Source: an uncultured Bacteroidota bacterium
GTDB taxonomy: Bacteria > Bacteroidota > Rhodothermia > Rhodothermales > Salinibacteraceae
Direction of reading: 5' to 3'
Assembly (NCBI GenBank): GCA_913055845.1
Contig: CAJXKO010000004.1
Span: 21,593-85,592, forward strand
DNA length: 64,000 nt
Shown: piece by piece, positions 1 through 64,000 of the stretch
Layout of the letters: each line of letters starts with the position of its first letter
Position numbering within the stretch: the stretch's first letter is position 1
Notes under the pieces: model-generated
Database searches by the model: none
Told to the model about the DNA's origin: nothing
What the model saw: only the letters and a program-made list of their open reading frames with translations
Position numbers and translations under genes: made by a program

Positions 1-692
<692 letters not shown>

Positions 693-772
693 AAGGTGTA
701 GACGGTGCGTCCACGGAAAAGAAAATGAAAATACAGCGCTTCGCTCGTCGTGCAGGCCCCGGACGACCGTAA

Positions 773-1306
773 TCACGAGGATGCCGAGTCGGTTGGCCGA
801 TCCGACTCGTCGCTGTCGCCTTTGCCTGAGCGGTCGTTCTCCACCGCGGCCGAGGCGGGACGGGACCGGGAGGCCTGTTCCTTCGCCGCCGTCGCGCGGT
901 CACCCCGCAAGGACTCAAAGAGATTTGAGGGCGGCACGAGCGCCGGCTGTGTGGCCTGAAGCGTTACGACCACCAGAATGAGTGCCACGGTCACCGCGAG
1001 AAACCCCCAGAACGGGTGCCCTAGGAGCCATCCCACGCCCAGCGCGATCGTCGTGAGGGTAAAAAGCGCAGCAAAGAACCCAAACACCGCCAACGTAACA
1101 CCGAGCGCGACCTCGTTTTTGGCCTCGTCGATCCGCTCTTCCACCTCGAGGATCGCGAGGTCAATGCGGAGATCAATCCACTCCCGGAGATCAGTCACGA
1201 GGCCCTGCGTATGGGCCGCAATGCGCTCCAGCTTCCCCCCCTCCGGCACATCGTCGAGGGAGTGCTCACCGTTCGGGACCGACGATCGATCGTCGAGAGA
1301 CTCCAT
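773..1306 (-). CDS. Phage holin superfamily III / YqjE-like membrane protein
   Basis: ORF 773..1459; likely start MESLDDRSS at 1306. Two hydrophobic helices after a 'LRIDLAILEVEERIDEAK' helix, typical of Phage_holin_3_6/YqjE. Confidence 0.6.
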   Translation of the reverse strand: MESLDDRSSVPNGEHSLDDVPEGGKLERIAAHTQGLVTDLREWIDLRIDLAILEVEERIDEAKNEVALGVTLAVFGFFAALFTLTTIALGVGWLLGHPFWGFLAVTVALILVVVTLQATQPALVPPSNLFESLRGDRATAAKEQASRSRPASAAVENDRSGKGDSDESDRPTDSASS

Positions 1307-1502
1307 GACCGTGTGGGGCGGATGGGGAAAAACCAGTGTACGCAAAATACCACTTAGGGCAGAAGACGCAAGTGAATTCACCGTACAACCCCGCCGCTCG
1401 TTCCGGGCCCGAACTCGCTCCGGGCGCCTGCGTTCTTGAGCGTGACGATTTACTGTCACGCCCCCACCGCAATGGCCTTCTGCGCGATCTCTTTAGCCTC
1501 CC

Positions 1503-1778
1503 ATGACAACGCCCCGAGCGGAGACCACTCCCAATCCCAATAGCCTCAAGTTTACGAGCGACGACGGGACGTTCCTCGACGGTGGAATGGTGGCCTATTC
1601 CTCCGCCGAGGAGGCCCAGGACGACCCGCTCGCGCGGGCACTGTTCGCCGTGGAGGGGGTGGACGACGTGTTCATTACTCCCCAGTTCGTGACGGTTTCG
1701 AAGGCACCAGACATCGACTGGACCGCGGTGAAACCAGACGTCGAGTCGATCTTGTCCGAGCACTTGGCCGACCGGTAG
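1503..1778 (+). CDS. NifU/Nfu N-terminal-domain scaffold-like protein
   Basis: 91 aa; 'TPNPNSLKFTSDDGTFLDGG...ARALFAVEGVDDVFITPQFVTVSKAPDIDWTAVKPDV' matches the Nfu_N domain pattern. Confidence 0.8.
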   Translation: MTTPRAETTPNPNSLKFTSDDGTFLDGGMVAYSSAEEAQDDPLARALFAVEGVDDVFITPQFVTVSKAPDIDWTAVKPDVESILSEHLADR

Positions 1779-1781
1779 CGC

Positions 1782-2846
1782 TCACGCCACCGCCAGAGAC
1801 TCCACGAACTTCGCCAGGGCCGTCCCTGACGCATCGTTGAGGGGAGGGAAATGAAGGTCTCCCGGACTGCGTAGGGGCCAGGATGCCGGCAACTGATCGT
1901 GCAGCGGTTCCCGGGCGACCACCGCATACAGGGCGTCCGAGTGAGTCTCAATCCACGCGCCCACCGTCCCAAGGTCATCGTATTCCGACCATCGGATGTG
2001 CCCGTCGGGCCCTGGAATATCGGGCGCGCCCCGGCTCACCAGAAACTCAAGCCCGTCCGCGAAGGCGTGCGGCTCGTCCTGTGCTTCCAGGAACGCCTTC
2101 TGCATCTGGAGCGCACCCGGTGTATCTTCGTGGGCCGGGAATACCCCGCGAAAGCGAGCCATCGATTCCAGATAGGCATCCGGCGACAGATCGGTGGGGG
2201 ACCAGAGCAATGCCAGTCGTCGATGCCCACCGCCTTCGTACAGCAGAATGTCTTCCGCGATGCCCCCGCGGGCATCGTCACTTTCGTGACCGTCAAGCAC
2301 GGCGATGGCAAGTTGAGGCGACTGCAGGAGGCAACGTGTCCCCGAGAGGCCGTGAGCCTCGCACCGCTCCCGAACCGCCGTTGCTGCGTCACGCGCAGGC
2401 TGAGCGATGAGCCCACCAGCCTGCTGCAGGAGAACGTCGGGATCGGCCACAAACTCGGCCGAAATGTCGTCGTGACGTTCGCATAGGGCCTCCGCAAAAG
2501 CCGGAAGCAGAGCGGGGGAAGCATCCGGCACATGACCGAGATAGGCATGCCCGCTCGCCCACACCGCCACGGCTGCCCGGAGGCCAGAGAGCGGCTCGCT
2601 CGCCCCGTGCCACACCCCCACCATGCCGGCAGGATCGGCCGCTGCGTCACCGAGCCACTCGGAGAGCGCCTCGGGGGTCAGGCGTTGCATCCACCGGTTG
2701 AGAGCATAGTCGAGTGCCTCTTCGGTCCACCGGTTTGGGGCATCAAGCGTCTCGGATACCGCTTCCTCCCGGGGCGGATGATCCGGTTCTCGCCAGTCTG
2801 CAGCAACGGCGCCGAGGGCTTCAATGCGGGGATTGGTTGATGTCAC
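1782..2846 (-). CDS. Hypothetical protein (354 aa)
   Basis: Long ORF with acidic coding bias filling the gap between neighbours; no family recognised. Confidence 0.6.
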   Translation of the reverse strand: MTSTNPRIEALGAVAADWREPDHPPREEAVSETLDAPNRWTEEALDYALNRWMQRLTPEALSEWLGDAAADPAGMVGVWHGASEPLSGLRAAVAVWASGHAYLGHVPDASPALLPAFAEALCERHDDISAEFVADPDVLLQQAGGLIAQPARDAATAVRERCEAHGLSGTRCLLQSPQLAIAVLDGHESDDARGGIAEDILLYEGGGHRRLALLWSPTDLSPDAYLESMARFRGVFPAHEDTPGALQMQKAFLEAQDEPHAFADGLEFLVSRGAPDIPGPDGHIRWSEYDDLGTVGAWIETHSDALYAVVAREPLHDQLPASWPLRSPGDLHFPPLNDASGTALAKFVESLAVA

Positions 2847-3115
2847 GTTTTTCCTGCAATAACAGAATCATATCGTGTGCCTCCGAGGCGTCAGTCCCGC
2901 GGGGACTCCTCGTCAGAACCGCTCCCTGAAGCGAACACCGCGGCGCGATGTTCCTCGCGTCGCCCCGGGTTCCTCTTCGACTCCATGTTCCCGTACTTCC
3001 GCTGCCGCCCGCAATTTTGGGGCTCGATCCTCCCCGCTCCGTCCGAATCACCATCGTGCCCCTCGCGTACGACCCCGCGGATTGTCTCTTCCCTCCCCAC
3101 GAGACCTGACTGCTC

Positions 3116-4357
3116 ATGCGCCAGTTCGATGTCCCGACCTTCTACGAGAGTCCCATTATCTCGACAGTCAAGGACGCGCGGCAAGTCGCCGATCCGCGCA
3201 AGAAGGATCTCTCTCCGTCGGTGATCGATTTTGGGCCGGTCCGTTTCAAGATCGCGCGCCACTTTGGGTTCTGCTTCGGCGTGGAGCAAGCTATCGAGAT
3301 CGCGTACAAGGCCCTCGACGAGAACCCGGACAAACGGATTTTCCTGCTGTCGGAGATGATCCACAACCCGCACGTGAACGAGGACCTGCGGGAGCGGGGC
3401 ATCCAATTTCTGCGCACCACGCGGGGGGAGCAGCTGATCCCGTTCGACGAATTGAGACCCGACGACGTGGTCATTATTCCCGCCTTTGGGACCACGTTGG
3501 AGGTGGAGCAGGAACTGGAGAAGCGTGGCGTGGACACCGAGACGTACGATACGACCTGTCCGTTCGTGGAAAAAGTGTGGCGCAAGAGCTCCCAGATCGG
3601 GGACGACGACTACTCGATCGTGGTGCACGGCAAGCGCTACCACGAGGAAACCCGTGCCACCTTCTCCCACGCGAAGGAAGAAGGCCCGGTGGTCGTCGTG
3701 CGCGATATGGAGGAGGCCGAGCAACTGGCGGCCGTCATTCGGGGTAAGAAGGACGCCGACTTTTTTTACGACTACTTCGAGGACAAGTACTCGGAGGACT
3801 TCGACCCGGAAACAGACCTTCGTCGACTCGGCGTGGTGAACCAGACGACGATGCTCGCGGAGGAGACCGCCGCCATCGCCGACCTGATGCGCGAGGCGCT
3901 TGTGGACCGCTACGGCGAGGCGGACGTCCAGGAGCACTTTGCGGACACCAGCGATACGCTCTGCTACGCGACGAATGAAAACCAGAACGCCACACACGCC
4001 CTGATCGAAGACGGGGCCGATCTTGGTATTATCGTGGGCGGCTACAACTCCTCCAACACGAGCCATCTGGTGGAGCTCTGTGAGGAGCACATGCCCACCT
4101 ACTTTATCCGCGATGCCCAACAGTTCGACGCACCGGCGGAGATCCGCCACTTCGACATCCACGACCAGGAGGAAGTAACGACCGAGCACTGGTTCCCGGC
4201 CGAGGACACACCGGTGGACGTGCTTCTCACCTCCGGCGCCTCTTGCCCCGACGCCCTGCTCGACGAGGTGGTCCGCTCCATCCTGAGCTGGTACCCTGAC
4301 GCCCGTCCGGTGGAGGAGGCCATTGCTCCTTTCCAGGAGGCGTTGGACGAAGAATAG
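3116..4357 (+). CDS. ispH: 4-hydroxy-3-methylbut-2-enyl diphosphate reductase (long, cyanobacterial/plant-like form)
   Basis: 413 aa; FGFCFGVEQAIEIAY, SEMIHNPHVNEDL, TTCPFVEKVW, GGYNSSNTSHL, TSGASCPD motifs. Confidence 0.92.
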   Translation: MRQFDVPTFYESPIISTVKDARQVADPRKKDLSPSVIDFGPVRFKIARHFGFCFGVEQAIEIAYKALDENPDKRIFLLSEMIHNPHVNEDLRERGIQFLRTTRGEQLIPFDELRPDDVVIIPAFGTTLEVEQELEKRGVDTETYDTTCPFVEKVWRKSSQIGDDDYSIVVHGKRYHEETRATFSHAKEEGPVVVVRDMEEAEQLAAVIRGKKDADFFYDYFEDKYSEDFDPETDLRRLGVVNQTTMLAEETAAIADLMREALVDRYGEADVQEHFADTSDTLCYATNENQNATHALIEDGADLGIIVGGYNSSNTSHLVELCEEHMPTYFIRDAQQFDAPAEIRHFDIHDQEEVTTEHWFPAEDTPVDVLLTSGASCPDALLDEVVRSILSWYPDARPVEEAIAPFQEALDEE

Positions 4358-4416
4358 CCCTCCCCCCGGTCCCGATCGTCGCTCCGTCCCCACTCGCCCT
4401 TCCCGTTCCCTCAACG

Positions 4417-5163
4417 ATGTCCTGGTACGAAGACTGGTTCTGGAGCGACGCCTACACGGAGGTGTACGATCACCGGGACGAGGCGGAGGCCGAGCAACTG
4501 GTCGATCTCATTGAGCAGGAAATTGCTCCCCCGTCGGGCGCCCACATCCTCGACCTCGCGTGTGGTCGGGGACGGCACGCCCGCACCCTGGCCCGACGCG
4601 GCTACCGCGTCACGGGCATCGACCTCTCTGAGCGGGCGATCGACGAGGCCCGACGGCAGGCGGCCGCCGAGGGGCTCAGTGACACGACGTCGTTTCGGGT
4701 GGGCGACATGCGCGAACCGGTGTGCGAAACCTGTGCAGACGGGGTTGTCAACCTGTTTACGTCGTTCGGCTACTTCGAGGACGACAGCAACGACGAGCGT
4801 GTCCTCGCCGCGGTGGTCGCCGCCCTGCGCCCGGGGGGATGGTTTTTCCACGACTTCCTCAACGCCCCAGTCGTCGTGGAGTCGCTCGCCCCGTCCGAGG
4901 AAGAGGCCGCCGACGGCACCCAGATCCGCCAGGAGCGCTGGGTGGAGAACGGTCGCGTGAACAAAAAAATCACCGTTCGCCGCGACGACCATACGGAGAC
5001 GTTTCAGGAAAGCGTGCGGCTCTACACACTCGACGACCTGAAGACCATGTATGCCTCGGCTGGGCTCGAGCCGGTGGCGCTGTTCGGGGACTACGACGGC
5101 AGCGCGTACGAGCCCCACGAGAGCCCTCGCCTGCTCATCCACGCCCGCGTGCCCGACGAATAG
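4417..5163 (+). CDS. Class I SAM-dependent methyltransferase
   Basis: 248 aa; motif I ILDLACGRGRHARTLARRGYRVTGIDLS. Confidence 0.85.
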   Translation: MSWYEDWFWSDAYTEVYDHRDEAEAEQLVDLIEQEIAPPSGAHILDLACGRGRHARTLARRGYRVTGIDLSERAIDEARRQAAAEGLSDTTSFRVGDMREPVCETCADGVVNLFTSFGYFEDDSNDERVLAAVVAALRPGGWFFHDFLNAPVVVESLAPSEEEAADGTQIRQERWVENGRVNKKITVRRDDHTETFQESVRLYTLDDLKTMYASAGLEPVALFGDYDGSAYEPHESPRLLIHARVPDE

Positions 5164-5309
5164 GACGCAACTCGCCTGCCTGAGATGTGACTGCCGCGTT
5201 ACCGACGGCGTCGGGTTGGCAAAAGCCCTCCCTTGCCCCTATTATCAAGCCGTTCCGCTGGGCAGCTCGGTTCGGCTTCGCTTTCCTTTACGCCAATTTG
5301 CTTATTCGC

Positions 5310-6683
5310 ATGGACACTGCTCTCTCCTACGCCGAGAACAACGCGGATCGGTTTGTCGGCGAGCTCAAGGAGTTGCTCCGCATCCCGTCCGTCAGCACCG
5401 ACTCCGCCTACGCCAACGAGGTGCAGCGGGCCGCCGAGTGGCTGGCCGACCACTTCGATGCGATTGGAATGGCCGAGACCGACATCATCGAAACGGACGG
5501 CCACCCCATTGTCTATGCCGAACACATGACAGACCCGGCCAAGCCGACTGTGGTGGTGTACGGCCACTACGACGTGCAGCCGCCCGATCCGCTGGAGGAA
5601 TGGGACACCGACCCCTTCGAGCCGACACAGCGGGGGGAGCGTCTGTACGCTCGGGGCGCGTGTGACGACAAGGGCCAAATGTTCATGCAGGTCAAAGCCG
5701 CCGAGTCGTACCTGTCGGCCGAAGGCGACCTGCCGGTCAACCTCAAGTATGTGATTGAGGGCGAGGAGGAGACCGGCTCAATGTCCATCGAATCGTACGT
5801 GGAAGAGCACGGGGAGCGGCTCCACGGCGACGTCGTCCTCATTTCGGACACCGCCATGTTTTCCCCGGACACCCCCTCCATTACCTACGGCCTGCGCGGA
5901 CTGGCCTACGCCGAGATCACGCTCCGGGGCCCCAACCGTGACCTCCACTCCGGCAACTACGGCGGGGCTGTGGACAACCCGTGCAACGCCCTTAGCCGCG
6001 TCATCGCCGGACTTCACGATGAGGATCACCACATTGCCATTCCCGGCTTCTACGACGACGTGCGCGACCTGACGGAGGCCGAGCGCGAGACTTACGCCGC
6101 TCTGCCATTCGACGAGGACGCGTGGATGGATACAATCGGCATCGACGACGTACGAACGGAAACCGGTTACACCACGCTCGAATGCCTCACGGCCCGTCCC
6201 ACACTCGATGTAAACGGCATCTGGGGCGGCTACACGGGCGAGGGAGCCAAGACAGTGCTCCCCTCCAAGGCCCACGCCAAACTCTCCATGCGACTCGTGC
6301 CCGAACAGTCGGTGCCCGATATCTACGACAAGCTGGAGGCCCACCTCGAAACCGCCGTGCCCGACACCATGGAGTTCTCGATGCGACGATTGCACGGCGG
6401 CGATCCCGTGCTCGTCGACCCCTCGATCCCTCCTATGCAGGCAGCCAAGCATGCAATGGGCGAAGTGCGCGGCACCGAGCCCGTTTTCGTGCGCAACGGG
6501 GGCACAATTCCCGTCGTGGCCGACTTCCAGCAGCACCTAGGGCTCGATAGCGTGCTCATGGGCTTTGGCCTCGATTCCGACGCCATCCACTCGCCCAACG
6601 AATCGTTCGGCCTCGATCGGTTCCACCAAGGTATTCAGGGCATCATCCGCTTCCACGACCACTACGCGGCCATGGAGGCATAG
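5310..6683 (+). CDS. M20 family dipeptidase/metallopeptidase
   Basis: ORF 5187..6683; likely start MDTALSYAENNADRF at 5310. YGHYDVQPPDPLEEWDTDPFEP, RGACDDKGQ, EGEEETGS motifs. Confidence 0.88.
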   Translation: MDTALSYAENNADRFVGELKELLRIPSVSTDSAYANEVQRAAEWLADHFDAIGMAETDIIETDGHPIVYAEHMTDPAKPTVVVYGHYDVQPPDPLEEWDTDPFEPTQRGERLYARGACDDKGQMFMQVKAAESYLSAEGDLPVNLKYVIEGEEETGSMSIESYVEEHGERLHGDVVLISDTAMFSPDTPSITYGLRGLAYAEITLRGPNRDLHSGNYGGAVDNPCNALSRVIAGLHDEDHHIAIPGFYDDVRDLTEAERETYAALPFDEDAWMDTIGIDDVRTETGYTTLECLTARPTLDVNGIWGGYTGEGAKTVLPSKAHAKLSMRLVPEQSVPDIYDKLEAHLETAVPDTMEFSMRRLHGGDPVLVDPSIPPMQAAKHAMGEVRGTEPVFVRNGGTIPVVADFQQHLGLDSVLMGFGLDSDAIHSPNESFGLDRFHQGIQGIIRFHDHYAAMEA

Positions 6684-6753
6684 CGCCGGCCATGGGAACC
6701 TGCCCGTCTCCTCACCGATAGAGGACGCCGGATTTTCGGACGATCGATCGTTT

Positions 6754-6837
6754 GCCCGCGTGGCGGAATTGGCAGACGCGACGGATTCAAAATCCGTTTC
6801 CCGTGAGGGAGTGAGGGTTCAAGTCCCTCCGCGGGCA
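6754..6837 (+). tRNA. tRNA-Leu (CAA)
   Basis: Acceptor GCCCGCG/CGCGGGC, anticodon loop TTCAAAA, long variable arm, T-loop GGTTCAAGTCC; CCA not encoded. Confidence 0.95.
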
Positions 6838-6856
6838 CCCCTTCACAGCACACAAT

Positions 6857-6895
6857 GCCCCTGATCGGCCCTCAACGCCGGATCAGGGGCTTTTT
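6857..6895 (+). terminator. Intrinsic terminator
   Basis: Perfect stem GCCCCTGATC...GATCAGGGGC followed by TTTTT, just after tRNA-Leu. Confidence 0.85.
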
Positions 6896-7019
6896 CTTTG
6901 GGATTGTTCTCCTGTGACAACCGAACCAGTCTGACCGTGAACTGCCCCCATCGACCCGGCCTTGGATTCACCGGAGCCCTTTCGGCCCTGGAAATCCTCA
7001 GGACCGTAAGTCCCCGGCG

Positions 7020-7433
7020 TTACGCCTCCACCCGTCCGCTCGGGGAAGGAGAGTCGCCCGCGAGGACGGCGCCCAGTGTGGTCCGGGGATGGCCCACCTG
7101 AAGCCCCACCAACGCCCCCCCGATCGGTCCCACCGCAACACCCACCGCCACCGCCCCGGACATGTCCAGGAGCCCAATGGCCAGCGGCACGGCGGCCAGA
7201 AGACACACGCCGAGGGAGGCTAAGCGGCGCGAGACCGGAAGGGTGACGAGCCGATCGTGTCCGGCCCCCACCCCGATGGCTACCCCCGCTAGAAATAGCG
7301 GGACGACCAGAACGTGCAACAGCGGCCAAGCACTGAGCTTCTCTTGCCAGATCAAGGCCCCGACCTTAATCATCCCGGCCGAGGCCATCGTCCCAAGGAT
7401 GAGACCGGGGTAGTCCCGCAAATACGTTTTCAC
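7020..7433 (-). CDS. Hypothetical integral membrane protein (137 aa)
   Basis: Several hydrophobic segments; no family recognised. Confidence 0.5.
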   Translation of the reverse strand: MKTYLRDYPGLILGTMASAGMIKVGALIWQEKLSAWPLLHVLVVPLFLAGVAIGVGAGHDRLVTLPVSRRLASLGVCLLAAVPLAIGLLDMSGAVAVGVAVGPIGGALVGLQVGHPRTTLGAVLAGDSPSPSGRVEA

Positions 7434-7643
7434 AGTAGCGGTCTGTTGGTGGCTCTTGGGGAAGGCGTAAGAATACCCTGCAGGGGTCTATCGGCCCTTC
7501 TTTTTCGGAGTTCCTAACGGTCTCGTCCTCTTCCCTGCGTACGGGCTCTTTTCTATGACTTTTTGCTCAGGTCCGCAGCGTTGGGGTGCAAACCGAGGTC
7601 CTTTAGAGCGACAAGGCGCTCCCGGCCCGCGGCTTGAAAGCCA

Positions 7644-9845
7644 TCACTGGTCCCCATTTTCCCGCTCTGCTCGGAGGGCAAGTAGCCGGTGGGGACGAAG
7701 CGTAAAGAGACTTCCGGGCTCCAGTGGATTCGTGTCGTCTAGAAAATCGGCCAGTTCCGGCACTACGTGCCAGGCCGCACAGCTCACATCCTGTAACTCG
7801 TTTGTCCGAGTGGGAAGCTCAAACTCGACGGGGCTGTCTCCCTGATTCATGAGCACGAGGAACGAGTCATCCGGGCGCGGGCGGCCCTTGGCATCGGGCG
7901 CCAGGTCCATTCCTCGCAGCAGATACCCAAAAGCGCGCAGGTCCTCGTCGTGCCAGTCGTCGTGGGTCATCTCACGGCCGTCAGGGTGCCACCAGAGCAC
8001 GTCCCCTGCACCCTCTTCCTGGTCGGTCGGATCCAGAAAGTGGCGACGTCGAAAGCTGGGATGCTCCTTGCGGAACTTGGTGAGTCGCTGTACAAACTCT
8101 AGGAACTGTTGCTCCCGCTCGTTGAGATCCCAGTCGTACCAGGTCACCTCGTTGTCCTGGCAGTACGGGTTGTTGTTGCCGTGACGCGTATGCGAAAGCT
8201 CATCGCCGCCCAGAATCATAGGAACACCCTGCGAAAGCAGAAGGGTGGCCATAAAACTTCGCTTGCGACGCTCTCGGCGTTCAATGACCTGCGGATCCTC
8301 CGTCGGCCCCTCCACGCCACAATTCGTGGAGTAGTTGTGATCGTGACCGTCCTCGTTGCCTTCCTTGTTCTCCTCATTGTGCTTCTTTTCGTAGCTCACG
8401 AGATCCTCCAAGGTAAAGCCGTCGTGGGCCGTCACGAAATTTATGGACGCAAACGGACGGCGGCCCGAGCGTTCGTACAAGTCGCTGGAGCCAGTGACCC
8501 GCGTGGCCACCTCGCCATTAAGGCCGCGGTCGCCCCGCCAAAAGCGTCGGATGGCATCGCGGTAGCGCCCATTCCATTCGGCCCACTGCCAAGGAAATGA
8601 GCCGACCTGGTAGCCTCCCGGCCCCACGTCCCAGGGCTCCGCGATGAGTTTCACCTGACTGAGCACAGGGTCCTGCTGCACCACCTTGAAGAACGACCCG
8701 AGCATATTCACGTCGTAGAGTTCGCGGGCCAGGGCCGAGGCGAGATCAAATCGGAAGCCGTCGACATGCATCTCCGTTACCCAGTACCGCAGGCTGTCCA
8801 TGATCATCTGTAGGACGTACGAATCGCCAGGATCCAGCGTGTTGCCGGTCCCCGTGTAGTCCATATAGTATCGTTCGTCGTCGGGGTTGAGCTTGTAGTA
8901 GGTGCGGTTGTCCACCCCCCGCCACGAGAGTGTAGGCCCCAGGTGACTGCCTTCACAGGTGTGGTTGTACACCACGTCGATGATGACCTCCAGGCCAGCA
9001 TTGTGGAGGGCCCGTACCATCATCTTGAAATCGCGCACCGCACTCTGTGGGCCATTCGCAGCGTACTCCGGCTCCGGGGCAAAGTAAGAGAGCGAGTTGT
9101 ACCCCCAGTAGTTGCGGAGTCCCTTCTGCAGTAGCCCCCGACGGTGCAACTTGGCGTGAACTGGAAGCAATTGCACCGTGGTTACTCCAAGGTTCTTCAG
9201 GTGGTCGATCACCGGTTCGGAGGCAAGCCCAAGGTACGTGCCCCGTTGCGGTTCAGGAACATCCGGGTGCTGCTTGGTCATCCCCTTCACGTGCGTCTCG
9301 TAGATGAGGGTGTCCTCCCACGGAATTTCCGGCGACTGATCGTTGCCCCAGGCGAAGGTCTCCTCCACCACGGCCCCCAAGGGCGCGTAGGGTGCGCTGT
9401 CCCGAGAGTCGAAGGTCATGTGCTTTTCCCCGTCGGCGTCCACGTCGTAGCCGAAGAGGCTATCGTCCCAGCGCAAGGGACGGCCAATGGCCTTGGCGTA
9501 GGGGTCAAGAAGCACTTTATTGGGGTTAAACCGGTGCCCGTTGGCCGGGTCGTACGGACCGTACACGCGGTAGCCGTAAAGCTGACCGGGCCGCAGGTTG
9601 ACCACGTAGCCGTGCCAGATGGGCCCGGTGTGCTCGGGAAGTTCAAACGTGACGGCCGGCGAGCGGTCGTCCGCGTCGTCGAACAACAGCAGCTCCACCC
9701 GCTCGGCGTGGGCGCTGTGTAACGCAAAGTTCACCCCGATGCCGTCCCACGTAGCACCCCGTGGGTAAGGCTTGCCCGGCCGGATGTGTAGCCGATTTTG
9801 TACCTGCGAAGCAGTGCCGGACCCTGGAGAATCGGACGCATCCAT
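7644..9845 (-). CDS. glgX: Glycogen debranching enzyme GlgX
   Basis: 733 aa GH13; [65 protein letters not shown]. Confidence 0.93.
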
Positions 9846-10097
9846 AAACAGAAGGCCAAGGGGAAAGCTCGAAGAACAACGAAAACGCAGGCTGCATTCC
9901 TCCCAGGATGTTCAGGCAAGAATCAGACCGCAAATCGGGCCATGAAATGAGCCCGCCGCGACACGGTTGCATTGGGATTTCTGTCCCGTAGTGCGTAGCG
10001 TGTACTACATACCCTCGTGTTCATGGCCTGGTACTGAACACGGGAATTCGTCCCGCGTCCTGCGGTTTTCTTCGCTCGCCAATCTTTTTCCGCCCGC

Positions 10098-12140
10098 ATG
10101 TCCCCCGACGCCTCTCCATCCCAGTCATCTCCCCCCGCATCAGGCACAATCCCAAAGTCGTGGTCCCGCGTCGTTATTACTGACGTATCCCCCACCGTTG
10201 ATGGGGGCGAGTGGCCCATCAAGCGGGCCGTAGGCGAACGCGTAGAGGCGAGTGCTAGCATCATCGTGGATAGCCACGAGGTACTGGCTGCGGAGCTCAT
10301 CTACCGCCACGAGGACGGCGATACGGAGCACGTGACGCGGATGTCCCCCGGCGAAAACGACGAATACCACGGAGGCTTCAAGGTGTCGGAGGCGGGGCGT
10401 TACCTGTACCGCGTGCGGGCTTGGATCAACCGGTTCGCCACGTGGCAGGATCAATTCCGGCGGCGAGTGAAGGGGGGTGAGTCGCAGGCCGAGATCGATA
10501 GTGAACTCAAGGTGGGCGTGTCGCTGCTCGAAGCTGCCGCCGAGAACGCTCCTGCCGACGACCGCGACCTGCTGACGGCCCACATCGAGGCCTTCCAGAC
10601 TGGCAACGAGCAAGCCGCTCTTGGGGACGAAATCGCGGAGCTGGTGCGCCGCCACGCTCCCCACGAGCAACAGACGACGAGCAAGACCTACGAGGTGCTG
10701 GTGGACCCGAAGCGGGCCCGCAGTGGCGCATGGTACGAATTTTTCCCGCGCTCGGCCCGCGATGACGGCGAGCACGCCACGCTCGACGACGCCGCCGAGC
10801 GGCTCCCGCGCATCCAGGAGATGGGCTTCGACATCGTATACCTTCCCCCGGTCCATCCCATTGGCGAAACCAACCGGAAGGGGCCAGACGACGCCCCGGA
10901 GGCCGGCCCGGACGATCCGGGTAGCCCGTGGGCCATTGGCGGATGGCTGGAGGACGGGTCGAAGGGCGGGCACAAGAGCGTCCATCCCAAGCTGGGCGGC
11001 ATCGAAGCGTTCGACCGCTTCGTGGATCAGGCCCACGAACTGGGCCTCGACGTGGCCATCGATATCGCATTTCAGTGCTCCCCCGATCATCCTTATGTCG
11101 AGGAGCACCCGGAGTGGTTCTACCACCGCCCCGACGGCTCCATCCGCTACGCCGAAAATCCACCAAAGAAGTACCAGGACGTCCACCCCATTAACTTCGA
11201 GACCGAAGCGTGGCCTGCGCTCTGGCAGGAGCTCAAGAGTGTGTTTGAGTACTGGATCGACCATGGCGTGACCACCTTCCGCGTCGACAACCCGCACACC
11301 AAGCCGTTTGCCTTCTGGCAGTGGTGCCTGCGCGAACTGCGCGAAGAGACGCCCGAACTTATTGTCCTCTCAGAGGCCTTCACGCGACCGAAGATCATGC
11401 ACCACCTCGCCAAGATCGGCTTCAACAACTCGTATACCTACTTTACGTGGCGCAATACCCCCGAAGAGCTCCGGGAATACGCCGACGAGCTGTTTCGCAC
11501 CGACGCCGTAGAGTACTTTCGGCCCAACTTTTGGCCCAACACGCCGGACATCCTGCACGATGAATTGGTACATGGGGGTCGTCCCGCCCACAAAAGCCGG
11601 TTCGTGCTCGCGGCCACCCTGTCGAGCACATACGGCGTGTACGGACCGCCCTTCGAGCACGTCGACAACCGACAGCGGGACACCAAGGAGGAGTACGCCC
11701 ACAACGAGAAGTACGAAATCCGGACCTGGGACTGGAACGACCCCACCTCCCTCCAGCCCTTCATGACCCGCGTAAACCGCATCCGGAAAGAGAACCCTGC
11801 CCTCCAGCAAATGCGGTCGATTCAGTTCCTTGACACCAAGCACCCGGACCTACTGGCCTACAGCAAGTCTACCCCAGACAACTTGATCGTGGTGGTGGTG
11901 ACCCTGGACCCGCACAACGCCTGTGAGGGACAGCTCGTGCTGCCGCCCCACGACTACGGCCTCCCCCCCGACGAGGGCTTCGGGGTCCACGATCTGCTGA
12001 ACGACGCCCGGTACACCTGGCGCGGCTCCCACCACTACCTGAAACTCACTCCGGATACACCCGCACACATTTTCCGAATCGACCCGTCGGGAACCCACGA
12101 ACACACCCACGCGGCCTACGACCGTCTCGTTCACGCCTGA
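10098..12140 (+). CDS. glgE: Alpha-1,4-glucan:maltose-1-phosphate maltosyltransferase
   Basis: 680 aa; VTTFRVDNPHTKPFAFWQWCL, LSEAFTRPKIMHHLAKIGFNNSYTYFTWRNT, typical of GlgE. Confidence 0.93.
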   Translation: MSPDASPSQSSPPASGTIPKSWSRVVITDVSPTVDGGEWPIKRAVGERVEASASIIVDSHEVLAAELIYRHEDGDTEHVTRMSPGENDEYHGGFKVSEAGRYLYRVRAWINRFATWQDQFRRRVKGGESQAEIDSELKVGVSLLEAAAENAPADDRDLLTAHIEAFQTGNEQAALGDEIAELVRRHAPHEQQTTSKTYEVLVDPKRARSGAWYEFFPRSARDDGEHATLDDAAERLPRIQEMGFDIVYLPPVHPIGETNRKGPDDAPEAGPDDPGSPWAIGGWLEDGSKGGHKSVHPKLGGIEAFDRFVDQAHELGLDVAIDIAFQCSPDHPYVEEHPEWFYHRPDGSIRYAENPPKKYQDVHPINFETEAWPALWQELKSVFEYWIDHGVTTFRVDNPHTKPFAFWQWCLRELREETPELIVLSEAFTRPKIMHHLAKIGFNNSYTYFTWRNTPEELREYADELFRTDAVEYFRPNFWPNTPDILHDELVHGGRPAHKSRFVLAATLSSTYGVYGPPFEHVDNRQRDTKEEYAHNEKYEIRTWDWNDPTSLQPFMTRVNRIRKENPALQQMRSIQFLDTKHPDLLAYSKSTPDNLIVVVVTLDPHNACEGQLVLPPHDYGLPPDEGFGVHDLLNDARYTWRGSHHYLKLTPDTPAHIFRIDPSGTHEHTHAAYDRLVHA

Positions 12141-12238
12141 CCGTATTGGCGCGTTAGAACGTCGACCGTCAGAACGTTCCGCGCCCCTTCCCTCCAACGT
12201 GCTAACGTTCGACGCCCCCCGTTCTACCGCCCTGTTGT

Positions 12239-15200
12239 ATGTCCGACGACTTCCTTAGCGACCCGCGCTGGTACAAAGACGCTGTCATCTACGAGCTGCA
12301 CGTCCGCAGCTTCTACGACTCGAACGACGACGGCTACGGAGACTTTCAGGGCCTCCACGAAAAGCTCCCCTACCTTGAATCGCTGGGCGTGAACACCCTC
12401 TGGCTCCTCCCCTTTCTGGAGAGCCCACTGAAGGACGACGGCTACGACACAGCCGACTACTTCAAGGTCCTGCCTATCCACGGCGACCTCGACGACTTCC
12501 AGGCGTTTCTCGACGCGGCCCACTCTCGGGGCATGCGGGTCATCACGGAGCTGGTCCTCAACCACACCTCCGATCAGCACCCGTGGTTTCAGGAAGCGCG
12601 CGACCCGGCCTCCGACAAACACGACTGGTACGTGTGGAGCGAGACGGATGAGAAGTACGAGGACGTCCGCGTCATTTTCACAGACACGGAAGACTCGAAC
12701 TGGACTTGGGACCGCAAGGCGCAGAAGTACTACTGGCACCGGTTCTTTAGCCACCAGCCGGACCTGAACTTCGACAATCCCGAGGTCCGGGAGAAAATGA
12801 AGGAAGTCATGTTCTTCTGGCTCGACATGGGCGTGGATGGCCTCCGGCTCGACGCGGTCCCCTACCTCTTCGAACGTGAGGGAACCAACAGCGAGAACCT
12901 ACCCGAAACGATTGCCTACGTCAAGGAGCTGCGGGCCGCCGTCGAGGAGCGGTATGGCCCCGGCAAGGTTCTCCTGGCCGAGGCAAACCAGTGGCCTGAG
13001 GACACGCTCCCCTACTTTGGGGAAGACGCGGAGGGCAACAGCACCGGCGTGCAGATGGCCTTTAACTTCCCCATCATGCCCCGGCTCTACATGGCACTGC
13101 GGCGCGAGAACCGCCGGCCCGTTGTCGAGATGCTCGACCTTACCGGCGGCATCCCCGACGATGCCCAGTGGGCACTCTTCCTCCGCAACCACGACGAGCT
13201 CACCCTCGAGATGGTGACCGACGAGGAGCGGGACTACATGTACCACGAATACGCCGCTGACGATCGGTTCCGCATCAACGTGGGGATTCGGCGTCGGCTC
13301 ACCCCCCTTCTCGGGGGCGAGCGCCGCCGAATCGAACTCATGACGGCCCTGCTGTTTAGCCTCAAAGGCAGCCCGGTCCTCTACTACGGCGACGAGATCG
13401 GGATGGGGGACGACCCGTTCCTCGGGGATCGCAACGGAGTGCGCACCCCCATGCAGTGGAGCCCGGATAAGAACGGCGGCTTTTCGCGGGCGCCCCACCA
13501 CAAGCTGTTCATGCCCCCGATTAACCGTGGCAAATACAGCTACGAGTTCGTGAACGTCGAGGACGCCGAGCAGGACCCCCACTCGCTTCTCCACTTCATG
13601 CGCCGGCTCATCGCCCTCCGGCAGCAGCACAAGAAAATCTTTGGCCGAGGCTCGTTCGAACTACTGCCCCTCGAGAACGCAGCAATCTTCGCCTTTCTAC
13701 GGGAGCACGAGGGCGAACAGATTCTCGTCGTAGCCAATCTTTCCCGCTTCTCCCAGTCGGCACATCTGCCGGCCCGGGGCGACCTGGAAGGCATGGCCCC
13801 GGTCGAGCTGTTCAGCCAGTCCGCGTTCCCTCCTATTGGCGACGACGATTACCACCTCACCGTTGGTCCCCATCATTTTTACTGGTTTAAGCTCGTGCCC
13901 GAAGAAGACGTACAACGCGACCACTCTCGCCAAAGCGGCCTCCAGCCTGTCGAGGTGGAGGCAAACGGCCGGACCCGCCCCGTCCTCCCGGTGGCCGAAG
14001 GCCTGCAGAATCTCCTCGTGCCCACCATGGCACAGCGCCGCGGCCCTGAACAGCTGGAGTCGCTCCTGCCCGAGTTCATCAAGAAGCAGCGGTGGTTCGG
14101 GGCCAAGGGCGAGGTCATCGAGTCGGTAAGCATTGAGGACGCAGTGCGCCTGCAGTCCGACCCGGCCATTTACCTCTCGGTTCTAGAGGTAGAATTGGAG
14201 ACGGATACGTCGTTTTACACGCTGCCCCTCATGGCAGCCCCCGAGGCGGATGCGGCGTCCGTGCTGGAGGAACGCCCCGACGCAACCGTGGCCTGGCTGG
14301 AGGTGGACGACACTGGAGAGCGACGCCTTGTGTACGACGCCACGGTCGACCCTGCGTTCTGGTCCACCCTGTTCCGGTGGTGGAAACAGGGGAGCCGTGG
14401 CCGCTCGCTGAAGGGCGTGTACACGGCCGAGCCTTCCCAAGCAGCCACGAACGACGAGCCGACTAACATCGAACTGCTTACGGGCGAACAGAGCAATACC
14501 TCAGCCCTAATTAACGGCGACTATTTCGCTAAACTGTACCGGCGTCTTGAAGAAGGGCCCAACCCCGAAAAAGAACTGCTCGAACATCTCACTGGGGTCG
14601 GCTTCAAGTTTTCCCCTCGGTTGCACGGCACCATCCACTTCCAGCGCCAATACCGCCAGTATACGCTCGGCGTCTTCCAGGAAGCCCTCTCGGTCGACAC
14701 CGACGCGTGGACCTACGCCCTGGACTCCACCATGCACTTCCTGGATCGGGTCCAGAACTCGCCTTTTCCCCGCGAGCAAGCCCAATCCTCTAGCCTTCCG
14801 GACGTGCTCGACGACTGGACCGTGGACCGATCGGGAGCCGAGACGGTGCCGGTATGGCTGGAGGAGGTGGCCCCGGAAATGGTCTCCTTTGCGCGGACGT
14901 TGGGCGTGCGGACCGCCGAGATGCACCGGGCCCTCTTCCGGGCGGAGGCGGAGGACCTGCACCCGATTGACGCCCCGCCCGATGCTGGAGCGGAATTGCG
15001 AGACCGTCTCCGCAGCGAAATGGCCGACACACGGGCCCTCCTCGATCGGCAGTCCCCCCTCGGGGCCCGGGAGACGCTGCCCCCCGAAGCAGCCTGGGAC
15101 AAGGCCGACGAGCTCCTTTCCTCCCTCGGCTCCGTATCCGGTCAGCACAAGCGTATTCGCATCCACGGCGATTACCACCTTGGCCAACTTCTCCGCGCGG

Positions 15201-15625
15201 AAGGCGATGTCTACATCTTGGACTTCGAAGGCGAACCGGCCCGCCCCCTCGAGGAGCGTCGGAAGCGGGAAAACGCACTGCGAGACGTGGCCGGCATGAT
15301 CCGCTCTCTAGAGTACGCCGTTCTGGCTGCGTGGGAGGACCACACGGAAACCGATCCGGAATACACGGACTGGGTGAACGCGCTCCTCTACTGTGTGGAA
15401 ACGACCTTCTTGAATGCCTACGACGATACGGCCGCGGACGCGCCGTTCCTCCCTGCCCGACCGGCCCGGGACTCTTTTCTGTGGGCCTTCCTCCTCGACA
15501 AAGCCCTGTACGAAGTTCGGTACGAACTCAACCACCGCCCCGACTGGGCGTGGCTTCCTCTTCATGGCCTCCGGCGGCTCTTGGGGGACCAGGTAACGGA
15601 AGCTCCCTCCCTGTCAGAATCGTAA
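12239..15625 (+). CDS. treS: Trehalose synthase - maltokinase fusion (TreS/Mak)
   Basis: 1128 aa; N-terminal GH13 TreS (DPRWYKDAVIYELHVRSFYDSNDDGYGDFQGL), C-terminal maltokinase (RIRIHGDYHLGQLLRAEGDVYILDFEGEPARPLEERR). Confidence 0.93.
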   Translation: MSDDFLSDPRWYKDAVIYELHVRSFYDSNDDGYGDFQGLHEKLPYLESLGVNTLWLLPFLESPLKDDGYDTADYFKVLPIHGDLDDFQAFLDAAHSRGMRVITELVLNHTSDQHPWFQEARDPASDKHDWYVWSETDEKYEDVRVIFTDTEDSNWTWDRKAQKYYWHRFFSHQPDLNFDNPEVREKMKEVMFFWLDMGVDGLRLDAVPYLFEREGTNSENLPETIAYVKELRAAVEERYGPGKVLLAEANQWPEDTLPYFGEDAEGNSTGVQMAFNFPIMPRLYMALRRENRRPVVEMLDLTGGIPDDAQWALFLRNHDELTLEMVTDEERDYMYHEYAADDRFRINVGIRRRLTPLLGGERRRIELMTALLFSLKGSPVLYYGDEIGMGDDPFLGDRNGVRTPMQWSPDKNGGFSRAPHHKLFMPPINRGKYSYEFVNVEDAEQDPHSLLHFMRRLIALRQQHKKIFGRGSFELLPLENAAIFAFLREHEGEQILVVANLSRFSQSAHLPARGDLEGMAPVELFSQSAFPPIGDDDYHLTVGPHHFYWFKLVPEEDVQRDHSRQSGLQPVEVEANGRTRPVLPVAEGLQNLLVPTMAQRRGPEQLESLLPEFIKKQRWFGAKGEVIESVSIEDAVRLQSDPAIYLSVLEVELETDTSFYTLPLMAAPEADAASVLEERPDATVAWLEVDDTGERRLVYDATVDPAFWSTLFRWWKQGSRGRSLKGVYTAEPSQAATNDEPTNIELLTGEQSNTSALINGDYFAKLYRRLEEGPNPEKELLEHLTGVGFKFSPRLHGTIHFQRQYRQYTLGVFQEALSVDTDAWTYALDSTMHFLDRVQNSPFPREQAQSSSLPDVLDDWTVDRSGAETVPVWLEEVAPEMVSFARTLGVRTAEMHRALFRAEAEDLHPIDAPPDAGAELRDRLRSEMADTRALLDRQSPLGARETLPPEAAWDKADELLSSLGSVSGQHKRIRIHGDYHLGQLLRAEGDVYILDFEGEPARPLEERRKRENALRDVAGMIRSLEYAVLAAWEDHTETDPEYTDWVNALLYCVETTFLNAYDDTAADAPFLPARPARDSFLWAFLLDKALYEVRYELNHRPDWAWLPLHGLRRLLGDQVTEAPSLSES

Positions 15626-16050
15626 CTCTCCCCCAGTCCAGGAGGAGGCCCCATGCCCCTCGTGGACGACGAAAGGGAGCCCTTTTCGCCGTCTCCCAGG
15701 ATTCAAGACCCTTCAGAGTCCATTGACCGGGCGGCTCGTCGCTTCAGACAATCTCGACAGTTCAAGGGGGGAGCCCTTCGCCCAGGTCCAGGATAGTCGG
15801 TCCTGGAAGCTCACTGCGTGACCGATTCGGCCAGATTGTTTCTGAACAAGACTGTCGACTCGGTTTCTCTACACCCCCCGGTCCAGTGCGGTACGGCCCC
15901 CGTTAGGCACCCGGCAGCGAAGGTTACAGTGAGCGCCCGCCCCGGAACTCTACGTCGGAGTCGTTGACACGCTTCGCACGCAACGCTTATGTTCTGGACG
16001 CAAACGCAAGAACGTTCTACATTTCTCCGCTCTCCGGTCCGGCCCTACAC

Positions 16051-17919
16051 ATGCCCCACCTCACCGACGACGACATCTACTATTGGAACGAAGGCACCCA
16101 TACCCATAGCTACGAACGGCTGGGCGCCCACCCAAACCAGCAGGGCACCTGGTTTGCCGTCTGGGCGCCGAACGCCGACCGGGTGGAGGTAACGGGCGAT
16201 TTCAACGACTGGACCTTCGGCGCTGATATACTGGAGCGCCGCGAGGGCGGGCTCTGGGAGGGATACGTCCGCGGCGCCAAACCGGGCCAGAAATACAAGT
16301 ATCACCTCCACGCCGACGGCGAGTGGGTGGACCGGACGGACCCTTACGCCTTCCAGATGGAGGCCCCTTCTCAAAACACCTACGAGGGCCTCTCCGCCGT
16401 CATCCAGGATCTCGACACCTACACGTGGAACGATGCAGACTGGATGGAACACCGGGACGGACCGGGGGGACTGAACGGGCCGCTCTCGATCTACGAAGTG
16501 CACCTCGGCTCCTGGCGTCATAAAGAACACGGCCAGTCCCTGAGTTACCGGGAGGTGGCCGAGCCGCTGGCCGACCACGTCGAGAACCTCGGGTTCACGC
16601 ACGTCGAGTTTCTCCCCCTCGCCGAGCACCCGTACTACGGCTCGTGGGGCTACCAAATCCTTGGCTACTACGCGCCCACCTTCCGCTACGGCGACCCAGA
16701 AGGGCTCATGCACCTCATCGATACCCTCCACCAGCGCGGCATCGGGGTGATCATGGACTGGGTGCCGGGACACTTCGCCACCGACCCGCAGGGTCTTACG
16801 TACTTCGACCGCTCGCACCTCTTTGAGTACGAGGACCCGCGCATGCGGGAGCATCCGGACTGGGGCACGCGGGTGTTCGACTTCGGCAAAAACGGCGTCC
16901 GCAACTTCCTCCTCTCCAACGCGCTGTTCTGGATGGACAAGTACCACGTGGATGGCCTGCGCGTCGACGCGGTGGCCTCCATGCTGTACCGCGACTACTC
17001 ACGAGAAGGTGACTGGGCGCCAAACGTCCACGGCGGCCGCGAAAACCTGGAGGCGATCAGTCTCCTGCAAGACACCAATGAACACATCTACAAGGAGTAC
17101 CCCGGCGCCATTACACTGGCGGAAGAGTCGACGGCCTGGCCGGGCGTGACGACGCCCACCGAGCACGGCGGCCTCGGCTTCCTCTACAAGTGGAACATGG
17201 GGTGGATGCACGACACGCTCACATACGCGAGCAAGGAACCCGTCCACCGCAAATACCACCACGGCGACCTCACCTGGACGCTGAGCTGGGCCTTCTCCGA
17301 GAACTACACGCTCCCCCTCTCCCACGACGAGGTCGTGCACGGCAAAAACTCGCTCTGGGGCAAGATGCCGGGCGACGACTGGCAGAAGGCAGCCAACCTG
17401 CGCCTCCTCTACGCCCACATGTTTGGTCACCCCGGCAAGAAGCTCCTCTTCATGGGTTGCGAGTTCGGGCAGTACCACGAATGGAATCACGATCAAGAGC
17501 TCGAATGGTGGCTCACGGAACAGCCGCTCCACGAGGGACTCATGGAATGGCTTGGCGATTTGAACCACCTCTACCAGAATGGACCCGCCCTCTGGAACGA
17601 CCACGAAGACGGCTTTGAGTGGATTTCCTACGACGACCGCGAGAACAGTGTGCTGACCTACCAGCGCACGGGCCATGACGAGTCGCTCATCTTCGTGCTC
17701 AACTTTACGCCCGTCGTTCGCGAAAACTACCGAATCGGGGTGCCCTACGCAGGATCGTGGCACGAACGGCTCAATAGTGACAGCGAGGCCTACGGTGGAA
17801 GCAACGTCGGCAACGCGGGGGGCGTCCATAGCGACAACATCGGACAGCACGGCCATCCCCACTCTCTTGAGTTGACGCTCCCTCCCCTTGGAGCCCTCAT
17901 CCTAAAACCGACCCCGTAG
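16051..17919 (+). CDS. glgB: 1,4-alpha-glucan branching enzyme
   Basis: ORF 15964..17919; likely start [15 protein letters not shown] at 16051. [51 protein letters not shown]. Confidence 0.94.
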
Positions 17920-18054
17920 GCCGCGTGAGGGCTCGTCGACGCCCATTGGTCCTCCCTCTGCCACCGCCTCGGGGACAGGGAGTGAGCCCATTCCTTCCCA
18001 CCTCGATTTAACACCTTCTGGACGTTCGGCCATTGACGAACTGGTGAGATGCCC

Positions 18055-18077
18055 TTATTTAGAAGTGATCTAAATAA
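18055..18077. promoter_or_regulatory. Perfect palindromic operator candidate (metalloregulator-type)
   Basis: TTATTTAGA-AGTGA-TCTAAATAA: 9-bp perfect arms, 5-nt spacer, AT-rich in a GC-rich context, 24 bp before the ATG at 18102. Confidence 0.65.
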
Positions 18078-18101
18078 TCAGGAATCACCGTCAGCGTTCG
18101 C

Positions 18102-18344
18102 ATGGACCGTTTGCTTGCCCGCCGTGCCCTGTTGGTCGGACTTGGAGCGTTGCTTTTTCTACTCATCGTTCTCCCGGCTTGCTCAGACGATCCCGTGCTA
18201 GGGCCGTCCGACGGGACCTCGGACGGGGGCGGGAGCTACAGTAGCATCAATCGTCTTGCTCCCCCGGCCAGCGCTGTTGACTCAAGCCAGTCCGAGGCCT
18301 CGTCGAGGCCAGAGAGTGCGGGCGCCAATCCGGAGCGCTTCTGA
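18102..18344 (+). CDS. Small lipoprotein (80 aa)
   Basis: Signal peptide LLVGLGALLFLLIVLPAC with lipobox LPAC, low-complexity remainder. Confidence 0.6.
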   Translation: MDRLLARRALLVGLGALLFLLIVLPACSDDPVLGPSDGTSDGGGSYSSINRLAPPASAVDSSQSEASSRPESAGANPERF

Positions 18345-18393
18345 CCACCCCGTCACGCCTTTTTCGCGTATTTATTGAGTTCTATCATCCTGC

Positions 18394-20952
18394 ATGCGCT
18401 TCGTTCGTCTTCTTCTCCTTTCCGTCTTTGTATTTGGTCTAAATTGCGGTCTCGTCCTCGGGCAAGATGGGTCCACGGGGCAGATCAAGGGGCGTGTCGT
18501 GGCCGCGGATGACGGATCCCCTCTCACCGACGCAACGGTCGGAATTGAGGGAAGCGATCGCCCACAGGGCACTGTGACTGGCATCGACGGCCGGTTTGTC
18601 CTCCAGAATCTACCAGCCGGCCGCACGGCCCTCCAGGTCCGTCACGTCGGCTACGTCACCCGTTCGCGTACCGTGCAGGTCCGGGCCGGACAGACAACCC
18701 GGGTCACCATCGAGCTGCCGAGCGCGACCGTGGAACTGGCCGGCCTCGAGATCACCGGTGCCACGCGTAGCGCCCGGACGGCCATTCCCGGCGCAGCCTC
18801 GAAGGTGGACGCCGCCGCCCTGGAGCAGATGGATCCCATTGGCACTCAGGCAGCGCTCAAGCACGTGCCCGGTGTCTACGGACTGACCGACGACGGCATG
18901 ACCCAAACCCGCATGTCGGTGGGCATACGAGGTCTCCAGCCACGCCGCACGCAGCGTGTGCTCGTGATGGAGGATGGCATGCCCATTCAGCCCGCCCCGT
19001 ACGTCTTCTCGCCGCTCTACTACAACCCCCCCATCGAGCGGATTGAGGAGATTGAAGTGATTAAGGGCAGCTCCACGATCCGGCATGGCCCGCAGACGAT
19101 GGCCGGGGTGATCAACTACGTCACTAGTCGTCCACAACGTCGTGCCCTGGGCGGGACCATCGAGGTAACCCCCGGCACGAACGGGTACGTGAGCACCTTC
19201 GGTGAACTCGGGGGATTTGGGACCGACGACGTGCGGCCACAGGTGCAACTCCTCTACAAGCGTGGCGACGGCTTCCGGCAGAACAATGACTTCCAACAGT
19301 TCAACGGAACCGCGAAGCTACAGGCCGACCTCGGAGACAGCCGGTCGCTTTACGTAAAGGCCAATGTCGACTATGAGCGCCTGAATGCCACGTACACAGG
19401 CCTCACGCCCTACACCTTCGATACTGACCCCGATTTCAACCCGAAAGACGACGATCTCTACGAGATCTACCGGGCGTCGCTGGGCACGATCTACAACCGC
19501 CGCTATAGCGACGCCGTACAGGGCACGACGCGGCTCTACGCCAATATCTTCCACCGCCCCTGGTGGCGGGAAAAAGATGTTTTCGTGGATGCCGATGCGT
19601 ACCAGAACCCAAACATAGACGCCGAGCCGGTTCCCGTGAACACGCCGGGCCCGCTCATGCGCGTGGGAATTAGCGACGCTGTGGAGGGCAACTTCACGCT
19701 CGACGACGCGCCGTACTTCGGGAATGTGCGAACCTTCTACGTCGGCGGGGTCGAGCACTCACTTGGCATCCAGCATGATCTTTTGGGGCAGGCCGCCGAC
19801 CTGGAACTGGGCGGCCGCCTGCACTGGGAGCGATTCCGGGACGACCGCAAAATCAGCGACGAGGTGGGCGTGCGGGAGGGCGTCTTCTTCCAGGGCGACG
19901 TGTCTGATCCCGACCCCGTGACGATCATCGGGGGAAGCTCCGTCTACGAGACGCGAGCCCTCTCGCTCTACGCACTGGAGGACGTACAGTGGGGCCCGCT
20001 GCGCCTCTCCCCCGGGTTCCGGCTGGAGATCTTCGAGCAGTCACGCATCGATCGCCTCAACGGCAGCCAGTACCGCGACCAGATGAGCGTGGTCCCCCTT
20101 CCCCGCCTCGGCTTCAACTGGAACCTGGGCACCGCAGACCTGGGCCCCCGTCTGGGTGCGAGCAACGTTCGGCTCTTCGGGGGCGTGCACCGCGGCTACA
20201 CCCCTCCTTCTAGCGCCACCTTCGCCATCGTCGGTTTCGATCCGCCCAGCGCCACCGGCCAGGGCGACGGAGGGTTTGACTTGAAGGCCGAGAAGAGCTG
20301 GAATTCGGAGCTGGGCGTACGGGGCCGCTCCGACGCGGGACAGTTTGAGTTCACCGGTTTCTACCTCTACGTGGAAGACTTGGTGGGCGGTCGCACTCGC
20401 TTCCAGCAAAATCTGGGCGTGGTCCAGAGCTACGGCCTAGAGGCCCAGACGACGATCGCGGGCGGCACCTTTGCCGGGCCCTTGCCCACGCTCAACGTGT
20501 CGTACACCTACCTGCAGTCGGAGGTGGTGGAGGGCATCATATCGAGCGCCATCGACGGATCGCCCGAGGACATCAGCGGCAACGAACTGCCGGCGGCCCC
20601 CACCCACACCGCCACGGTGGGCCTCTCGAAAACGTTCTCGGAGATCGGGTTCACCGTATCCACCGACCTTAGCTACACGGGCCGCTTTTACACCGACCTC
20701 GAAAACTTAGAGACCACGAACAACAGGGGGGAGCGGGGGCCTGTGCCCGCCCACACAGTGCTCGATGCCGGGGCGACCTACGAGTACTCCGATGCCCTTA
20801 GCATCCAGTTGACCGCCAAGAACCTGACGGACAACGTCTTCATCGGCTCCCGGCTGCACTCCAATCCCAGCCAGCCGAGTGCCAACCTCAGCACCGGCAT
20901 CATTCCGGGCGCCCGCCGTCAACTCAATCTCTCGATTCAGTACGAATTCTAA
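18394..20952 (+). CDS. TonB-dependent receptor, FecA-like, with N-terminal carboxypeptidase-regulatory-like domain
   Basis: 852 aa; GQIKGRVVAADDGSPLTDATVGI..., plug GTQAALKHVPGVYGLTDDG...IEVIKGSSTIRHGPQTMAGVINYVT, terminal aromatic ...LSIQYEF. Confidence 0.92.
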   Translation: MRFVRLLLLSVFVFGLNCGLVLGQDGSTGQIKGRVVAADDGSPLTDATVGIEGSDRPQGTVTGIDGRFVLQNLPAGRTALQVRHVGYVTRSRTVQVRAGQTTRVTIELPSATVELAGLEITGATRSARTAIPGAASKVDAAALEQMDPIGTQAALKHVPGVYGLTDDGMTQTRMSVGIRGLQPRRTQRVLVMEDGMPIQPAPYVFSPLYYNPPIERIEEIEVIKGSSTIRHGPQTMAGVINYVTSRPQRRALGGTIEVTPGTNGYVSTFGELGGFGTDDVRPQVQLLYKRGDGFRQNNDFQQFNGTAKLQADLGDSRSLYVKANVDYERLNATYTGLTPYTFDTDPDFNPKDDDLYEIYRASLGTIYNRRYSDAVQGTTRLYANIFHRPWWREKDVFVDADAYQNPNIDAEPVPVNTPGPLMRVGISDAVEGNFTLDDAPYFGNVRTFYVGGVEHSLGIQHDLLGQAADLELGGRLHWERFRDDRKISDEVGVREGVFFQGDVSDPDPVTIIGGSSVYETRALSLYALEDVQWGPLRLSPGFRLEIFEQSRIDRLNGSQYRDQMSVVPLPRLGFNWNLGTADLGPRLGASNVRLFGGVHRGYTPPSSATFAIVGFDPPSATGQGDGGFDLKAEKSWNSELGVRGRSDAGQFEFTGFYLYVEDLVGGRTRFQQNLGVVQSYGLEAQTTIAGGTFAGPLPTLNVSYTYLQSEVVEGIISSAIDGSPEDISGNELPAAPTHTATVGLSKTFSEIGFTVSTDLSYTGRFYTDLENLETTNNRGERGPVPAHTVLDAGATYEYSDALSIQLTAKNLTDNVFIGSRLHSNPSQPSANLSTGIIPGARRQLNLSIQYEF

Positions 20953-21032
20953 CCCTCACGCACTTGCCCTCCGCGCTCTGGAGTGCAAGGCACGCTTTCA
21001 CTCTGACCACTCACAACAACGCGAACGCCTCA

Positions 21033-22271
21033 ATGCGACCTTCCCTCCTTCGCCACACACGCACTTTCATCCTCCCACTGCTCGCCATCGGGCTGGTCCT
21101 AACGGGCTGCGATAGCACCGGCTCAAATGGAGGCAATGGAGACAACGGCACTACCACCTTCGAATACCCGTCCAGCAATTACGGGGCGGAGACCGTCACC
21201 AATTTGCTGGCGTTTGATCTCGGCGTCCGAGTCGGAAACGCATCCGAGACCTCCGAAAGCACACTCCTCAACCTGTACACGGGCAACAGCAACGACGAGC
21301 CGATCCGTGCGGCCCAGAACCTCACGACCGAGGGGCAAAGCGTCTACGGCGACATCGCAAGCAACGTGAACCTCTCGTCGCTGGTCTCCAAAGACGACCT
21401 CGTGAGGGGCAATCAGCTGGACCCGCAGGACACGCCCAACGATGGGGCGGCCGTCAATACGGATGAGTTGCTTCGGGAGTACTTCCGGAAAGCCGGTGTG
21501 GAAGACTCATCCCGAACCTCGAACGGCATTGTTCTGAGCCAATTCGCCGAGAAGATGCTGCTAGGAACCCCCATCTACGGGCAGGGCGCAGCCCTCTTGA
21601 GAGACTTCGCCAGTGGAAGCGTGTCCTCGAACCAGGCCGAGCAGTGGGACGCGGCCTTTGGCTACTTCGGCTTCCCGCGCACCCTGGAGCCTTTTCTTGA
21701 CTACAGTGGGGGCACTGAAGGACTGGCCGGCGGAAACGTCGCGCGTGACGTCGACAGCAACGGCTCTGTGGACCTCACGAGCGAGTACGTCCACACCTGG
21801 GCCAGCTACGCAATCGAGCGGTCCGCCGCGGCCGCGAACAACGACAGCCCCAATGACTTCGCCCGCCGGGCGTTCGAGGCGCTTCGTCAGGGCCGTGAGG
21901 ACATCGAAAATGGCGACGATCCCGCCGACCACGCCCAGACGGCCTTGGAGGCCTGGGAGGCGACGGTGGCAGTCAACGTGATCCACTACATCAACTCCAT
22001 GGAAAGCAACCTGGAGGGAGTAAGTGGAGAGCTCGGGCAGGGCGATGTCGGAGAAGATGCCTGGGGCGAGGCCAAGGCGTTTGCCTGGGGCCTACAGTTC
22101 TACAGCGACAAGCTTAATGACTCCCAGCTGAACGACATCCTGGAGGACATCGGCAACGATCCACCGTACGGTGAGAAGACGGCGTCGGGGTACGCGAGCG
22201 ACCTTGCGGATGCGACGCAGATCATCCAGGATGCCTATGGCTTCAACTCCAGCAATGTGGAAGCCTGGTAG
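21033..22271 (+). CDS. Lipoprotein, DUF4856-like
   Basis: ORF 20964..22271; likely start MRPSLLRHTRTFILPLLAIGLVLTGCDSTG at 21033. 'AEQWDAAFGYFGFPR' and layout resemble DUF4856 proteins found near iron/TonB loci. Confidence 0.65.
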   Translation: MRPSLLRHTRTFILPLLAIGLVLTGCDSTGSNGGNGDNGTTTFEYPSSNYGAETVTNLLAFDLGVRVGNASETSESTLLNLYTGNSNDEPIRAAQNLTTEGQSVYGDIASNVNLSSLVSKDDLVRGNQLDPQDTPNDGAAVNTDELLREYFRKAGVEDSSRTSNGIVLSQFAEKMLLGTPIYGQGAALLRDFASGSVSSNQAEQWDAAFGYFGFPRTLEPFLDYSGGTEGLAGGNVARDVDSNGSVDLTSEYVHTWASYAIERSAAAANNDSPNDFARRAFEALRQGREDIENGDDPADHAQTALEAWEATVAVNVIHYINSMESNLEGVSGELGQGDVGEDAWGEAKAFAWGLQFYSDKLNDSQLNDILEDIGNDPPYGEKTASGYASDLADATQIIQDAYGFNSSNVEAW

Positions 22272-22400
22272 TAGTGCCTGCGCCTCCATACGGATCACGC
22301 GGTGCGTTTACCGGTGATGCCTGTCCAATGGCCCCTCTTCCGCGCCGGCGGGGGAGGGGCGTTGGCGGTTAGTTTGGATCTTTCGTCCCCTTTTGCGCCC

Positions 22401-23909
22401 ATGTCCTCCATACCTTCCCCTGTTCTTTCGGCCCCTCAGCGGGAGTGGCGCGACGTCGTCCGGAGTCCGTCAGGCCAGTGGATCGCCTGGGGCGCGCTGG
22501 TGATTGGGTGTATGGCGAGTCGCCTGGCCACGACCATCACGTACATCGAGGACCCCGATAGCCTGCGCTTCGCACTCAGCGTGGCGGACAGCTACGATGT
22601 GGCGGCGCTACAACCCCACTTTCCAGGGTACCCCGTCTTTTGGGCCGCGGTGAAGCTGCTCTCCCTTCCCACCGGCTCATTCAGCACAAGCTTCTCGGTC
22701 GTCGGCGGGCTCGCCACGGCTGGCCTCGTGTGGGGACTGCTGCGACTGTGGGAAATGCCCCTCCGCTCGGTGGAGGGCGCGACGCTGGCGGGGGTGGTCA
22801 CTCTGAATCCCCTTCTGTGGCTACTGGGCAACCGGTACATGCCCGACCTCTTGGGAACGGCCGGAGCGGTGGCCGCACTGGCTTTGCTGGTCCGGGCGCT
22901 CCCCCTCAGCCACCGTGAACGAATGAACGAGCCGGCCGCCCTGGCCGGGATCATGCTCACGGGCCTACTGGCCGGACTCCGGCTCTCGTACCTTCCGCTC
23001 GTGTTTGTCCCGACGCTCCTGGTGCTATGGCACTCGCGGCATCCCGGGCAGCTCGTGGCGGCCGGCCTGGCCAGCGTGGCGGTTTGGCTCGTGCCTATGG
23101 TCCTGGATACGGGCCTTTGGACGTTGATCGATGTGGCGTGGGCGCAGACAACCGGGCACTTTACCGACTTTGGCGGCACGGTGCAGACAGAATCGGACCT
23201 CGGTCGCCGCGTGGCTGGCACCCTGCAGGGCCTGTGGGCCGACGGGCTGGGCGGCTGGTGGCCCGGCCGTCACCCGCTCACGGGCGTGGTGGGGGCGAGC
23301 GTACTCGGCCTTGGCGGACTCGGGGCTTGGCGGCTGGGCCGAGGGGGCGCGTGGCGTCGACCGCGTGTCTGGCTCGTCATCCTCTGCGCGCTTGTGTACG
23401 GAGGCTGGATGTTCTTCTTCCAGAACGTGGTTCACAAGAGCCGTCACGTGCTGCCGCTCCTGGCACTGCTTCTGCCCCTACTGGCCTTGGGCGCGTCGTT
23501 CCTGTGGCGACACCGGTCCGGGGTCTTTCAGGGCGCGCTGTGTGGGGCAGCGGCCGCCTACGCAGCCGTCACGCTCGTCCTCGTCACTCAACACCTGGAG
23601 CCCACAGCGATCGCGCAGGCGAAGCAGTTCGTGGAGGCCCGAGCAGCGCAGCCCGGGCCCACGCGGGTCGCGTCGGTGCCACTCGTCAACACCTACCTGC
23701 GGACCCAGGAGGTGGACACCCAGTTTCTCTCGATCGAGGACTCGGCCGACGTGCACCGTCTGCGGCGAGCCGAAACCGGACGCACCCTCGTCGTCGGCAC
23801 CTACGCCTCGCTCCTGAGACGCTCTCCCAGTCACACCCGAACATTTTACCACAACCCACACGTCAATCGCATGTGGCCCAAGGTGACTGTTTATGTCTAT
23901 GAACACTAA
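22401..23909 (+). CDS. Polytopic membrane glycosyltransferase-like protein (GT39/ArnT-type)
   Basis: ORF 22302..23909; likely start MSSIPSPVLS at 22401. IEDPDSLRFALSVADSYDVAALQPHFPGYPVFW plus many TM helices. Confidence 0.6.
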   Translation: MSSIPSPVLSAPQREWRDVVRSPSGQWIAWGALVIGCMASRLATTITYIEDPDSLRFALSVADSYDVAALQPHFPGYPVFWAAVKLLSLPTGSFSTSFSVVGGLATAGLVWGLLRLWEMPLRSVEGATLAGVVTLNPLLWLLGNRYMPDLLGTAGAVAALALLVRALPLSHRERMNEPAALAGIMLTGLLAGLRLSYLPLVFVPTLLVLWHSRHPGQLVAAGLASVAVWLVPMVLDTGLWTLIDVAWAQTTGHFTDFGGTVQTESDLGRRVAGTLQGLWADGLGGWWPGRHPLTGVVGASVLGLGGLGAWRLGRGGAWRRPRVWLVILCALVYGGWMFFFQNVVHKSRHVLPLLALLLPLLALGASFLWRHRSGVFQGALCGAAAAYAAVTLVLVTQHLEPTAIAQAKQFVEARAAQPGPTRVASVPLVNTYLRTQEVDTQFLSIEDSADVHRLRRAETGRTLVVGTYASLLRRSPSHTRTFYHNPHVNRMWPKVTVYVYEH

Positions 23910-25260
23910 CGTGACGGACGCCCCCCTGACGGTGCTGGGCGGCGGGCCCGCGGGGCTTGCGACCGGCTTTTACGCGCGACGGGAGGGACTGGCCGTACGC
24001 CTCTTTGAGGCGGCGGACGCGGTCGGTGGCAATGCCCGTACGCTCCAGCTCGGCCCCTTCCGCTACGATACCGGCGCGCATCGCTTCCACGACAAAAACG
24101 AGACGGTAACGGCCGATCTCAAAGCACTTCTGGGCGACGACCTGCGCCGCGTGGACGCTCCTAGCCAAATCTGCTGGCAGGGACGGCGTATCGACTTTCC
24201 ACTCGCGCCCTACGATCTCCTGCGGAAACTCCCCCTCTCCCTCCTCGGCCAGATTGCGTGGGAGCAGCTGTCCATTCCCCGCGTCTCCGACGACGCCGAG
24301 CACTTCCGCGAGATGGCGCTCGAGAGCTACGGCCCCACACTCGCGGAGCTTTTCTTGCTGAACTACACCGAGAAGTTGTGGGGGGCAGACGCCACGACCC
24401 TCTCGCCCCGCGTGGCCGGCGACCGGCTGGAGGGGCTTGACCTTATAACCTTCCTGTTAGAGGCCTTCGGCGGCACGACAGACAAAGCACGTCACCTCGA
24501 CGGCTCCTTCTACTACCCAAAGCACGGCTACGGCCAAATCGCCGACGCCACCGCCGACGCCCTCGGGCACAAGCACATCCACACCGGGGCCCGGATTACG
24601 AAGCTGGCACACGACGGGGAGCGCATCCGCCGCGTTACGATCAACGACGCCGAGCCGGTGGGCGTGAACACTGTCGTGAGCACGCTGCCGCTTACCCTCG
24701 TCCTCCGGCTACTGGACCCACCGCCCCCTGCCCCCCTCCAGTCACTCGCCAAATCAATGCGGTTTCGCCACCTGCGCCTCGTGGTGCTGGGACTCGACCG
24801 CCCCCGCCTTACCCCGAACGCCTCGCTGTACTTCCCGGACCGCTCGGTGCCGTTCACGCGCCTCTACGAACCGAAAAACCGCAGTCCCGACATGGCTCCG
24901 GACGAGCAGACCGTGGTGGTGCTGGAGCGTCCCTGCCATCCAGGCGGTGAGGGCTGGGAGCAGTCGGAAACGTCGCTGCGGAGGCAAGCAAGAACCCTGC
25001 TGACCGAACAGGGCCTTCTCGAGGACGGCGACACCGTCGTGGCGTCGACCCACCACGCCGTGCCGTTCGCCTATCCCATCCTCGATGTTGGGGCCGAGGC
25101 GAAGTCCACGCGTCTGACAGAGTACCTTCGCGACTTCGAAAACCTCTACCTGCTGGGTCGGAGTGCGCAGTTCACGTATACCCACGTGCACAACCTGTAC
25201 GCAGAAGCCCGGCGACTTACCAAACGGCTGACCGCTTCCTCGCCCGCTTCGGTCGCGTAA
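23893..25260 (+). CDS. FAD-dependent oxidoreductase (protoporphyrinogen-oxidase / UDP-galactopyranose-mutase-like)
   Basis: TVLGGGPAGLATGFYARREGLAVRLFEAADAVGGNARTL dinucleotide-binding fold; overlaps the upstream gene by 17 nt. Confidence 0.8.
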   Translation: MSMNTNVTDAPLTVLGGGPAGLATGFYARREGLAVRLFEAADAVGGNARTLQLGPFRYDTGAHRFHDKNETVTADLKALLGDDLRRVDAPSQICWQGRRIDFPLAPYDLLRKLPLSLLGQIAWEQLSIPRVSDDAEHFREMALESYGPTLAELFLLNYTEKLWGADATTLSPRVAGDRLEGLDLITFLLEAFGGTTDKARHLDGSFYYPKHGYGQIADATADALGHKHIHTGARITKLAHDGERIRRVTINDAEPVGVNTVVSTLPLTLVLRLLDPPPPAPLQSLAKSMRFRHLRLVVLGLDRPRLTPNASLYFPDRSVPFTRLYEPKNRSPDMAPDEQTVVVLERPCHPGGEGWEQSETSLRRQARTLLTEQGLLEDGDTVVASTHHAVPFAYPILDVGAEAKSTRLTEYLRDFENLYLLGRSAQFTYTHVHNLYAEARRLTKRLTASSPASVA

Positions 25261-25308
25261 CGGGGCCGGGGTCCCCTCCTCTCTCCGGCGTGGGCGTGCC
25301 CTCTGGGC

Positions 25309-26655
25309 CTATTCCGAAAGAAAATTGGGCTCATCGGAAGTGCGAAGTTCCTCTTCCACCTGAGCCTCCAGCTCGCCGTCCGGCACCACATCGATCGCTG
25401 CGGCCTGCTCGACCGCTGAGGCGGCTGGGGTAACAGCCCCTTCTTCGGGGAGATCCTCGGCCTGATAGAGGTGGAGACGATAGGTGGGCTCTGGCATCTC
25501 AATGCCCTCATCGTCGAGGGCCTGCTTCACGAGCCGAAGCGCTTCGCTCTGCACCTTGAAGAAGTCGGCGTCGTTCTGATTGACCCATCCGTGGTACCGC
25601 ACAACAACGCTGGAGTCGCCTAGCTCCCGAACCCGCGCGAAGGGCGTCGGATCTTCCATGACCCCATTCATCGCATCAAGGGTTTCCACCCCAACCCGCT
25701 GTGCGTCCGCCAGGTCCTCCGCTACGCCGATGCCTACATCGAAGAAGAAGAGCCGACGCGGATTGAGGGTATAGTTGACGAGCACGCTTTTGAAAACCGT
25801 AGCGTTCGGCAGGCGCACGTGATTGCCGTCGAACGTCAGCAAAACCAACTCGCGAGCCGTGAGTCGAACGACCCGCCCTTCGTGGTCGGCAATTGAGACG
25901 ACATCGTTCACCCGAAAGGGTTGGCGTAGACTCAGCAGCACCCCAGCGAGGTAGTTCTCAATGATGTCGCGGAACGCAAAGCCGATGGCCAACCCAGCCA
26001 CGCCCGCCGTGCCCAGAAGCGCCCCAACGAGGCTCGTCACGCCGAACAGATCGAAAGCGATCACCAGCCCCACAAGGACGACGCCCCCCTGCACGACCCG
26101 TCGCACGAGGCCCCACGCCAACGGACTCAGCCGAAGTGCCCGCGGCGCCTCCCACGCCCCAATCCACCGGGATAGCCCAAATGTGAAGAGCAACACGATG
26201 AGGGCGAGGCCCCCCACGGGCAGAAAGTCGAGGAGTCCGCGGGCGTACTTTTCCAGCCGGTCGACCGCAGGTATCACGCGATCAGCGAGGTCCGATTCGG
26301 CGGTGAGGTCGCTGGTAACGTACAGGACCCCTTCGAATTGACGGGCCAATGCCTCGGCTTCTGTGGCCTCTTGCGGCTGCACCACCGCTCCCTCGAGGTG
26401 CGCGACGCGGTTTCGGACCGTCACCCGCACGTCTTGGAAGGCCTCGATTTCGCCAAACACGCCCCGAAGGCGGGCCTGGAGGACGCTGTCGGCCGGCGCC
26501 GCTTCCTGGGGGTGCCAGCGACTTGTGGCCGGAAACGGCTCTGCAGGTGTCTGAGCAGCCGCGCCGAGGGGGAGCAGGAGACTCGACGCGAGGAGAATGA
26601 GCACGCCCCGAAGGGATGCGGTCATGAGTGTGCCGAACAATCGGACAAGTTCCAT
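25309..26655 (-). CDS. MscS-family mechanosensitive channel with periplasmic BON-like domain
   Basis: GTAGVAGLAIGFAFRDIIENYLAGVLLSLRQPFRVNDVV MscS core; N-terminal VTVRNRVAHLEGAVVQPQEATEAEALA resembles BON. Confidence 0.9.
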   Translation of the reverse strand: MELVRLFGTLMTASLRGVLILLASSLLLPLGAAAQTPAEPFPATSRWHPQEAAPADSVLQARLRGVFGEIEAFQDVRVTVRNRVAHLEGAVVQPQEATEAEALARQFEGVLYVTSDLTAESDLADRVIPAVDRLEKYARGLLDFLPVGGLALIVLLFTFGLSRWIGAWEAPRALRLSPLAWGLVRRVVQGGVVLVGLVIAFDLFGVTSLVGALLGTAGVAGLAIGFAFRDIIENYLAGVLLSLRQPFRVNDVVSIADHEGRVVRLTARELVLLTFDGNHVRLPNATVFKSVLVNYTLNPRRLFFFDVGIGVAEDLADAQRVGVETLDAMNGVMEDPTPFARVRELGDSSVVVRYHGWVNQNDADFFKVQSEALRLVKQALDDEGIEMPEPTYRLHLYQAEDLPEEGAVTPAASAVEQAAAIDVVPDGELEAQVEEELRTSDEPNFLSE

Positions 26656-26741
26656 GGGACCTGAGCCTACAGGCCCGTCGCCAAAGACGCAACTGAGGAG
26701 CGGACGAGGCCTCTCAGTTCATCGGGGGCGCCGCTTTCGCA

Positions 26742-27206
26742 TCAGGCCTGCTCACCGTAGGCCGTAATCACCACCGAGCGCGCCCCGCCATTGTTGCGGT
26801 GCTCGTTCAGATAGATACCCTGCCAGGTGCCAAACGCAAGGTCGCCGTCCTGAATGGGAATGGACAGGCTCGTGTCGAGCAGCGAGGCCTTGATGTGGGC
26901 CGGCATGTCATCGGCGCCTTCGATCGTATGCTGGTAGAAGGGCTGGTTCTCGGGCACCATCTCGTTGAAGTGGCGCTCCATGTCGCCCCGCACGGCCGGG
27001 GCAGCATTCTCATTGATTGTCAGTGAGGCGGAGGTGTGCTGGATGAAAACATGCAGCAGTCCCACCTGGATGTCCTCCAGGCGTGGGCCCTGGTCTAGAA
27101 TCTCGTCGGTCACGAGGTGGAAGCCGCGAGGCTTCGGATCAAGGCGGGCGGTTGCTTGGCGCCACTCCATGGCAACAGGTTGCGTTGTGGATGAGACAGA
27201 CGACAC
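26742..27206 (-). CDS. yjbQ: YjbQ / UPF0047 family protein
   Basis: VGLLHVFIQHTSASLTINENAAPAVRGDMERHFNEMVPE, GTWQGIYLNEHRNNGGARSVVITAYGE. Confidence 0.92.
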   Translation of the reverse strand: MSSVSSTTQPVAMEWRQATARLDPKPRGFHLVTDEILDQGPRLEDIQVGLLHVFIQHTSASLTINENAAPAVRGDMERHFNEMVPENQPFYQHTIEGADDMPAHIKASLLDTSLSIPIQDGDLAFGTWQGIYLNEHRNNGGARSVVITAYGEQA

Positions 27207-27214
27207 CTAGTTGA

Positions 27215-28480
27215 CTACGGCGCCACTCGTACGTCGATCCACACCGGAAAATGGTCGCTTACGGGCACTGCCGGCACTGTGGCTGGGTTGGGCCGCCACA
27301 CTCCTGCGTCGTTCACGGACAGGGTAGCGGACGGGAGGACATAGTCGATTCGGCGCCCCCACCGGGCCGTGTCGTCGGGATCAAGGTCCGGATATCCCTT
27401 CCGCCGCGTTGCAGTCGGGACAACCTCGCCATTCACCCGGTCGTGACCGACGAGCGATCGAATGGCGTTTCGGAAGCTCGACGCGTCGTCCGGATCAGCG
27501 TTTTGATCTCCCATCACCACGAACGACGCCCCCGCATGTAGCCCACCGGCCCGCCCCGAATCATCCTCGATGTATGGTGCCTGGGCCAGATAGTCCACCC
27601 ACAACTGGATTTCATCGTGGTTGCGATGATGGTTGCGGCGTGCCACGCCGTCGAAGCCTGGCGGCGTGGGGTGACTGGCCAACAGATGGAGAACGGCTCC
27701 GCTCGGGAGCTGAACCGGCACGTCCCAGTGGCTTTTGGACGAGAGTCGAAACGCCGCCCACTCCTCGGGGCTGTACCAAGGCTTGTGCGTGGTGGAGTCG
27801 AGCGGCACGGCGGCGGTGGGCATTTCGTGCCATCGCAGGTCTCGAAAGGTACGAATCGAATCGCGGAGCACCGCCAGGTCCTCCCGGACGAAGAGCGCCA
27901 TGCCGTACTGCCCCGGAAAGGTGCCAAAGCCCCAGGCATCGTTGCCGTAGGCGCGCCCAGCGTCGGTCTGGGGCGCCACGCTTCCGTCGTCGGGTGAGCG
28001 CGGCACCTCCGGCACCGTCGAGACAATGCTGCCGTCATTGTTGAGGTCAAAACCGCTCGGAATCCCGGTGTTGACCGGCAACATGACGGGCTGGTAGGAA
28101 ACCCCCTCTAGCGTGTCCGCCTGAGGAATCGAGAGGTAGTGATCGACGAAGCGCTGCGCATTCTGACCCTCAGGCGCCCCCTCGTCGTACCCCGCCCCCC
28201 CGGATTGGTCGTACGCCATTTCGTTCACGAGTAGCACGTCGGGGGCAAGATGCTGGATGCGGGCCGCGGCCCGCTGGAGCCGTGGGTGGTCGGTCCGCCG
28301 TAAGTCCGCGGTGCGCACATCCTCGATGTTGTAGGTCATCACGCGCAGGGACGTACCCTCGGACGGAGTGGCCTGCTGACGAGGACGGCACCCTAGGAGC
28401 AAGACGGCACTCGCTAAGAATAAGAGTAGAGTTCGGGGGAGTTGACGCGGGGGCATCAATCTGCGTTTGGATAGAAGCAT
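27215..28480 (-). CDS. Lipoprotein, endonuclease/exonuclease/phosphatase family
   Basis: LRVMTYNIEDV..., FVVMGDQNADPDD, RIDYVLPSATL, VSDHFPVWIDV motifs; lipobox LLLGC. Confidence 0.85.
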   Translation of the reverse strand: MLLSKRRLMPPRQLPRTLLLFLASAVLLLGCRPRQQATPSEGTSLRVMTYNIEDVRTADLRRTDHPRLQRAAARIQHLAPDVLLVNEMAYDQSGGAGYDEGAPEGQNAQRFVDHYLSIPQADTLEGVSYQPVMLPVNTGIPSGFDLNNDGSIVSTVPEVPRSPDDGSVAPQTDAGRAYGNDAWGFGTFPGQYGMALFVREDLAVLRDSIRTFRDLRWHEMPTAAVPLDSTTHKPWYSPEEWAAFRLSSKSHWDVPVQLPSGAVLHLLASHPTPPGFDGVARRNHHRNHDEIQLWVDYLAQAPYIEDDSGRAGGLHAGASFVVMGDQNADPDDASSFRNAIRSLVGHDRVNGEVVPTATRRKGYPDLDPDDTARWGRRIDYVLPSATLSVNDAGVWRPNPATVPAVPVSDHFPVWIDVRVAP

Positions 28481-28660
28481 GGCAAAAGGGTGTCGAAACG
28501 GCTCGGATCACATGACGGTGGTGTAAGGCGTGGAGCCTTTGAGAATGCATTTCCTCGTGTGGGATTGCAATTAACTCTGGGGGCTTGACTTTTCTCTGAG
28601 TTCATGTTTGCTTCCGTTGAACGAACGGGCGCTTTCTCCTAAACGAACCAAACAGAACTT

Positions 28661-29071
28661 ATGCCCCGGTCCCTGAGGCAGTTACTGAAAATGATCCCTC
28701 TCCTTCTGAGCCTTTGTGTTCTCTTCTCTGGATGTATGAAGACACGAATCGTCACGGATCAGGCCCCCTCCAATCAACAGGCCGAGTTGCCGTGGGCCCA
28801 TGGCTTCGTCTACGGACTCGTCCCTCCAATTAACGCGCCTCTGGACACTGAGTCCACCTGTGGGGGAGCCGGGGTCTCTGAGGTCTACTTCAGACAGACA
28901 TTCATTCAAGGCATTGCCCAGGGACTCACAAGCAGCCTATACTCTCCTCAGCGCTTTACTGTCACCTGCGCGCAGGGGGATGGAATGACCTCTGTGCACT
29001 CCCCTTCTTCGCTTTTCGAAGAGGGTGCAGTTCGCTCTGACGCCTCCCCGTCGCCGGACGCAACAGAGTGA
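28661..29071 (+). CDS. Bor-like lipoprotein, copy 1
   Basis: Lipobox LFSGC; C-terminal CGGAGVSEVYFRQTFIQGIAQGLTSSLYSPQRFTVTCA resembles the Bor family cysteine/TP pattern. Confidence 0.6.
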   Translation: MPRSLRQLLKMIPLLLSLCVLFSGCMKTRIVTDQAPSNQQAELPWAHGFVYGLVPPINAPLDTESTCGGAGVSEVYFRQTFIQGIAQGLTSSLYSPQRFTVTCAQGDGMTSVHSPSSLFEEGAVRSDASPSPDATE

Positions 29072-29119
29072 CTCGCCCCGCTGATTATCCCCTCTTCTGC
29101 CGACCAGTCCCCCATCCCC

Positions 29120-29560
29120 ATGCGATACATACTACCTGTTCTTCTCGCTTCCTGCCTCATGCTCACCGGATGTTATCAGGCCCGAATGACTACCGGAAAG
29201 GACGCCTCAAATACCGTCGTGGAAGAAAAATGGGCCCCTTCTTTTCTCTACGGAATCGTGCCGGCGCGCGTGGATGTGTCCGATGAGTGCCCCAACGGCA
29301 TTGCCTCTGCGGAGCGGAAGTTCCGCTTTCCGAATATGCTTGTCAACGCCCTCACGCTCGGGATTTACCTTCCGCAGAGCATAACGGTAACCTGTGCCGC
29401 GGAGGGCCCGATGTCAGCCTCCACACCGATACCGGATCGGATGACCTTCACGCTATCAGAGAATGCATCCCGTGCGACCGTCCGAGACATTTTCGACTCG
29501 GCGGCGCTTCAGTCGTCCCTCCACCGCGCGCCCGCCCAGATTCGAGTCTCCAGGAACTGA
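29120..29560 (+). CDS. Bor-like lipoprotein, copy 2
   Basis: Lipobox MLTGC; SDECPNGIASAERKFRFPNMLVNALTLGIYLPQSITVTCA, close to Bor 'FVNGLLGFITLGIYTPLEARVYC'. Confidence 0.65.
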   Translation: MRYILPVLLASCLMLTGCYQARMTTGKDASNTVVEEKWAPSFLYGIVPARVDVSDECPNGIASAERKFRFPNMLVNALTLGIYLPQSITVTCAAEGPMSASTPIPDRMTFTLSENASRATVRDIFDSAALQSSLHRAPAQIRVSRN

Positions 29561-29624
29561 GTCGCGCCTCGTCTCCCGCTCGCGGGTCTACATCCAGACG
29601 GCTATCACGGCCGTCAGGGTATGT

Positions 29625-30974
29625 TTAGGCCGGAGCGCCTCCCGACGCATTCCCCTCCAGGCGACGCTGTAGGTAGGGGGTCAGTTCATCGAAGGGGACC
29701 TCTTCTTGCTCCCCACTCTTCATCTCCTTCACGGTCGCGGCCTCGGCCTCCAGTTCATTGCCGCCGATGATCATCGCGTACGGAGCCTTCTGTCGATTGG
29801 CCTCCTTCATCTGTGCCTTCAGCGAACGGCCCATCAGGTCGTGGGCCACGTGCAGGCCTTCATTCCGCAACTCTTGCGAGGTGCGAAAGACCCATTGCTC
29901 GGCGTCGTCTCCAAGTGCGGCGATGAACACATCGGGGGTTGGCGGGCCCGGACGCTCCGCATCCGCGGCGTCGAGCGCCAGGAAAAGACGCTCCATGCCT
30001 GCCGCGAAGCCGACGGCCGGTACGGGCTCGTCGCTGCCCAGCACCTCGGCCAACCGATCGTAGCGCCCGCCGCCCGCAAGCGCACTCTGCGCCCCGAGGC
30101 CTGGACTTTCGAGCTCAAACGTGGTCTCGGTGTAGTAGTCGAGCCCCCGCACCAGCCGCGGGGCCTCCTCGTACTCGATGTCCAGATCCGTGAGGAGACC
30201 TTTCACCTCATCGTAGTGCACAAGGCTCTCCTCATCCACGAAGTCGATGAGCTTCGGGGCATCGCGGAGGAGCTTCTGCTCGTGCTCCACCTTAGTGTCA
30301 AGAATGCGCAGGGGGTTGCGCTCCAGCCGGCGTCGGCTCGTATCCGAAAGCTCGTTGGCGTAGGGCCTCAGGTACTCTTCCAGCGCCTGCACGTATTCTT
30401 CGCGGCGCTCCGGTGTGCCCAGCGTATTGAGGCGAAGCTTAAGGTCGGACAAGCCAAGGGCTTCGCACACAGCCATCAAGACGGCAATGGTTTCGGCGTC
30501 GGCTCGGGCCTCGTCGGCCCCCAAGATTTCGATGCCGAACTGGTGAAATTGCCTGTAGCGCCCCTTCTGCGGTTTTTCGGCCCGGAAGCAGGGGCCAAGG
30601 TAAAACAGCTTTTGGACGCCACCGCGCTGATCGAGGTGATGCTGCAGATAGGCCCGCACCACCGGCGCCGTAATTTCGGGACGGAGGACGTACTGCGTGT
30701 CGCCCCGCTCGAAGGCGAACATTTCCTTCTGCACAATGTCGGTCGACTCCCCCACGCCTCGCGCCACAAGCTCGGTTGGTTCGAGGATGGGTGTGCGGAT
30801 TTCGTCGAAGTTGTGGCGGCGCATCACGTCGCGGACGGTGGCCTCCACATGGCGCCACTCGGCACTGGGAGCAATGCGAGTGCCCCCGTCGTCGGTGTAC
30901 GCGTCCGGCAGAATGTCGAATGTGCCTCGGATGGTTTGGAACGAGGTGCTCACGGGCAATAAAAGATTGTCCAA
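29625..30974 (-). CDS. hisS: Histidyl-tRNA synthetase
   Basis: IRGTFDILPD, LRPEITAPVVRAYLQHH, FYLGPCFRAEKPQKGRYRQFHQFGIEILG, LVRGLDYYTETTFEL. Confidence 0.95.
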   Translation of the reverse strand: MDNLLLPVSTSFQTIRGTFDILPDAYTDDGGTRIAPSAEWRHVEATVRDVMRRHNFDEIRTPILEPTELVARGVGESTDIVQKEMFAFERGDTQYVLRPEITAPVVRAYLQHHLDQRGGVQKLFYLGPCFRAEKPQKGRYRQFHQFGIEILGADEARADAETIAVLMAVCEALGLSDLKLRLNTLGTPERREEYVQALEEYLRPYANELSDTSRRRLERNPLRILDTKVEHEQKLLRDAPKLIDFVDEESLVHYDEVKGLLTDLDIEYEEAPRLVRGLDYYTETTFELESPGLGAQSALAGGGRYDRLAEVLGSDEPVPAVGFAAGMERLFLALDAADAERPGPPTPDVFIAALGDDAEQWVFRTSQELRNEGLHVAHDLMGRSLKAQMKEANRQKAPYAMIIGGNELEAEAATVKEMKSGEQEEVPFDELTPYLQRRLEGNASGGAPA

Positions 30975-30996
30975 GCGAGTACGTAGGAGAGACGGG

Positions 30997-31506
30997 TTAA
31001 CTCTGTAGGGCCTGTTCCCCTTCGCGCAGGACGTCGAGAATGGTTTGAGGGGTTTCGGCCCTCAGGAGACGGTCGCGCACCCCATCGCGACTCACAAGCC
31101 GCGAGATGCGGCCGAGAATTTTGATGTGCTGCGACTTGTGCTCCTCCGGCCCCACGACGAGCAAAAGGAGGCGCACCGGCGTATCGTCGACCGCCCCAAA
31201 GTCGACGGGTTCATCGGTGGTGGCGAAGGCGACGAGTGTATCGACCACCGCAGATGTCTTAGCGTGGGGGAGGCCAAGCCCCTTGCCCACCCCGGTTGAC
31301 ATCTTTTCTTCTCGCTCGTGAACGGCCGCTCGCACCTCTTCGAGGTCCCGAATTGCCTCGTGGGGAGCAAGCAAATCAATGATCGTGTCGATCACTTCCG
31401 ACTTTTCCGTTCCCGAAAGCCCAACACGAATGTGGTCGGGGGAGAGCAACTCATGGAGTTCGGTGGTCCGGGTCGTCGGCATGCGTGGAAACGAGTCGGT
31501 GAACAA
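30997..31506 (-). CDS. ptsN: PTS EIIA domain protein, nitrogen-regulatory (PtsN) type
   Basis: REEKMSTGVGKGLGLPHAKTSAVVDTLVAFA, with phosphorylatable His in GLPHAKT. Confidence 0.88.
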   Translation of the reverse strand: MFTDSFPRMPTTRTTELHELLSPDHIRVGLSGTEKSEVIDTIIDLLAPHEAIRDLEEVRAAVHEREEKMSTGVGKGLGLPHAKTSAVVDTLVAFATTDEPVDFGAVDDTPVRLLLLVVGPEEHKSQHIKILGRISRLVSRDGVRDRLLRAETPQTILDVLREGEQALQS

Positions 31507-31828
31507 GACCAGACACGGGCCGCCCGCACACGAATCCTGCGCTGCTCGGAAGGGCCGGCGGCCCTAAGAATAGGACAGCACACCGTCGATTTCACGTGTA
31601 TGACGGCGTTGCCCCCCGAAAAACACTCCGAAAGACGGCTCAGTTCTACGCACCTAAAAAGAATTCACGATCCCACACACTTTGGCAGCGCATTCTCCCC
31701 CAAGTTCTGCCGCCCGGTGTCCCTCCGGTCCCAATGGATATCGCACTTCGCACTGGCCCGGTTTCCCCAAACGCCGTCCTCTCTGTTAGTTAGGTTGATG
31801 GCCCTCCGTTCAAACCAGCGCAACGGTC

Positions 31829-34126
31829 ATGCTCAACGACATCCTTCCCGGCCTCACTTCTTCCGACCCGAATGCGCCCGACTCGCCGTCCCCGGCGCCC
31901 AATACCGCCGAGGTCGACGAAAGCATGCAGCCGGACGAGGCCCCCATCTCGGGCCGCAAGCAGTTTGGTACGTTCGGGGGCGTCTTTACCCCAACCGTGC
32001 TCACAATCCTCGGGGTGATTATGTATCTCCGAGAGGGCTGGATCATCGGCAATGCGGGCCTACTGGGGGGGCTACTCATCATCACGGTCGGGTTCACCAT
32101 TACGCTGTGTACGGCCCTCGCCATGTCGTCGATCACCACCAATATCCGCATCGGGGCGGGCGGGGCCTACGCGGTGATCGCGCAGTCGCTGGGGCTGGAG
32201 GTGGGCGGAAGCGTGGGCATTCCGCGTTACCTCTCGCAGGCGCTGGCCGTCACCATGTACATTTTTGGATTTCGGGAGGGGTGGCTGTTCCTCTTTCCCA
32301 GCCACCCGGCGCTCCTCGTGGATATCGTCACCTTCGCAGCGCTGTACGGCATCGCCTACATAAGCGCCGACTTCGCCATCCGTGTTCAATACGTCATTAT
32401 GGCTCTCATCGGCGCCTCGCTCATCTCCATTGCCATGGCCGCCGCCACAGGCTCGATGCAGTACGGCCTTGGAGAGATTCAGCTCTGGGGCGACTTCATG
32501 GGGACCCCCGACGACCCATCGCAGCCGAACTCGTTCTGGGTCGTCTTTGCGGTCTTTTTTCCCGCCACCACTGGCATTATGGCTGGGGCCAACATGAGTG
32601 GGGATTTGAAGGACCCGAAACGGAGCATTCCGGTGGGGACCCTGGCCGCCATCGGCGTGTCGTTCGTGATCTACGTAATCCTTGCCATCTGGCTCGCCCG
32701 GTCGGCCACCCCCCAAGAGATGACGAACAACTACTATGTGATGATGGACAAGGCCTACTGGCCATCGGCGGTGCTGGCGGGCCTGCTGGGGGCCACCTTT
32801 TCTTCCGCCCTCGCCTCGATGGTAGGGGCGGGCCGCATCCTGCAGGCCATGGGCGCGCATCAGGTCGTCCCGCAATCGGACTGGCTCGCAGAGCTGGCCC
32901 CCGACGGCGAGCCGCGCCACTCGATGATGGTCACCGGCGGCATTATCTTCGCCTCTCTCATGGTGCGCGACCTCAATGCCATCGCGCCCCTCATCACTAT
33001 GTTCTTCCTGGTTACCTACGCCATGATCTGCGCGGCGGTGCTCATTGAACAGAGCCTCGACCTCGTGAGCTTTCGTCCCCGCCTCCGCATTCCCCTGTGG
33101 GTGTCGTTTTTGGGCCTGGTGGGTTCCCTCATCGCAATGTTTATCATCAATCCCACGATCAGCCTCGTCGCCCTCGCCGTAACGCTTGGGTTCTACGTGC
33201 TCCTGGCTCGCCGCCAGCTCGACGCTCCCTTTGAGGACGTGCGCAGCGGCATGTTCGTGGCGCTGGCGGAATGGGCAGCCAAAAAGGTAACGGTGTTGCC
33301 CACGATGCAGGAGCGGGCCTGGAAGCCCAACCTCTTGGTGCCGGTGGAAACGAGCAGCGACCTCCGGGGCTCGTTCCTCACCCTGCAGGACCTGACCTCG
33401 CCCCAGGGCTCCGTCAAAATTGTGGGCCTAAGTCCCAATGGCAGCCCCAAGGTGCTCGACGAGCAACTCGACACGCTGACTGCCGCGTTCCGCGAGCGCG
33501 ACATCTTCGCCTCCGCCACTATGATCGACGCGGGTGGCTTTGCCGAGGGACTGCGGGCCGGTATGCAGGCACTCCGCGGTGCCTTCTTCCGCCCTAACAT
33601 CGTCTTCTTGCGGATGCCCGATTCCCCCGAGCGCGAGGCCGACTACCGCCACGTCATCGCGGAGGCGGATCGGGAAGACGTGGGCACACTCCTCTACGCC
33701 CCCCATCCCCGCGCAGCACTCGGCCAGCGCCAGACCATCAACGTTTGGATTCGCGACCGGAGCCCGGACTGGCGCATCTCGATGGAGATTGGCAACCTCG
33801 ACCTCGCCCTCCTCACCGGCTACAAGCTGTCGCAAAACTGGGACGCGCAGATGCGGCTCGTCACCACCATCCCCAGCCCCGACCAGCAGGACAAGGCACG
33901 CGATTTCTTGGAGAAGCTGATTAACCTGGGCCGCTTCCCAAACACAACTGCCGTGGTTGGCACCGAGCCCTTCGAGACCTACATCACGAGTGCCCCGCAG
34001 GCCGATCTCAATATCTTCGGCCTCCAGCCAGAGCCAAACTTCGACACGATTCGTCGTCTGGTGGACCAGACGGACTCGACCTGCATGTTCGTGCGCGACT
34101 CGGGACGAGAATCGGCACTGGCGTAG
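31829..34126 (+). CDS. SLC12-type cation-chloride cotransporter / amino-acid permease superfamily protein
   Basis: FGTFGGVFTPTVLTILGVIMYLREGWIIGNAG, TNIRIGAGGAYAVIAQSLGLEVGGSVGIPRYLSQAL, GIMAGANMSGDLKDPKRSIPVGTLAAI; large cytosolic C-terminal domain. Confidence 0.88.
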   Translation: MLNDILPGLTSSDPNAPDSPSPAPNTAEVDESMQPDEAPISGRKQFGTFGGVFTPTVLTILGVIMYLREGWIIGNAGLLGGLLIITVGFTITLCTALAMSSITTNIRIGAGGAYAVIAQSLGLEVGGSVGIPRYLSQALAVTMYIFGFREGWLFLFPSHPALLVDIVTFAALYGIAYISADFAIRVQYVIMALIGASLISIAMAAATGSMQYGLGEIQLWGDFMGTPDDPSQPNSFWVVFAVFFPATTGIMAGANMSGDLKDPKRSIPVGTLAAIGVSFVIYVILAIWLARSATPQEMTNNYYVMMDKAYWPSAVLAGLLGATFSSALASMVGAGRILQAMGAHQVVPQSDWLAELAPDGEPRHSMMVTGGIIFASLMVRDLNAIAPLITMFFLVTYAMICAAVLIEQSLDLVSFRPRLRIPLWVSFLGLVGSLIAMFIINPTISLVALAVTLGFYVLLARRQLDAPFEDVRSGMFVALAEWAAKKVTVLPTMQERAWKPNLLVPVETSSDLRGSFLTLQDLTSPQGSVKIVGLSPNGSPKVLDEQLDTLTAAFRERDIFASATMIDAGGFAEGLRAGMQALRGAFFRPNIVFLRMPDSPEREADYRHVIAEADREDVGTLLYAPHPRAALGQRQTINVWIRDRSPDWRISMEIGNLDLALLTGYKLSQNWDAQMRLVTTIPSPDQQDKARDFLEKLINLGRFPNTTAVVGTEPFETYITSAPQADLNIFGLQPEPNFDTIRRLVDQTDSTCMFVRDSGRESALA

Positions 34127-34239
34127 CCATGAAGGAGGCATGACCCAGAAGGCGTAAACGACCTCAGGTTTCACGGGTCACGCCCCATGAGTTCTCCTTC
34201 CGCACTCTGCAATCGTAGGAAGGCAACGGCAGCCCCAAC

Positions 34240-35058
34240 CTACCCTTCCTCCTCACTCGGGAGGCGGTCGAAGCGCGTGACCCCGTCGCGGACGAAACGG
34301 CCGTCCTCGCGCAGGTAGCGCCGTTCCTCAACGGAGAAGGCATCGGACTCGACGGTGACGACGTTGTAGAAGTTGACCGGCCCGGTCGGCTCGCGCCAAC
34401 GGTTGCTGGTGGTAGTGCCCGCACTGGCAATCACGATCCGGTGTGTGCCCGGAATGATTTCGAGCGGCTGGATGGCCGAGACGTGGAGGTGGCCGCAGAG
34501 GATGAGATCCACCGCCACCTCGGTCACCACGTCGAGCGTCTCTTGTGCCTGCCGTGCCACTGGGTGCGGACTGATAGCACCAATGGCAGTGGGATGGAGT
34601 TGGTGGTGTACCACGAGAACCTTAAACCAGTCCGCGGGGATGTCCCGGAAATAATCCACGAGGGCTCGGCGGTCGGCCGCGGTGATGCGCCCTCCCTTGA
34701 TTGACGCCCCGTAGGCCGACGTGAGCCCGAGCACCGCTACGTCGTCGGCCTCGAACGTAGGGGCCAGGTCGTCGGTCACGTAGCGCTTATAGCGTGCCAG
34801 CGGTGTCCACACCCGCTTGAGGGGCCGCCACCACGGGTACACGTCGTGATTGCCCGCCACCACGAGCGACGGCGGGTCAAGCGCATCGAGGAGGGCCCGG
34901 GCCGCCTTGTACTCCGAGACGCGGGCCCGCTGCGTCAAATCACCACTCAGCGCGACGAGATCGATGCCGCCCGCATTGAGTTCATCAACGAGCGCCTCTA
35001 CGACCCCTGAGTCCGCAATGCGGCCGAAGTGAAGGTCTGAGATGTGAGCAATCGTCAT
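34240..35058 (-). CDS. Calcineurin-like metallophosphoesterase
   Basis: IAHISDLHFG, ALSGDLTQRA, VAGNHDVYP, ILCGHLHVS. Confidence 0.93.
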   Translation of the reverse strand: MTIAHISDLHFGRIADSGVVEALVDELNAGGIDLVALSGDLTQRARVSEYKAARALLDALDPPSLVVAGNHDVYPWWRPLKRVWTPLARYKRYVTDDLAPTFEADDVAVLGLTSAYGASIKGGRITAADRRALVDYFRDIPADWFKVLVVHHQLHPTAIGAISPHPVARQAQETLDVVTEVAVDLILCGHLHVSAIQPLEIIPGTHRIVIASAGTTTSNRWREPTGPVNFYNVVTVESDAFSVEERRYLREDGRFVRDGVTRFDRLPSEEEG

Positions 35059-35106
35059 GGCGTTGCACGTTGGAACGTTAAACGTTCAACGTTCTCACGC
35101 TCAACG

Positions 35107-36492
35107 CTACAGCAACAGATTCATCGGCTCCTCCAGATACGACTTCACGGTGTCGAGGAACGCGGCGCCCTTCGCCCCATCCACGACGCGGTGATCGCAA
35201 GAGAGGGTTACCTTCATGCGCTTGCCCGGCACTACCTCGCCATCTTCTACGACGGGCGTGTCGCGGATCTCGCCAATGGCGAGGATGGCCGAGTTCGGGG
35301 GATTGATGATGGCCGTGAATTCCTCAATCCCGAACATGCCGAGGTTGCTCGTGGTGAAGGTCGCCCCCTCGAATTCCTCCGGCTCCAGGTCGCGAGTGCG
35401 CGCCCGGTCGGCCAACTCTCGGGTCTCACGGGCGAGCTCCGAGAGGCCCTTCCGGTCCGCGTCGCGGAGGACGGGTGTGATGAGCCCCTCGTCGATGGCC
35501 ACGGCGATGCCGATGTGCACGCGATTGTGCTTGTGAATTTCGCCCTCGTCGGGCCGGTATGCGGCATTCACGTACGGGTGATCGTGCAGTGAAAGGGCAC
35601 ACGCCTTCGTAATGAGGTCGTTGAAGGAGATCTTCGCGCGTTCCTGCTCCTCCACCAACTCGTTGAGATCCGCGCGCAGCTCGACGGCCTGCTCCACATC
35701 GATGTCGACCGTGAGGTAGTAGTGGGGCGCCGAGTATTTGCTCTCGGCGAGGCGACGGGCGATGGTCTTCCGCATCTGCGAGATGTCCTCGCGTTCAAAA
35801 GCCTCTTCGTCCGGCATGGCGTAGCTGGGCGCCTCCTCGACGGCCGGTGTGGGCGCCGACTCGGCTTCTGGAGCGGGCTCGGGCTCCGGCGCGGCGGGCT
35901 CGGCTTCTTGGCCTTCGAGGTAGGCCTCGACGTCGCGACGCACGATGCGCCCCTCCGGCCCGGACCCGTCGACCTGCGCCAGCTCCACGCCGTGCTCCTG
36001 CGCGATGCGACGCGCCAGCGGCGATGCCTTGATGCGGCGGCCCTCCGTATCGGTGCCGGCGGGCACTGGCTCCGGCGTCCGTTCCGAGAGCTGGCCGTCC
36101 CCGGCAGGCTCCGGGGTGGGCTCCCCCTCTACCTCCGGTTCTGGTTCAGGAGCAGATTCGGTCAACTCCTCCTCCGGCTCATCTTCGGCGTCCGGTTCTT
36201 CCGCCGCGGCCCCGTCGCCGCCGGCTTCGCCCACGAGATCGGAAATATCCTCACCTGCTTCCCCAATCACAGCAATGAGCTCGCCGATGGGCACTGCATC
36301 GCCCTCAGCGATCACCTGCTTGAGCAACACGCCTTCGTCGAAAGCCTCCAGGTCCATCGTGGCCTTGTCCGTCTCCACCTGTGCAAGCACGTCGCCGGAG
36401 GAGACCTCTTCGCCCTCATCCACGAGCCAGGCGGAGAGCACTCCCTCCTCCATCGTGTCGCTCAGCTTGGGCATTTCAATCGGAATCGCCAT
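35107..36492 (-). CDS. pdhC: Pyruvate dehydrogenase complex E2, dihydrolipoamide acetyltransferase
   Basis: Lipoyl domain VETDKATMDLEAFDEG, E3-binding domain ASPLARRIAQEHGVELAQVDGSGPEGRIVRRDVEAYL, catalytic SCDHRVVDGAKGAAFL. Confidence 0.94.
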   Translation of the reverse strand: MAIPIEMPKLSDTMEEGVLSAWLVDEGEEVSSGDVLAQVETDKATMDLEAFDEGVLLKQVIAEGDAVPIGELIAVIGEAGEDISDLVGEAGGDGAAAEEPDAEDEPEEELTESAPEPEPEVEGEPTPEPAGDGQLSERTPEPVPAGTDTEGRRIKASPLARRIAQEHGVELAQVDGSGPEGRIVRRDVEAYLEGQEAEPAAPEPEPAPEAESAPTPAVEEAPSYAMPDEEAFEREDISQMRKTIARRLAESKYSAPHYYLTVDIDVEQAVELRADLNELVEEQERAKISFNDLITKACALSLHDHPYVNAAYRPDEGEIHKHNRVHIGIAVAIDEGLITPVLRDADRKGLSELARETRELADRARTRDLEPEEFEGATFTTSNLGMFGIEEFTAIINPPNSAILAIGEIRDTPVVEDGEVVPGKRMKVTLSCDHRVVDGAKGAAFLDTVKSYLEEPMNLLL

Positions 36493-36575
36493 AGTACGGT
36501 GTCGGTTTTCGAGTTGCGTATGTCGAGGGAGGAGTGAGTGTCAGGTTCAAGGCGTCAGTCGACACTCAAGATTCG

Positions 36576-37559
36576 TCACTGAGCGTACAGTACGCGGAGG
36601 CACTTGTCGACCGTCTCGTCGGCGCCCGGCATGTACGCGTCCATAAGATTGGGGGCATAGGGAGCTGGGGTGTCGGGGGCCGTCACGCGGAGAATCGGCG
36701 CGTCGAGGTAGTCGAACGCGCGGTCCTGTACCTGGTGCGTCACCTCCGAGGCCACACTCGCAAAGGGATTGCTCTCATCGATCACGACCAACCGGTTCGT
36801 CTTCACCACCGACTCCACGATCGTCTCCATGTCGAGCGGCTTGATCGTGCGCGGGTCGATGACCTCCGCCTCGTAGCCCTTTGCCTCGAGCTGTTCGGCG
36901 GCGTCCATCGCAATGTGGTAGCTCTTGCTGTGGGCCACGATCGTCACGTCCTCTCCCTCACGGGCCACGCGGGCCTCCCCAATCGGGATCGTGTAATCGT
37001 CCGCCTCACTGACCTCGTCTTTCAGTCCGTACATCAGCTCGCTTTCGAGGAAGACAACCGGGTCGTCGTCGCGGATGGCGGTCTTGAGCAGGCCCTTGCC
37101 GTCGTCGGGAATGGACGGGGACACGACCTTCAGGCCCGGAAAGTTGGAGTAGAGGGCCTCCGTAGAGTTCGAGTGGGTCGCCCCGAGCTGGCCCGCTGCG
37201 CCGTTGGGCCCCCGAAAGACGATGGGCACCTCGAACTGCCCCCCTGACATGTAGCGCATGTTCGGGGCATTATTGATGACCTGGTCGAAGGCCACGAACG
37301 AGAAGTTGAACGTCATAAACTCGACGATGGGCCGGAGGCCATTCATTGCCGCCCCAATGCCGAGCCCGGCGAAGCCAAGCTCGCTGATGGGCGAGTCGAT
37401 CACCCGGTCGTGCCCGAACTGGTCGAGCATGCCCTTGCTCACCTTGTAGGCGCCGTCGTACTCGGCCACCTCCTCCCCAATCAGGAAGATGTCGTCGTCG
37501 CGCTCCATCTCTTCGGTCATTGCTTCCCGGAGCGCTTCCCGGAATTGCAGCGTAGCCAT
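36576..37559 (-). CDS. pdhB: Pyruvate dehydrogenase E1 beta subunit
   Basis: FREALREAMTEEMERDDDIFLIGEEVAEYDGAYKVSKGML, RVIDSPISELGFAGLGIGAAMNGLRPIVEFMTFNF. Confidence 0.95.
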   Translation of the reverse strand: MATLQFREALREAMTEEMERDDDIFLIGEEVAEYDGAYKVSKGMLDQFGHDRVIDSPISELGFAGLGIGAAMNGLRPIVEFMTFNFSFVAFDQVINNAPNMRYMSGGQFEVPIVFRGPNGAAGQLGATHSNSTEALYSNFPGLKVVSPSIPDDGKGLLKTAIRDDDPVVFLESELMYGLKDEVSEADDYTIPIGEARVAREGEDVTIVAHSKSYHIAMDAAEQLEAKGYEAEVIDPRTIKPLDMETIVESVVKTNRLVVIDESNPFASVASEVTHQVQDRAFDYLDAPILRVTAPDTPAPYAPNLMDAYMPGADETVDKCLRVLYAQ

Positions 37560-37623
37560 GGGTGATTTCGGATTCAGTGTTCAGAGTTGAGAGTTTCGGC
37601 AGGGCAACGCGCGACGCAAGCGT

Positions 37624-39024
<1,401 letters not shown>

Positions 39025-39348
39025 GACGGTGGGTCGGGTTGAATTGCAATAAAAAGGAGTGGATGGCACGCGCCTCCCGATCCGCACGAGGGGTCAGGAG
39101 GGCACGAACGCCGCGAGCGCAATCGGCCAAATGGCGATTTTGCCAAGCCCTTGTATCCCAGCTACAACCCTCGGTTTCGCCCCCGGACGCGCCCCCGGAA
39201 CTCGTTTTTTATTAAAATCTGTTTACACGGCTGGAATTCGGATGGCTCATCGCCAATTCTTTTCGCGGTCCCAAGTCCTCAGTACCGATTAGAGGCCTCC
39301 TCACGGCCAGCCTGCTCGACATCCTCACCACTGAACACCGCCTCACTG

Positions 39349-40101
39349 GTGCCCACGTCCGACCCCGAGGATCCCCCCACCGACGCCCTCGTCATCATCC
39401 CCACCTATAATGAAGCCGACAACATCGGCCAGGTCATTGACCTCGTTCTGGCACAACCCCTTCCCATTTCCATTCTGGTGGTCGACGACAATTCGACGGA
39501 TGGGACCCCCGAGGTGGTGCGCGCCAAAAGGGACGAGGCCCCCGACCGGATCCACCTCATCGAGCGCAGCGGCAAGCTGGGCCTGGGCACAGCATACCTG
39601 CGGGGCTTCCGGTACGCCCTGGCCCAGGGATTTACGTACATCTGTGAAATGGACGCCGATCTGTCCCACGACCCAGACGACCTTCCACGTCTCATCGAGC
39701 CGGTGCGGGCCGGCGAGGTCGACTTGGCCATCGGCTCACGGTACGTGCAGGGCGTGCGCGTCATCAACTGGCCCCTCTCCCGCCTCGTCCTGTCGTACAG
39801 CGCCGGCATCTACACCCGGGCCATTACGCGCCTGCCCATTCTCGACGTCACGGCCGGCTTCAAGTGCTTCCATCGTCGCGTGCTGGAGGCCCTGCCCCTC
39901 GATCGCGTGAACTCCGACGGCTACGCCTTCCAGGTGGAAATGCATTACCGCACCTGGCGGGCGGGCTTTCGTTTCAAGGAGATCCCCGTGATCTTTACGG
40001 AGCGGACAGAGGGCGAATCGAAAATGCGGCGCGAAATCGTGGTAGAGGCGGCCCTCAAGGTGTGGGAGCTTCGCCTCCGCGACCTGATGGGTCGATTGTG
40101 A
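39349..40101 (+). CDS. GT2 polyprenol-phosphate mannosyltransferase-like
   Basis: ORF 39151..40101; likely GTG start at 39349. ALVIIPTYNEADNIGQVIDLVL, ILVVDDNSTDGTPEVV, CEMDADLSHDPDDLPRL, IGSRYVQG. Confidence 0.88.
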   Translation: MPTSDPEDPPTDALVIIPTYNEADNIGQVIDLVLAQPLPISILVVDDNSTDGTPEVVRAKRDEAPDRIHLIERSGKLGLGTAYLRGFRYALAQGFTYICEMDADLSHDPDDLPRLIEPVRAGEVDLAIGSRYVQGVRVINWPLSRLVLSYSAGIYTRAITRLPILDVTAGFKCFHRRVLEALPLDRVNSDGYAFQVEMHYRTWRAGFRFKEIPVIFTERTEGESKMRREIVVEAALKVWELRLRDLMGRL

Positions 40102-40316
40102 GTAACGTTCGGCGCTACGCGTCATGGGTTGGGGAATGGATCGAATGAGTCTCTCTCCGATCCGCCACGTGCGTCAGCGTCTTGCCGCCTGGATGCACAT
40201 CCCCCTCGTTTTTTCGGTTTCCTAATAGATGGAGTCGACATCACGTCTTACGTTAAAAAAGTGGATTCTCTCTGTGCCGCCCTTTTTCACGTCCCCCCTG
40301 ACCAACCAATCCGACC

Positions 40317-41552
40317 ATGAGCACCTCTGGTGAACAAATCACAATGGAGGACGGCTCCCTCCAGGTCCCTGACACCCCCATCATTCCCTTCATTGAAGGC
40401 GACGGGGTCGGCGCCGACGTCTGGGCCGCCGCCCGCCCGGTCTTCGACGCCGCGGTCGAGACCGCATACGGCGGCGACCGCACCATCGAGTGGACCGAAG
40501 TCCTGGCCGGCGAGAAGGCCAAAGAACGAACTGGTGAGCTTCTCCCCGACGAGACCGTCGAGACGATTCGCGAGCACCGCGTGGCCATCAAAGGGCCGCT
40601 CACCACACCCGTTGGTGCCGGCTTCCGGTCCCTCAACGTCGCACTACGCCAGAAACTCGATCTCTACGCGAACGTCCGCCCCACCTACTACATCGACGGG
40701 GTGCCCTCGCCGATGAAGAATCCGGAGCAGATGGACATGGTGACGTTCCGGGAGAACACGGAAGACGTGTACGCAGGCATCGAGTGGAAGGCCGGAACCG
40801 AGGGCGCCGAGAAAGTCCGCAAATTCGTAGAGGAGGAAATGGGCTTCGACGAAACCATTCACGAAGGCCCAGTGGGCATCGGCATCAAACCCATCACCGA
40901 GTTCGGAACCAAGCGGCTCGTCCGGGAAGCCATCGATTACGCGCTGGCGAACGAAGGACACCAGTTCGTGACCCTCGTGCACAAGGGCAACATTATGAAG
41001 TTTACCGAGGGTGCTTTCCGTGACTGGGGCTATGAGGTGGCGCGCGAGGAGTACGGCGACGAGGTGATCACCGAGGACACTCTCTGGGAGGAGCGCGACG
41101 GCGAGCCCCCCGCAGACGCAGTTGTGGTAAACGATCGGATCGCCGACAATATGCTCCAGCAGATTCAGACGCGGACCGACCAGTACGACGTACTGGCGAT
41201 GCCGAACCTGAACGGCGACTATCTCTCCGACGCCTGCGGTGCGCAGATCGGCGGCCTCGGCGTGGCGCCGGGCGCCAACTTCGGAGACGGGGCCTGCTTG
41301 GCCGAGCCGGTGCACGGCTCCGCGAACAAGTACGCTGGGCAAGACAAGGTGAATCCCTCGGCGCTCATTCTGTCCGGCCGGCTGATGTTTGAGTACATGG
41401 GTTGGGACGAGGCCTCCACCGTAATCCTCAACGCCCTAGAAACCACGATCGGGCAGAAGCGGGTGACATACGACTTTGAGCGCAACCTGGAAGGTGCTGA
41501 GCTGCTGAAGTGCAGCGAGTTTGGACAGGCAGTCGTGGAAAACATGGACTAA
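40317..41552 (+). CDS. icd: Isocitrate dehydrogenase (NADP-type)
   Basis: [73 protein letters not shown]. Confidence 0.93.
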
Positions 41553-41592
41553 TTCACGGGCAACAGGGTGCACTCTCCCCTGCCCAAAAGCC

Positions 41593-41628
41593 GCGGCATC
41601 GTGGAGCAATCCACGATGCCGCTTTTTT
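41593..41628 (+). terminator. Intrinsic terminator after icd
   Basis: Perfect 13-bp stem GCGGCATCGTGGA-gcaa-TCCACGATGCCGC followed by TTTTTT. Confidence 0.9.
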
Positions 41629-41749
41629 GTTTTCCCGAGTGTTGTGCTCGGCCTGCCGATGCTCCCCGACCTGGAGATCCCCCTGCTGGAGGGACCCTCT
41701 CCTGGGTCTGAGAGTGTTTTGCATTGCCCTATCGGTCTGAAATCCCCTG

Positions 41750-42409
41750 GTGCAAGTGCTTATGACATCGTCTCTCGCTGTCCTTGCCGACCGTGTTGCG
41801 GCGCAGCTGGATCGTCCCCTGCCGGGCCATGAAGCGCACCTCACCATGGCACCGCGGTACCCCGCGCGGCGGGCCGACCTGTCGATTGAGAATCGTGCGT
41901 GCCGGAAGGCTGGGGTGCTTGTCCTTCTCCACCTCCACAACGACGCGCCCGCTGTGGTGCTCACGGTCCGCCGGGACCACCTGCCCGACCACGCGGGGCA
42001 GATTTCTTTCCCCGGGGGCGAGCGCGAGGGCGACGAATCGCTGCCTGAAACGGCGCTCCGGGAGGCCGAGGAAGAAATTGCGCTCCTCCCCTCTTCCGTG
42101 AAAATGCTTGGGCATCTCACCCCGCTTTACATTCCCCCGTCCAACTTTTGCGTGCATCCGTTCGTGGGCCAGGCCACATCTATGCTCGACCTCCCCCCGA
42201 CCGACGATGAGGTGGGCGAGGTGCTCCACGTCCCCCTTACACACCTCTTGGCCCCAGCCACCAGCGCGGTAGAGAGCCGGCGGCTGAAGGGGGAGGAGGT
42301 GAACGTCCCGTACTACGATGTGGCGGGACACAAGGTGTGGGGCGCCACGGCGATGATGCTGGCCGAATTCCTGACCGTCACGCGCCAGGCCGCGGCCTCC
42401 GCCGAGTGA
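41750..42409 (+). CDS. NUDIX hydrolase, CoA-pyrophosphatase type
   Basis: Nudix box GGEREGDESLPETALREAEEEIAL; LTVRRDHLPDHAGQISFPGG. The alternative start MTSSLA at 41762 is possible. Confidence 0.9.
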   Translation: MQVLMTSSLAVLADRVAAQLDRPLPGHEAHLTMAPRYPARRADLSIENRACRKAGVLVLLHLHNDAPAVVLTVRRDHLPDHAGQISFPGGEREGDESLPETALREAEEEIALLPSSVKMLGHLTPLYIPPSNFCVHPFVGQATSMLDLPPTDDEVGEVLHVPLTHLLAPATSAVESRRLKGEEVNVPYYDVAGHKVWGATAMMLAEFLTVTRQAAASAE

Positions 42410-42625
42410 TCCCCGAAGCGGGCCTTTCCCCGAACAGAACTCCTCGCGCGACGAGCTCTCTTCCCCCCAACTTATCGACCGATGCGAGCCGCCCACTGAG
42501 GGAGCATCAACCGCCCACGTGCTGCTACCCATGGGAGCGCGTGCCCATGTCCCCATATAGGGGACCGCAAAGAACGCCGTCTATATCCAATTCTTAACGG
42601 CGACTTCCCCGGACTGGGCGAACGA

Positions 42626-42682
42626 GTCGTCACGTTGTGACTTACCAGTCATCGTGTGACTCAATAGTCACCTCCTGACGAC
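42626..42682. promoter_or_regulatory. Nested dyad operator candidate for the adjacent TetR regulator
   Basis: 26-bp half-sites GTCGTCACGTTGTGACTTACCAGTCA and (reverse complement) GTCGTCAGGAGGTGACTATTGAGTCA around TCGTG; contains TGACTTACCAGTCA and GTGACTCAATAGTCAC. Confidence 0.7.
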
Positions 42683-42704
42683 TGCTTCATCCCTACTTCA
42701 GTCC

Positions 42705-43418
42705 ATGTCTGTCTCCTCCGACTCCTCCCTGTCCCGTCGCGAGCGCGAGCGCAAGCGACGCCGTCGCGCGATGCGGCGGGCCGCCCAGTCCGTCTTTGCG
42801 GAGAAGGGGTACGAACAGGCCACCCTCGACGAGATTGCCGAGCGTGCTGAATTCGGCAAGGGCACCCTCTACAACTACTTCGAAAACGGGAAGGAGGGGC
42901 TCCTCTTCGCCATTTTCGACGAGGTCTACGACGACCTCCACGAGATGATACGGTCTACCTTCGGCAAGGACGGTGCCCATCCCCCTTCGTTTCGGGATGC
43001 ATTCCATGCCTTGGTCGTGCGGTCGTTTACCTACTACGAGGAGCGGGAAGAGCTTTTCTTGATCCTGATTAAGGAGGCCCACCGTCTCTGCTTTAGTAGC
43101 GACGTGGAGAAGGCGGCCTATTTCCAGGAACAGCAGCAGCGGATGCTCGACGCACTGGTGCCGGCCGTCGAGTCTGCCATGTCGGCAGGGAGCATCGCCT
43201 CGCTCCCGCCGCGGTCGGTCGCTCACATGCTCCTGGAGGTGGTGCACGACCTGGTCGTCCACCGCTGCCTCACGGAGCGGAGCGAGGCGGACGGGACGTT
43301 GCGCCAGCACCTCCCGAATGCCCCCCTCCTGCACGACCCCGAGGCCGCCGCCGATTTTCTTACCTCCCTTCTCTTCGACGGCCTGGGGACGGATGACCGG
43401 TCTGCGGACGTTGAATAA
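42705..43418 (+). CDS. TetR/AcrR family transcriptional regulator
   Basis: RAMRRAAQSVFAEKGYEQATLDEIAERAEFGKGTLYNYFENGKEGLLFAIFDE. Confidence 0.93.
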   Translation: MSVSSDSSLSRRERERKRRRRAMRRAAQSVFAEKGYEQATLDEIAERAEFGKGTLYNYFENGKEGLLFAIFDEVYDDLHEMIRSTFGKDGAHPPSFRDAFHALVVRSFTYYEEREELFLILIKEAHRLCFSSDVEKAAYFQEQQQRMLDALVPAVESAMSAGSIASLPPRSVAHMLLEVVHDLVVHRCLTERSEADGTLRQHLPNAPLLHDPEAAADFLTSLLFDGLGTDDRSADVE

Positions 43419-43439
43419 CTCGACCTTTTTCTACTGGAC

Positions 43440-45152
43440 GTGACTGCCCTTGCCATGCGCGGCGCTGATTTCTTAGTCCCGGTCCTCGCTCTCCTAATGG
43501 GAGCAGCGACGCTGCTCGTCCCTCCGATCACCCATGCACAATCCGTGGATGTGGACTCGGAGGCCCCACGCCCCGCGGTGCGCTCGTCGGAACCACCTGC
43601 GAATCAGGCCGAGCCGCTCGTCCTCACAGTTCGGAAGGCCGTACAAACAGCGCTTGAACAAAACCTGGACCTACAGGCGGCCCAACTCGACGTCCGCGAC
43701 GCCGACGCGCAGGTACAGGAGGCGTGGGGCAACCTGTATCCGTCGCTCGATCTCACGGGGAGCTATACCCGCAACGTCGTGACGGCCAATCCCTTCGCCG
43801 GGAGCGACGCCCTTACGCTGCTCGGGGGTGGGGGCGAAACAGAGTGGCTCGCCTTTAACGAACGACGCCGCCTGGACAACAACCCCGAAACCGACCCAAT
43901 TCCCTTTTCCACCTTCACGCAACGCCAGCGGGATAGCATCGCCGCGGCAGGCATCTCGCTGGGCGGTGCCGGCGGCAACCCCTTCGGCGTAGACAACGAG
44001 TTTCGTGGGGGGCTTCAACTTACCCAGACGCTCTACAGCAAGCAAGCCTTTGCCTCGGTGAAGGGATCACAGCAGTTCAAAGACGTGAGCCGCTTTGCAC
44101 GCGACCGCCAGGTGCAAGAGGTTACCAACCGGGTGATCACGGACTACTACCGAGCCCTGCTCGCCCAAGAACGGGCGCGAGTTCTACAAAACAGCGTAGA
44201 TCGAGCCCAAAAGACACTCCAGGAGGTATCGACCCGCGTACAGCAGGGGGTGACCCCGAAGGCCCAGCGTCTAGGGGCCAATGTGGAGCTCTCCAACGCC
44301 CGTACGCAGGCCATCGAAGCCCGCAACGCCGCCGATCTCGCACAGGATCAACTCAAGCGCACCATTGGCCTCTCCCCGGACCGGCCAATCCAGCTCGACG
44401 GCACCCTCGACGAGCAGCGCAAAGACGGCCTGCAGAATGTATCGCTCGAAACCATCTCGATGTCACGGGCCGTGAGTCAAGCCATCGAAAACCGGCCGGA
44501 CCTCCAGCGCGCCCGACTCAATGTGGAACTGCGTGACATTCAGGCCGAAGCAAGCCGCTCTGCGTACTTCCCGCGTGTGGAGGCCGTCGCCAACTTCAGC
44601 TACTCGGGACGCGTCCCCGACGACCGCTCGCGCGTCCTAACCAACGACCCGAATCGACCGAATCAGCCGACGCCCTTCTTCTTCCGGGAGCAGCAACGAG
44701 GCTTTTTCAACGATGACTTCTGGAATCCCTCGTTCAGCGTAGGGCTGCAGTTGAACTGGAACCTGTTCGACGGCTTTCAGCGATCCTCGCGCGTACAGCA
44801 GGCCGAAATTCAGCGCCAGCGTGCCGAGCTTCAGCGTGACCAGCTGCGGCGGGCCGTCACGCTAGAGGTGCGACGGGCCGTGCGGGACCTCGAGAACGCC
44901 CGGGAGCGCATCGAGTCGCAGCAGACGAACGTGCGACGGGCCGAGCTCAACTACGACCACGTGTCGCAACGCGTGAGCGAAGGCGTCGCGAGCCAGATTG
45001 AGCTTCGAGAAGCCTCCGAACAGCTCGATCAGAGTCGCCTCAACTACCTCCAGGCCGTGCACGACTACTTGGTTGCGCGCAGCGATCTGGAGACGGCCCT
45101 CGGCCAGCCGCTCACGCCCACCTCCGAATCGTACCTCATGACGCGTCGATGA
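43440..45152 (+). CDS. TolC-family outer-membrane efflux protein (GTG start)
   Basis: Paired OEP repeats: LTVRKAVQTALEQNLDLQAAQLDVRDADAQVQEAWGNLYPSLDLTGSYT ... NRPDLQRARLNVELRDIQAEASRSAYFPRVEAVANFSY. Confidence 0.92.
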   Translation: MTALAMRGADFLVPVLALLMGAATLLVPPITHAQSVDVDSEAPRPAVRSSEPPANQAEPLVLTVRKAVQTALEQNLDLQAAQLDVRDADAQVQEAWGNLYPSLDLTGSYTRNVVTANPFAGSDALTLLGGGGETEWLAFNERRRLDNNPETDPIPFSTFTQRQRDSIAAAGISLGGAGGNPFGVDNEFRGGLQLTQTLYSKQAFASVKGSQQFKDVSRFARDRQVQEVTNRVITDYYRALLAQERARVLQNSVDRAQKTLQEVSTRVQQGVTPKAQRLGANVELSNARTQAIEARNAADLAQDQLKRTIGLSPDRPIQLDGTLDEQRKDGLQNVSLETISMSRAVSQAIENRPDLQRARLNVELRDIQAEASRSAYFPRVEAVANFSYSGRVPDDRSRVLTNDPNRPNQPTPFFFREQQRGFFNDDFWNPSFSVGLQLNWNLFDGFQRSSRVQQAEIQRQRAELQRDQLRRAVTLEVRRAVRDLENARERIESQQTNVRRAELNYDHVSQRVSEGVASQIELREASEQLDQSRLNYLQAVHDYLVARSDLETALGQPLTPTSESYLMTRR

Positions 45153-46381
45153 TTTCCTCCCTCCTCGGTCGACCCTCTTTCCCCGACGATTCGCCCCTCC
45201 AATCCATGCCCACCGTCTGGCCCCCCTTCAGATCTCGCACATCGCGCCGCACCGCATCGCTAATCCTGAGCGCAGTTGTGCTGCTGGGCGTCCTGGCGAG
45301 CACCAGTGGCTGCGAGGACCAGCAGGTGTCGGACGCCTCGGCAAAGGCCCCGTCCGAGCCCAAAACCCGCGTGGAGACGCTCGTTCTGGCTCCCACCTCG
45401 TTCACCGACGTCATTGAACTGACCGGCAGCGTGGAGGCGCTCGACGACGCTACGCTCTCGGCCCAGACCAACGGCACTGTGACGATGCTGCGCGACCGGG
45501 GCACGCGTGTCCAGGAGGGCGAACTAGTGGCCGCCATCGACGCCGACGAGGCGCAGGCGGCCGTGGTGCAGGCGCGGGCCCAGTACGACCTGGCTCAGGA
45601 CCGCTTCGAGCGGCAGCAGCCCCTCTACCGCGACTCCGTGATCAGCGCACTGGAATTCGAGCAGGTCCGCTCGGAACGCAACCAGGCACGGGCCGCCCTC
45701 ACCCAGGCCGAAAAGCGGCTTACCAACACACGCATCGAAGCCCCTTTCGACGGCACCGTCGAAGAGCGCTTCATCGAAAAAGGCGAACAGGCGGCCCCCG
45801 GGACCCAGGTGGCCCGCCTCGTCAACACACGCCGCGTGAAAGTCACCGCGGGCGTGCCGGAGCGCTACGCCAACGACATTCGGGAGGGCACGCCCGTACA
45901 GCTCGACTTTCGCCGCTACAACGCCGGCGTGCGCACCGCCGAGGCCTCATTCGTCGGCAGTGCCATCGACCCCGACAGCCGCACCTTCCCCATCGAGGTC
46001 ACAGTTTCCAACGAGAACGACCGCTTGAAGCCCTCGATGGGCGTAACCCTGCGGGTGACTCGTGCCGTGCTTGACAGTGCGGTCGTAATTCCGCGCTCGG
46101 CCGTGATCCGGGACGAGACAGGACCACACGTCTATGTGGCCGACCGCACCGACAGCATCGCGGTCGCTCGCAACCGCGACCTGGTTCTGGGCCCCGCTAC
46201 CGGTGGGCGCGTCGTGGCCGATTCAGGCCTTGCAGCGGGCGACGAGGTGGTGATCGTGGGTCAAAACAATGCGTCGCCCGGCGCCCCGCTGGAGATTGCC
46301 CAGCAGTACAACCGCACTACGGCCGCCGGCACGCCCTACACGGACAAATCGGACCTTCCTACCCCTCCGACCGACGAGTGA
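45149..46381 (+). CDS. RND efflux periplasmic adaptor (MFP/HlyD-like lipoprotein)
   Basis: LSAQTNGTVTMLRDRGTRVQEGELVAAIDADEAQAAVVQARAQYDLAQDRFERQ; TRIEAPFDGTVEERFIEKGEQ; 4-nt overlap with upstream gene. Confidence 0.92.
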   Translation: MISSLLGRPSFPDDSPLQSMPTVWPPFRSRTSRRTASLILSAVVLLGVLASTSGCEDQQVSDASAKAPSEPKTRVETLVLAPTSFTDVIELTGSVEALDDATLSAQTNGTVTMLRDRGTRVQEGELVAAIDADEAQAAVVQARAQYDLAQDRFERQQPLYRDSVISALEFEQVRSERNQARAALTQAEKRLTNTRIEAPFDGTVEERFIEKGEQAAPGTQVARLVNTRRVKVTAGVPERYANDIREGTPVQLDFRRYNAGVRTAEASFVGSAIDPDSRTFPIEVTVSNENDRLKPSMGVTLRVTRAVLDSAVVIPRSAVIRDETGPHVYVADRTDSIAVARNRDLVLGPATGGRVVADSGLAAGDEVVIVGQNNASPGAPLEIAQQYNRTTAAGTPYTDKSDLPTPPTDE

Positions 46382-46478
46382 TGCGCGTTCTCAACAGGCG
46401 AACTTTCCAGCCCTCGCCGCTGCACGCCCCTCTCCCTGACGGCCGACGCTCTGCTCCACCCGACCCGACGCTTTTGCG

Positions 46479-49400
46479 ATGAAGATCACCAACCTGTCCA
46501 TCAAGTACCGGACGGCCATCGCCGTCTTTACCCTGCTTCTGGCGATCGGGGGCCTGGCCAGTTACCTCACAATTCCAAAGGAGTCGAACCCGTCGATCGA
46601 GTTTCCGCAAATCGTGGTGACCTCCATTTACCCGGGCGCCAGCCCGAGCGACGTGGAGTCGACAGTGAGCCAAGTCGTCGAGCAGGAGATCAGCTCCATC
46701 AACGGCATCGACGAGATGCGCTCCACCTCCTCGGAAGGCGTTTCCACGGTCGTCGTGGAGTTTACCCCCGACGTAGACACCGACAAGGCCTACCAGGAGG
46801 TGAACCGGGCCGTTGACCGCGCCCAACCGGACCTGCCGGACGCAGTAGAGGAGCCGCTAGTCGACGAGATCAACACCGACGACTTCCCCATCATGACCCT
46901 CAACCTGTCGGGCACCTACTCATTGGCCCGGCTCAAGGAGGTGGCCGAGGACCTTCAGGACGACCTCGAAGGCATTTCTACCGTGCTGGAGGCCAACATT
47001 ATCGGGGGGCTCACGCGCGAAGTCCAGGTCAACGTGGACCTATCGGCCCTCAAGACACACGGGGTATCGTTCAACGACCTCATCAGCACCATCCAACAGG
47101 AAAACACCAACATCCCCGGCGGCTCCATCGACGTGGACCGTCTCAACTACCTGGTGCGGGTGGACGGTCAGTTCGACGAACCGGCCGATCAGATCGAGGA
47201 ACTGGTGGTGAAGACAACTGAGAACGGTCGGAGCGTGCACGTACGCGACGTGGCGGACGTCGTCTTCGGGTTCAAAGACCGTGAGTCGTACTCCCGCCTC
47301 CGCATCCTGAAACGCGAGAATGAGGCGGGCGAAACGGTGGCCGTGCCCGCGTCGGAGCGCCGCACCGCACAGGTCATCTCACTGAACGTGAAGAAGCGAC
47401 CCGGAGCCAACATCCTGGAGACGTCTGATGCAGTGAAGGCGACGCTCGACCAGTTCGACTTTCCGAGCGGCACGGAGGTCCTCATTACCGGTGATCAGAG
47501 CGAGAACGTGCAGTCGCTGGTCACGGACCTGGAGAACAACATCATCAGCGGTCTGATCTTCGTGATCGCCGTGCTCTTGTTTTTCCTCGGGGTGCGCAAC
47601 GCGACGCTCGTAGGGATTGCCATTCCGCTGTCGATGTTTACGAGCTTTCTGGTGTTTCAGGCGCTAGGACAGACGCTTAACTTCATCATCCTCTTCTCGC
47701 TGATCATCGCACTGGGGATGCTGGTGGACAATGCGGTCGTGGTGATCGAGAACATCTACCGCTTCCGGGAAGAGGGCTATTCGCGCTGGGAGGCCGCACG
47801 CTTGGGGACCGCCGAGGTGGGCGGCCCGGTGGTGGCCGCCACCGCTACCACGGTGTCGGCCTTCGTGCCCATGCTCTTCTGGCCCGGCATCATCGGAGAG
47901 TTCATGAGCTACCTGCCACTTACCCTCATCATCACGCTCGCGAGCTCGCTGTTCGTAGCGCTCGTGATCAACCCAGTCATCACGGGCTTCTTCGTGCAGG
48001 TGAAGGGGCGCGAAAACGGGGAGGCCGACTCAACCAAGTGGCCGGCGATTGCGCGCTACGGTGGGGGAGTGCTCATTCTACTGCTGAGCATCACGCTGGG
48101 CCTCGCGAACTGGAAGACACTCGTGGTAATCGGGATCGCCCTGCCGGTCCTCTACCTGCTCCACGTGTATGTGATGTCGCCCATCGGCGACCGCTTCGTA
48201 GAGCGCGGTCTGCCGAACCTCATCCAGTGGTACCGCAGCTACCTGGAGCGCATGCTGAAACGGGACTACACGCCCGGATACGCCTATGTGCGTAATACAG
48301 GGGCTCTCGCGGCCCTCGCCCTCGGGACGGTGCTTTCGGGACTTGGCGGCCTAGTGTGGCTCGCTGCCGGCCAGACGGCGGGCCTGCTACTCCTGGTGCC
48401 GGGCGGGGCCTTCGCCGCGCTGGGGGGGCTGGGCGTGGTGCTGCACACGCTGGAGAGCATCTACCTCGGCGGCTGGACGAGCGTTAAGGTGGGCGGCGGC
48501 CTCTTCGCCGTTATGCTCGCGGTCTTAGGCATGAACTACGCCACGGGGGGGCTTCCCCTTCCAGTCCTGCTGCGGCTCATGGTCGCTCCTACCGGAATCG
48601 TCGTCATTGGCCTGCTCGGGGCGCTGTTCAACAGGAGCGACCATCTTCTCATCACAGACAACCGCGCAGCCCTGCTCAATGGCTCACTGGGCGGCCTCGT
48701 TCTCATCGCGGGCCTTTTCCTCGTCGCTCCCACGGGACAGGCCTTTTTCCCGGACACCGACCCGAACCGCGTGCAGATCAACGTGGAAGCTCCACTCGGC
48801 ACCAACGTCGAAACCTCCAACACCATTGCCCAAACGGCGGAGGAACGGATTCTGCAGCTGCTAGACCAAAACCCCAACTCTGAGGCCAACATCGAAAACC
48901 TGTTGGTGAACGTAGGGGTGGGGGGCGACGCTCAGTTTGGCGGTGGGGCACAGTCTCCGGAGCGGTCGCGGATCTCACTCAATATGGTAGACTACGCGGA
49001 GCGGCCGGAGTCCTCCAGCCGCACACTGGAGAAGCTGCGGGGCCAGCTGCAGGGCATTCCCGGCACCGAAATTGAGTTTACCAAGCAGGAACAGGGCCCG
49101 CCCACCGGCCCCCCGGTAAACATCGAAATCTCGGGGCCTAAGTTTGATCAGATCGTGCAGATCTCAAAGGCGGTGAAGAAGCGCCTGACCGACGCGGCCC
49201 AGAGTGGCCAGTTGCCGGGCCTCGTGGACGTGAGTGATAACCTCAACACGGGCCGCCCGGAGGTACAAGTCGACGTGGACCGTGAGCAGGCCGCCGAGTA
49301 CGGACTATCAACCAGTCAAATCGCTCAGACTGTCCGCTCGGCCATCCAGGGCGTGGAGGCCGACACCTACCGCAGCGGCGAAGACGAGTACGACATTACC

Positions 49401-50411
49401 GTACGCCTCCAGTCCTCGGACCGCGCTACGCTCGAAAGCCTCGAAAATCTCACCGTCACCAATCTGCGGGGCCAGCAGATTCCCCTCACGTCAGTGGCCG
49501 ATATCGAAGAGGGCACCGGCTTTGGCTCCATCACCCGCATCGACCAGAACCGCGTGGTCACGGTGTCCGGCGACGCGGCCCCCGGCTACAACGGCCCGGA
49601 CGTGCTCACTCGCGTGCAGAACGAACTTGCCGAGTATCGACAGGGCCTACCGCCCGGATACACCATGGAGTACACCGGTGGCAACGAGGAACAGCAGGAG
49701 TCCTTCGGCTTCCTCACCACGGCGCTCGCCATTGGGGCGTCGCTCATCTTCATCATCCTCATCATCGAATTCAACTCCATAAGTGCACCGTTCATCATTA
49801 TGGCCGCGGTGGGACTGAGTCTCATCGGTGTGCTGCTCGGCCTCATTCTCACCCGCACACCGTTCAACCTCTTCACCTTTATCGGCATCATCGCCCTGGC
49901 CGGCATCGTGGTAAACAACAACATCGTGCTGGTCGACTACATCATGCAACTGCGCGGGCGGGGGTCGGAGAAGCGCGACGCCATCATTGAGGGAGGCGCC
50001 ACACGCCTGCGCCCGGTGTTGCTTACGGCGCTGACCACCATCCTCGGCCTCGTGCCCCTCACCTTTGGAATTAACGTCGACTTTGTGGGCCTGCTGACCG
50101 ACTTTGCCCCCAACTTTGAGTTTGGCAGCGAGAACACACAGTTCTGGGGGCCCATGGGCACAGCTATCATCTCGGGCCTTACGTTCGCCACCTTTCTCAC
50201 ACTCGTGATCGTGCCGGTGATGTACTCTGTGTTCGACTCGGTGAGCCTGCGCGTGACGGAAGCCTTCGGTGGCAGTGTGGACAACGCCGCGATTGTGAGC
50301 GACACGGTGGTCACCGAAAGCCTGCTCGACGACGGGGTCCCCGGCGACGGGGCCCCTACGCCCTCCTCTGACGCCCACTCGCCCCCCCCAGAGCGCCCAC
50401 CCGACGCGTAG
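46479..50411 (+). CDS. RND efflux transporter permease, oversized (1310 aa)
   Basis: YPGASPSDVESTVSQVVEQEISSINGIDEMRSTS, ALGMLVDNAVVVIENIYRFREEG, ALAGIVVNNNIVLVDYIMQLRGRG. Confidence 0.94.
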   Translation: MKITNLSIKYRTAIAVFTLLLAIGGLASYLTIPKESNPSIEFPQIVVTSIYPGASPSDVESTVSQVVEQEISSINGIDEMRSTSSEGVSTVVVEFTPDVDTDKAYQEVNRAVDRAQPDLPDAVEEPLVDEINTDDFPIMTLNLSGTYSLARLKEVAEDLQDDLEGISTVLEANIIGGLTREVQVNVDLSALKTHGVSFNDLISTIQQENTNIPGGSIDVDRLNYLVRVDGQFDEPADQIEELVVKTTENGRSVHVRDVADVVFGFKDRESYSRLRILKRENEAGETVAVPASERRTAQVISLNVKKRPGANILETSDAVKATLDQFDFPSGTEVLITGDQSENVQSLVTDLENNIISGLIFVIAVLLFFLGVRNATLVGIAIPLSMFTSFLVFQALGQTLNFIILFSLIIALGMLVDNAVVVIENIYRFREEGYSRWEAARLGTAEVGGPVVAATATTVSAFVPMLFWPGIIGEFMSYLPLTLIITLASSLFVALVINPVITGFFVQVKGRENGEADSTKWPAIARYGGGVLILLLSITLGLANWKTLVVIGIALPVLYLLHVYVMSPIGDRFVERGLPNLIQWYRSYLERMLKRDYTPGYAYVRNTGALAALALGTVLSGLGGLVWLAAGQTAGLLLLVPGGAFAALGGLGVVLHTLESIYLGGWTSVKVGGGLFAVMLAVLGMNYATGGLPLPVLLRLMVAPTGIVVIGLLGALFNRSDHLLITDNRAALLNGSLGGLVLIAGLFLVAPTGQAFFPDTDPNRVQINVEAPLGTNVETSNTIAQTAEERILQLLDQNPNSEANIENLLVNVGVGGDAQFGGGAQSPERSRISLNMVDYAERPESSSRTLEKLRGQLQGIPGTEIEFTKQEQGPPTGPPVNIEISGPKFDQIVQISKAVKKRLTDAAQSGQLPGLVDVSDNLNTGRPEVQVDVDREQAAEYGLSTSQIAQTVRSAIQGVEADTYRSGEDEYDITVRLQSSDRATLESLENLTVTNLRGQQIPLTSVADIEEGTGFGSITRIDQNRVVTVSGDAAPGYNGPDVLTRVQNELAEYRQGLPPGYTMEYTGGNEEQQESFGFLTTALAIGASLIFIILIIEFNSISAPFIIMAAVGLSLIGVLLGLILTRTPFNLFTFIGIIALAGIVVNNNIVLVDYIMQLRGRGSEKRDAIIEGGATRLRPVLLTALTTILGLVPLTFGINVDFVGLLTDFAPNFEFGSENTQFWGPMGTAIISGLTFATFLTLVIVPVMYSVFDSVSLRVTEAFGGSVDNAAIVSDTVVTESLLDDGVPGDGAPTPSSDAHSPPPERPPDA

Positions 50412-50519
50412 CGCCCCACAACTCCTTCCGTCCCCTCCTTCATTGAAACTTTCTCGGGAGGCGAGACATCAGGGACACAAGACGATCCCGACTATTCACC
50501 TCATCATCCCACGTCAAAC

Positions 50520-51335
50520 ATGGCTCCCAATACGTCCCTTAATCCACGGTCATTTCGGGATCGCGACGACTCGCTTCTCAAGCAGCTTGGTCATACCGCA
50601 CTTCACACCCTCGACGCCCTGTACGGCCGGTTCTCAAAAGTGGGCGACACGCCCGTCCACGATCCATCCATCCTTCCGGGAACGTCCCGCTTGGAGGCCC
50701 ACTGGACCGAAATTCGCGATGAACTCGATGATCTGCTCCGCTACCGTGACGCACTGCCCAACTTCCACGACGTGGCGGAGGACGCGTCGACCATCTCGCA
50801 GGGCGACGACTGGAAGACGTTTTTCCTCTACGGGTACGGCCTGAAAGTGGAAGAAAACTGCGCCCGCTGCCCCCGCACCACGGAACTCATTGAGCAGGTC
50901 CCCGGCATGACGACGGCGTTTTTCTCCATCCTCTCCCCCGGCAAGCACATTCCGGCCCACCGTGGGCCCTACAAGGGCGTGCTTCGCTACCACTTGGGAC
51001 TGAAGGTACCCACACACGCTGCGCGGTGCCGCATCCGCGTGGACGACCACATTTTGCACTGGGAAGAGGGGCGAGGCATTGTGTTCGATGACACCTACGA
51101 CCACGAGGTCTGGAACGAAACCGAGGAGGAACGGGCCATTCTCTTCCTTGACGTGAAGCGCCCCATGCACCAACCGCTGGCCGGCCTTAACGATTTGCTA
51201 CTGGGCCTCCTCCGATATACCCCCGCCGTCCAGAACGCCCGCGAGAACCAGCGACAGTGGACCAAGCGGCTGGCTCAAATGGAGCAGGGAAACGGGCGCC
51301 CTGCGGCGCCCCCCCCGGCCGAACCTTCAGGATGA
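50520..51335 (+). CDS. Aspartyl/asparaginyl beta-hydroxylase domain protein
   Basis: FSILSPGKHIPAHRGPYKGVLRYHLGLKVP, VFDDTYDHEVWNETEEERAILFLDVKRPM. Confidence 0.88.
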   Translation: MAPNTSLNPRSFRDRDDSLLKQLGHTALHTLDALYGRFSKVGDTPVHDPSILPGTSRLEAHWTEIRDELDDLLRYRDALPNFHDVAEDASTISQGDDWKTFFLYGYGLKVEENCARCPRTTELIEQVPGMTTAFFSILSPGKHIPAHRGPYKGVLRYHLGLKVPTHAARCRIRVDDHILHWEEGRGIVFDDTYDHEVWNETEEERAILFLDVKRPMHQPLAGLNDLLLGLLRYTPAVQNARENQRQWTKRLAQMEQGNGRPAAPPPAEPSG

Positions 51336-51546
51336 TCGCCGGGTCTGGTGTGGGACCATCGTCTCCGCACCCGGCGGGGGAACAGGTTCTTCATCTGCTT
51401 GGTCTGTTCCTCCCCAAAGAAACTGAACGGGCATGTCTGCATTTATCGGGGGTCCTACGGCAGCATTCCTATTGTCCCGTGACCAATGACGGCCGCGTCC
51501 ACCGGGGCCCGGCCTGCTGAATTTTTTCAGTTCCCTTTTTTCTCGA

Positions 51547-52746
51547 ATGGGCTTACTCGCTCTTTACGTTGCGCTGGCGATTGGCGTCTCCTTCCTGTGT
51601 TCGATGATGGAGGCCGTCCTACTGAGCGTAACGCCGTCGTACGTGGCGGCGCTGGAACGAGAAGGGAGTGCCGTGGGGGAGCGGCTGCATCAGTTCAAGG
51701 AGAACGTGGACCGTCCGCTGGCCGCGATCCTGAGCCTGAACACGATTGCCCATACAGTGGGGGCGGCAGGGGTGGGAGCCCAGGCGGCCATCGTCTTTGG
51801 GGAGGCCTACACGGGCATCGTCGCGGCGGTTTTGACCCTTCTGATCCTCGTCCTGTCGGAAATTATCCCGAAGACGCTCGGCGCAGTCTACTGGAGGACC
51901 CTCACTCCCACCATCGTGCGCCTCCTCACGGGCACCATCCTCGCGATGTGGCCGCTCGTGAAGCTGTCACAGGGCCTTACGTACCTCCTGTCCCGGAAGG
52001 ACGACGAGGCCGCTTTCAGCCGGGAGGAATTTACCGCGATGGCCGAGTTGGGCGAGGAGGAAGGCGTATTCGAAGAAAAGGAGTCGCGCATCCTGCGCAA
52101 CCTGTTCCGGTTCAACTCCCTCCGGGTGAAGGACGTGATGACGCCCCGTACCGTCATTTTTAACTTGCCCGAGGATACCACCATTGGCGACGTAGTGGAG
52201 GAGCACGACGAGTTTCGCTTCTCCCGCATTCCGGTGTACGACGACGATCCGGACGACATCACCGGTTACGTACTCAAGGATGAGATGCTGCTGCGGGCCG
52301 CGCAGGAGGAGTTTGACGTGTCCCTGGCCGACATGGCCCGCGACATCCTGGTGGTCCATGAGACCCTGCCCCTTCCCGACCTCCTGGAACGGCTGCTCGA
52401 CCGCCTGGAGCACATTGCCCTGGTGGTGGACGAGTACGGGGGCGTGGCGGGGGTCGTAACCATGGAGGATGTAGTAGAGACGCTTCTGGGCCTGGAGATT
52501 GTCGACGAGGCCGACTCGGTCGAAGACATGCAGGCCCTGGCCCGCAAACAGTGGTTCCGTCGGGCCCGCGAATTGGGTATGGTGTCGGAGGAAGCCCTCG
52601 AAACCCCCACCGCTCCCGACACTGAGGAACTGGAAGAAACGGTTCTGCAACGCAATCTGCCGAACGACGAGGAAGATTCGACCGTGGCCACCGAGATGTC
52701 CGAAATGGCCCGTCGATCCTCGTCGGACGCCTCGGCGGACGAATAA
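51547..52746 (+). CDS. CNNM/CorC (TlyC) family transporter with CBS domains
   Basis: DUF21 region, VKDVMTPRTVIFNLPEDTTIGDVVEEHDEFRFSRIPVYDDDPDDITGYVLKDEML, ALVVDEYGGVAGVVTMEDVVETLLG. Confidence 0.93.
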   Translation: MGLLALYVALAIGVSFLCSMMEAVLLSVTPSYVAALEREGSAVGERLHQFKENVDRPLAAILSLNTIAHTVGAAGVGAQAAIVFGEAYTGIVAAVLTLLILVLSEIIPKTLGAVYWRTLTPTIVRLLTGTILAMWPLVKLSQGLTYLLSRKDDEAAFSREEFTAMAELGEEEGVFEEKESRILRNLFRFNSLRVKDVMTPRTVIFNLPEDTTIGDVVEEHDEFRFSRIPVYDDDPDDITGYVLKDEMLLRAAQEEFDVSLADMARDILVVHETLPLPDLLERLLDRLEHIALVVDEYGGVAGVVTMEDVVETLLGLEIVDEADSVEDMQALARKQWFRRARELGMVSEEALETPTAPDTEELEETVLQRNLPNDEEDSTVATEMSEMARRSSSDASADE

Positions 52747-52770
52747 TTCCACCGCTCCACTGGTCGCCGC

Positions 52771-54249
52771 ATGCCCCGCCCCCTCGACGCGCTGCCGGAC
52801 GCTGCGCTCCGTCGGTTCTCGCGTCCGGACGTTCCCCCCCCCGAAGCCCTTGAAGACGTGCACCTCATCGGCATTTGTGGCACGGGCATGGGCGCCCTGG
52901 CCGGGCTCTTCCAGCAGGCTGGATTCACCGTACGAGGGAGCGACGACGGTGTATACCCCCCCATGAGCACCCACCTCGCCGAGCAGGAGATTCCGGTACA
53001 GGAGGGCTACGACCCGGCGCATCTCGATCCGCCCCCCGACCTCACAGTCGTGGGCAACGCCTGCCCCCCCACCCATCCGGAAGCCGCCTACGCCCGCGAG
53101 GAAGGACTGGTGCAGCAGTCGTTTCCGGAGGCCCTGGCGCATAACTTCCTCACCGAGGCCCGTCGTCCACTCGTCGTGACCGGCACGCACGGCAAAACCA
53201 CCACGACGGGCTTGCTCGTACACCTCCTGCGTCACGCCGGCCGCGACCCGGGCTTCCTGATCGGGGGCGTTACACAGCGCACCGGCGAAAGCTACGCACT
53301 AGGCGCGGACGCACCCTTCGTGGTTGAGGGGGACGAGTACGACAGCGCCTACTTTGACAAGCGGCCCAAATTCATGCACTATCGGCCGCACGCCGCCGTC
53401 GTTACCTCCCTGGAGTTCGACCACGCCGACATTTTTGTTGATCGGGACGACTACCGTGGGGCCTTCAAGGACTTCGTCGGTCTGCTCGACGCCGACGGGC
53501 TCCTCGCCCTCTGCGGCGACGCCCCGGAGGTACGCGCCCTCGCTCCCCACACAAGGGCCACCGTTCGCACCTACGGCCTGGCTGCCGACAACGACGTGCG
53601 GGCCGAGAACGTGACCTTAACCGATACGGGACCGTCGTTCACGCTCCGGATGGACGGTCGATGCGAAGACGTGACCCTCCCCCTTCCGGGCCGCCACAAC
53701 GTACAGAACGCCCTGGCGGCAGCCATGCTAGCCCACTCCGAAGGCGTATCGCTTCCGGAGATTGCGGCGGGACTCGCGGCGTTCGAGGGCATGAAGCGGC
53801 GCCAAGAGGTTCGCGGTCGCCCCAATGACGTGCTCGTAATCGACGACTTTGCGCACCATCCCACGGCCGTGCGGGCGACCGTTCAGGCCCTTCGCGACGC
53901 CCATCCCGATCGCCGGCTGGTGGCCATCTTCGAGCCTCGCTCCAATACGAGCCGCCGCGCGCACTTCCAGGCGGACTACGGACGGGCCTTCGACGCGGCC
54001 GACCACGTGCTCCTCAAGGCCCCACCGGTGCGCCACAACGACGACCCCGACGCGATGCTCGACGCGGACGCTGTAGTCCAGACGATCCGCGACCGCGGCA
54101 CCCCCGCCGAGGCCTTCGACGACGTGAACGCCGTCCTCCCCACACTGGTGGACACCCTTCGCCCGGGCGACGTGGCGCTTCTCATGAGCAACGGCAGCTT
54201 CGGTGGCCTGCCCGAGCGTTTGCCAGCGGCGTTGGAGAATGCCGCGTAG
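52771..54249 (+). CDS. mpl: UDP-N-acetylmuramate:L-alanyl-gamma-D-glutamyl-meso-diaminopimelate ligase
   Basis: VHLIGICGTGMGALAGLFQQAGFTVRGSDDGVYPPMS, VTGTHGKTTTTGLL, GDEYDSAYFDKRPKFMHYRP, DDFAHHPTAVRAT. Confidence 0.92.
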   Translation: MPRPLDALPDAALRRFSRPDVPPPEALEDVHLIGICGTGMGALAGLFQQAGFTVRGSDDGVYPPMSTHLAEQEIPVQEGYDPAHLDPPPDLTVVGNACPPTHPEAAYAREEGLVQQSFPEALAHNFLTEARRPLVVTGTHGKTTTTGLLVHLLRHAGRDPGFLIGGVTQRTGESYALGADAPFVVEGDEYDSAYFDKRPKFMHYRPHAAVVTSLEFDHADIFVDRDDYRGAFKDFVGLLDADGLLALCGDAPEVRALAPHTRATVRTYGLAADNDVRAENVTLTDTGPSFTLRMDGRCEDVTLPLPGRHNVQNALAAAMLAHSEGVSLPEIAAGLAAFEGMKRRQEVRGRPNDVLVIDDFAHHPTAVRATVQALRDAHPDRRLVAIFEPRSNTSRRAHFQADYGRAFDAADHVLLKAPPVRHNDDPDAMLDADAVVQTIRDRGTPAEAFDDVNAVLPTLVDTLRPGDVALLMSNGSFGGLPERLPAALENAA

Positions 54250-54361
54250 CCCACCCGAGGCGAACTGTGGGTCCTCACGCTTACACGGCAGACACTCAGC
54301 GGCGACACACCCCGAAGCCGCCCTGTGGACGAAACGATGCGCCTCCGCTCACTCTTGACTT

Positions 54362-55435
54362 CTATTCGTCCGCCAACCCGAGTTCCTCACTCGCCATTTT
54401 CGTCCCCTGCACCCGCGCCTCAATTTTTTGGAACGCCGTTCGCCGAGCTGTTGAGCGGTCGTCGCCAAACGGCGAGAACCCACAGTCGTCGGTTGTCCCG
54501 AGCCGCTCGGGCGGGAGGTGCGTCGTGGCTCGCAGAACCATGTCGCGCACTTCCTCCGGCGATTCCACGTGGGGATCGTTCACGTCAATCACACCAAGAA
54601 AAATCGTTTGGTCGTCGGAGCTGCGCTCACGCACAACCTCAAGCACGCGCTCCGGGTCGTCTTCGCTGGCAAACTGCATGTAGAACCGGCCCGCGTCTAG
54701 GTCGAACAGGAGCGGCAGAAGCTCCGCGTAGTCCACATCGGCGCTGTGAGTGGAATCCTTGTCGCCGCCGGGACAGGTGTGCACACCAATCCGCTGGCGC
54801 TCCGCCTCGGAAAACCGATCGAGCACGCGGTTGTTAAGGGCCACGAACTCGCGGAGCAACTCCTTCGACGGGTCAAGCTTCACGGCAAGTCGGCCCTCCG
54901 TGAAGTCGATTTGCACCGCATGCGCCCCCGCATCGAGGCATTGACGGATGTCGGTCTCCACCTCGTCGACGAGGTCGTCCAGGAAGGCCTCGCGGGGGTA
55001 GCCTTCGAGCCCCCCCTCCGGATAGAGCAGGCTGAGTGCCGACGCGGAGATTACCGCTTGTTTGACCGGCACGGTGGCGTGTTCTTGAGTACGGGTGAGG
55101 TAGTCTACGGCGTAGGTCTCATAGCGGAACGGCCCCTCCGTAAGGCGAGGAAGCTGTCGAGTATGTCCCGCCGCGAATGGAATCTCAATGCCGCCAGGCT
55201 CGATGTTGTCGGCTCCCTCAACGGGGTACGATAAGAAACTGGGTTTGGCCTGCTCCCCGTCGGTTATGACGGGCGATCCAGTTTCCTCGAAGGCATCGAC
55301 GGTGGCCCGGAGCGCCCGATCGTACACGCCGTTGAGGGCCTCCTGGCTCAGATCCCCGTGCCGGAAGGCCTGAAGGCTCTCAATGAGTTCTTCGGGACGG
55401 GGAATGCTGCCAATAGGTTCGGTGGGGAGCGACAT
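54362..55435 (-). CDS. Cobalamin-independent methionine synthase (MetE C-terminal)-like protein
   Basis: TEPIGSIPRP, VQIDFTEGRLAVKLD, GVHTCPGGDKDSTHSADVDYAELLPLLFDL, FLGVIDVNDPHVESPEEV. Confidence 0.82.
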   Translation of the reverse strand: MSLPTEPIGSIPRPEELIESLQAFRHGDLSQEALNGVYDRALRATVDAFEETGSPVITDGEQAKPSFLSYPVEGADNIEPGGIEIPFAAGHTRQLPRLTEGPFRYETYAVDYLTRTQEHATVPVKQAVISASALSLLYPEGGLEGYPREAFLDDLVDEVETDIRQCLDAGAHAVQIDFTEGRLAVKLDPSKELLREFVALNNRVLDRFSEAERQRIGVHTCPGGDKDSTHSADVDYAELLPLLFDLDAGRFYMQFASEDDPERVLEVVRERSSDDQTIFLGVIDVNDPHVESPEEVRDMVLRATTHLPPERLGTTDDCGFSPFGDDRSTARRTAFQKIEARVQGTKMASEELGLADE

Positions 55436-55569
55436 GGAGCGGGAGGAATGGAAATGGGAGAACGACCTGTCGCCTACACGCCAACCTTTGGCAAACGATT
55501 CCTGGACAAGGAATCAACGGGGGTTCTCGGGGCGTTCAGTGATAAAAACTCATCGCTCTCCACGTCCCC

Positions 55570-56373
55570 ATGCCCACCGCCACGGACGCTCGCGGCCATC
55601 CCGTTTCGCTCAGCTCGCCTCCCGAGCGCATCATCTCTCTCGTCCCTAGCCAGACAGAACTGCTGGCAGAGCTGGGATTGGACGGTCGGGTCGTCGGCCT
55701 CACCCGATTCTGCGAACGCCCTGAACACTGGCGGTCGGAAAAGACCATCGTCGGGGGCACCAAGCAGGTTGATCGCGACACCGTTCGCGATCTTGCCCCC
55801 GATCTTATCCTCGCCAACCACGAGGAAAACACAGCCGCCGACGTAGAGGCGCTCGACGCAATTGCCCCCGTGTACGTCACGGAGGTCAAAACCGTCTCGG
55901 GTGCCCTGGACATGATCCGGACCGTCGGCACGCTCACCGAGACCAGCGACCGCACTTCAACATTGGTGGGCAAGATTATCGCCCGGTTTGAGTCGCTCCC
56001 TGACTTCCCCGTCCTGCGTGCCGTGTATCTCATCTGGCGCGAGCCCTACATGACCGTGGGGGGCGATACCTTCATCCACGACGTGATGCAGTGGGGGGGA
56101 CTTGAAAATGTCTACGGCGACCAGACGCGCTACCCTGAGTTGTCCCTGAAAGCTATTTCCGAACAGGATCCCGACTTGGTGCTCTGCGCCAGCGAGCCGT
56201 TTCCCTTCCACGAGAAGGATAAGTTCACCGCCGATCTCCGTGAGGCCCTTCCCAGTACGGCGGTCGAGATTGTGGACGGACAGCCGTTCTCTTGGTACGG
56301 GCCCCGGCTTCTCGATACGCCGACCTATCTGAAAGAGCTACGCGAACGGCTTCCCACCGTACGCGCTGCCTAG
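55570..56373 (+). CDS. BtuF-like helical-backbone metal-receptor / ABC substrate-binding protein
   Basis: PPERIISLVPSQTELLAELGLDGRVVGLTRFCERPEHWRSEKTIVGGTKQVDRDTVRDLAPDLILANHEEN. Confidence 0.85.
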   Translation: MPTATDARGHPVSLSSPPERIISLVPSQTELLAELGLDGRVVGLTRFCERPEHWRSEKTIVGGTKQVDRDTVRDLAPDLILANHEENTAADVEALDAIAPVYVTEVKTVSGALDMIRTVGTLTETSDRTSTLVGKIIARFESLPDFPVLRAVYLIWREPYMTVGGDTFIHDVMQWGGLENVYGDQTRYPELSLKAISEQDPDLVLCASEPFPFHEKDKFTADLREALPSTAVEIVDGQPFSWYGPRLLDTPTYLKELRERLPTVRAA

Positions 56374-56405
56374 TCGTGCCATCAACCGGCTCCTCCGCGT
56401 AGCCC

Positions 56406-57671
56406 TCACACCAGCAGCGCCAGCCGACGGGCGGGGCGCGTGACGGCCACGTAGAGGAGCGCCTCCTGCTCATCGCCCCGGCACACCCGCAGGTCGCGGT
56501 GGTCCACAAACACCGTGTCGTACGTGGAGCCCTGCGCCCGGTGGACCGTGGTGGCGTAGGCGTAATCGACCCGGGCGAACTGCTCCCGGAGGTCGAAAAA
56601 CCGGTCCCACTTCGACGGATCGTCCTGTGCCTTCTCGCGGCGGCGGTCCAGCGCGTCTTCGTAGCGCTCAAACTCATCTTCGTGCAGCACCTGCACCGTA
56701 CGCGTGAGGCCCCGCCCCGGCGTCCGCACCTTGAGTTCCCACACCTTCCACTCGCTCTGATTCTCGGATTTGAAGGTGTCGGTATTCGCCTTCTTGACGC
56801 GCACCTCTTCGCTGTTGGTCAAGCGCTGCACCCCGTCGTGGAACCACGTTTCGGTGCCCACCAGCCACTCCCCCTCCACAAACCGGTCCGCGTCGGCCCC
56901 GTAGCGCTCGGTCCGGATTTTCCGATTGTACCGGCGGACCGTCTTGTTGCGGTAGGCGAGCACACGGGCGTGGGTGGCGTCCTCGGCGAAGGCCTCCGTG
57001 TCGAAGGCCCGGAGGACACTGTCGAGAAACTCGTCGCGATTGCGCGTGACGGCGACCCCCTTCCCGTCCTCGAATTTGCTGCCGAATCGGCCCTCTGTTC
57101 CCGTCCGGATTTTGGTCGCGAGTTCTAGAATGGGATTGTCGGCCGCCTGCCGGTGGATGGTTTCCAGGGTGGGGCCCGGCACGTCGAGGGCAGGCGACGG
57201 CTCCTCGTTCACCGGTGGCAGTTGGGCGGGATCGCCCACGAAGAGCCACTGCACCCAGAAGGGGGCATCTTCGATGTGCGACCACTCCTCGCGCCCAATC
57301 ATGGACGCCTCATCAACAATCACAACCCCCTCTGTAAAGTCGCGCTCCTCCTCCGCCACCAGTTCGTACTCTCCGTCCTGTGTCGGCTGGAGGCGGAGCC
57401 CGAGGAACGAATGGAGCGTCTGCATCTGCACCGGGGCGTCGCCCAGTTCGTTGCTCAGCACCTGCACGGCCTTATGGGTGGGCGCACAGACCGTCACCGC
57501 GCAGTCTTCGTCCAACAACTGCTCCACGAGGCGGCTCACGAGGTAGGTCTTGCCCGTGCCGGCGTACCCGCGTAGGCCCGTAAACCGTTCGCCGCGGGCG
57601 AGGCGGTCGTAGACCTGGTCGTATGCCTCTTCCTGATCCTCGGTGAACGGCGCGTTGGCAAGGGTGGACAT
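56406..57671 (-). CDS. SF1B DNA helicase, T4 Dda-like
   Basis: ORF 56406..57716; alternative start MSTLANAPFTEDQ at 57671. LRGYAGTGKTYLVSRLV, VCAPTHKAVQVL, VVIVDEASMI, FVGDPAQLPPV, ATTVHRAQGSTYDTVFVD, LYVAVTRPA. Confidence 0.88.
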   Translation of the reverse strand: MSTLANAPFTEDQEEAYDQVYDRLARGERFTGLRGYAGTGKTYLVSRLVEQLLDEDCAVTVCAPTHKAVQVLSNELGDAPVQMQTLHSFLGLRLQPTQDGEYELVAEEERDFTEGVVIVDEASMIGREEWSHIEDAPFWVQWLFVGDPAQLPPVNEEPSPALDVPGPTLETIHRQAADNPILELATKIRTGTEGRFGSKFEDGKGVAVTRNRDEFLDSVLRAFDTEAFAEDATHARVLAYRNKTVRRYNRKIRTERYGADADRFVEGEWLVGTETWFHDGVQRLTNSEEVRVKKANTDTFKSENQSEWKVWELKVRTPGRGLTRTVQVLHEDEFERYEDALDRRREKAQDDPSKWDRFFDLREQFARVDYAYATTVHRAQGSTYDTVFVDHRDLRVCRGDEQEALLYVAVTRPARRLALLV

Positions 57672-57737
57672 TGGCGGAGCAAAGGGACCGCTCGGACGGA
57701 GCGGCTGGTCGTTCAAAATCCGAGCGCGTACGGGGCG

Positions 57738-59213
57738 CTACGACGAGGAAGTGCCACGGAGGGCCGACGAGACAGACGCCGACTCGGCCTGTTGCCGGGC
57801 CAGGTCCGTGAGGTGTTGTCGAAACCCCCACATGACGCCCAGGTGGACGAGCGCTTGTGTACTGTTGTACACATACCAGGGCAAACGCGGCGAAAAGTCA
57901 TGCACGGCGGCCAAGACCGTTTTTCCGTCAAGTACACGCCGAAACTCAAGCCGTCCGGATCGCTCGCCCTCCCCCGCCAAAAGTCCCCCGGTGACGAAAA
58001 ACAGCTGCCGTCCTTTCGGGCTCCGATCGGCCGCAAATCGGAGCGTGAGGAGACGCCCCACCGGCCATAGGGTAAAGTGTGCCACACGCCCGTGCTCCAC
58101 CCGCACCCGCAGCATCGGCCAGCCAAGTCGCGGTAACCACCGCAGGTACTCGTTCGCCACGTCCCGGGCTGTGAAGTTAGGCGGACAGGGCATTCGTTGT
58201 ACCGACCGGGCCACGCTCTGATCGCGAATTACGGCGTCCTCGCGGTCGCGGAGTGCATCGCGCGGGTTGGGGAGGGGCTGGCCGTGCTCGTCCACCGACT
58301 CTTGGAGCGCCGCCTCGAAGGACAACGTATCCTGGGAGAGCCACTCCTGCATTTCGTTGGGCTGCACGCGGGTCTGATAGCGCAGACTATCGATGATGGG
58401 GGTGACGAGGGCCCAAGGCACTCCGCCAAACAGCCACACCCACAGTTTGGAGAGGCGGGGCGACTCAATCGGAACGGTGGTCGTCCACCGCCGGAGCCCC
58501 AACACATCGGCAGTCCGCAATAGCATCTCGTGGTAGCTCATCACGTCCGGTCCCCCGACGTCGTAGGTGGCGCCGTAGGCCTCCGGCGTGCCTAGGCTCC
58601 GCTTCAGGGCCCGTACGACATCGCGGCGGGCAATCGGTTGCGTTTCGGCGCTCGTCCACGAGGGGAGCACCATCACGGGCAGCCGTCGCACCAGGTTCAA
58701 CAGGAGACGGAGCCAGGTGCCTCCACCGCCCACGATGAGGCCGGCCCGGAGCGTGGTCAGGGGAACCGACGTGGAGGCCAGGGCGCGCTCCACCTCCAGC
58801 CGGCGGCGGAGGGGAAACGGCAGCGTAGGCGCATCCTCCGGCACCAGCGCCCCGAGATACAAAATCTGCTCTACCCCTTCCGCTTCGGCCGCCCGTGCAA
58901 AGTTATCGGCCTGGAGCAGATCCAGGTCGGCCACCTGGCCTTGCGTGAGCCGGGCCGACGGCAGCATAGAATGGACGAGGTAGATGGCGTAGTCGGCCCC
59001 AACCAAGCCCTCCCGCACCGCATAGGGATCGAAGAGGTCGCAATGCCGCCACTCTTCGTGGGCCGACGCGGTGGCGTTTTGCTGCGCACGCACAGGCGAG
59101 CGGGTCAGCCCGATCAGGTCGTAGTCATCCTGAAGTGCCGCCCGAACCGCCGTGCCCACAAACCCGGTGGCGCCGGCGATGGCGACGGTGGGTCGAGACG
59201 CAGACTGGGCCAT
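57738..59213 (-). CDS. NAD(P)-binding SDR-type protein with DUF2867-like C-terminal domain
   Basis: VAIAGATGFVGTAVRAALQDDYDLIGLTRSP; C-terminal LRVRVEHGRVAHFTLWPVGRLLTLRFAADRSPKGRQLFFVTGGLLAG. Confidence 0.8.
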   Translation of the reverse strand: MAQSASRPTVAIAGATGFVGTAVRAALQDDYDLIGLTRSPVRAQQNATASAHEEWRHCDLFDPYAVREGLVGADYAIYLVHSMLPSARLTQGQVADLDLLQADNFARAAEAEGVEQILYLGALVPEDAPTLPFPLRRRLEVERALASTSVPLTTLRAGLIVGGGGTWLRLLLNLVRRLPVMVLPSWTSAETQPIARRDVVRALKRSLGTPEAYGATYDVGGPDVMSYHEMLLRTADVLGLRRWTTTVPIESPRLSKLWVWLFGGVPWALVTPIIDSLRYQTRVQPNEMQEWLSQDTLSFEAALQESVDEHGQPLPNPRDALRDREDAVIRDQSVARSVQRMPCPPNFTARDVANEYLRWLPRLGWPMLRVRVEHGRVAHFTLWPVGRLLTLRFAADRSPKGRQLFFVTGGLLAGEGERSGRLEFRRVLDGKTVLAAVHDFSPRLPWYVYNSTQALVHLGVMWGFRQHLTDLARQQAESASVSSALRGTSSS

Positions 59214-59310
59214 CGGACAGCATCGTCGTGGAGAGTAAGCGCGGGCGGGAGCTGGGCCCGCCCGCCTGAACAGAAAAAGCCCGCCCCGAGCGTGGTGGGA
59301 CCGGCGGACA

Positions 59311-59403
59311 TGGCGGAGAGGGGGGGATTCGAACCCCCGAAACGGCTCATCACCGTTTACTCCCTTAGCAGGGGAGCGCCTTCGACCACTCGGCCACCTC
59401 TCC
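59311..59403 (-). tRNA. tRNA-Ser (GCT), CCA encoded
   Basis: Reverse complement GGAGAGGTGGCCGAGTGGTCGAAGGCGCTCCCCTGCTAAGGGAG...GGGTTCGAATCCCCCCCTCTCCGCCA; anticodon GCT, long variable arm. Confidence 0.96.
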
Positions 59404-59479
59404 GGATACTGCTGGGATGGTATGTAATGCCGCCCACAATGTTGCAGCCCGCCGCCCCCTCCTCTTTCTACGACCCAAC

Positions 59480-60400
59480 TTAGCCAGACTCTTCGAGTGC
59501 CTCGGCCCCACTCGTAATATCGAGCAGCTCGCGGGTAATGGCGCTCTGCCGCGCCCGGTTGTACTCCAGCGTCAGGTCCTCGATCAGTTCCTCTGCGTTG
59601 CTAGTGGCATTGTCCATAGCCACCATGCGGGCCCCTTGCTCGGCGGCGTTGGACTCTAGGAGGGCCCGCCACTGCTGATAGTACAGATACCGCGGCACAA
59701 GCTCGTCGAGGAGCCCTCGGGCACCGGGCTCAAAGATGTAATCGATGGCCTGGCCGTTCTCGGGAAGGTCGAGCACATCCGCCTCCTCTTCCATCACCGG
59801 CGTGAGGAACTGCTCTTCCGGAATAGGAAGCAAAGGCTCGACGATTTGATTCTGGACGATCGTGTTTTTGAACTCGTTGTACACGAGATTGACCTCCCCC
59901 CAGATGCCACGCTCGAACCCTTCAACGGCGTCCTGGACGACGTGCCGGGCCACATTGAACGACAGTGAATCGAAGATTCCCTGATAGTCGCCGACGAGTC
60001 GGAAGTCGCGTTTCTGGAAGTGCTTGTGGCCCTTCTCTCCCACACAAAGGAGAAACAAGTTGTCCTTCGTGTCGGCGTACGACGACTCAATTAATTGCTC
60101 GGCCGTCTGGATTACGTCGCTGTTGAACGAGCCGCAGAGGCCTCGGTCCGCCGTAACGACAATGACGAGGGCCCCGTTTCTTTCCTCAGGCTCTTGGAAC
60201 AGCGGGTGGGCCGTCGGGTCCAGCTCCCGCTTGAGATGATTCGTAAGCTCCCGGATCTTGTAGGCGTAGGGCCGCGCCTGGAAGATCTTCTCTTGGGCCC
60301 GCCGCAGCTTGGCCGCCGCCACCATCTTCATGGCCCGGGTCACCTGCTTGGTGCTCTCGATCGACTCGATCCGGTTCCGGATGTCGCGAAGGTTCGCCAT
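59480..60400 (-). CDS. atpG: ATP synthase F1 gamma subunit
   Basis: MANLRDIRNRIESIESTKQVTRAMKMVAAAKLRRAQ; DNATSNAEELIEDLTLEYNRARQSAITRELLDITSGAEAL. Confidence 0.97.
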   Translation of the reverse strand: MANLRDIRNRIESIESTKQVTRAMKMVAAAKLRRAQEKIFQARPYAYKIRELTNHLKRELDPTAHPLFQEPEERNGALVIVVTADRGLCGSFNSDVIQTAEQLIESSYADTKDNLFLLCVGEKGHKHFQKRDFRLVGDYQGIFDSLSFNVARHVVQDAVEGFERGIWGEVNLVYNEFKNTIVQNQIVEPLLPIPEEQFLTPVMEEEADVLDLPENGQAIDYIFEPGARGLLDELVPRYLYYQQWRALLESNAAEQGARMVAMDNATSNAEELIEDLTLEYNRARQSAITRELLDITSGAEALEESG

Positions 60401-60466
60401 GGATCAGGCAAAGGCGTCTGCGGGATGAGAAAAGGAGTTTACAGTGCTCACGGCTGCGCTCAGCGG

Positions 60467-62131
60467 CTACGCCATCGCGGCCTCACCGTCGCCGCCGGCT
60501 AGCACGTCTTCTTGCTCTTCTTCTTCCTCCTCCGCGTACACTTCGGACAGGTCCGCCGCGACGGACTCGAAGACCTCCTCGGCGCGATCGGTGAGCTCTT
60601 CGGTTTCTCGAATTTCCGCGAGCACGTCCTCGTGCTGGAGGCGCAGGCGCTCCACGTACTCCTCCTCAAAGTCTTCGATGTCGTCGACCTCCACGTCGTC
60701 GAGGTGACCGTTGATGGCGGCGTAAATAATCGCGACCTGTTCCTCCACCGGCACCGGCGAGAACTGGTCCTGCTTGAGAATTTCAACCAGGCGCTCTCCG
60801 CGGTTCAACTGACGCTGCGTGGAGGGGTCGAGGTCGGAACCAAACTTGGCGAAGGCCTCCAGCTCACGGTACTGCGAAAGGTCAATGCGGAGCGTGCTCG
60901 CTACATCTTTCATGGCACTGACCTGGGCCGACCCGCCCACACGAGAGACCGACGTCCCCACGTCGATGGCCGGACGGATGCCTGCGTTGAAGAGATCTGT
61001 CTCCAAGTAGATCTGCCCGTCGGTGATGGAAATTACGTTCGTCGGGATGTAGGCCGACACGTCACCGGCTTGCGTCTCAATGACCGGCAGGGCCGTAAGC
61101 GAGCCTCCCCCCTCAACCTGATCCTGCAGGGGCTCCGGCAGATCGTTCATCTGCGAGGCCACCTTTTGATCGTCAATTATCTTGGCGGCCCGCTCCAACA
61201 AACGACTGTGGAGGTAGAAGATGTCGCCCGGATACGCCTCACGACCCGGGGGGCGCCGCAGCAAGAGCGAGAGCTCGCGGTAGGCCACGGCCTGCTTCGA
61301 AAGGTCGTCGAAGCAGACAAGCGAGTCGCGCCCGGTGTCGCGGAAGTATTCGCCGATGCAGGCGCCCGCGAACGGCGCAATGTACTGCAGCGGCGTGGGC
61401 ATGGAGGCGGAGGCATTGATGATTACCGTGTGCTCCATGGCCCCATTCCGCTCCAGGTCGCGCTGCACCTGCGCCACCGTCGAGTCTTTCTGTCCCACGG
61501 CTACGTACACGCAGTAGACCGGATCGCCCGTGTCGCTCCGCTCTTCGTGGGTCTGTTTCTGGTTGATGATCGTGTCAACCAGCACCGCCGTCTTTCCGGT
61601 TTGTCGGTCGCCAATCACGAGTTCTCGCTGGCCACGCCCGATCGGAATCATCGAGTCGACGGCCTTGATGCCGGTCTGCAGCGGCTCCTCCACCGGCTGG
61701 CGGTAGATAACGCCGGGGGCCTTCCGCTCCAGCGGGAGCACCGTCTTTTCCCCTTCAATCGGGCCCTCGCCATCGAGCGGGCGCCCGAGCGGGTCAATGA
61801 CACGGCCGAGCATGTTCTCGTTCACGCCCACCGAGGCAATGCGGCCAGTACGCCGGGCCTCGTCGCCCTCACTTACCGCGTCCACGTCACCGAAGAGAAT
61901 CACCCCGACGCTATCCTCCTCGAGGTTCAGGACCATGCCCTCCACGTCCTGCTCCGGGAATTCCACAAGCTCACTGGCCTGGGCGTTGCTCATCCCGTAA
62001 AGGGTCGCAATGCCGTCGCCGGCCTGCAGTACGGTCCCGGCCTCGTACTCTTCCGCCTCCGTTTCAAAGTCGCCGAGTTCGCGGCGGAGAATGTCAGTGA
62101 CTTCGTCGGGTCGTATGCTACCGTTAGCCAT
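60467..62131 (-). CDS. atpA: ATP synthase F1 alpha subunit
   Basis: [49 protein letters not shown]. Confidence 0.97.
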
Positions 62132-62196
62132 GGGAGATCGAACGTTGAATCATCAAGTCGTTGAGTACGGGGTGCCGGGTGACCGCCCCCTGATCA

Positions 62197-62769
62197 TCAA
62201 GCAGCCTCGGCGTCGGCCTCGACCGGAAGCGTGGCGTTTCGAAGTCGGTCGTGGAGTGCACTGAGTTGGCTCCGGACACTGCCGTCAAAGACGCGGTCGC
62301 CAATCCGGATGACGAGCCCGCCGATAAGGTCAGAGTCCTCCTCGACGTGCAGACGAACGTCCTTGCCGGTCTTCTGCTCGAGGGCTTGTAGCAACGCCTC
62401 CTGGTCGTCGTCCGTCAGCGGCCGGGCCACCGTCACGTTCGCGTCCACGATGCCCCGCTGCTCATCTCGGAGCGACTGGTACTCGTCGAGGACCTCTTTG
62501 GTAAGGGTTTCCCGATCCTTCTCCACCAGAAGCCGCAGGAATCGCAGCGTGAGCCCATCAATGCGGTCCCCAAGGAGCTTCTGGAGGATCGTGTCTTTCT
62601 TTTCCTGCGGAATCACCGGGCTCGTGAAGAAGCGCGACAACTCACGGTTTGACTCAATGCTGTTCCGGAGCAGGAGGACGTCGTCGTCGACGGCCTCAAG
62701 CACTCCGGACGCGTCGGCTTCCTGGTATAGCGCGGTGGCGTACCGCCGTGTGACCGTGCGCTGGCTCAT
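62197..62769 (-). CDS. atpH: ATP synthase F1 delta subunit
   Basis: RRYATALYQEADASGVLEAVDDDVLLL...; DSDLIGGLVIRIGDRVFDGSVRSQL. Confidence 0.93.
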   Translation of the reverse strand: MSQRTVTRRYATALYQEADASGVLEAVDDDVLLLRNSIESNRELSRFFTSPVIPQEKKDTILQKLLGDRIDGLTLRFLRLLVEKDRETLTKEVLDEYQSLRDEQRGIVDANVTVARPLTDDDQEALLQALEQKTGKDVRLHVEEDSDLIGGLVIRIGDRVFDGSVRSQLSALHDRLRNATLPVEADAEAA

Positions 62770-62845
62770 ACGAATGGGGCGTTGGAACGTTAAACGTCGA
62801 CGCGCTGGGGCGCTCTAATACGGACCGCACCAGCGCTCTGACGCA

Positions 62846-63355
62846 CTAATTCGTCGGAAAGTCCTCAATCGCGTCACGAACAAGCTCGCGATGGCGATCT
62901 TGGTCCAGATCGTCCTCCACAATTTTTCGGGCGGCCTGGATGGCAAGGTCCGCCACTTCGTCGCGCAACTCCTGCAACGCAGCTTGCTTCTCACGCTCAA
63001 TTTCGGCCTGCGCCTGCTCTTTCATCTGCTGGATCCTGCGGCGCGTCTTGGCTTCCTCGTCTTCGCGCAACTCCTCGGCCGACTCGCGGGCCTCACGAAG
63101 GATGCGTTGCGCCTCCTGTTCGGCGTTGCGCCGCGCCTCTTTGTTCTCTTCCTGAATCTCTTTCGCTTCGGCGAGAGCCTGCTCGGCCCGCTGGATGGAG
63201 CTCTCAATCTCCTCCTCCCGCTGTTGGAGCGCCCGAGTAATGGGCTCCCAGCCCAGCCAATAGAGCACGCCCAGGAAGATGAGAAAGGCGATGGTTTTCC
63301 ACACGATGAGCCCCAGGGAGGGCGTAACGAGGCTCTGAGCAAGCAGAGCAGTCAT
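62846..63355 (-). CDS. atpF: ATP synthase F0 b subunit
   Basis: Single N-terminal TM (GLIVWKTIAFLIFLGVLYWLGWEPITRAL) plus a long charged helix. Confidence 0.93.
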   Translation of the reverse strand: MTALLAQSLVTPSLGLIVWKTIAFLIFLGVLYWLGWEPITRALQQREEEIESSIQRAEQALAEAKEIQEENKEARRNAEQEAQRILREARESAEELREDEEAKTRRRIQQMKEQAQAEIEREKQAALQELRDEVADLAIQAARKIVEDDLDQDRHRELVRDAIEDFPTN

Positions 63356-63431
63356 GAGCGAAACAGAGGTTGACGCGAGAAGTCAGCGGGCGGCCGGGCT
63401 GGGCCCCCAGAAGGAACGGCCCGGGTCTTCC

Positions 63432-63668
63432 CTACAGGAAGATGGTAACGGCAAGGAGCAGGCAGATGATCAGTGCGAACAGCGCCACACCCTCAATCAG
63501 GGCGGCGGAAATAATCATCAAGTTTCGGATGTCATCGGTCGCCTCGGGCTGGCGAGCGGCACCATCCATCGACGAGCTGGCCAACCAGCCAATTCCGACA
63601 CCGGCGCCGATAGCGGCAAGGCCGGCGCCAAGTCCTGCAGCGAGGTATGCGAGAGCAGCGGCTTCCAT
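63432..63668 (-). CDS. atpE: ATP synthase F0 c subunit
   Basis: 78 aa hairpin GAGLAAIGAGVGIG...ARQPEA...ISAALIEGVALFALIICLLLA. Confidence 0.95.
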   Translation of the reverse strand: MEAAALAYLAAGLGAGLAAIGAGVGIGWLASSSMDGAARQPEATDDIRNLMIISAALIEGVALFALIICLLLAVTIFL

Positions 63669-63751
63669 AGTGTTCGGGTCTTGGTGAAAGAAAGGGAGTG
63701 GTGAAGGGTGATTACAGGTTCAACGCTTCGGGGAAATAACCCCCTGAACGG

Positions 63752-64000
63752 CTATGCGGACGTCGGCTCGACCGCCTCCTCAACCGCATCGAGGCGATCT
63801 TCCAGGCGCCCCGCTTGGGACGCCTCCTCCTCATCGTGCGCCCCGTGGTCGTGCTCCTCTACAGCCATGCCGATAAAGAGCGCCGAGAGAATGGTGAAGA
63901 CGTACGCCTGAATGAAGGCAACTAGCAGCTTGAGCAGCAAGATGAAGACGGTGAATCCTATGCTAATGATGATCGTCCCTGCGGCCGCCGTCTGCCCAAA
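63752..64000 (-). CDS. atpB: ATP synthase F0 a subunit, C-terminal part (truncated by window edge)
   Basis: Reverse complement of the window end: FGQTAAAGTIIISIGFTVFILLLKLLVAFIQAYVFTILSALFIGMAVEEHDHGAHDEE, typical subunit a C-terminus. Confidence 0.92.
   Translation of the reverse strand, partial: FGQTAAAGTIIISIGFTVFILLLKLLVAFIQAYVFTILSALFIGMAVEEHDHGAHDEEEASQAGRLEDRLDAVEEAVEPTSA

Follow-up and report, generated by a model that had tools for sequence, protein, structure and literature searches.

A predicted tandem TetR operator with a 19-bp period upstream of an RND efflux operon

The DNA upstream of a TetR/AcrR-family regulator gene contains a row of short palindromes repeated every 19 bp, and we propose that this row is the tandem, multi-unit auto-operator through which the regulator would repress its own tetR-tolC-MFP-RND operon. 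From the sequence and its conservation, we estimate the probability of this reading at roughly 0.88. Occupancy of the array by several TetR dimers is likely and well supported, while cooperative binding of these dimers is plausible, if unproven. Throughout, the window refers to the whole stretch of DNA that was analysed, 64 kb in length. The host is probably a salt-loving, Salinibacter-like member of the Rhodothermales; its nearest named relatives are Bacteroidetes MAGs, two of which presumably belong to hypersaline series.

The half-sites TGAC and GTCA alternate through this region, with GTCA at 42629, TGAC at 42638, GTCA at 42648, TGAC at 42657, GTCA at 42667 and TGAC at 42676. The steps between all of these listed half-sites are 9, 10, 9, 10 and 9 bp. 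When the 57-bp region was compared with itself, the match reached 0.58 at lags of 19 and 38 bp, against approximately 0.1-0.4 at other lags. The repeat unit is the 14-bp palindrome TGAC-N6-GTCA, arranged in tandem with a period of 19 bp. Two perfect units (U and D) lie 19 bp apart from centre to centre, and two degenerate units (A and T) flank them in exact phase, giving an array of about 71 bp in total (Table 1). The degenerate flanking units may perhaps be unoccupied.

Table 1 Features of the predicted operator and the efflux operon
Feature	Position	Strand	Evidence and remarks
TTAAC block, candidate promoter	42594..42598	+	Orthologue alignment; 44 bp upstream of the 42638 half-site
Array unit A	42619..42632	.	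CGAACGAGTCGTCA; 6/8 defining bases; exact 19-bp phase
Array unit U	42638..42651	.	TGACTTACCAGTCA; 8/8 defining bases; predicted TetR dimer site
Array unit D	42657..42670	.	TGACTCAATAGTCA; 8/8 defining bases; predicted TetR dimer site
Array unit T	42676..42689	.	TGACGACTGCTTCA; 7/8 defining bases; weaker site, in phase
TetR/AcrR-family regulator, 237 aa	42705..43418	+	Pfam TetR_N, E=8.9e-14; presumed array binder
TolC-like outer-membrane efflux protein	43440..45152	+	Pfam OEP, E=5.5e-67
RND periplasmic adaptor (membrane fusion protein)	45149..46381	+	TIGR01730 RND_mfp, E=2.8e-63, above cut-off
RND efflux permease, 1310 aa	46479..50411	+	Pfam ACR_tran, E=1.4e-198

The first-pass annotation of this DNA had described a nested operator, a dyad of dyads, at 42626-42682. 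The four strings that it named are found where it placed them, and its 26-bp halves again match at 19 of 26 positions when recomputed. Its boundaries were too narrow: the strings do lie within them, but the true extent is approximately 42619-42689, with units A and T added. The right half of unit A overlaps the left outer arm of the 57-bp dyad (GTCGTCA), and the left half of unit T overlaps the right outer arm (TGACGAC). The two perfect and two degenerate units agree with the earlier suggestion that the site has room for at least two dimers.

A nested reading would have the 57-bp symmetry about 42654 itself recognised, either by a tetramer or by symmetrically paired dimers. In the window, 19 of the 28 pairs about this centre are complementary, and the extra bases GTC..GAC lengthen the symmetry. 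Yet such symmetry is automatic wherever half-sites alternate, and the 9/10/9/10/9-bp alternation accounts for it here. Two dyad centres in the window reach at least 19 pairs and 11 reach at least 18. As the best centre elsewhere scores 20, the nested symmetry alone stands only at the edge of the background. Among 63 orthologous arrays, complementarity of the non-half-site positions about the centre was 0.41, compared to 0.405 in shuffled sequences (mean z 0.14), and species with odd unit numbers have no such centre. Lacking covariation beyond the half-sites in these 63 orthologues, the nested dyad was rejected as the primary feature, and we consider its recognition as such quite improbable. 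The organising principle is instead the 19-bp tandem array, which replaces the dyad-of-dyads geometry of the first-pass annotation. What looks like a symmetric nest of palindromes can reflect an underlying tandem array.

The periodicity of the half-sites is far above chance. Chains of half-sites alternating at 9 and 10 bp reach a length of 6 at the array, 2 at most elsewhere in the window, and 3 at most in 100 composition shuffles. Across the 3.25-Mb assembly, a 2.5-unit pattern was matched exactly at the array and nowhere else. A wider regulon was also considered and rejected at the two-unit level. Single sites of the form TGACYN4RGTCA occur twice elsewhere in the genome, both times within ORFs, which is fewer than obtained with a reversed-pattern control.

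Conservation of the array was assessed among TetR homologues. Of 114 genomes of the order, 81 had such homologues, and 84 upstream regions were oriented and read. The array was found at 76 of these 84 loci, and at every homologue locus with more than 37% identity and linkage to an efflux operon. This is the conservation of half-sites in orthologous promoters that the first-pass annotation had named as a check, and it upholds the prediction of an operator for the adjacent TetR. Of the 76, 72 loci had a two-unit score of 13-16 out of 16 (shuffled sequences had a mean of about 9 and a maximum of 13), and four more (L058, L087, L099 and L111) were added once a spacing of 20 bp was accepted and the upstream stretch lengthened. 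The array is absent at eight loci. Those of L103, L116 and L118-L120 are without efflux genes in the downstream stretch that was read, and L114, L115 and L117 carry homologues only 27-33% identical, all of one family. A TolC-like homologue lies downstream on the same strand at 77 of the 84 loci.

Distances between strong sites in shared promoters were 19 bp in 91 cases and 38 bp in 27, and any other value occurred at most twice. The number of units per array ranges from two to four, depending on the species. Ten orthologues have an upstream TGAC that is 20 bp, rather than 19 bp, before the next unit; hence, exact phasing is not absolute. In these variants (L058, L077, L083, L087, L096, L107, L111, L113, L121 and L122) the right half is mostly degenerate, and any following unit still comes at 19 bp.

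We also searched for the array independently of the homologue loci. The pattern TGACN6GTCRN5TGACN6GTCA was detected in 55 of the 114 genomes of the order, with zero matches for the reversed control. In those 55 genomes it always adjoins the TetR gene, with the exception of one contig that ends there (G090:C328). A stricter pattern, applied to 245 genomes of the class, recovered only two more genomes outside the order. Both of these loci displayed two perfect units at 19 bp directly before a TetR gene, followed by a TolC-like gene, and their regulators are 38-39% identical. The array is thus deeply conserved and exclusively linked to the adjacent TetR regulator gene, and its conservation across the whole order indicates that it is real.

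The alignment of 63 arrays with 19-bp spacing revealed how the units differ by position. Half-site letters are near-invariant, at about 2 bits each, and the left halves (TGAC) of U and D are invariant or nearly so. Unit D, with consensus TGACY....RGTCA, is the most strongly conserved. Unit U has the typical form TGACGTANNGGTCR, and its right half is degenerate in many families (GTCG or GTTC). At the position of unit A, Salinibacter relatives displayed TGAAYN5GTCA (TGAACN5GTCA or TGAATCN4GTCA in the orthologues), and on the downstream side these relatives may have a unit resembling TGACN6(T/C)TCA. Several other families share the degenerate form of unit T (TGACN6TTCA or TGACN6TCCA).

These differences bear on whether the site could be a one-dimer operator, in which a single unit, most likely D, is bound and the others are low-affinity relics or serve to raise the local repressor concentration. 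The invariance of D, the degenerate right half of U in many families and the variation of the flanking units all speak for such an arrangement. However, in the alignment of orthologues the left half of U is fully conserved as TGAC, and the spacing stays at 19 bp throughout the class, indicating that U is not a relic. We therefore regard a one-dimer operator as unlikely, though it is the most credible of the alternatives that we weighed against a multi-unit operator.

The same alignment speaks to control at the RNA level, in which the transcribed array would form a long nested hairpin acting as an attenuator or leader. The 90-nt strand 42611-42700 folds at -35.6 kcal/mol (z -4.8 relative to shuffles), but any row of inverted repeats folds stably, so this strong fold is a by-product of the alternating half-sites. 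It is the half-site letters themselves that are conserved, beyond their mere pairing; the arrays tolerate changes on one side only, such as GTCA to GTCG, and the rest of the nested helix has no compensatory changes. A hairpin of this kind is, in our view, very hard to credit.

The adjacent gene is the best candidate, by far, for the protein that binds this predicted operator, given the match of its recognition helix and its exclusive linkage to the array. Its TetR_N match scores 51.5 bits, against a cut-off of 24. As for a local auto-operator of the TetR/AcrR type, a TetR_N gene lies adjacent and the palindromic site upstream is conserved in the orthologues. In a profile comparison with the aligned array-linked regulators, PDB entry 3VUQ, which we take to be the structure of SbtR, ranked among the best matches. 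The recognition helix of the local regulator, AEFGKGTLYNYF, parallels AEVGKGTIYLYF of 3VUQ, and the two are nearly identical (GKGTLYNYF versus GKGTIYLYF in SbtR). Among 24 aligned regulators, GKGT.YNYF is invariant, save for L, I or V at one position.

SbtR (TTHA0167) is a TetR-family protein of Thermus thermophilus for which selection experiments revealed a preference for TGACTGGCCAGTCA, with the consensus TGACYRNNYRGTCA, to which binding has been shown (PMC4948773). In gel-shift assays it forms a second, slower complex, read by the authors as 4:1 (PMC4948773). The operator unit described here and the SbtR operator share the same 14-bp TGAC-N6-GTCA palindrome. Both TGACTTACCAGTCA and TGACTCAATAGTCA have the SbtR-type outer frame TGACY....RGTCA (Y5, R10), and they agree in part at the inner positions R6/Y9: U has T6 instead of R and C9, and D has C6 instead of R and T9. 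Thermus SbtR sites are listed as single palindromes scattered over several genes (PMC4948773), in contrast to the 19-bp tandem array observed here only at the regulator's own efflux operon.

We do not assign the regulator as an SbtR orthologue: the single-sequence match covers residues 17-82 only (E=1.4e-6), and other TetR proteins score higher. We liken it to SbtR in its predicted DNA recognition and do not file it as SbtR. Another register of the array, AGTCA-N5-TGACT with a half-site distance of 9 bp, was disfavoured on two grounds. N6 is the spacing of the site that SbtR selected experimentally, and some arrays, for instance at L003, start with TGAC and end with GTCA, being made of whole N6 palindromes.

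A different regulator, for example a TetR paralogue or a CRP/FNR-type protein, might be suspected from the TGTGA-like strings near 42636 and 42655. The CRP site is TGTGA-N6-TCACA. The spacing of the array differs from that of CRP sites, the array tracks the TetR gene between genomes and is absent elsewhere, and SbtR, which has a matching recognition helix, binds this very palindrome. It is thus highly improbable that such a protein, and not the adjacent TetR, is the binder of the array.

The regulators also displayed a basic N-terminal arm, LSRRERER..RR, before the helix-turn-helix (residues 9-20; within 42705-42764 of the window). Arm residues R11, R14, E15, R19 and R20 are invariant in 24 regulators. 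Possible contacts of this arm are with the minor groove or with an adjacent dimer.

Upstream of the array, orthologues share further conserved blocks. The TTAAC block occurs at exactly -44 in six orthologues and at -32/-33 in others. In 42 of 73 loci, G[AC]A[TA]C precedes U by exactly 18 bp, and in the window it corresponds to the GAAC of unit A (42620-42623). In many orthologues, a T-rich or TTAAC stretch lies about 14-26 bp farther upstream than G[AC]A[TA]C. In many orthologues, these two elements stand at a constant distance from the array although the gap between array and start codon differs widely, so that this block is probably a promoter. A scan for sigma70-type promoters upstream of the array in the window gave no match, and the candidate promoter is probably of an uncharacterised type of the order.

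Based on these findings, we postulate the following mechanism. Each palindrome would be bound by one TetR dimer, which would insert its two recognition helices into successive major grooves to read the TGAC half-sites. In B-DNA, a unit spacing of 19 bp corresponds to about 65 Å and 1.8 helical turns. On units so spaced, adjacent dimers would be placed side by side and rotated by about 70 degrees relative to each other. Bound dimers would cover approximately 70 bp between the probable promoter block and the start codon, and an occupied array would block transcription of tetR-tolC-MFP-RND. A ligand, probably a substrate of the pump, would release the repressor and lead to induction. Repression, and not activation, is assumed because the regulator belongs to the TetR family, and TetR binding to the array and simultaneous occupancy by multiple dimers are likewise steps that we infer.

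Multi-dimer operators are known among TetR-family proteins. QacR, CprB, CgmR and Ms6564 bind as two dimers per operator of 22-32 bp, cooperatively in the case of QacR and CprB (PMC4150764). CprB has its two dimers on opposite faces of a single short site, and QacR is placed likewise by the authors' analogy (PMC4150764). The array is not of this type: its units are non-overlapping, arranged head to tail at 19 bp and two to four in number, and its dimers are proposed to lie side by side instead of in opposite-side pairs. A precedent for more than two TetR-family dimers on one operator is EthR of Mycobacterium tuberculosis, which reportedly binds its own operator cooperatively as an octamer in autoregulation (Engohang-Ndong 2004, cited in PMC5403819). 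The target of EthR is a divergent monooxygenase gene, while the array precedes an RND pump operon.

In its gene content, the locus is reminiscent of MtrR-mtrCDE and AcrR-acrAB, which also pair a TetR-family repressor with an RND efflux system (PMC6755732). Unlike the operator reported here, the MtrR site is a pseudo-direct repeat in a 27-mer, with no TGACN6GTCA array described (PMC6755732). A full-text literature search with partial journal coverage found no tandem palindromes in TetR operators and no Salinibacter TetR operators. The general type of switch is familiar, but in the literature searched we found no description of this variant, in which a 19-bp tandem array varies in copy number.

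We tentatively suggest, as a possibility that we hold well short of probable, that the array is an adjustable switch. In the stretch separating promoter and gene, cooperative side-by-side dimers would form a spiral filament, and the sharpness and leakiness of efflux induction would be tuned by adding or degrading units and through position-specific affinity. Were this true, the tandem array would be a TetR operator mode that differs from the opposite-face pairing in QacR and CprB.

These findings provide a clear, deeply conserved predicted operator for a regulator family of the order, presumably that of Salinibacter, Rhodothermus and their relatives, for which no characterised TetR operator was found in the literature searched. 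With natural arrays of two, three and four units, it becomes directly testable how the number and phasing of operators affect cooperative repression by TetR.

Two further observations concern individual loci. The RND permease of the window has 1310 aa, compared to about 1020-1050 in AcrB-type profiles, which it matches in two separated stretches; it appears to contain a large extra middle segment. Meanwhile, the related genomes at L016 and L017 carry an extra 18-bp palindrome, TGACTGACCAGTCAGTCA, approximately 145-159 bp before the matched TetR region begins. It comprises two overlapping TGACN6GTCA sites, does not share the 19-bp phase of the main array, and may be another operator or a terminator.
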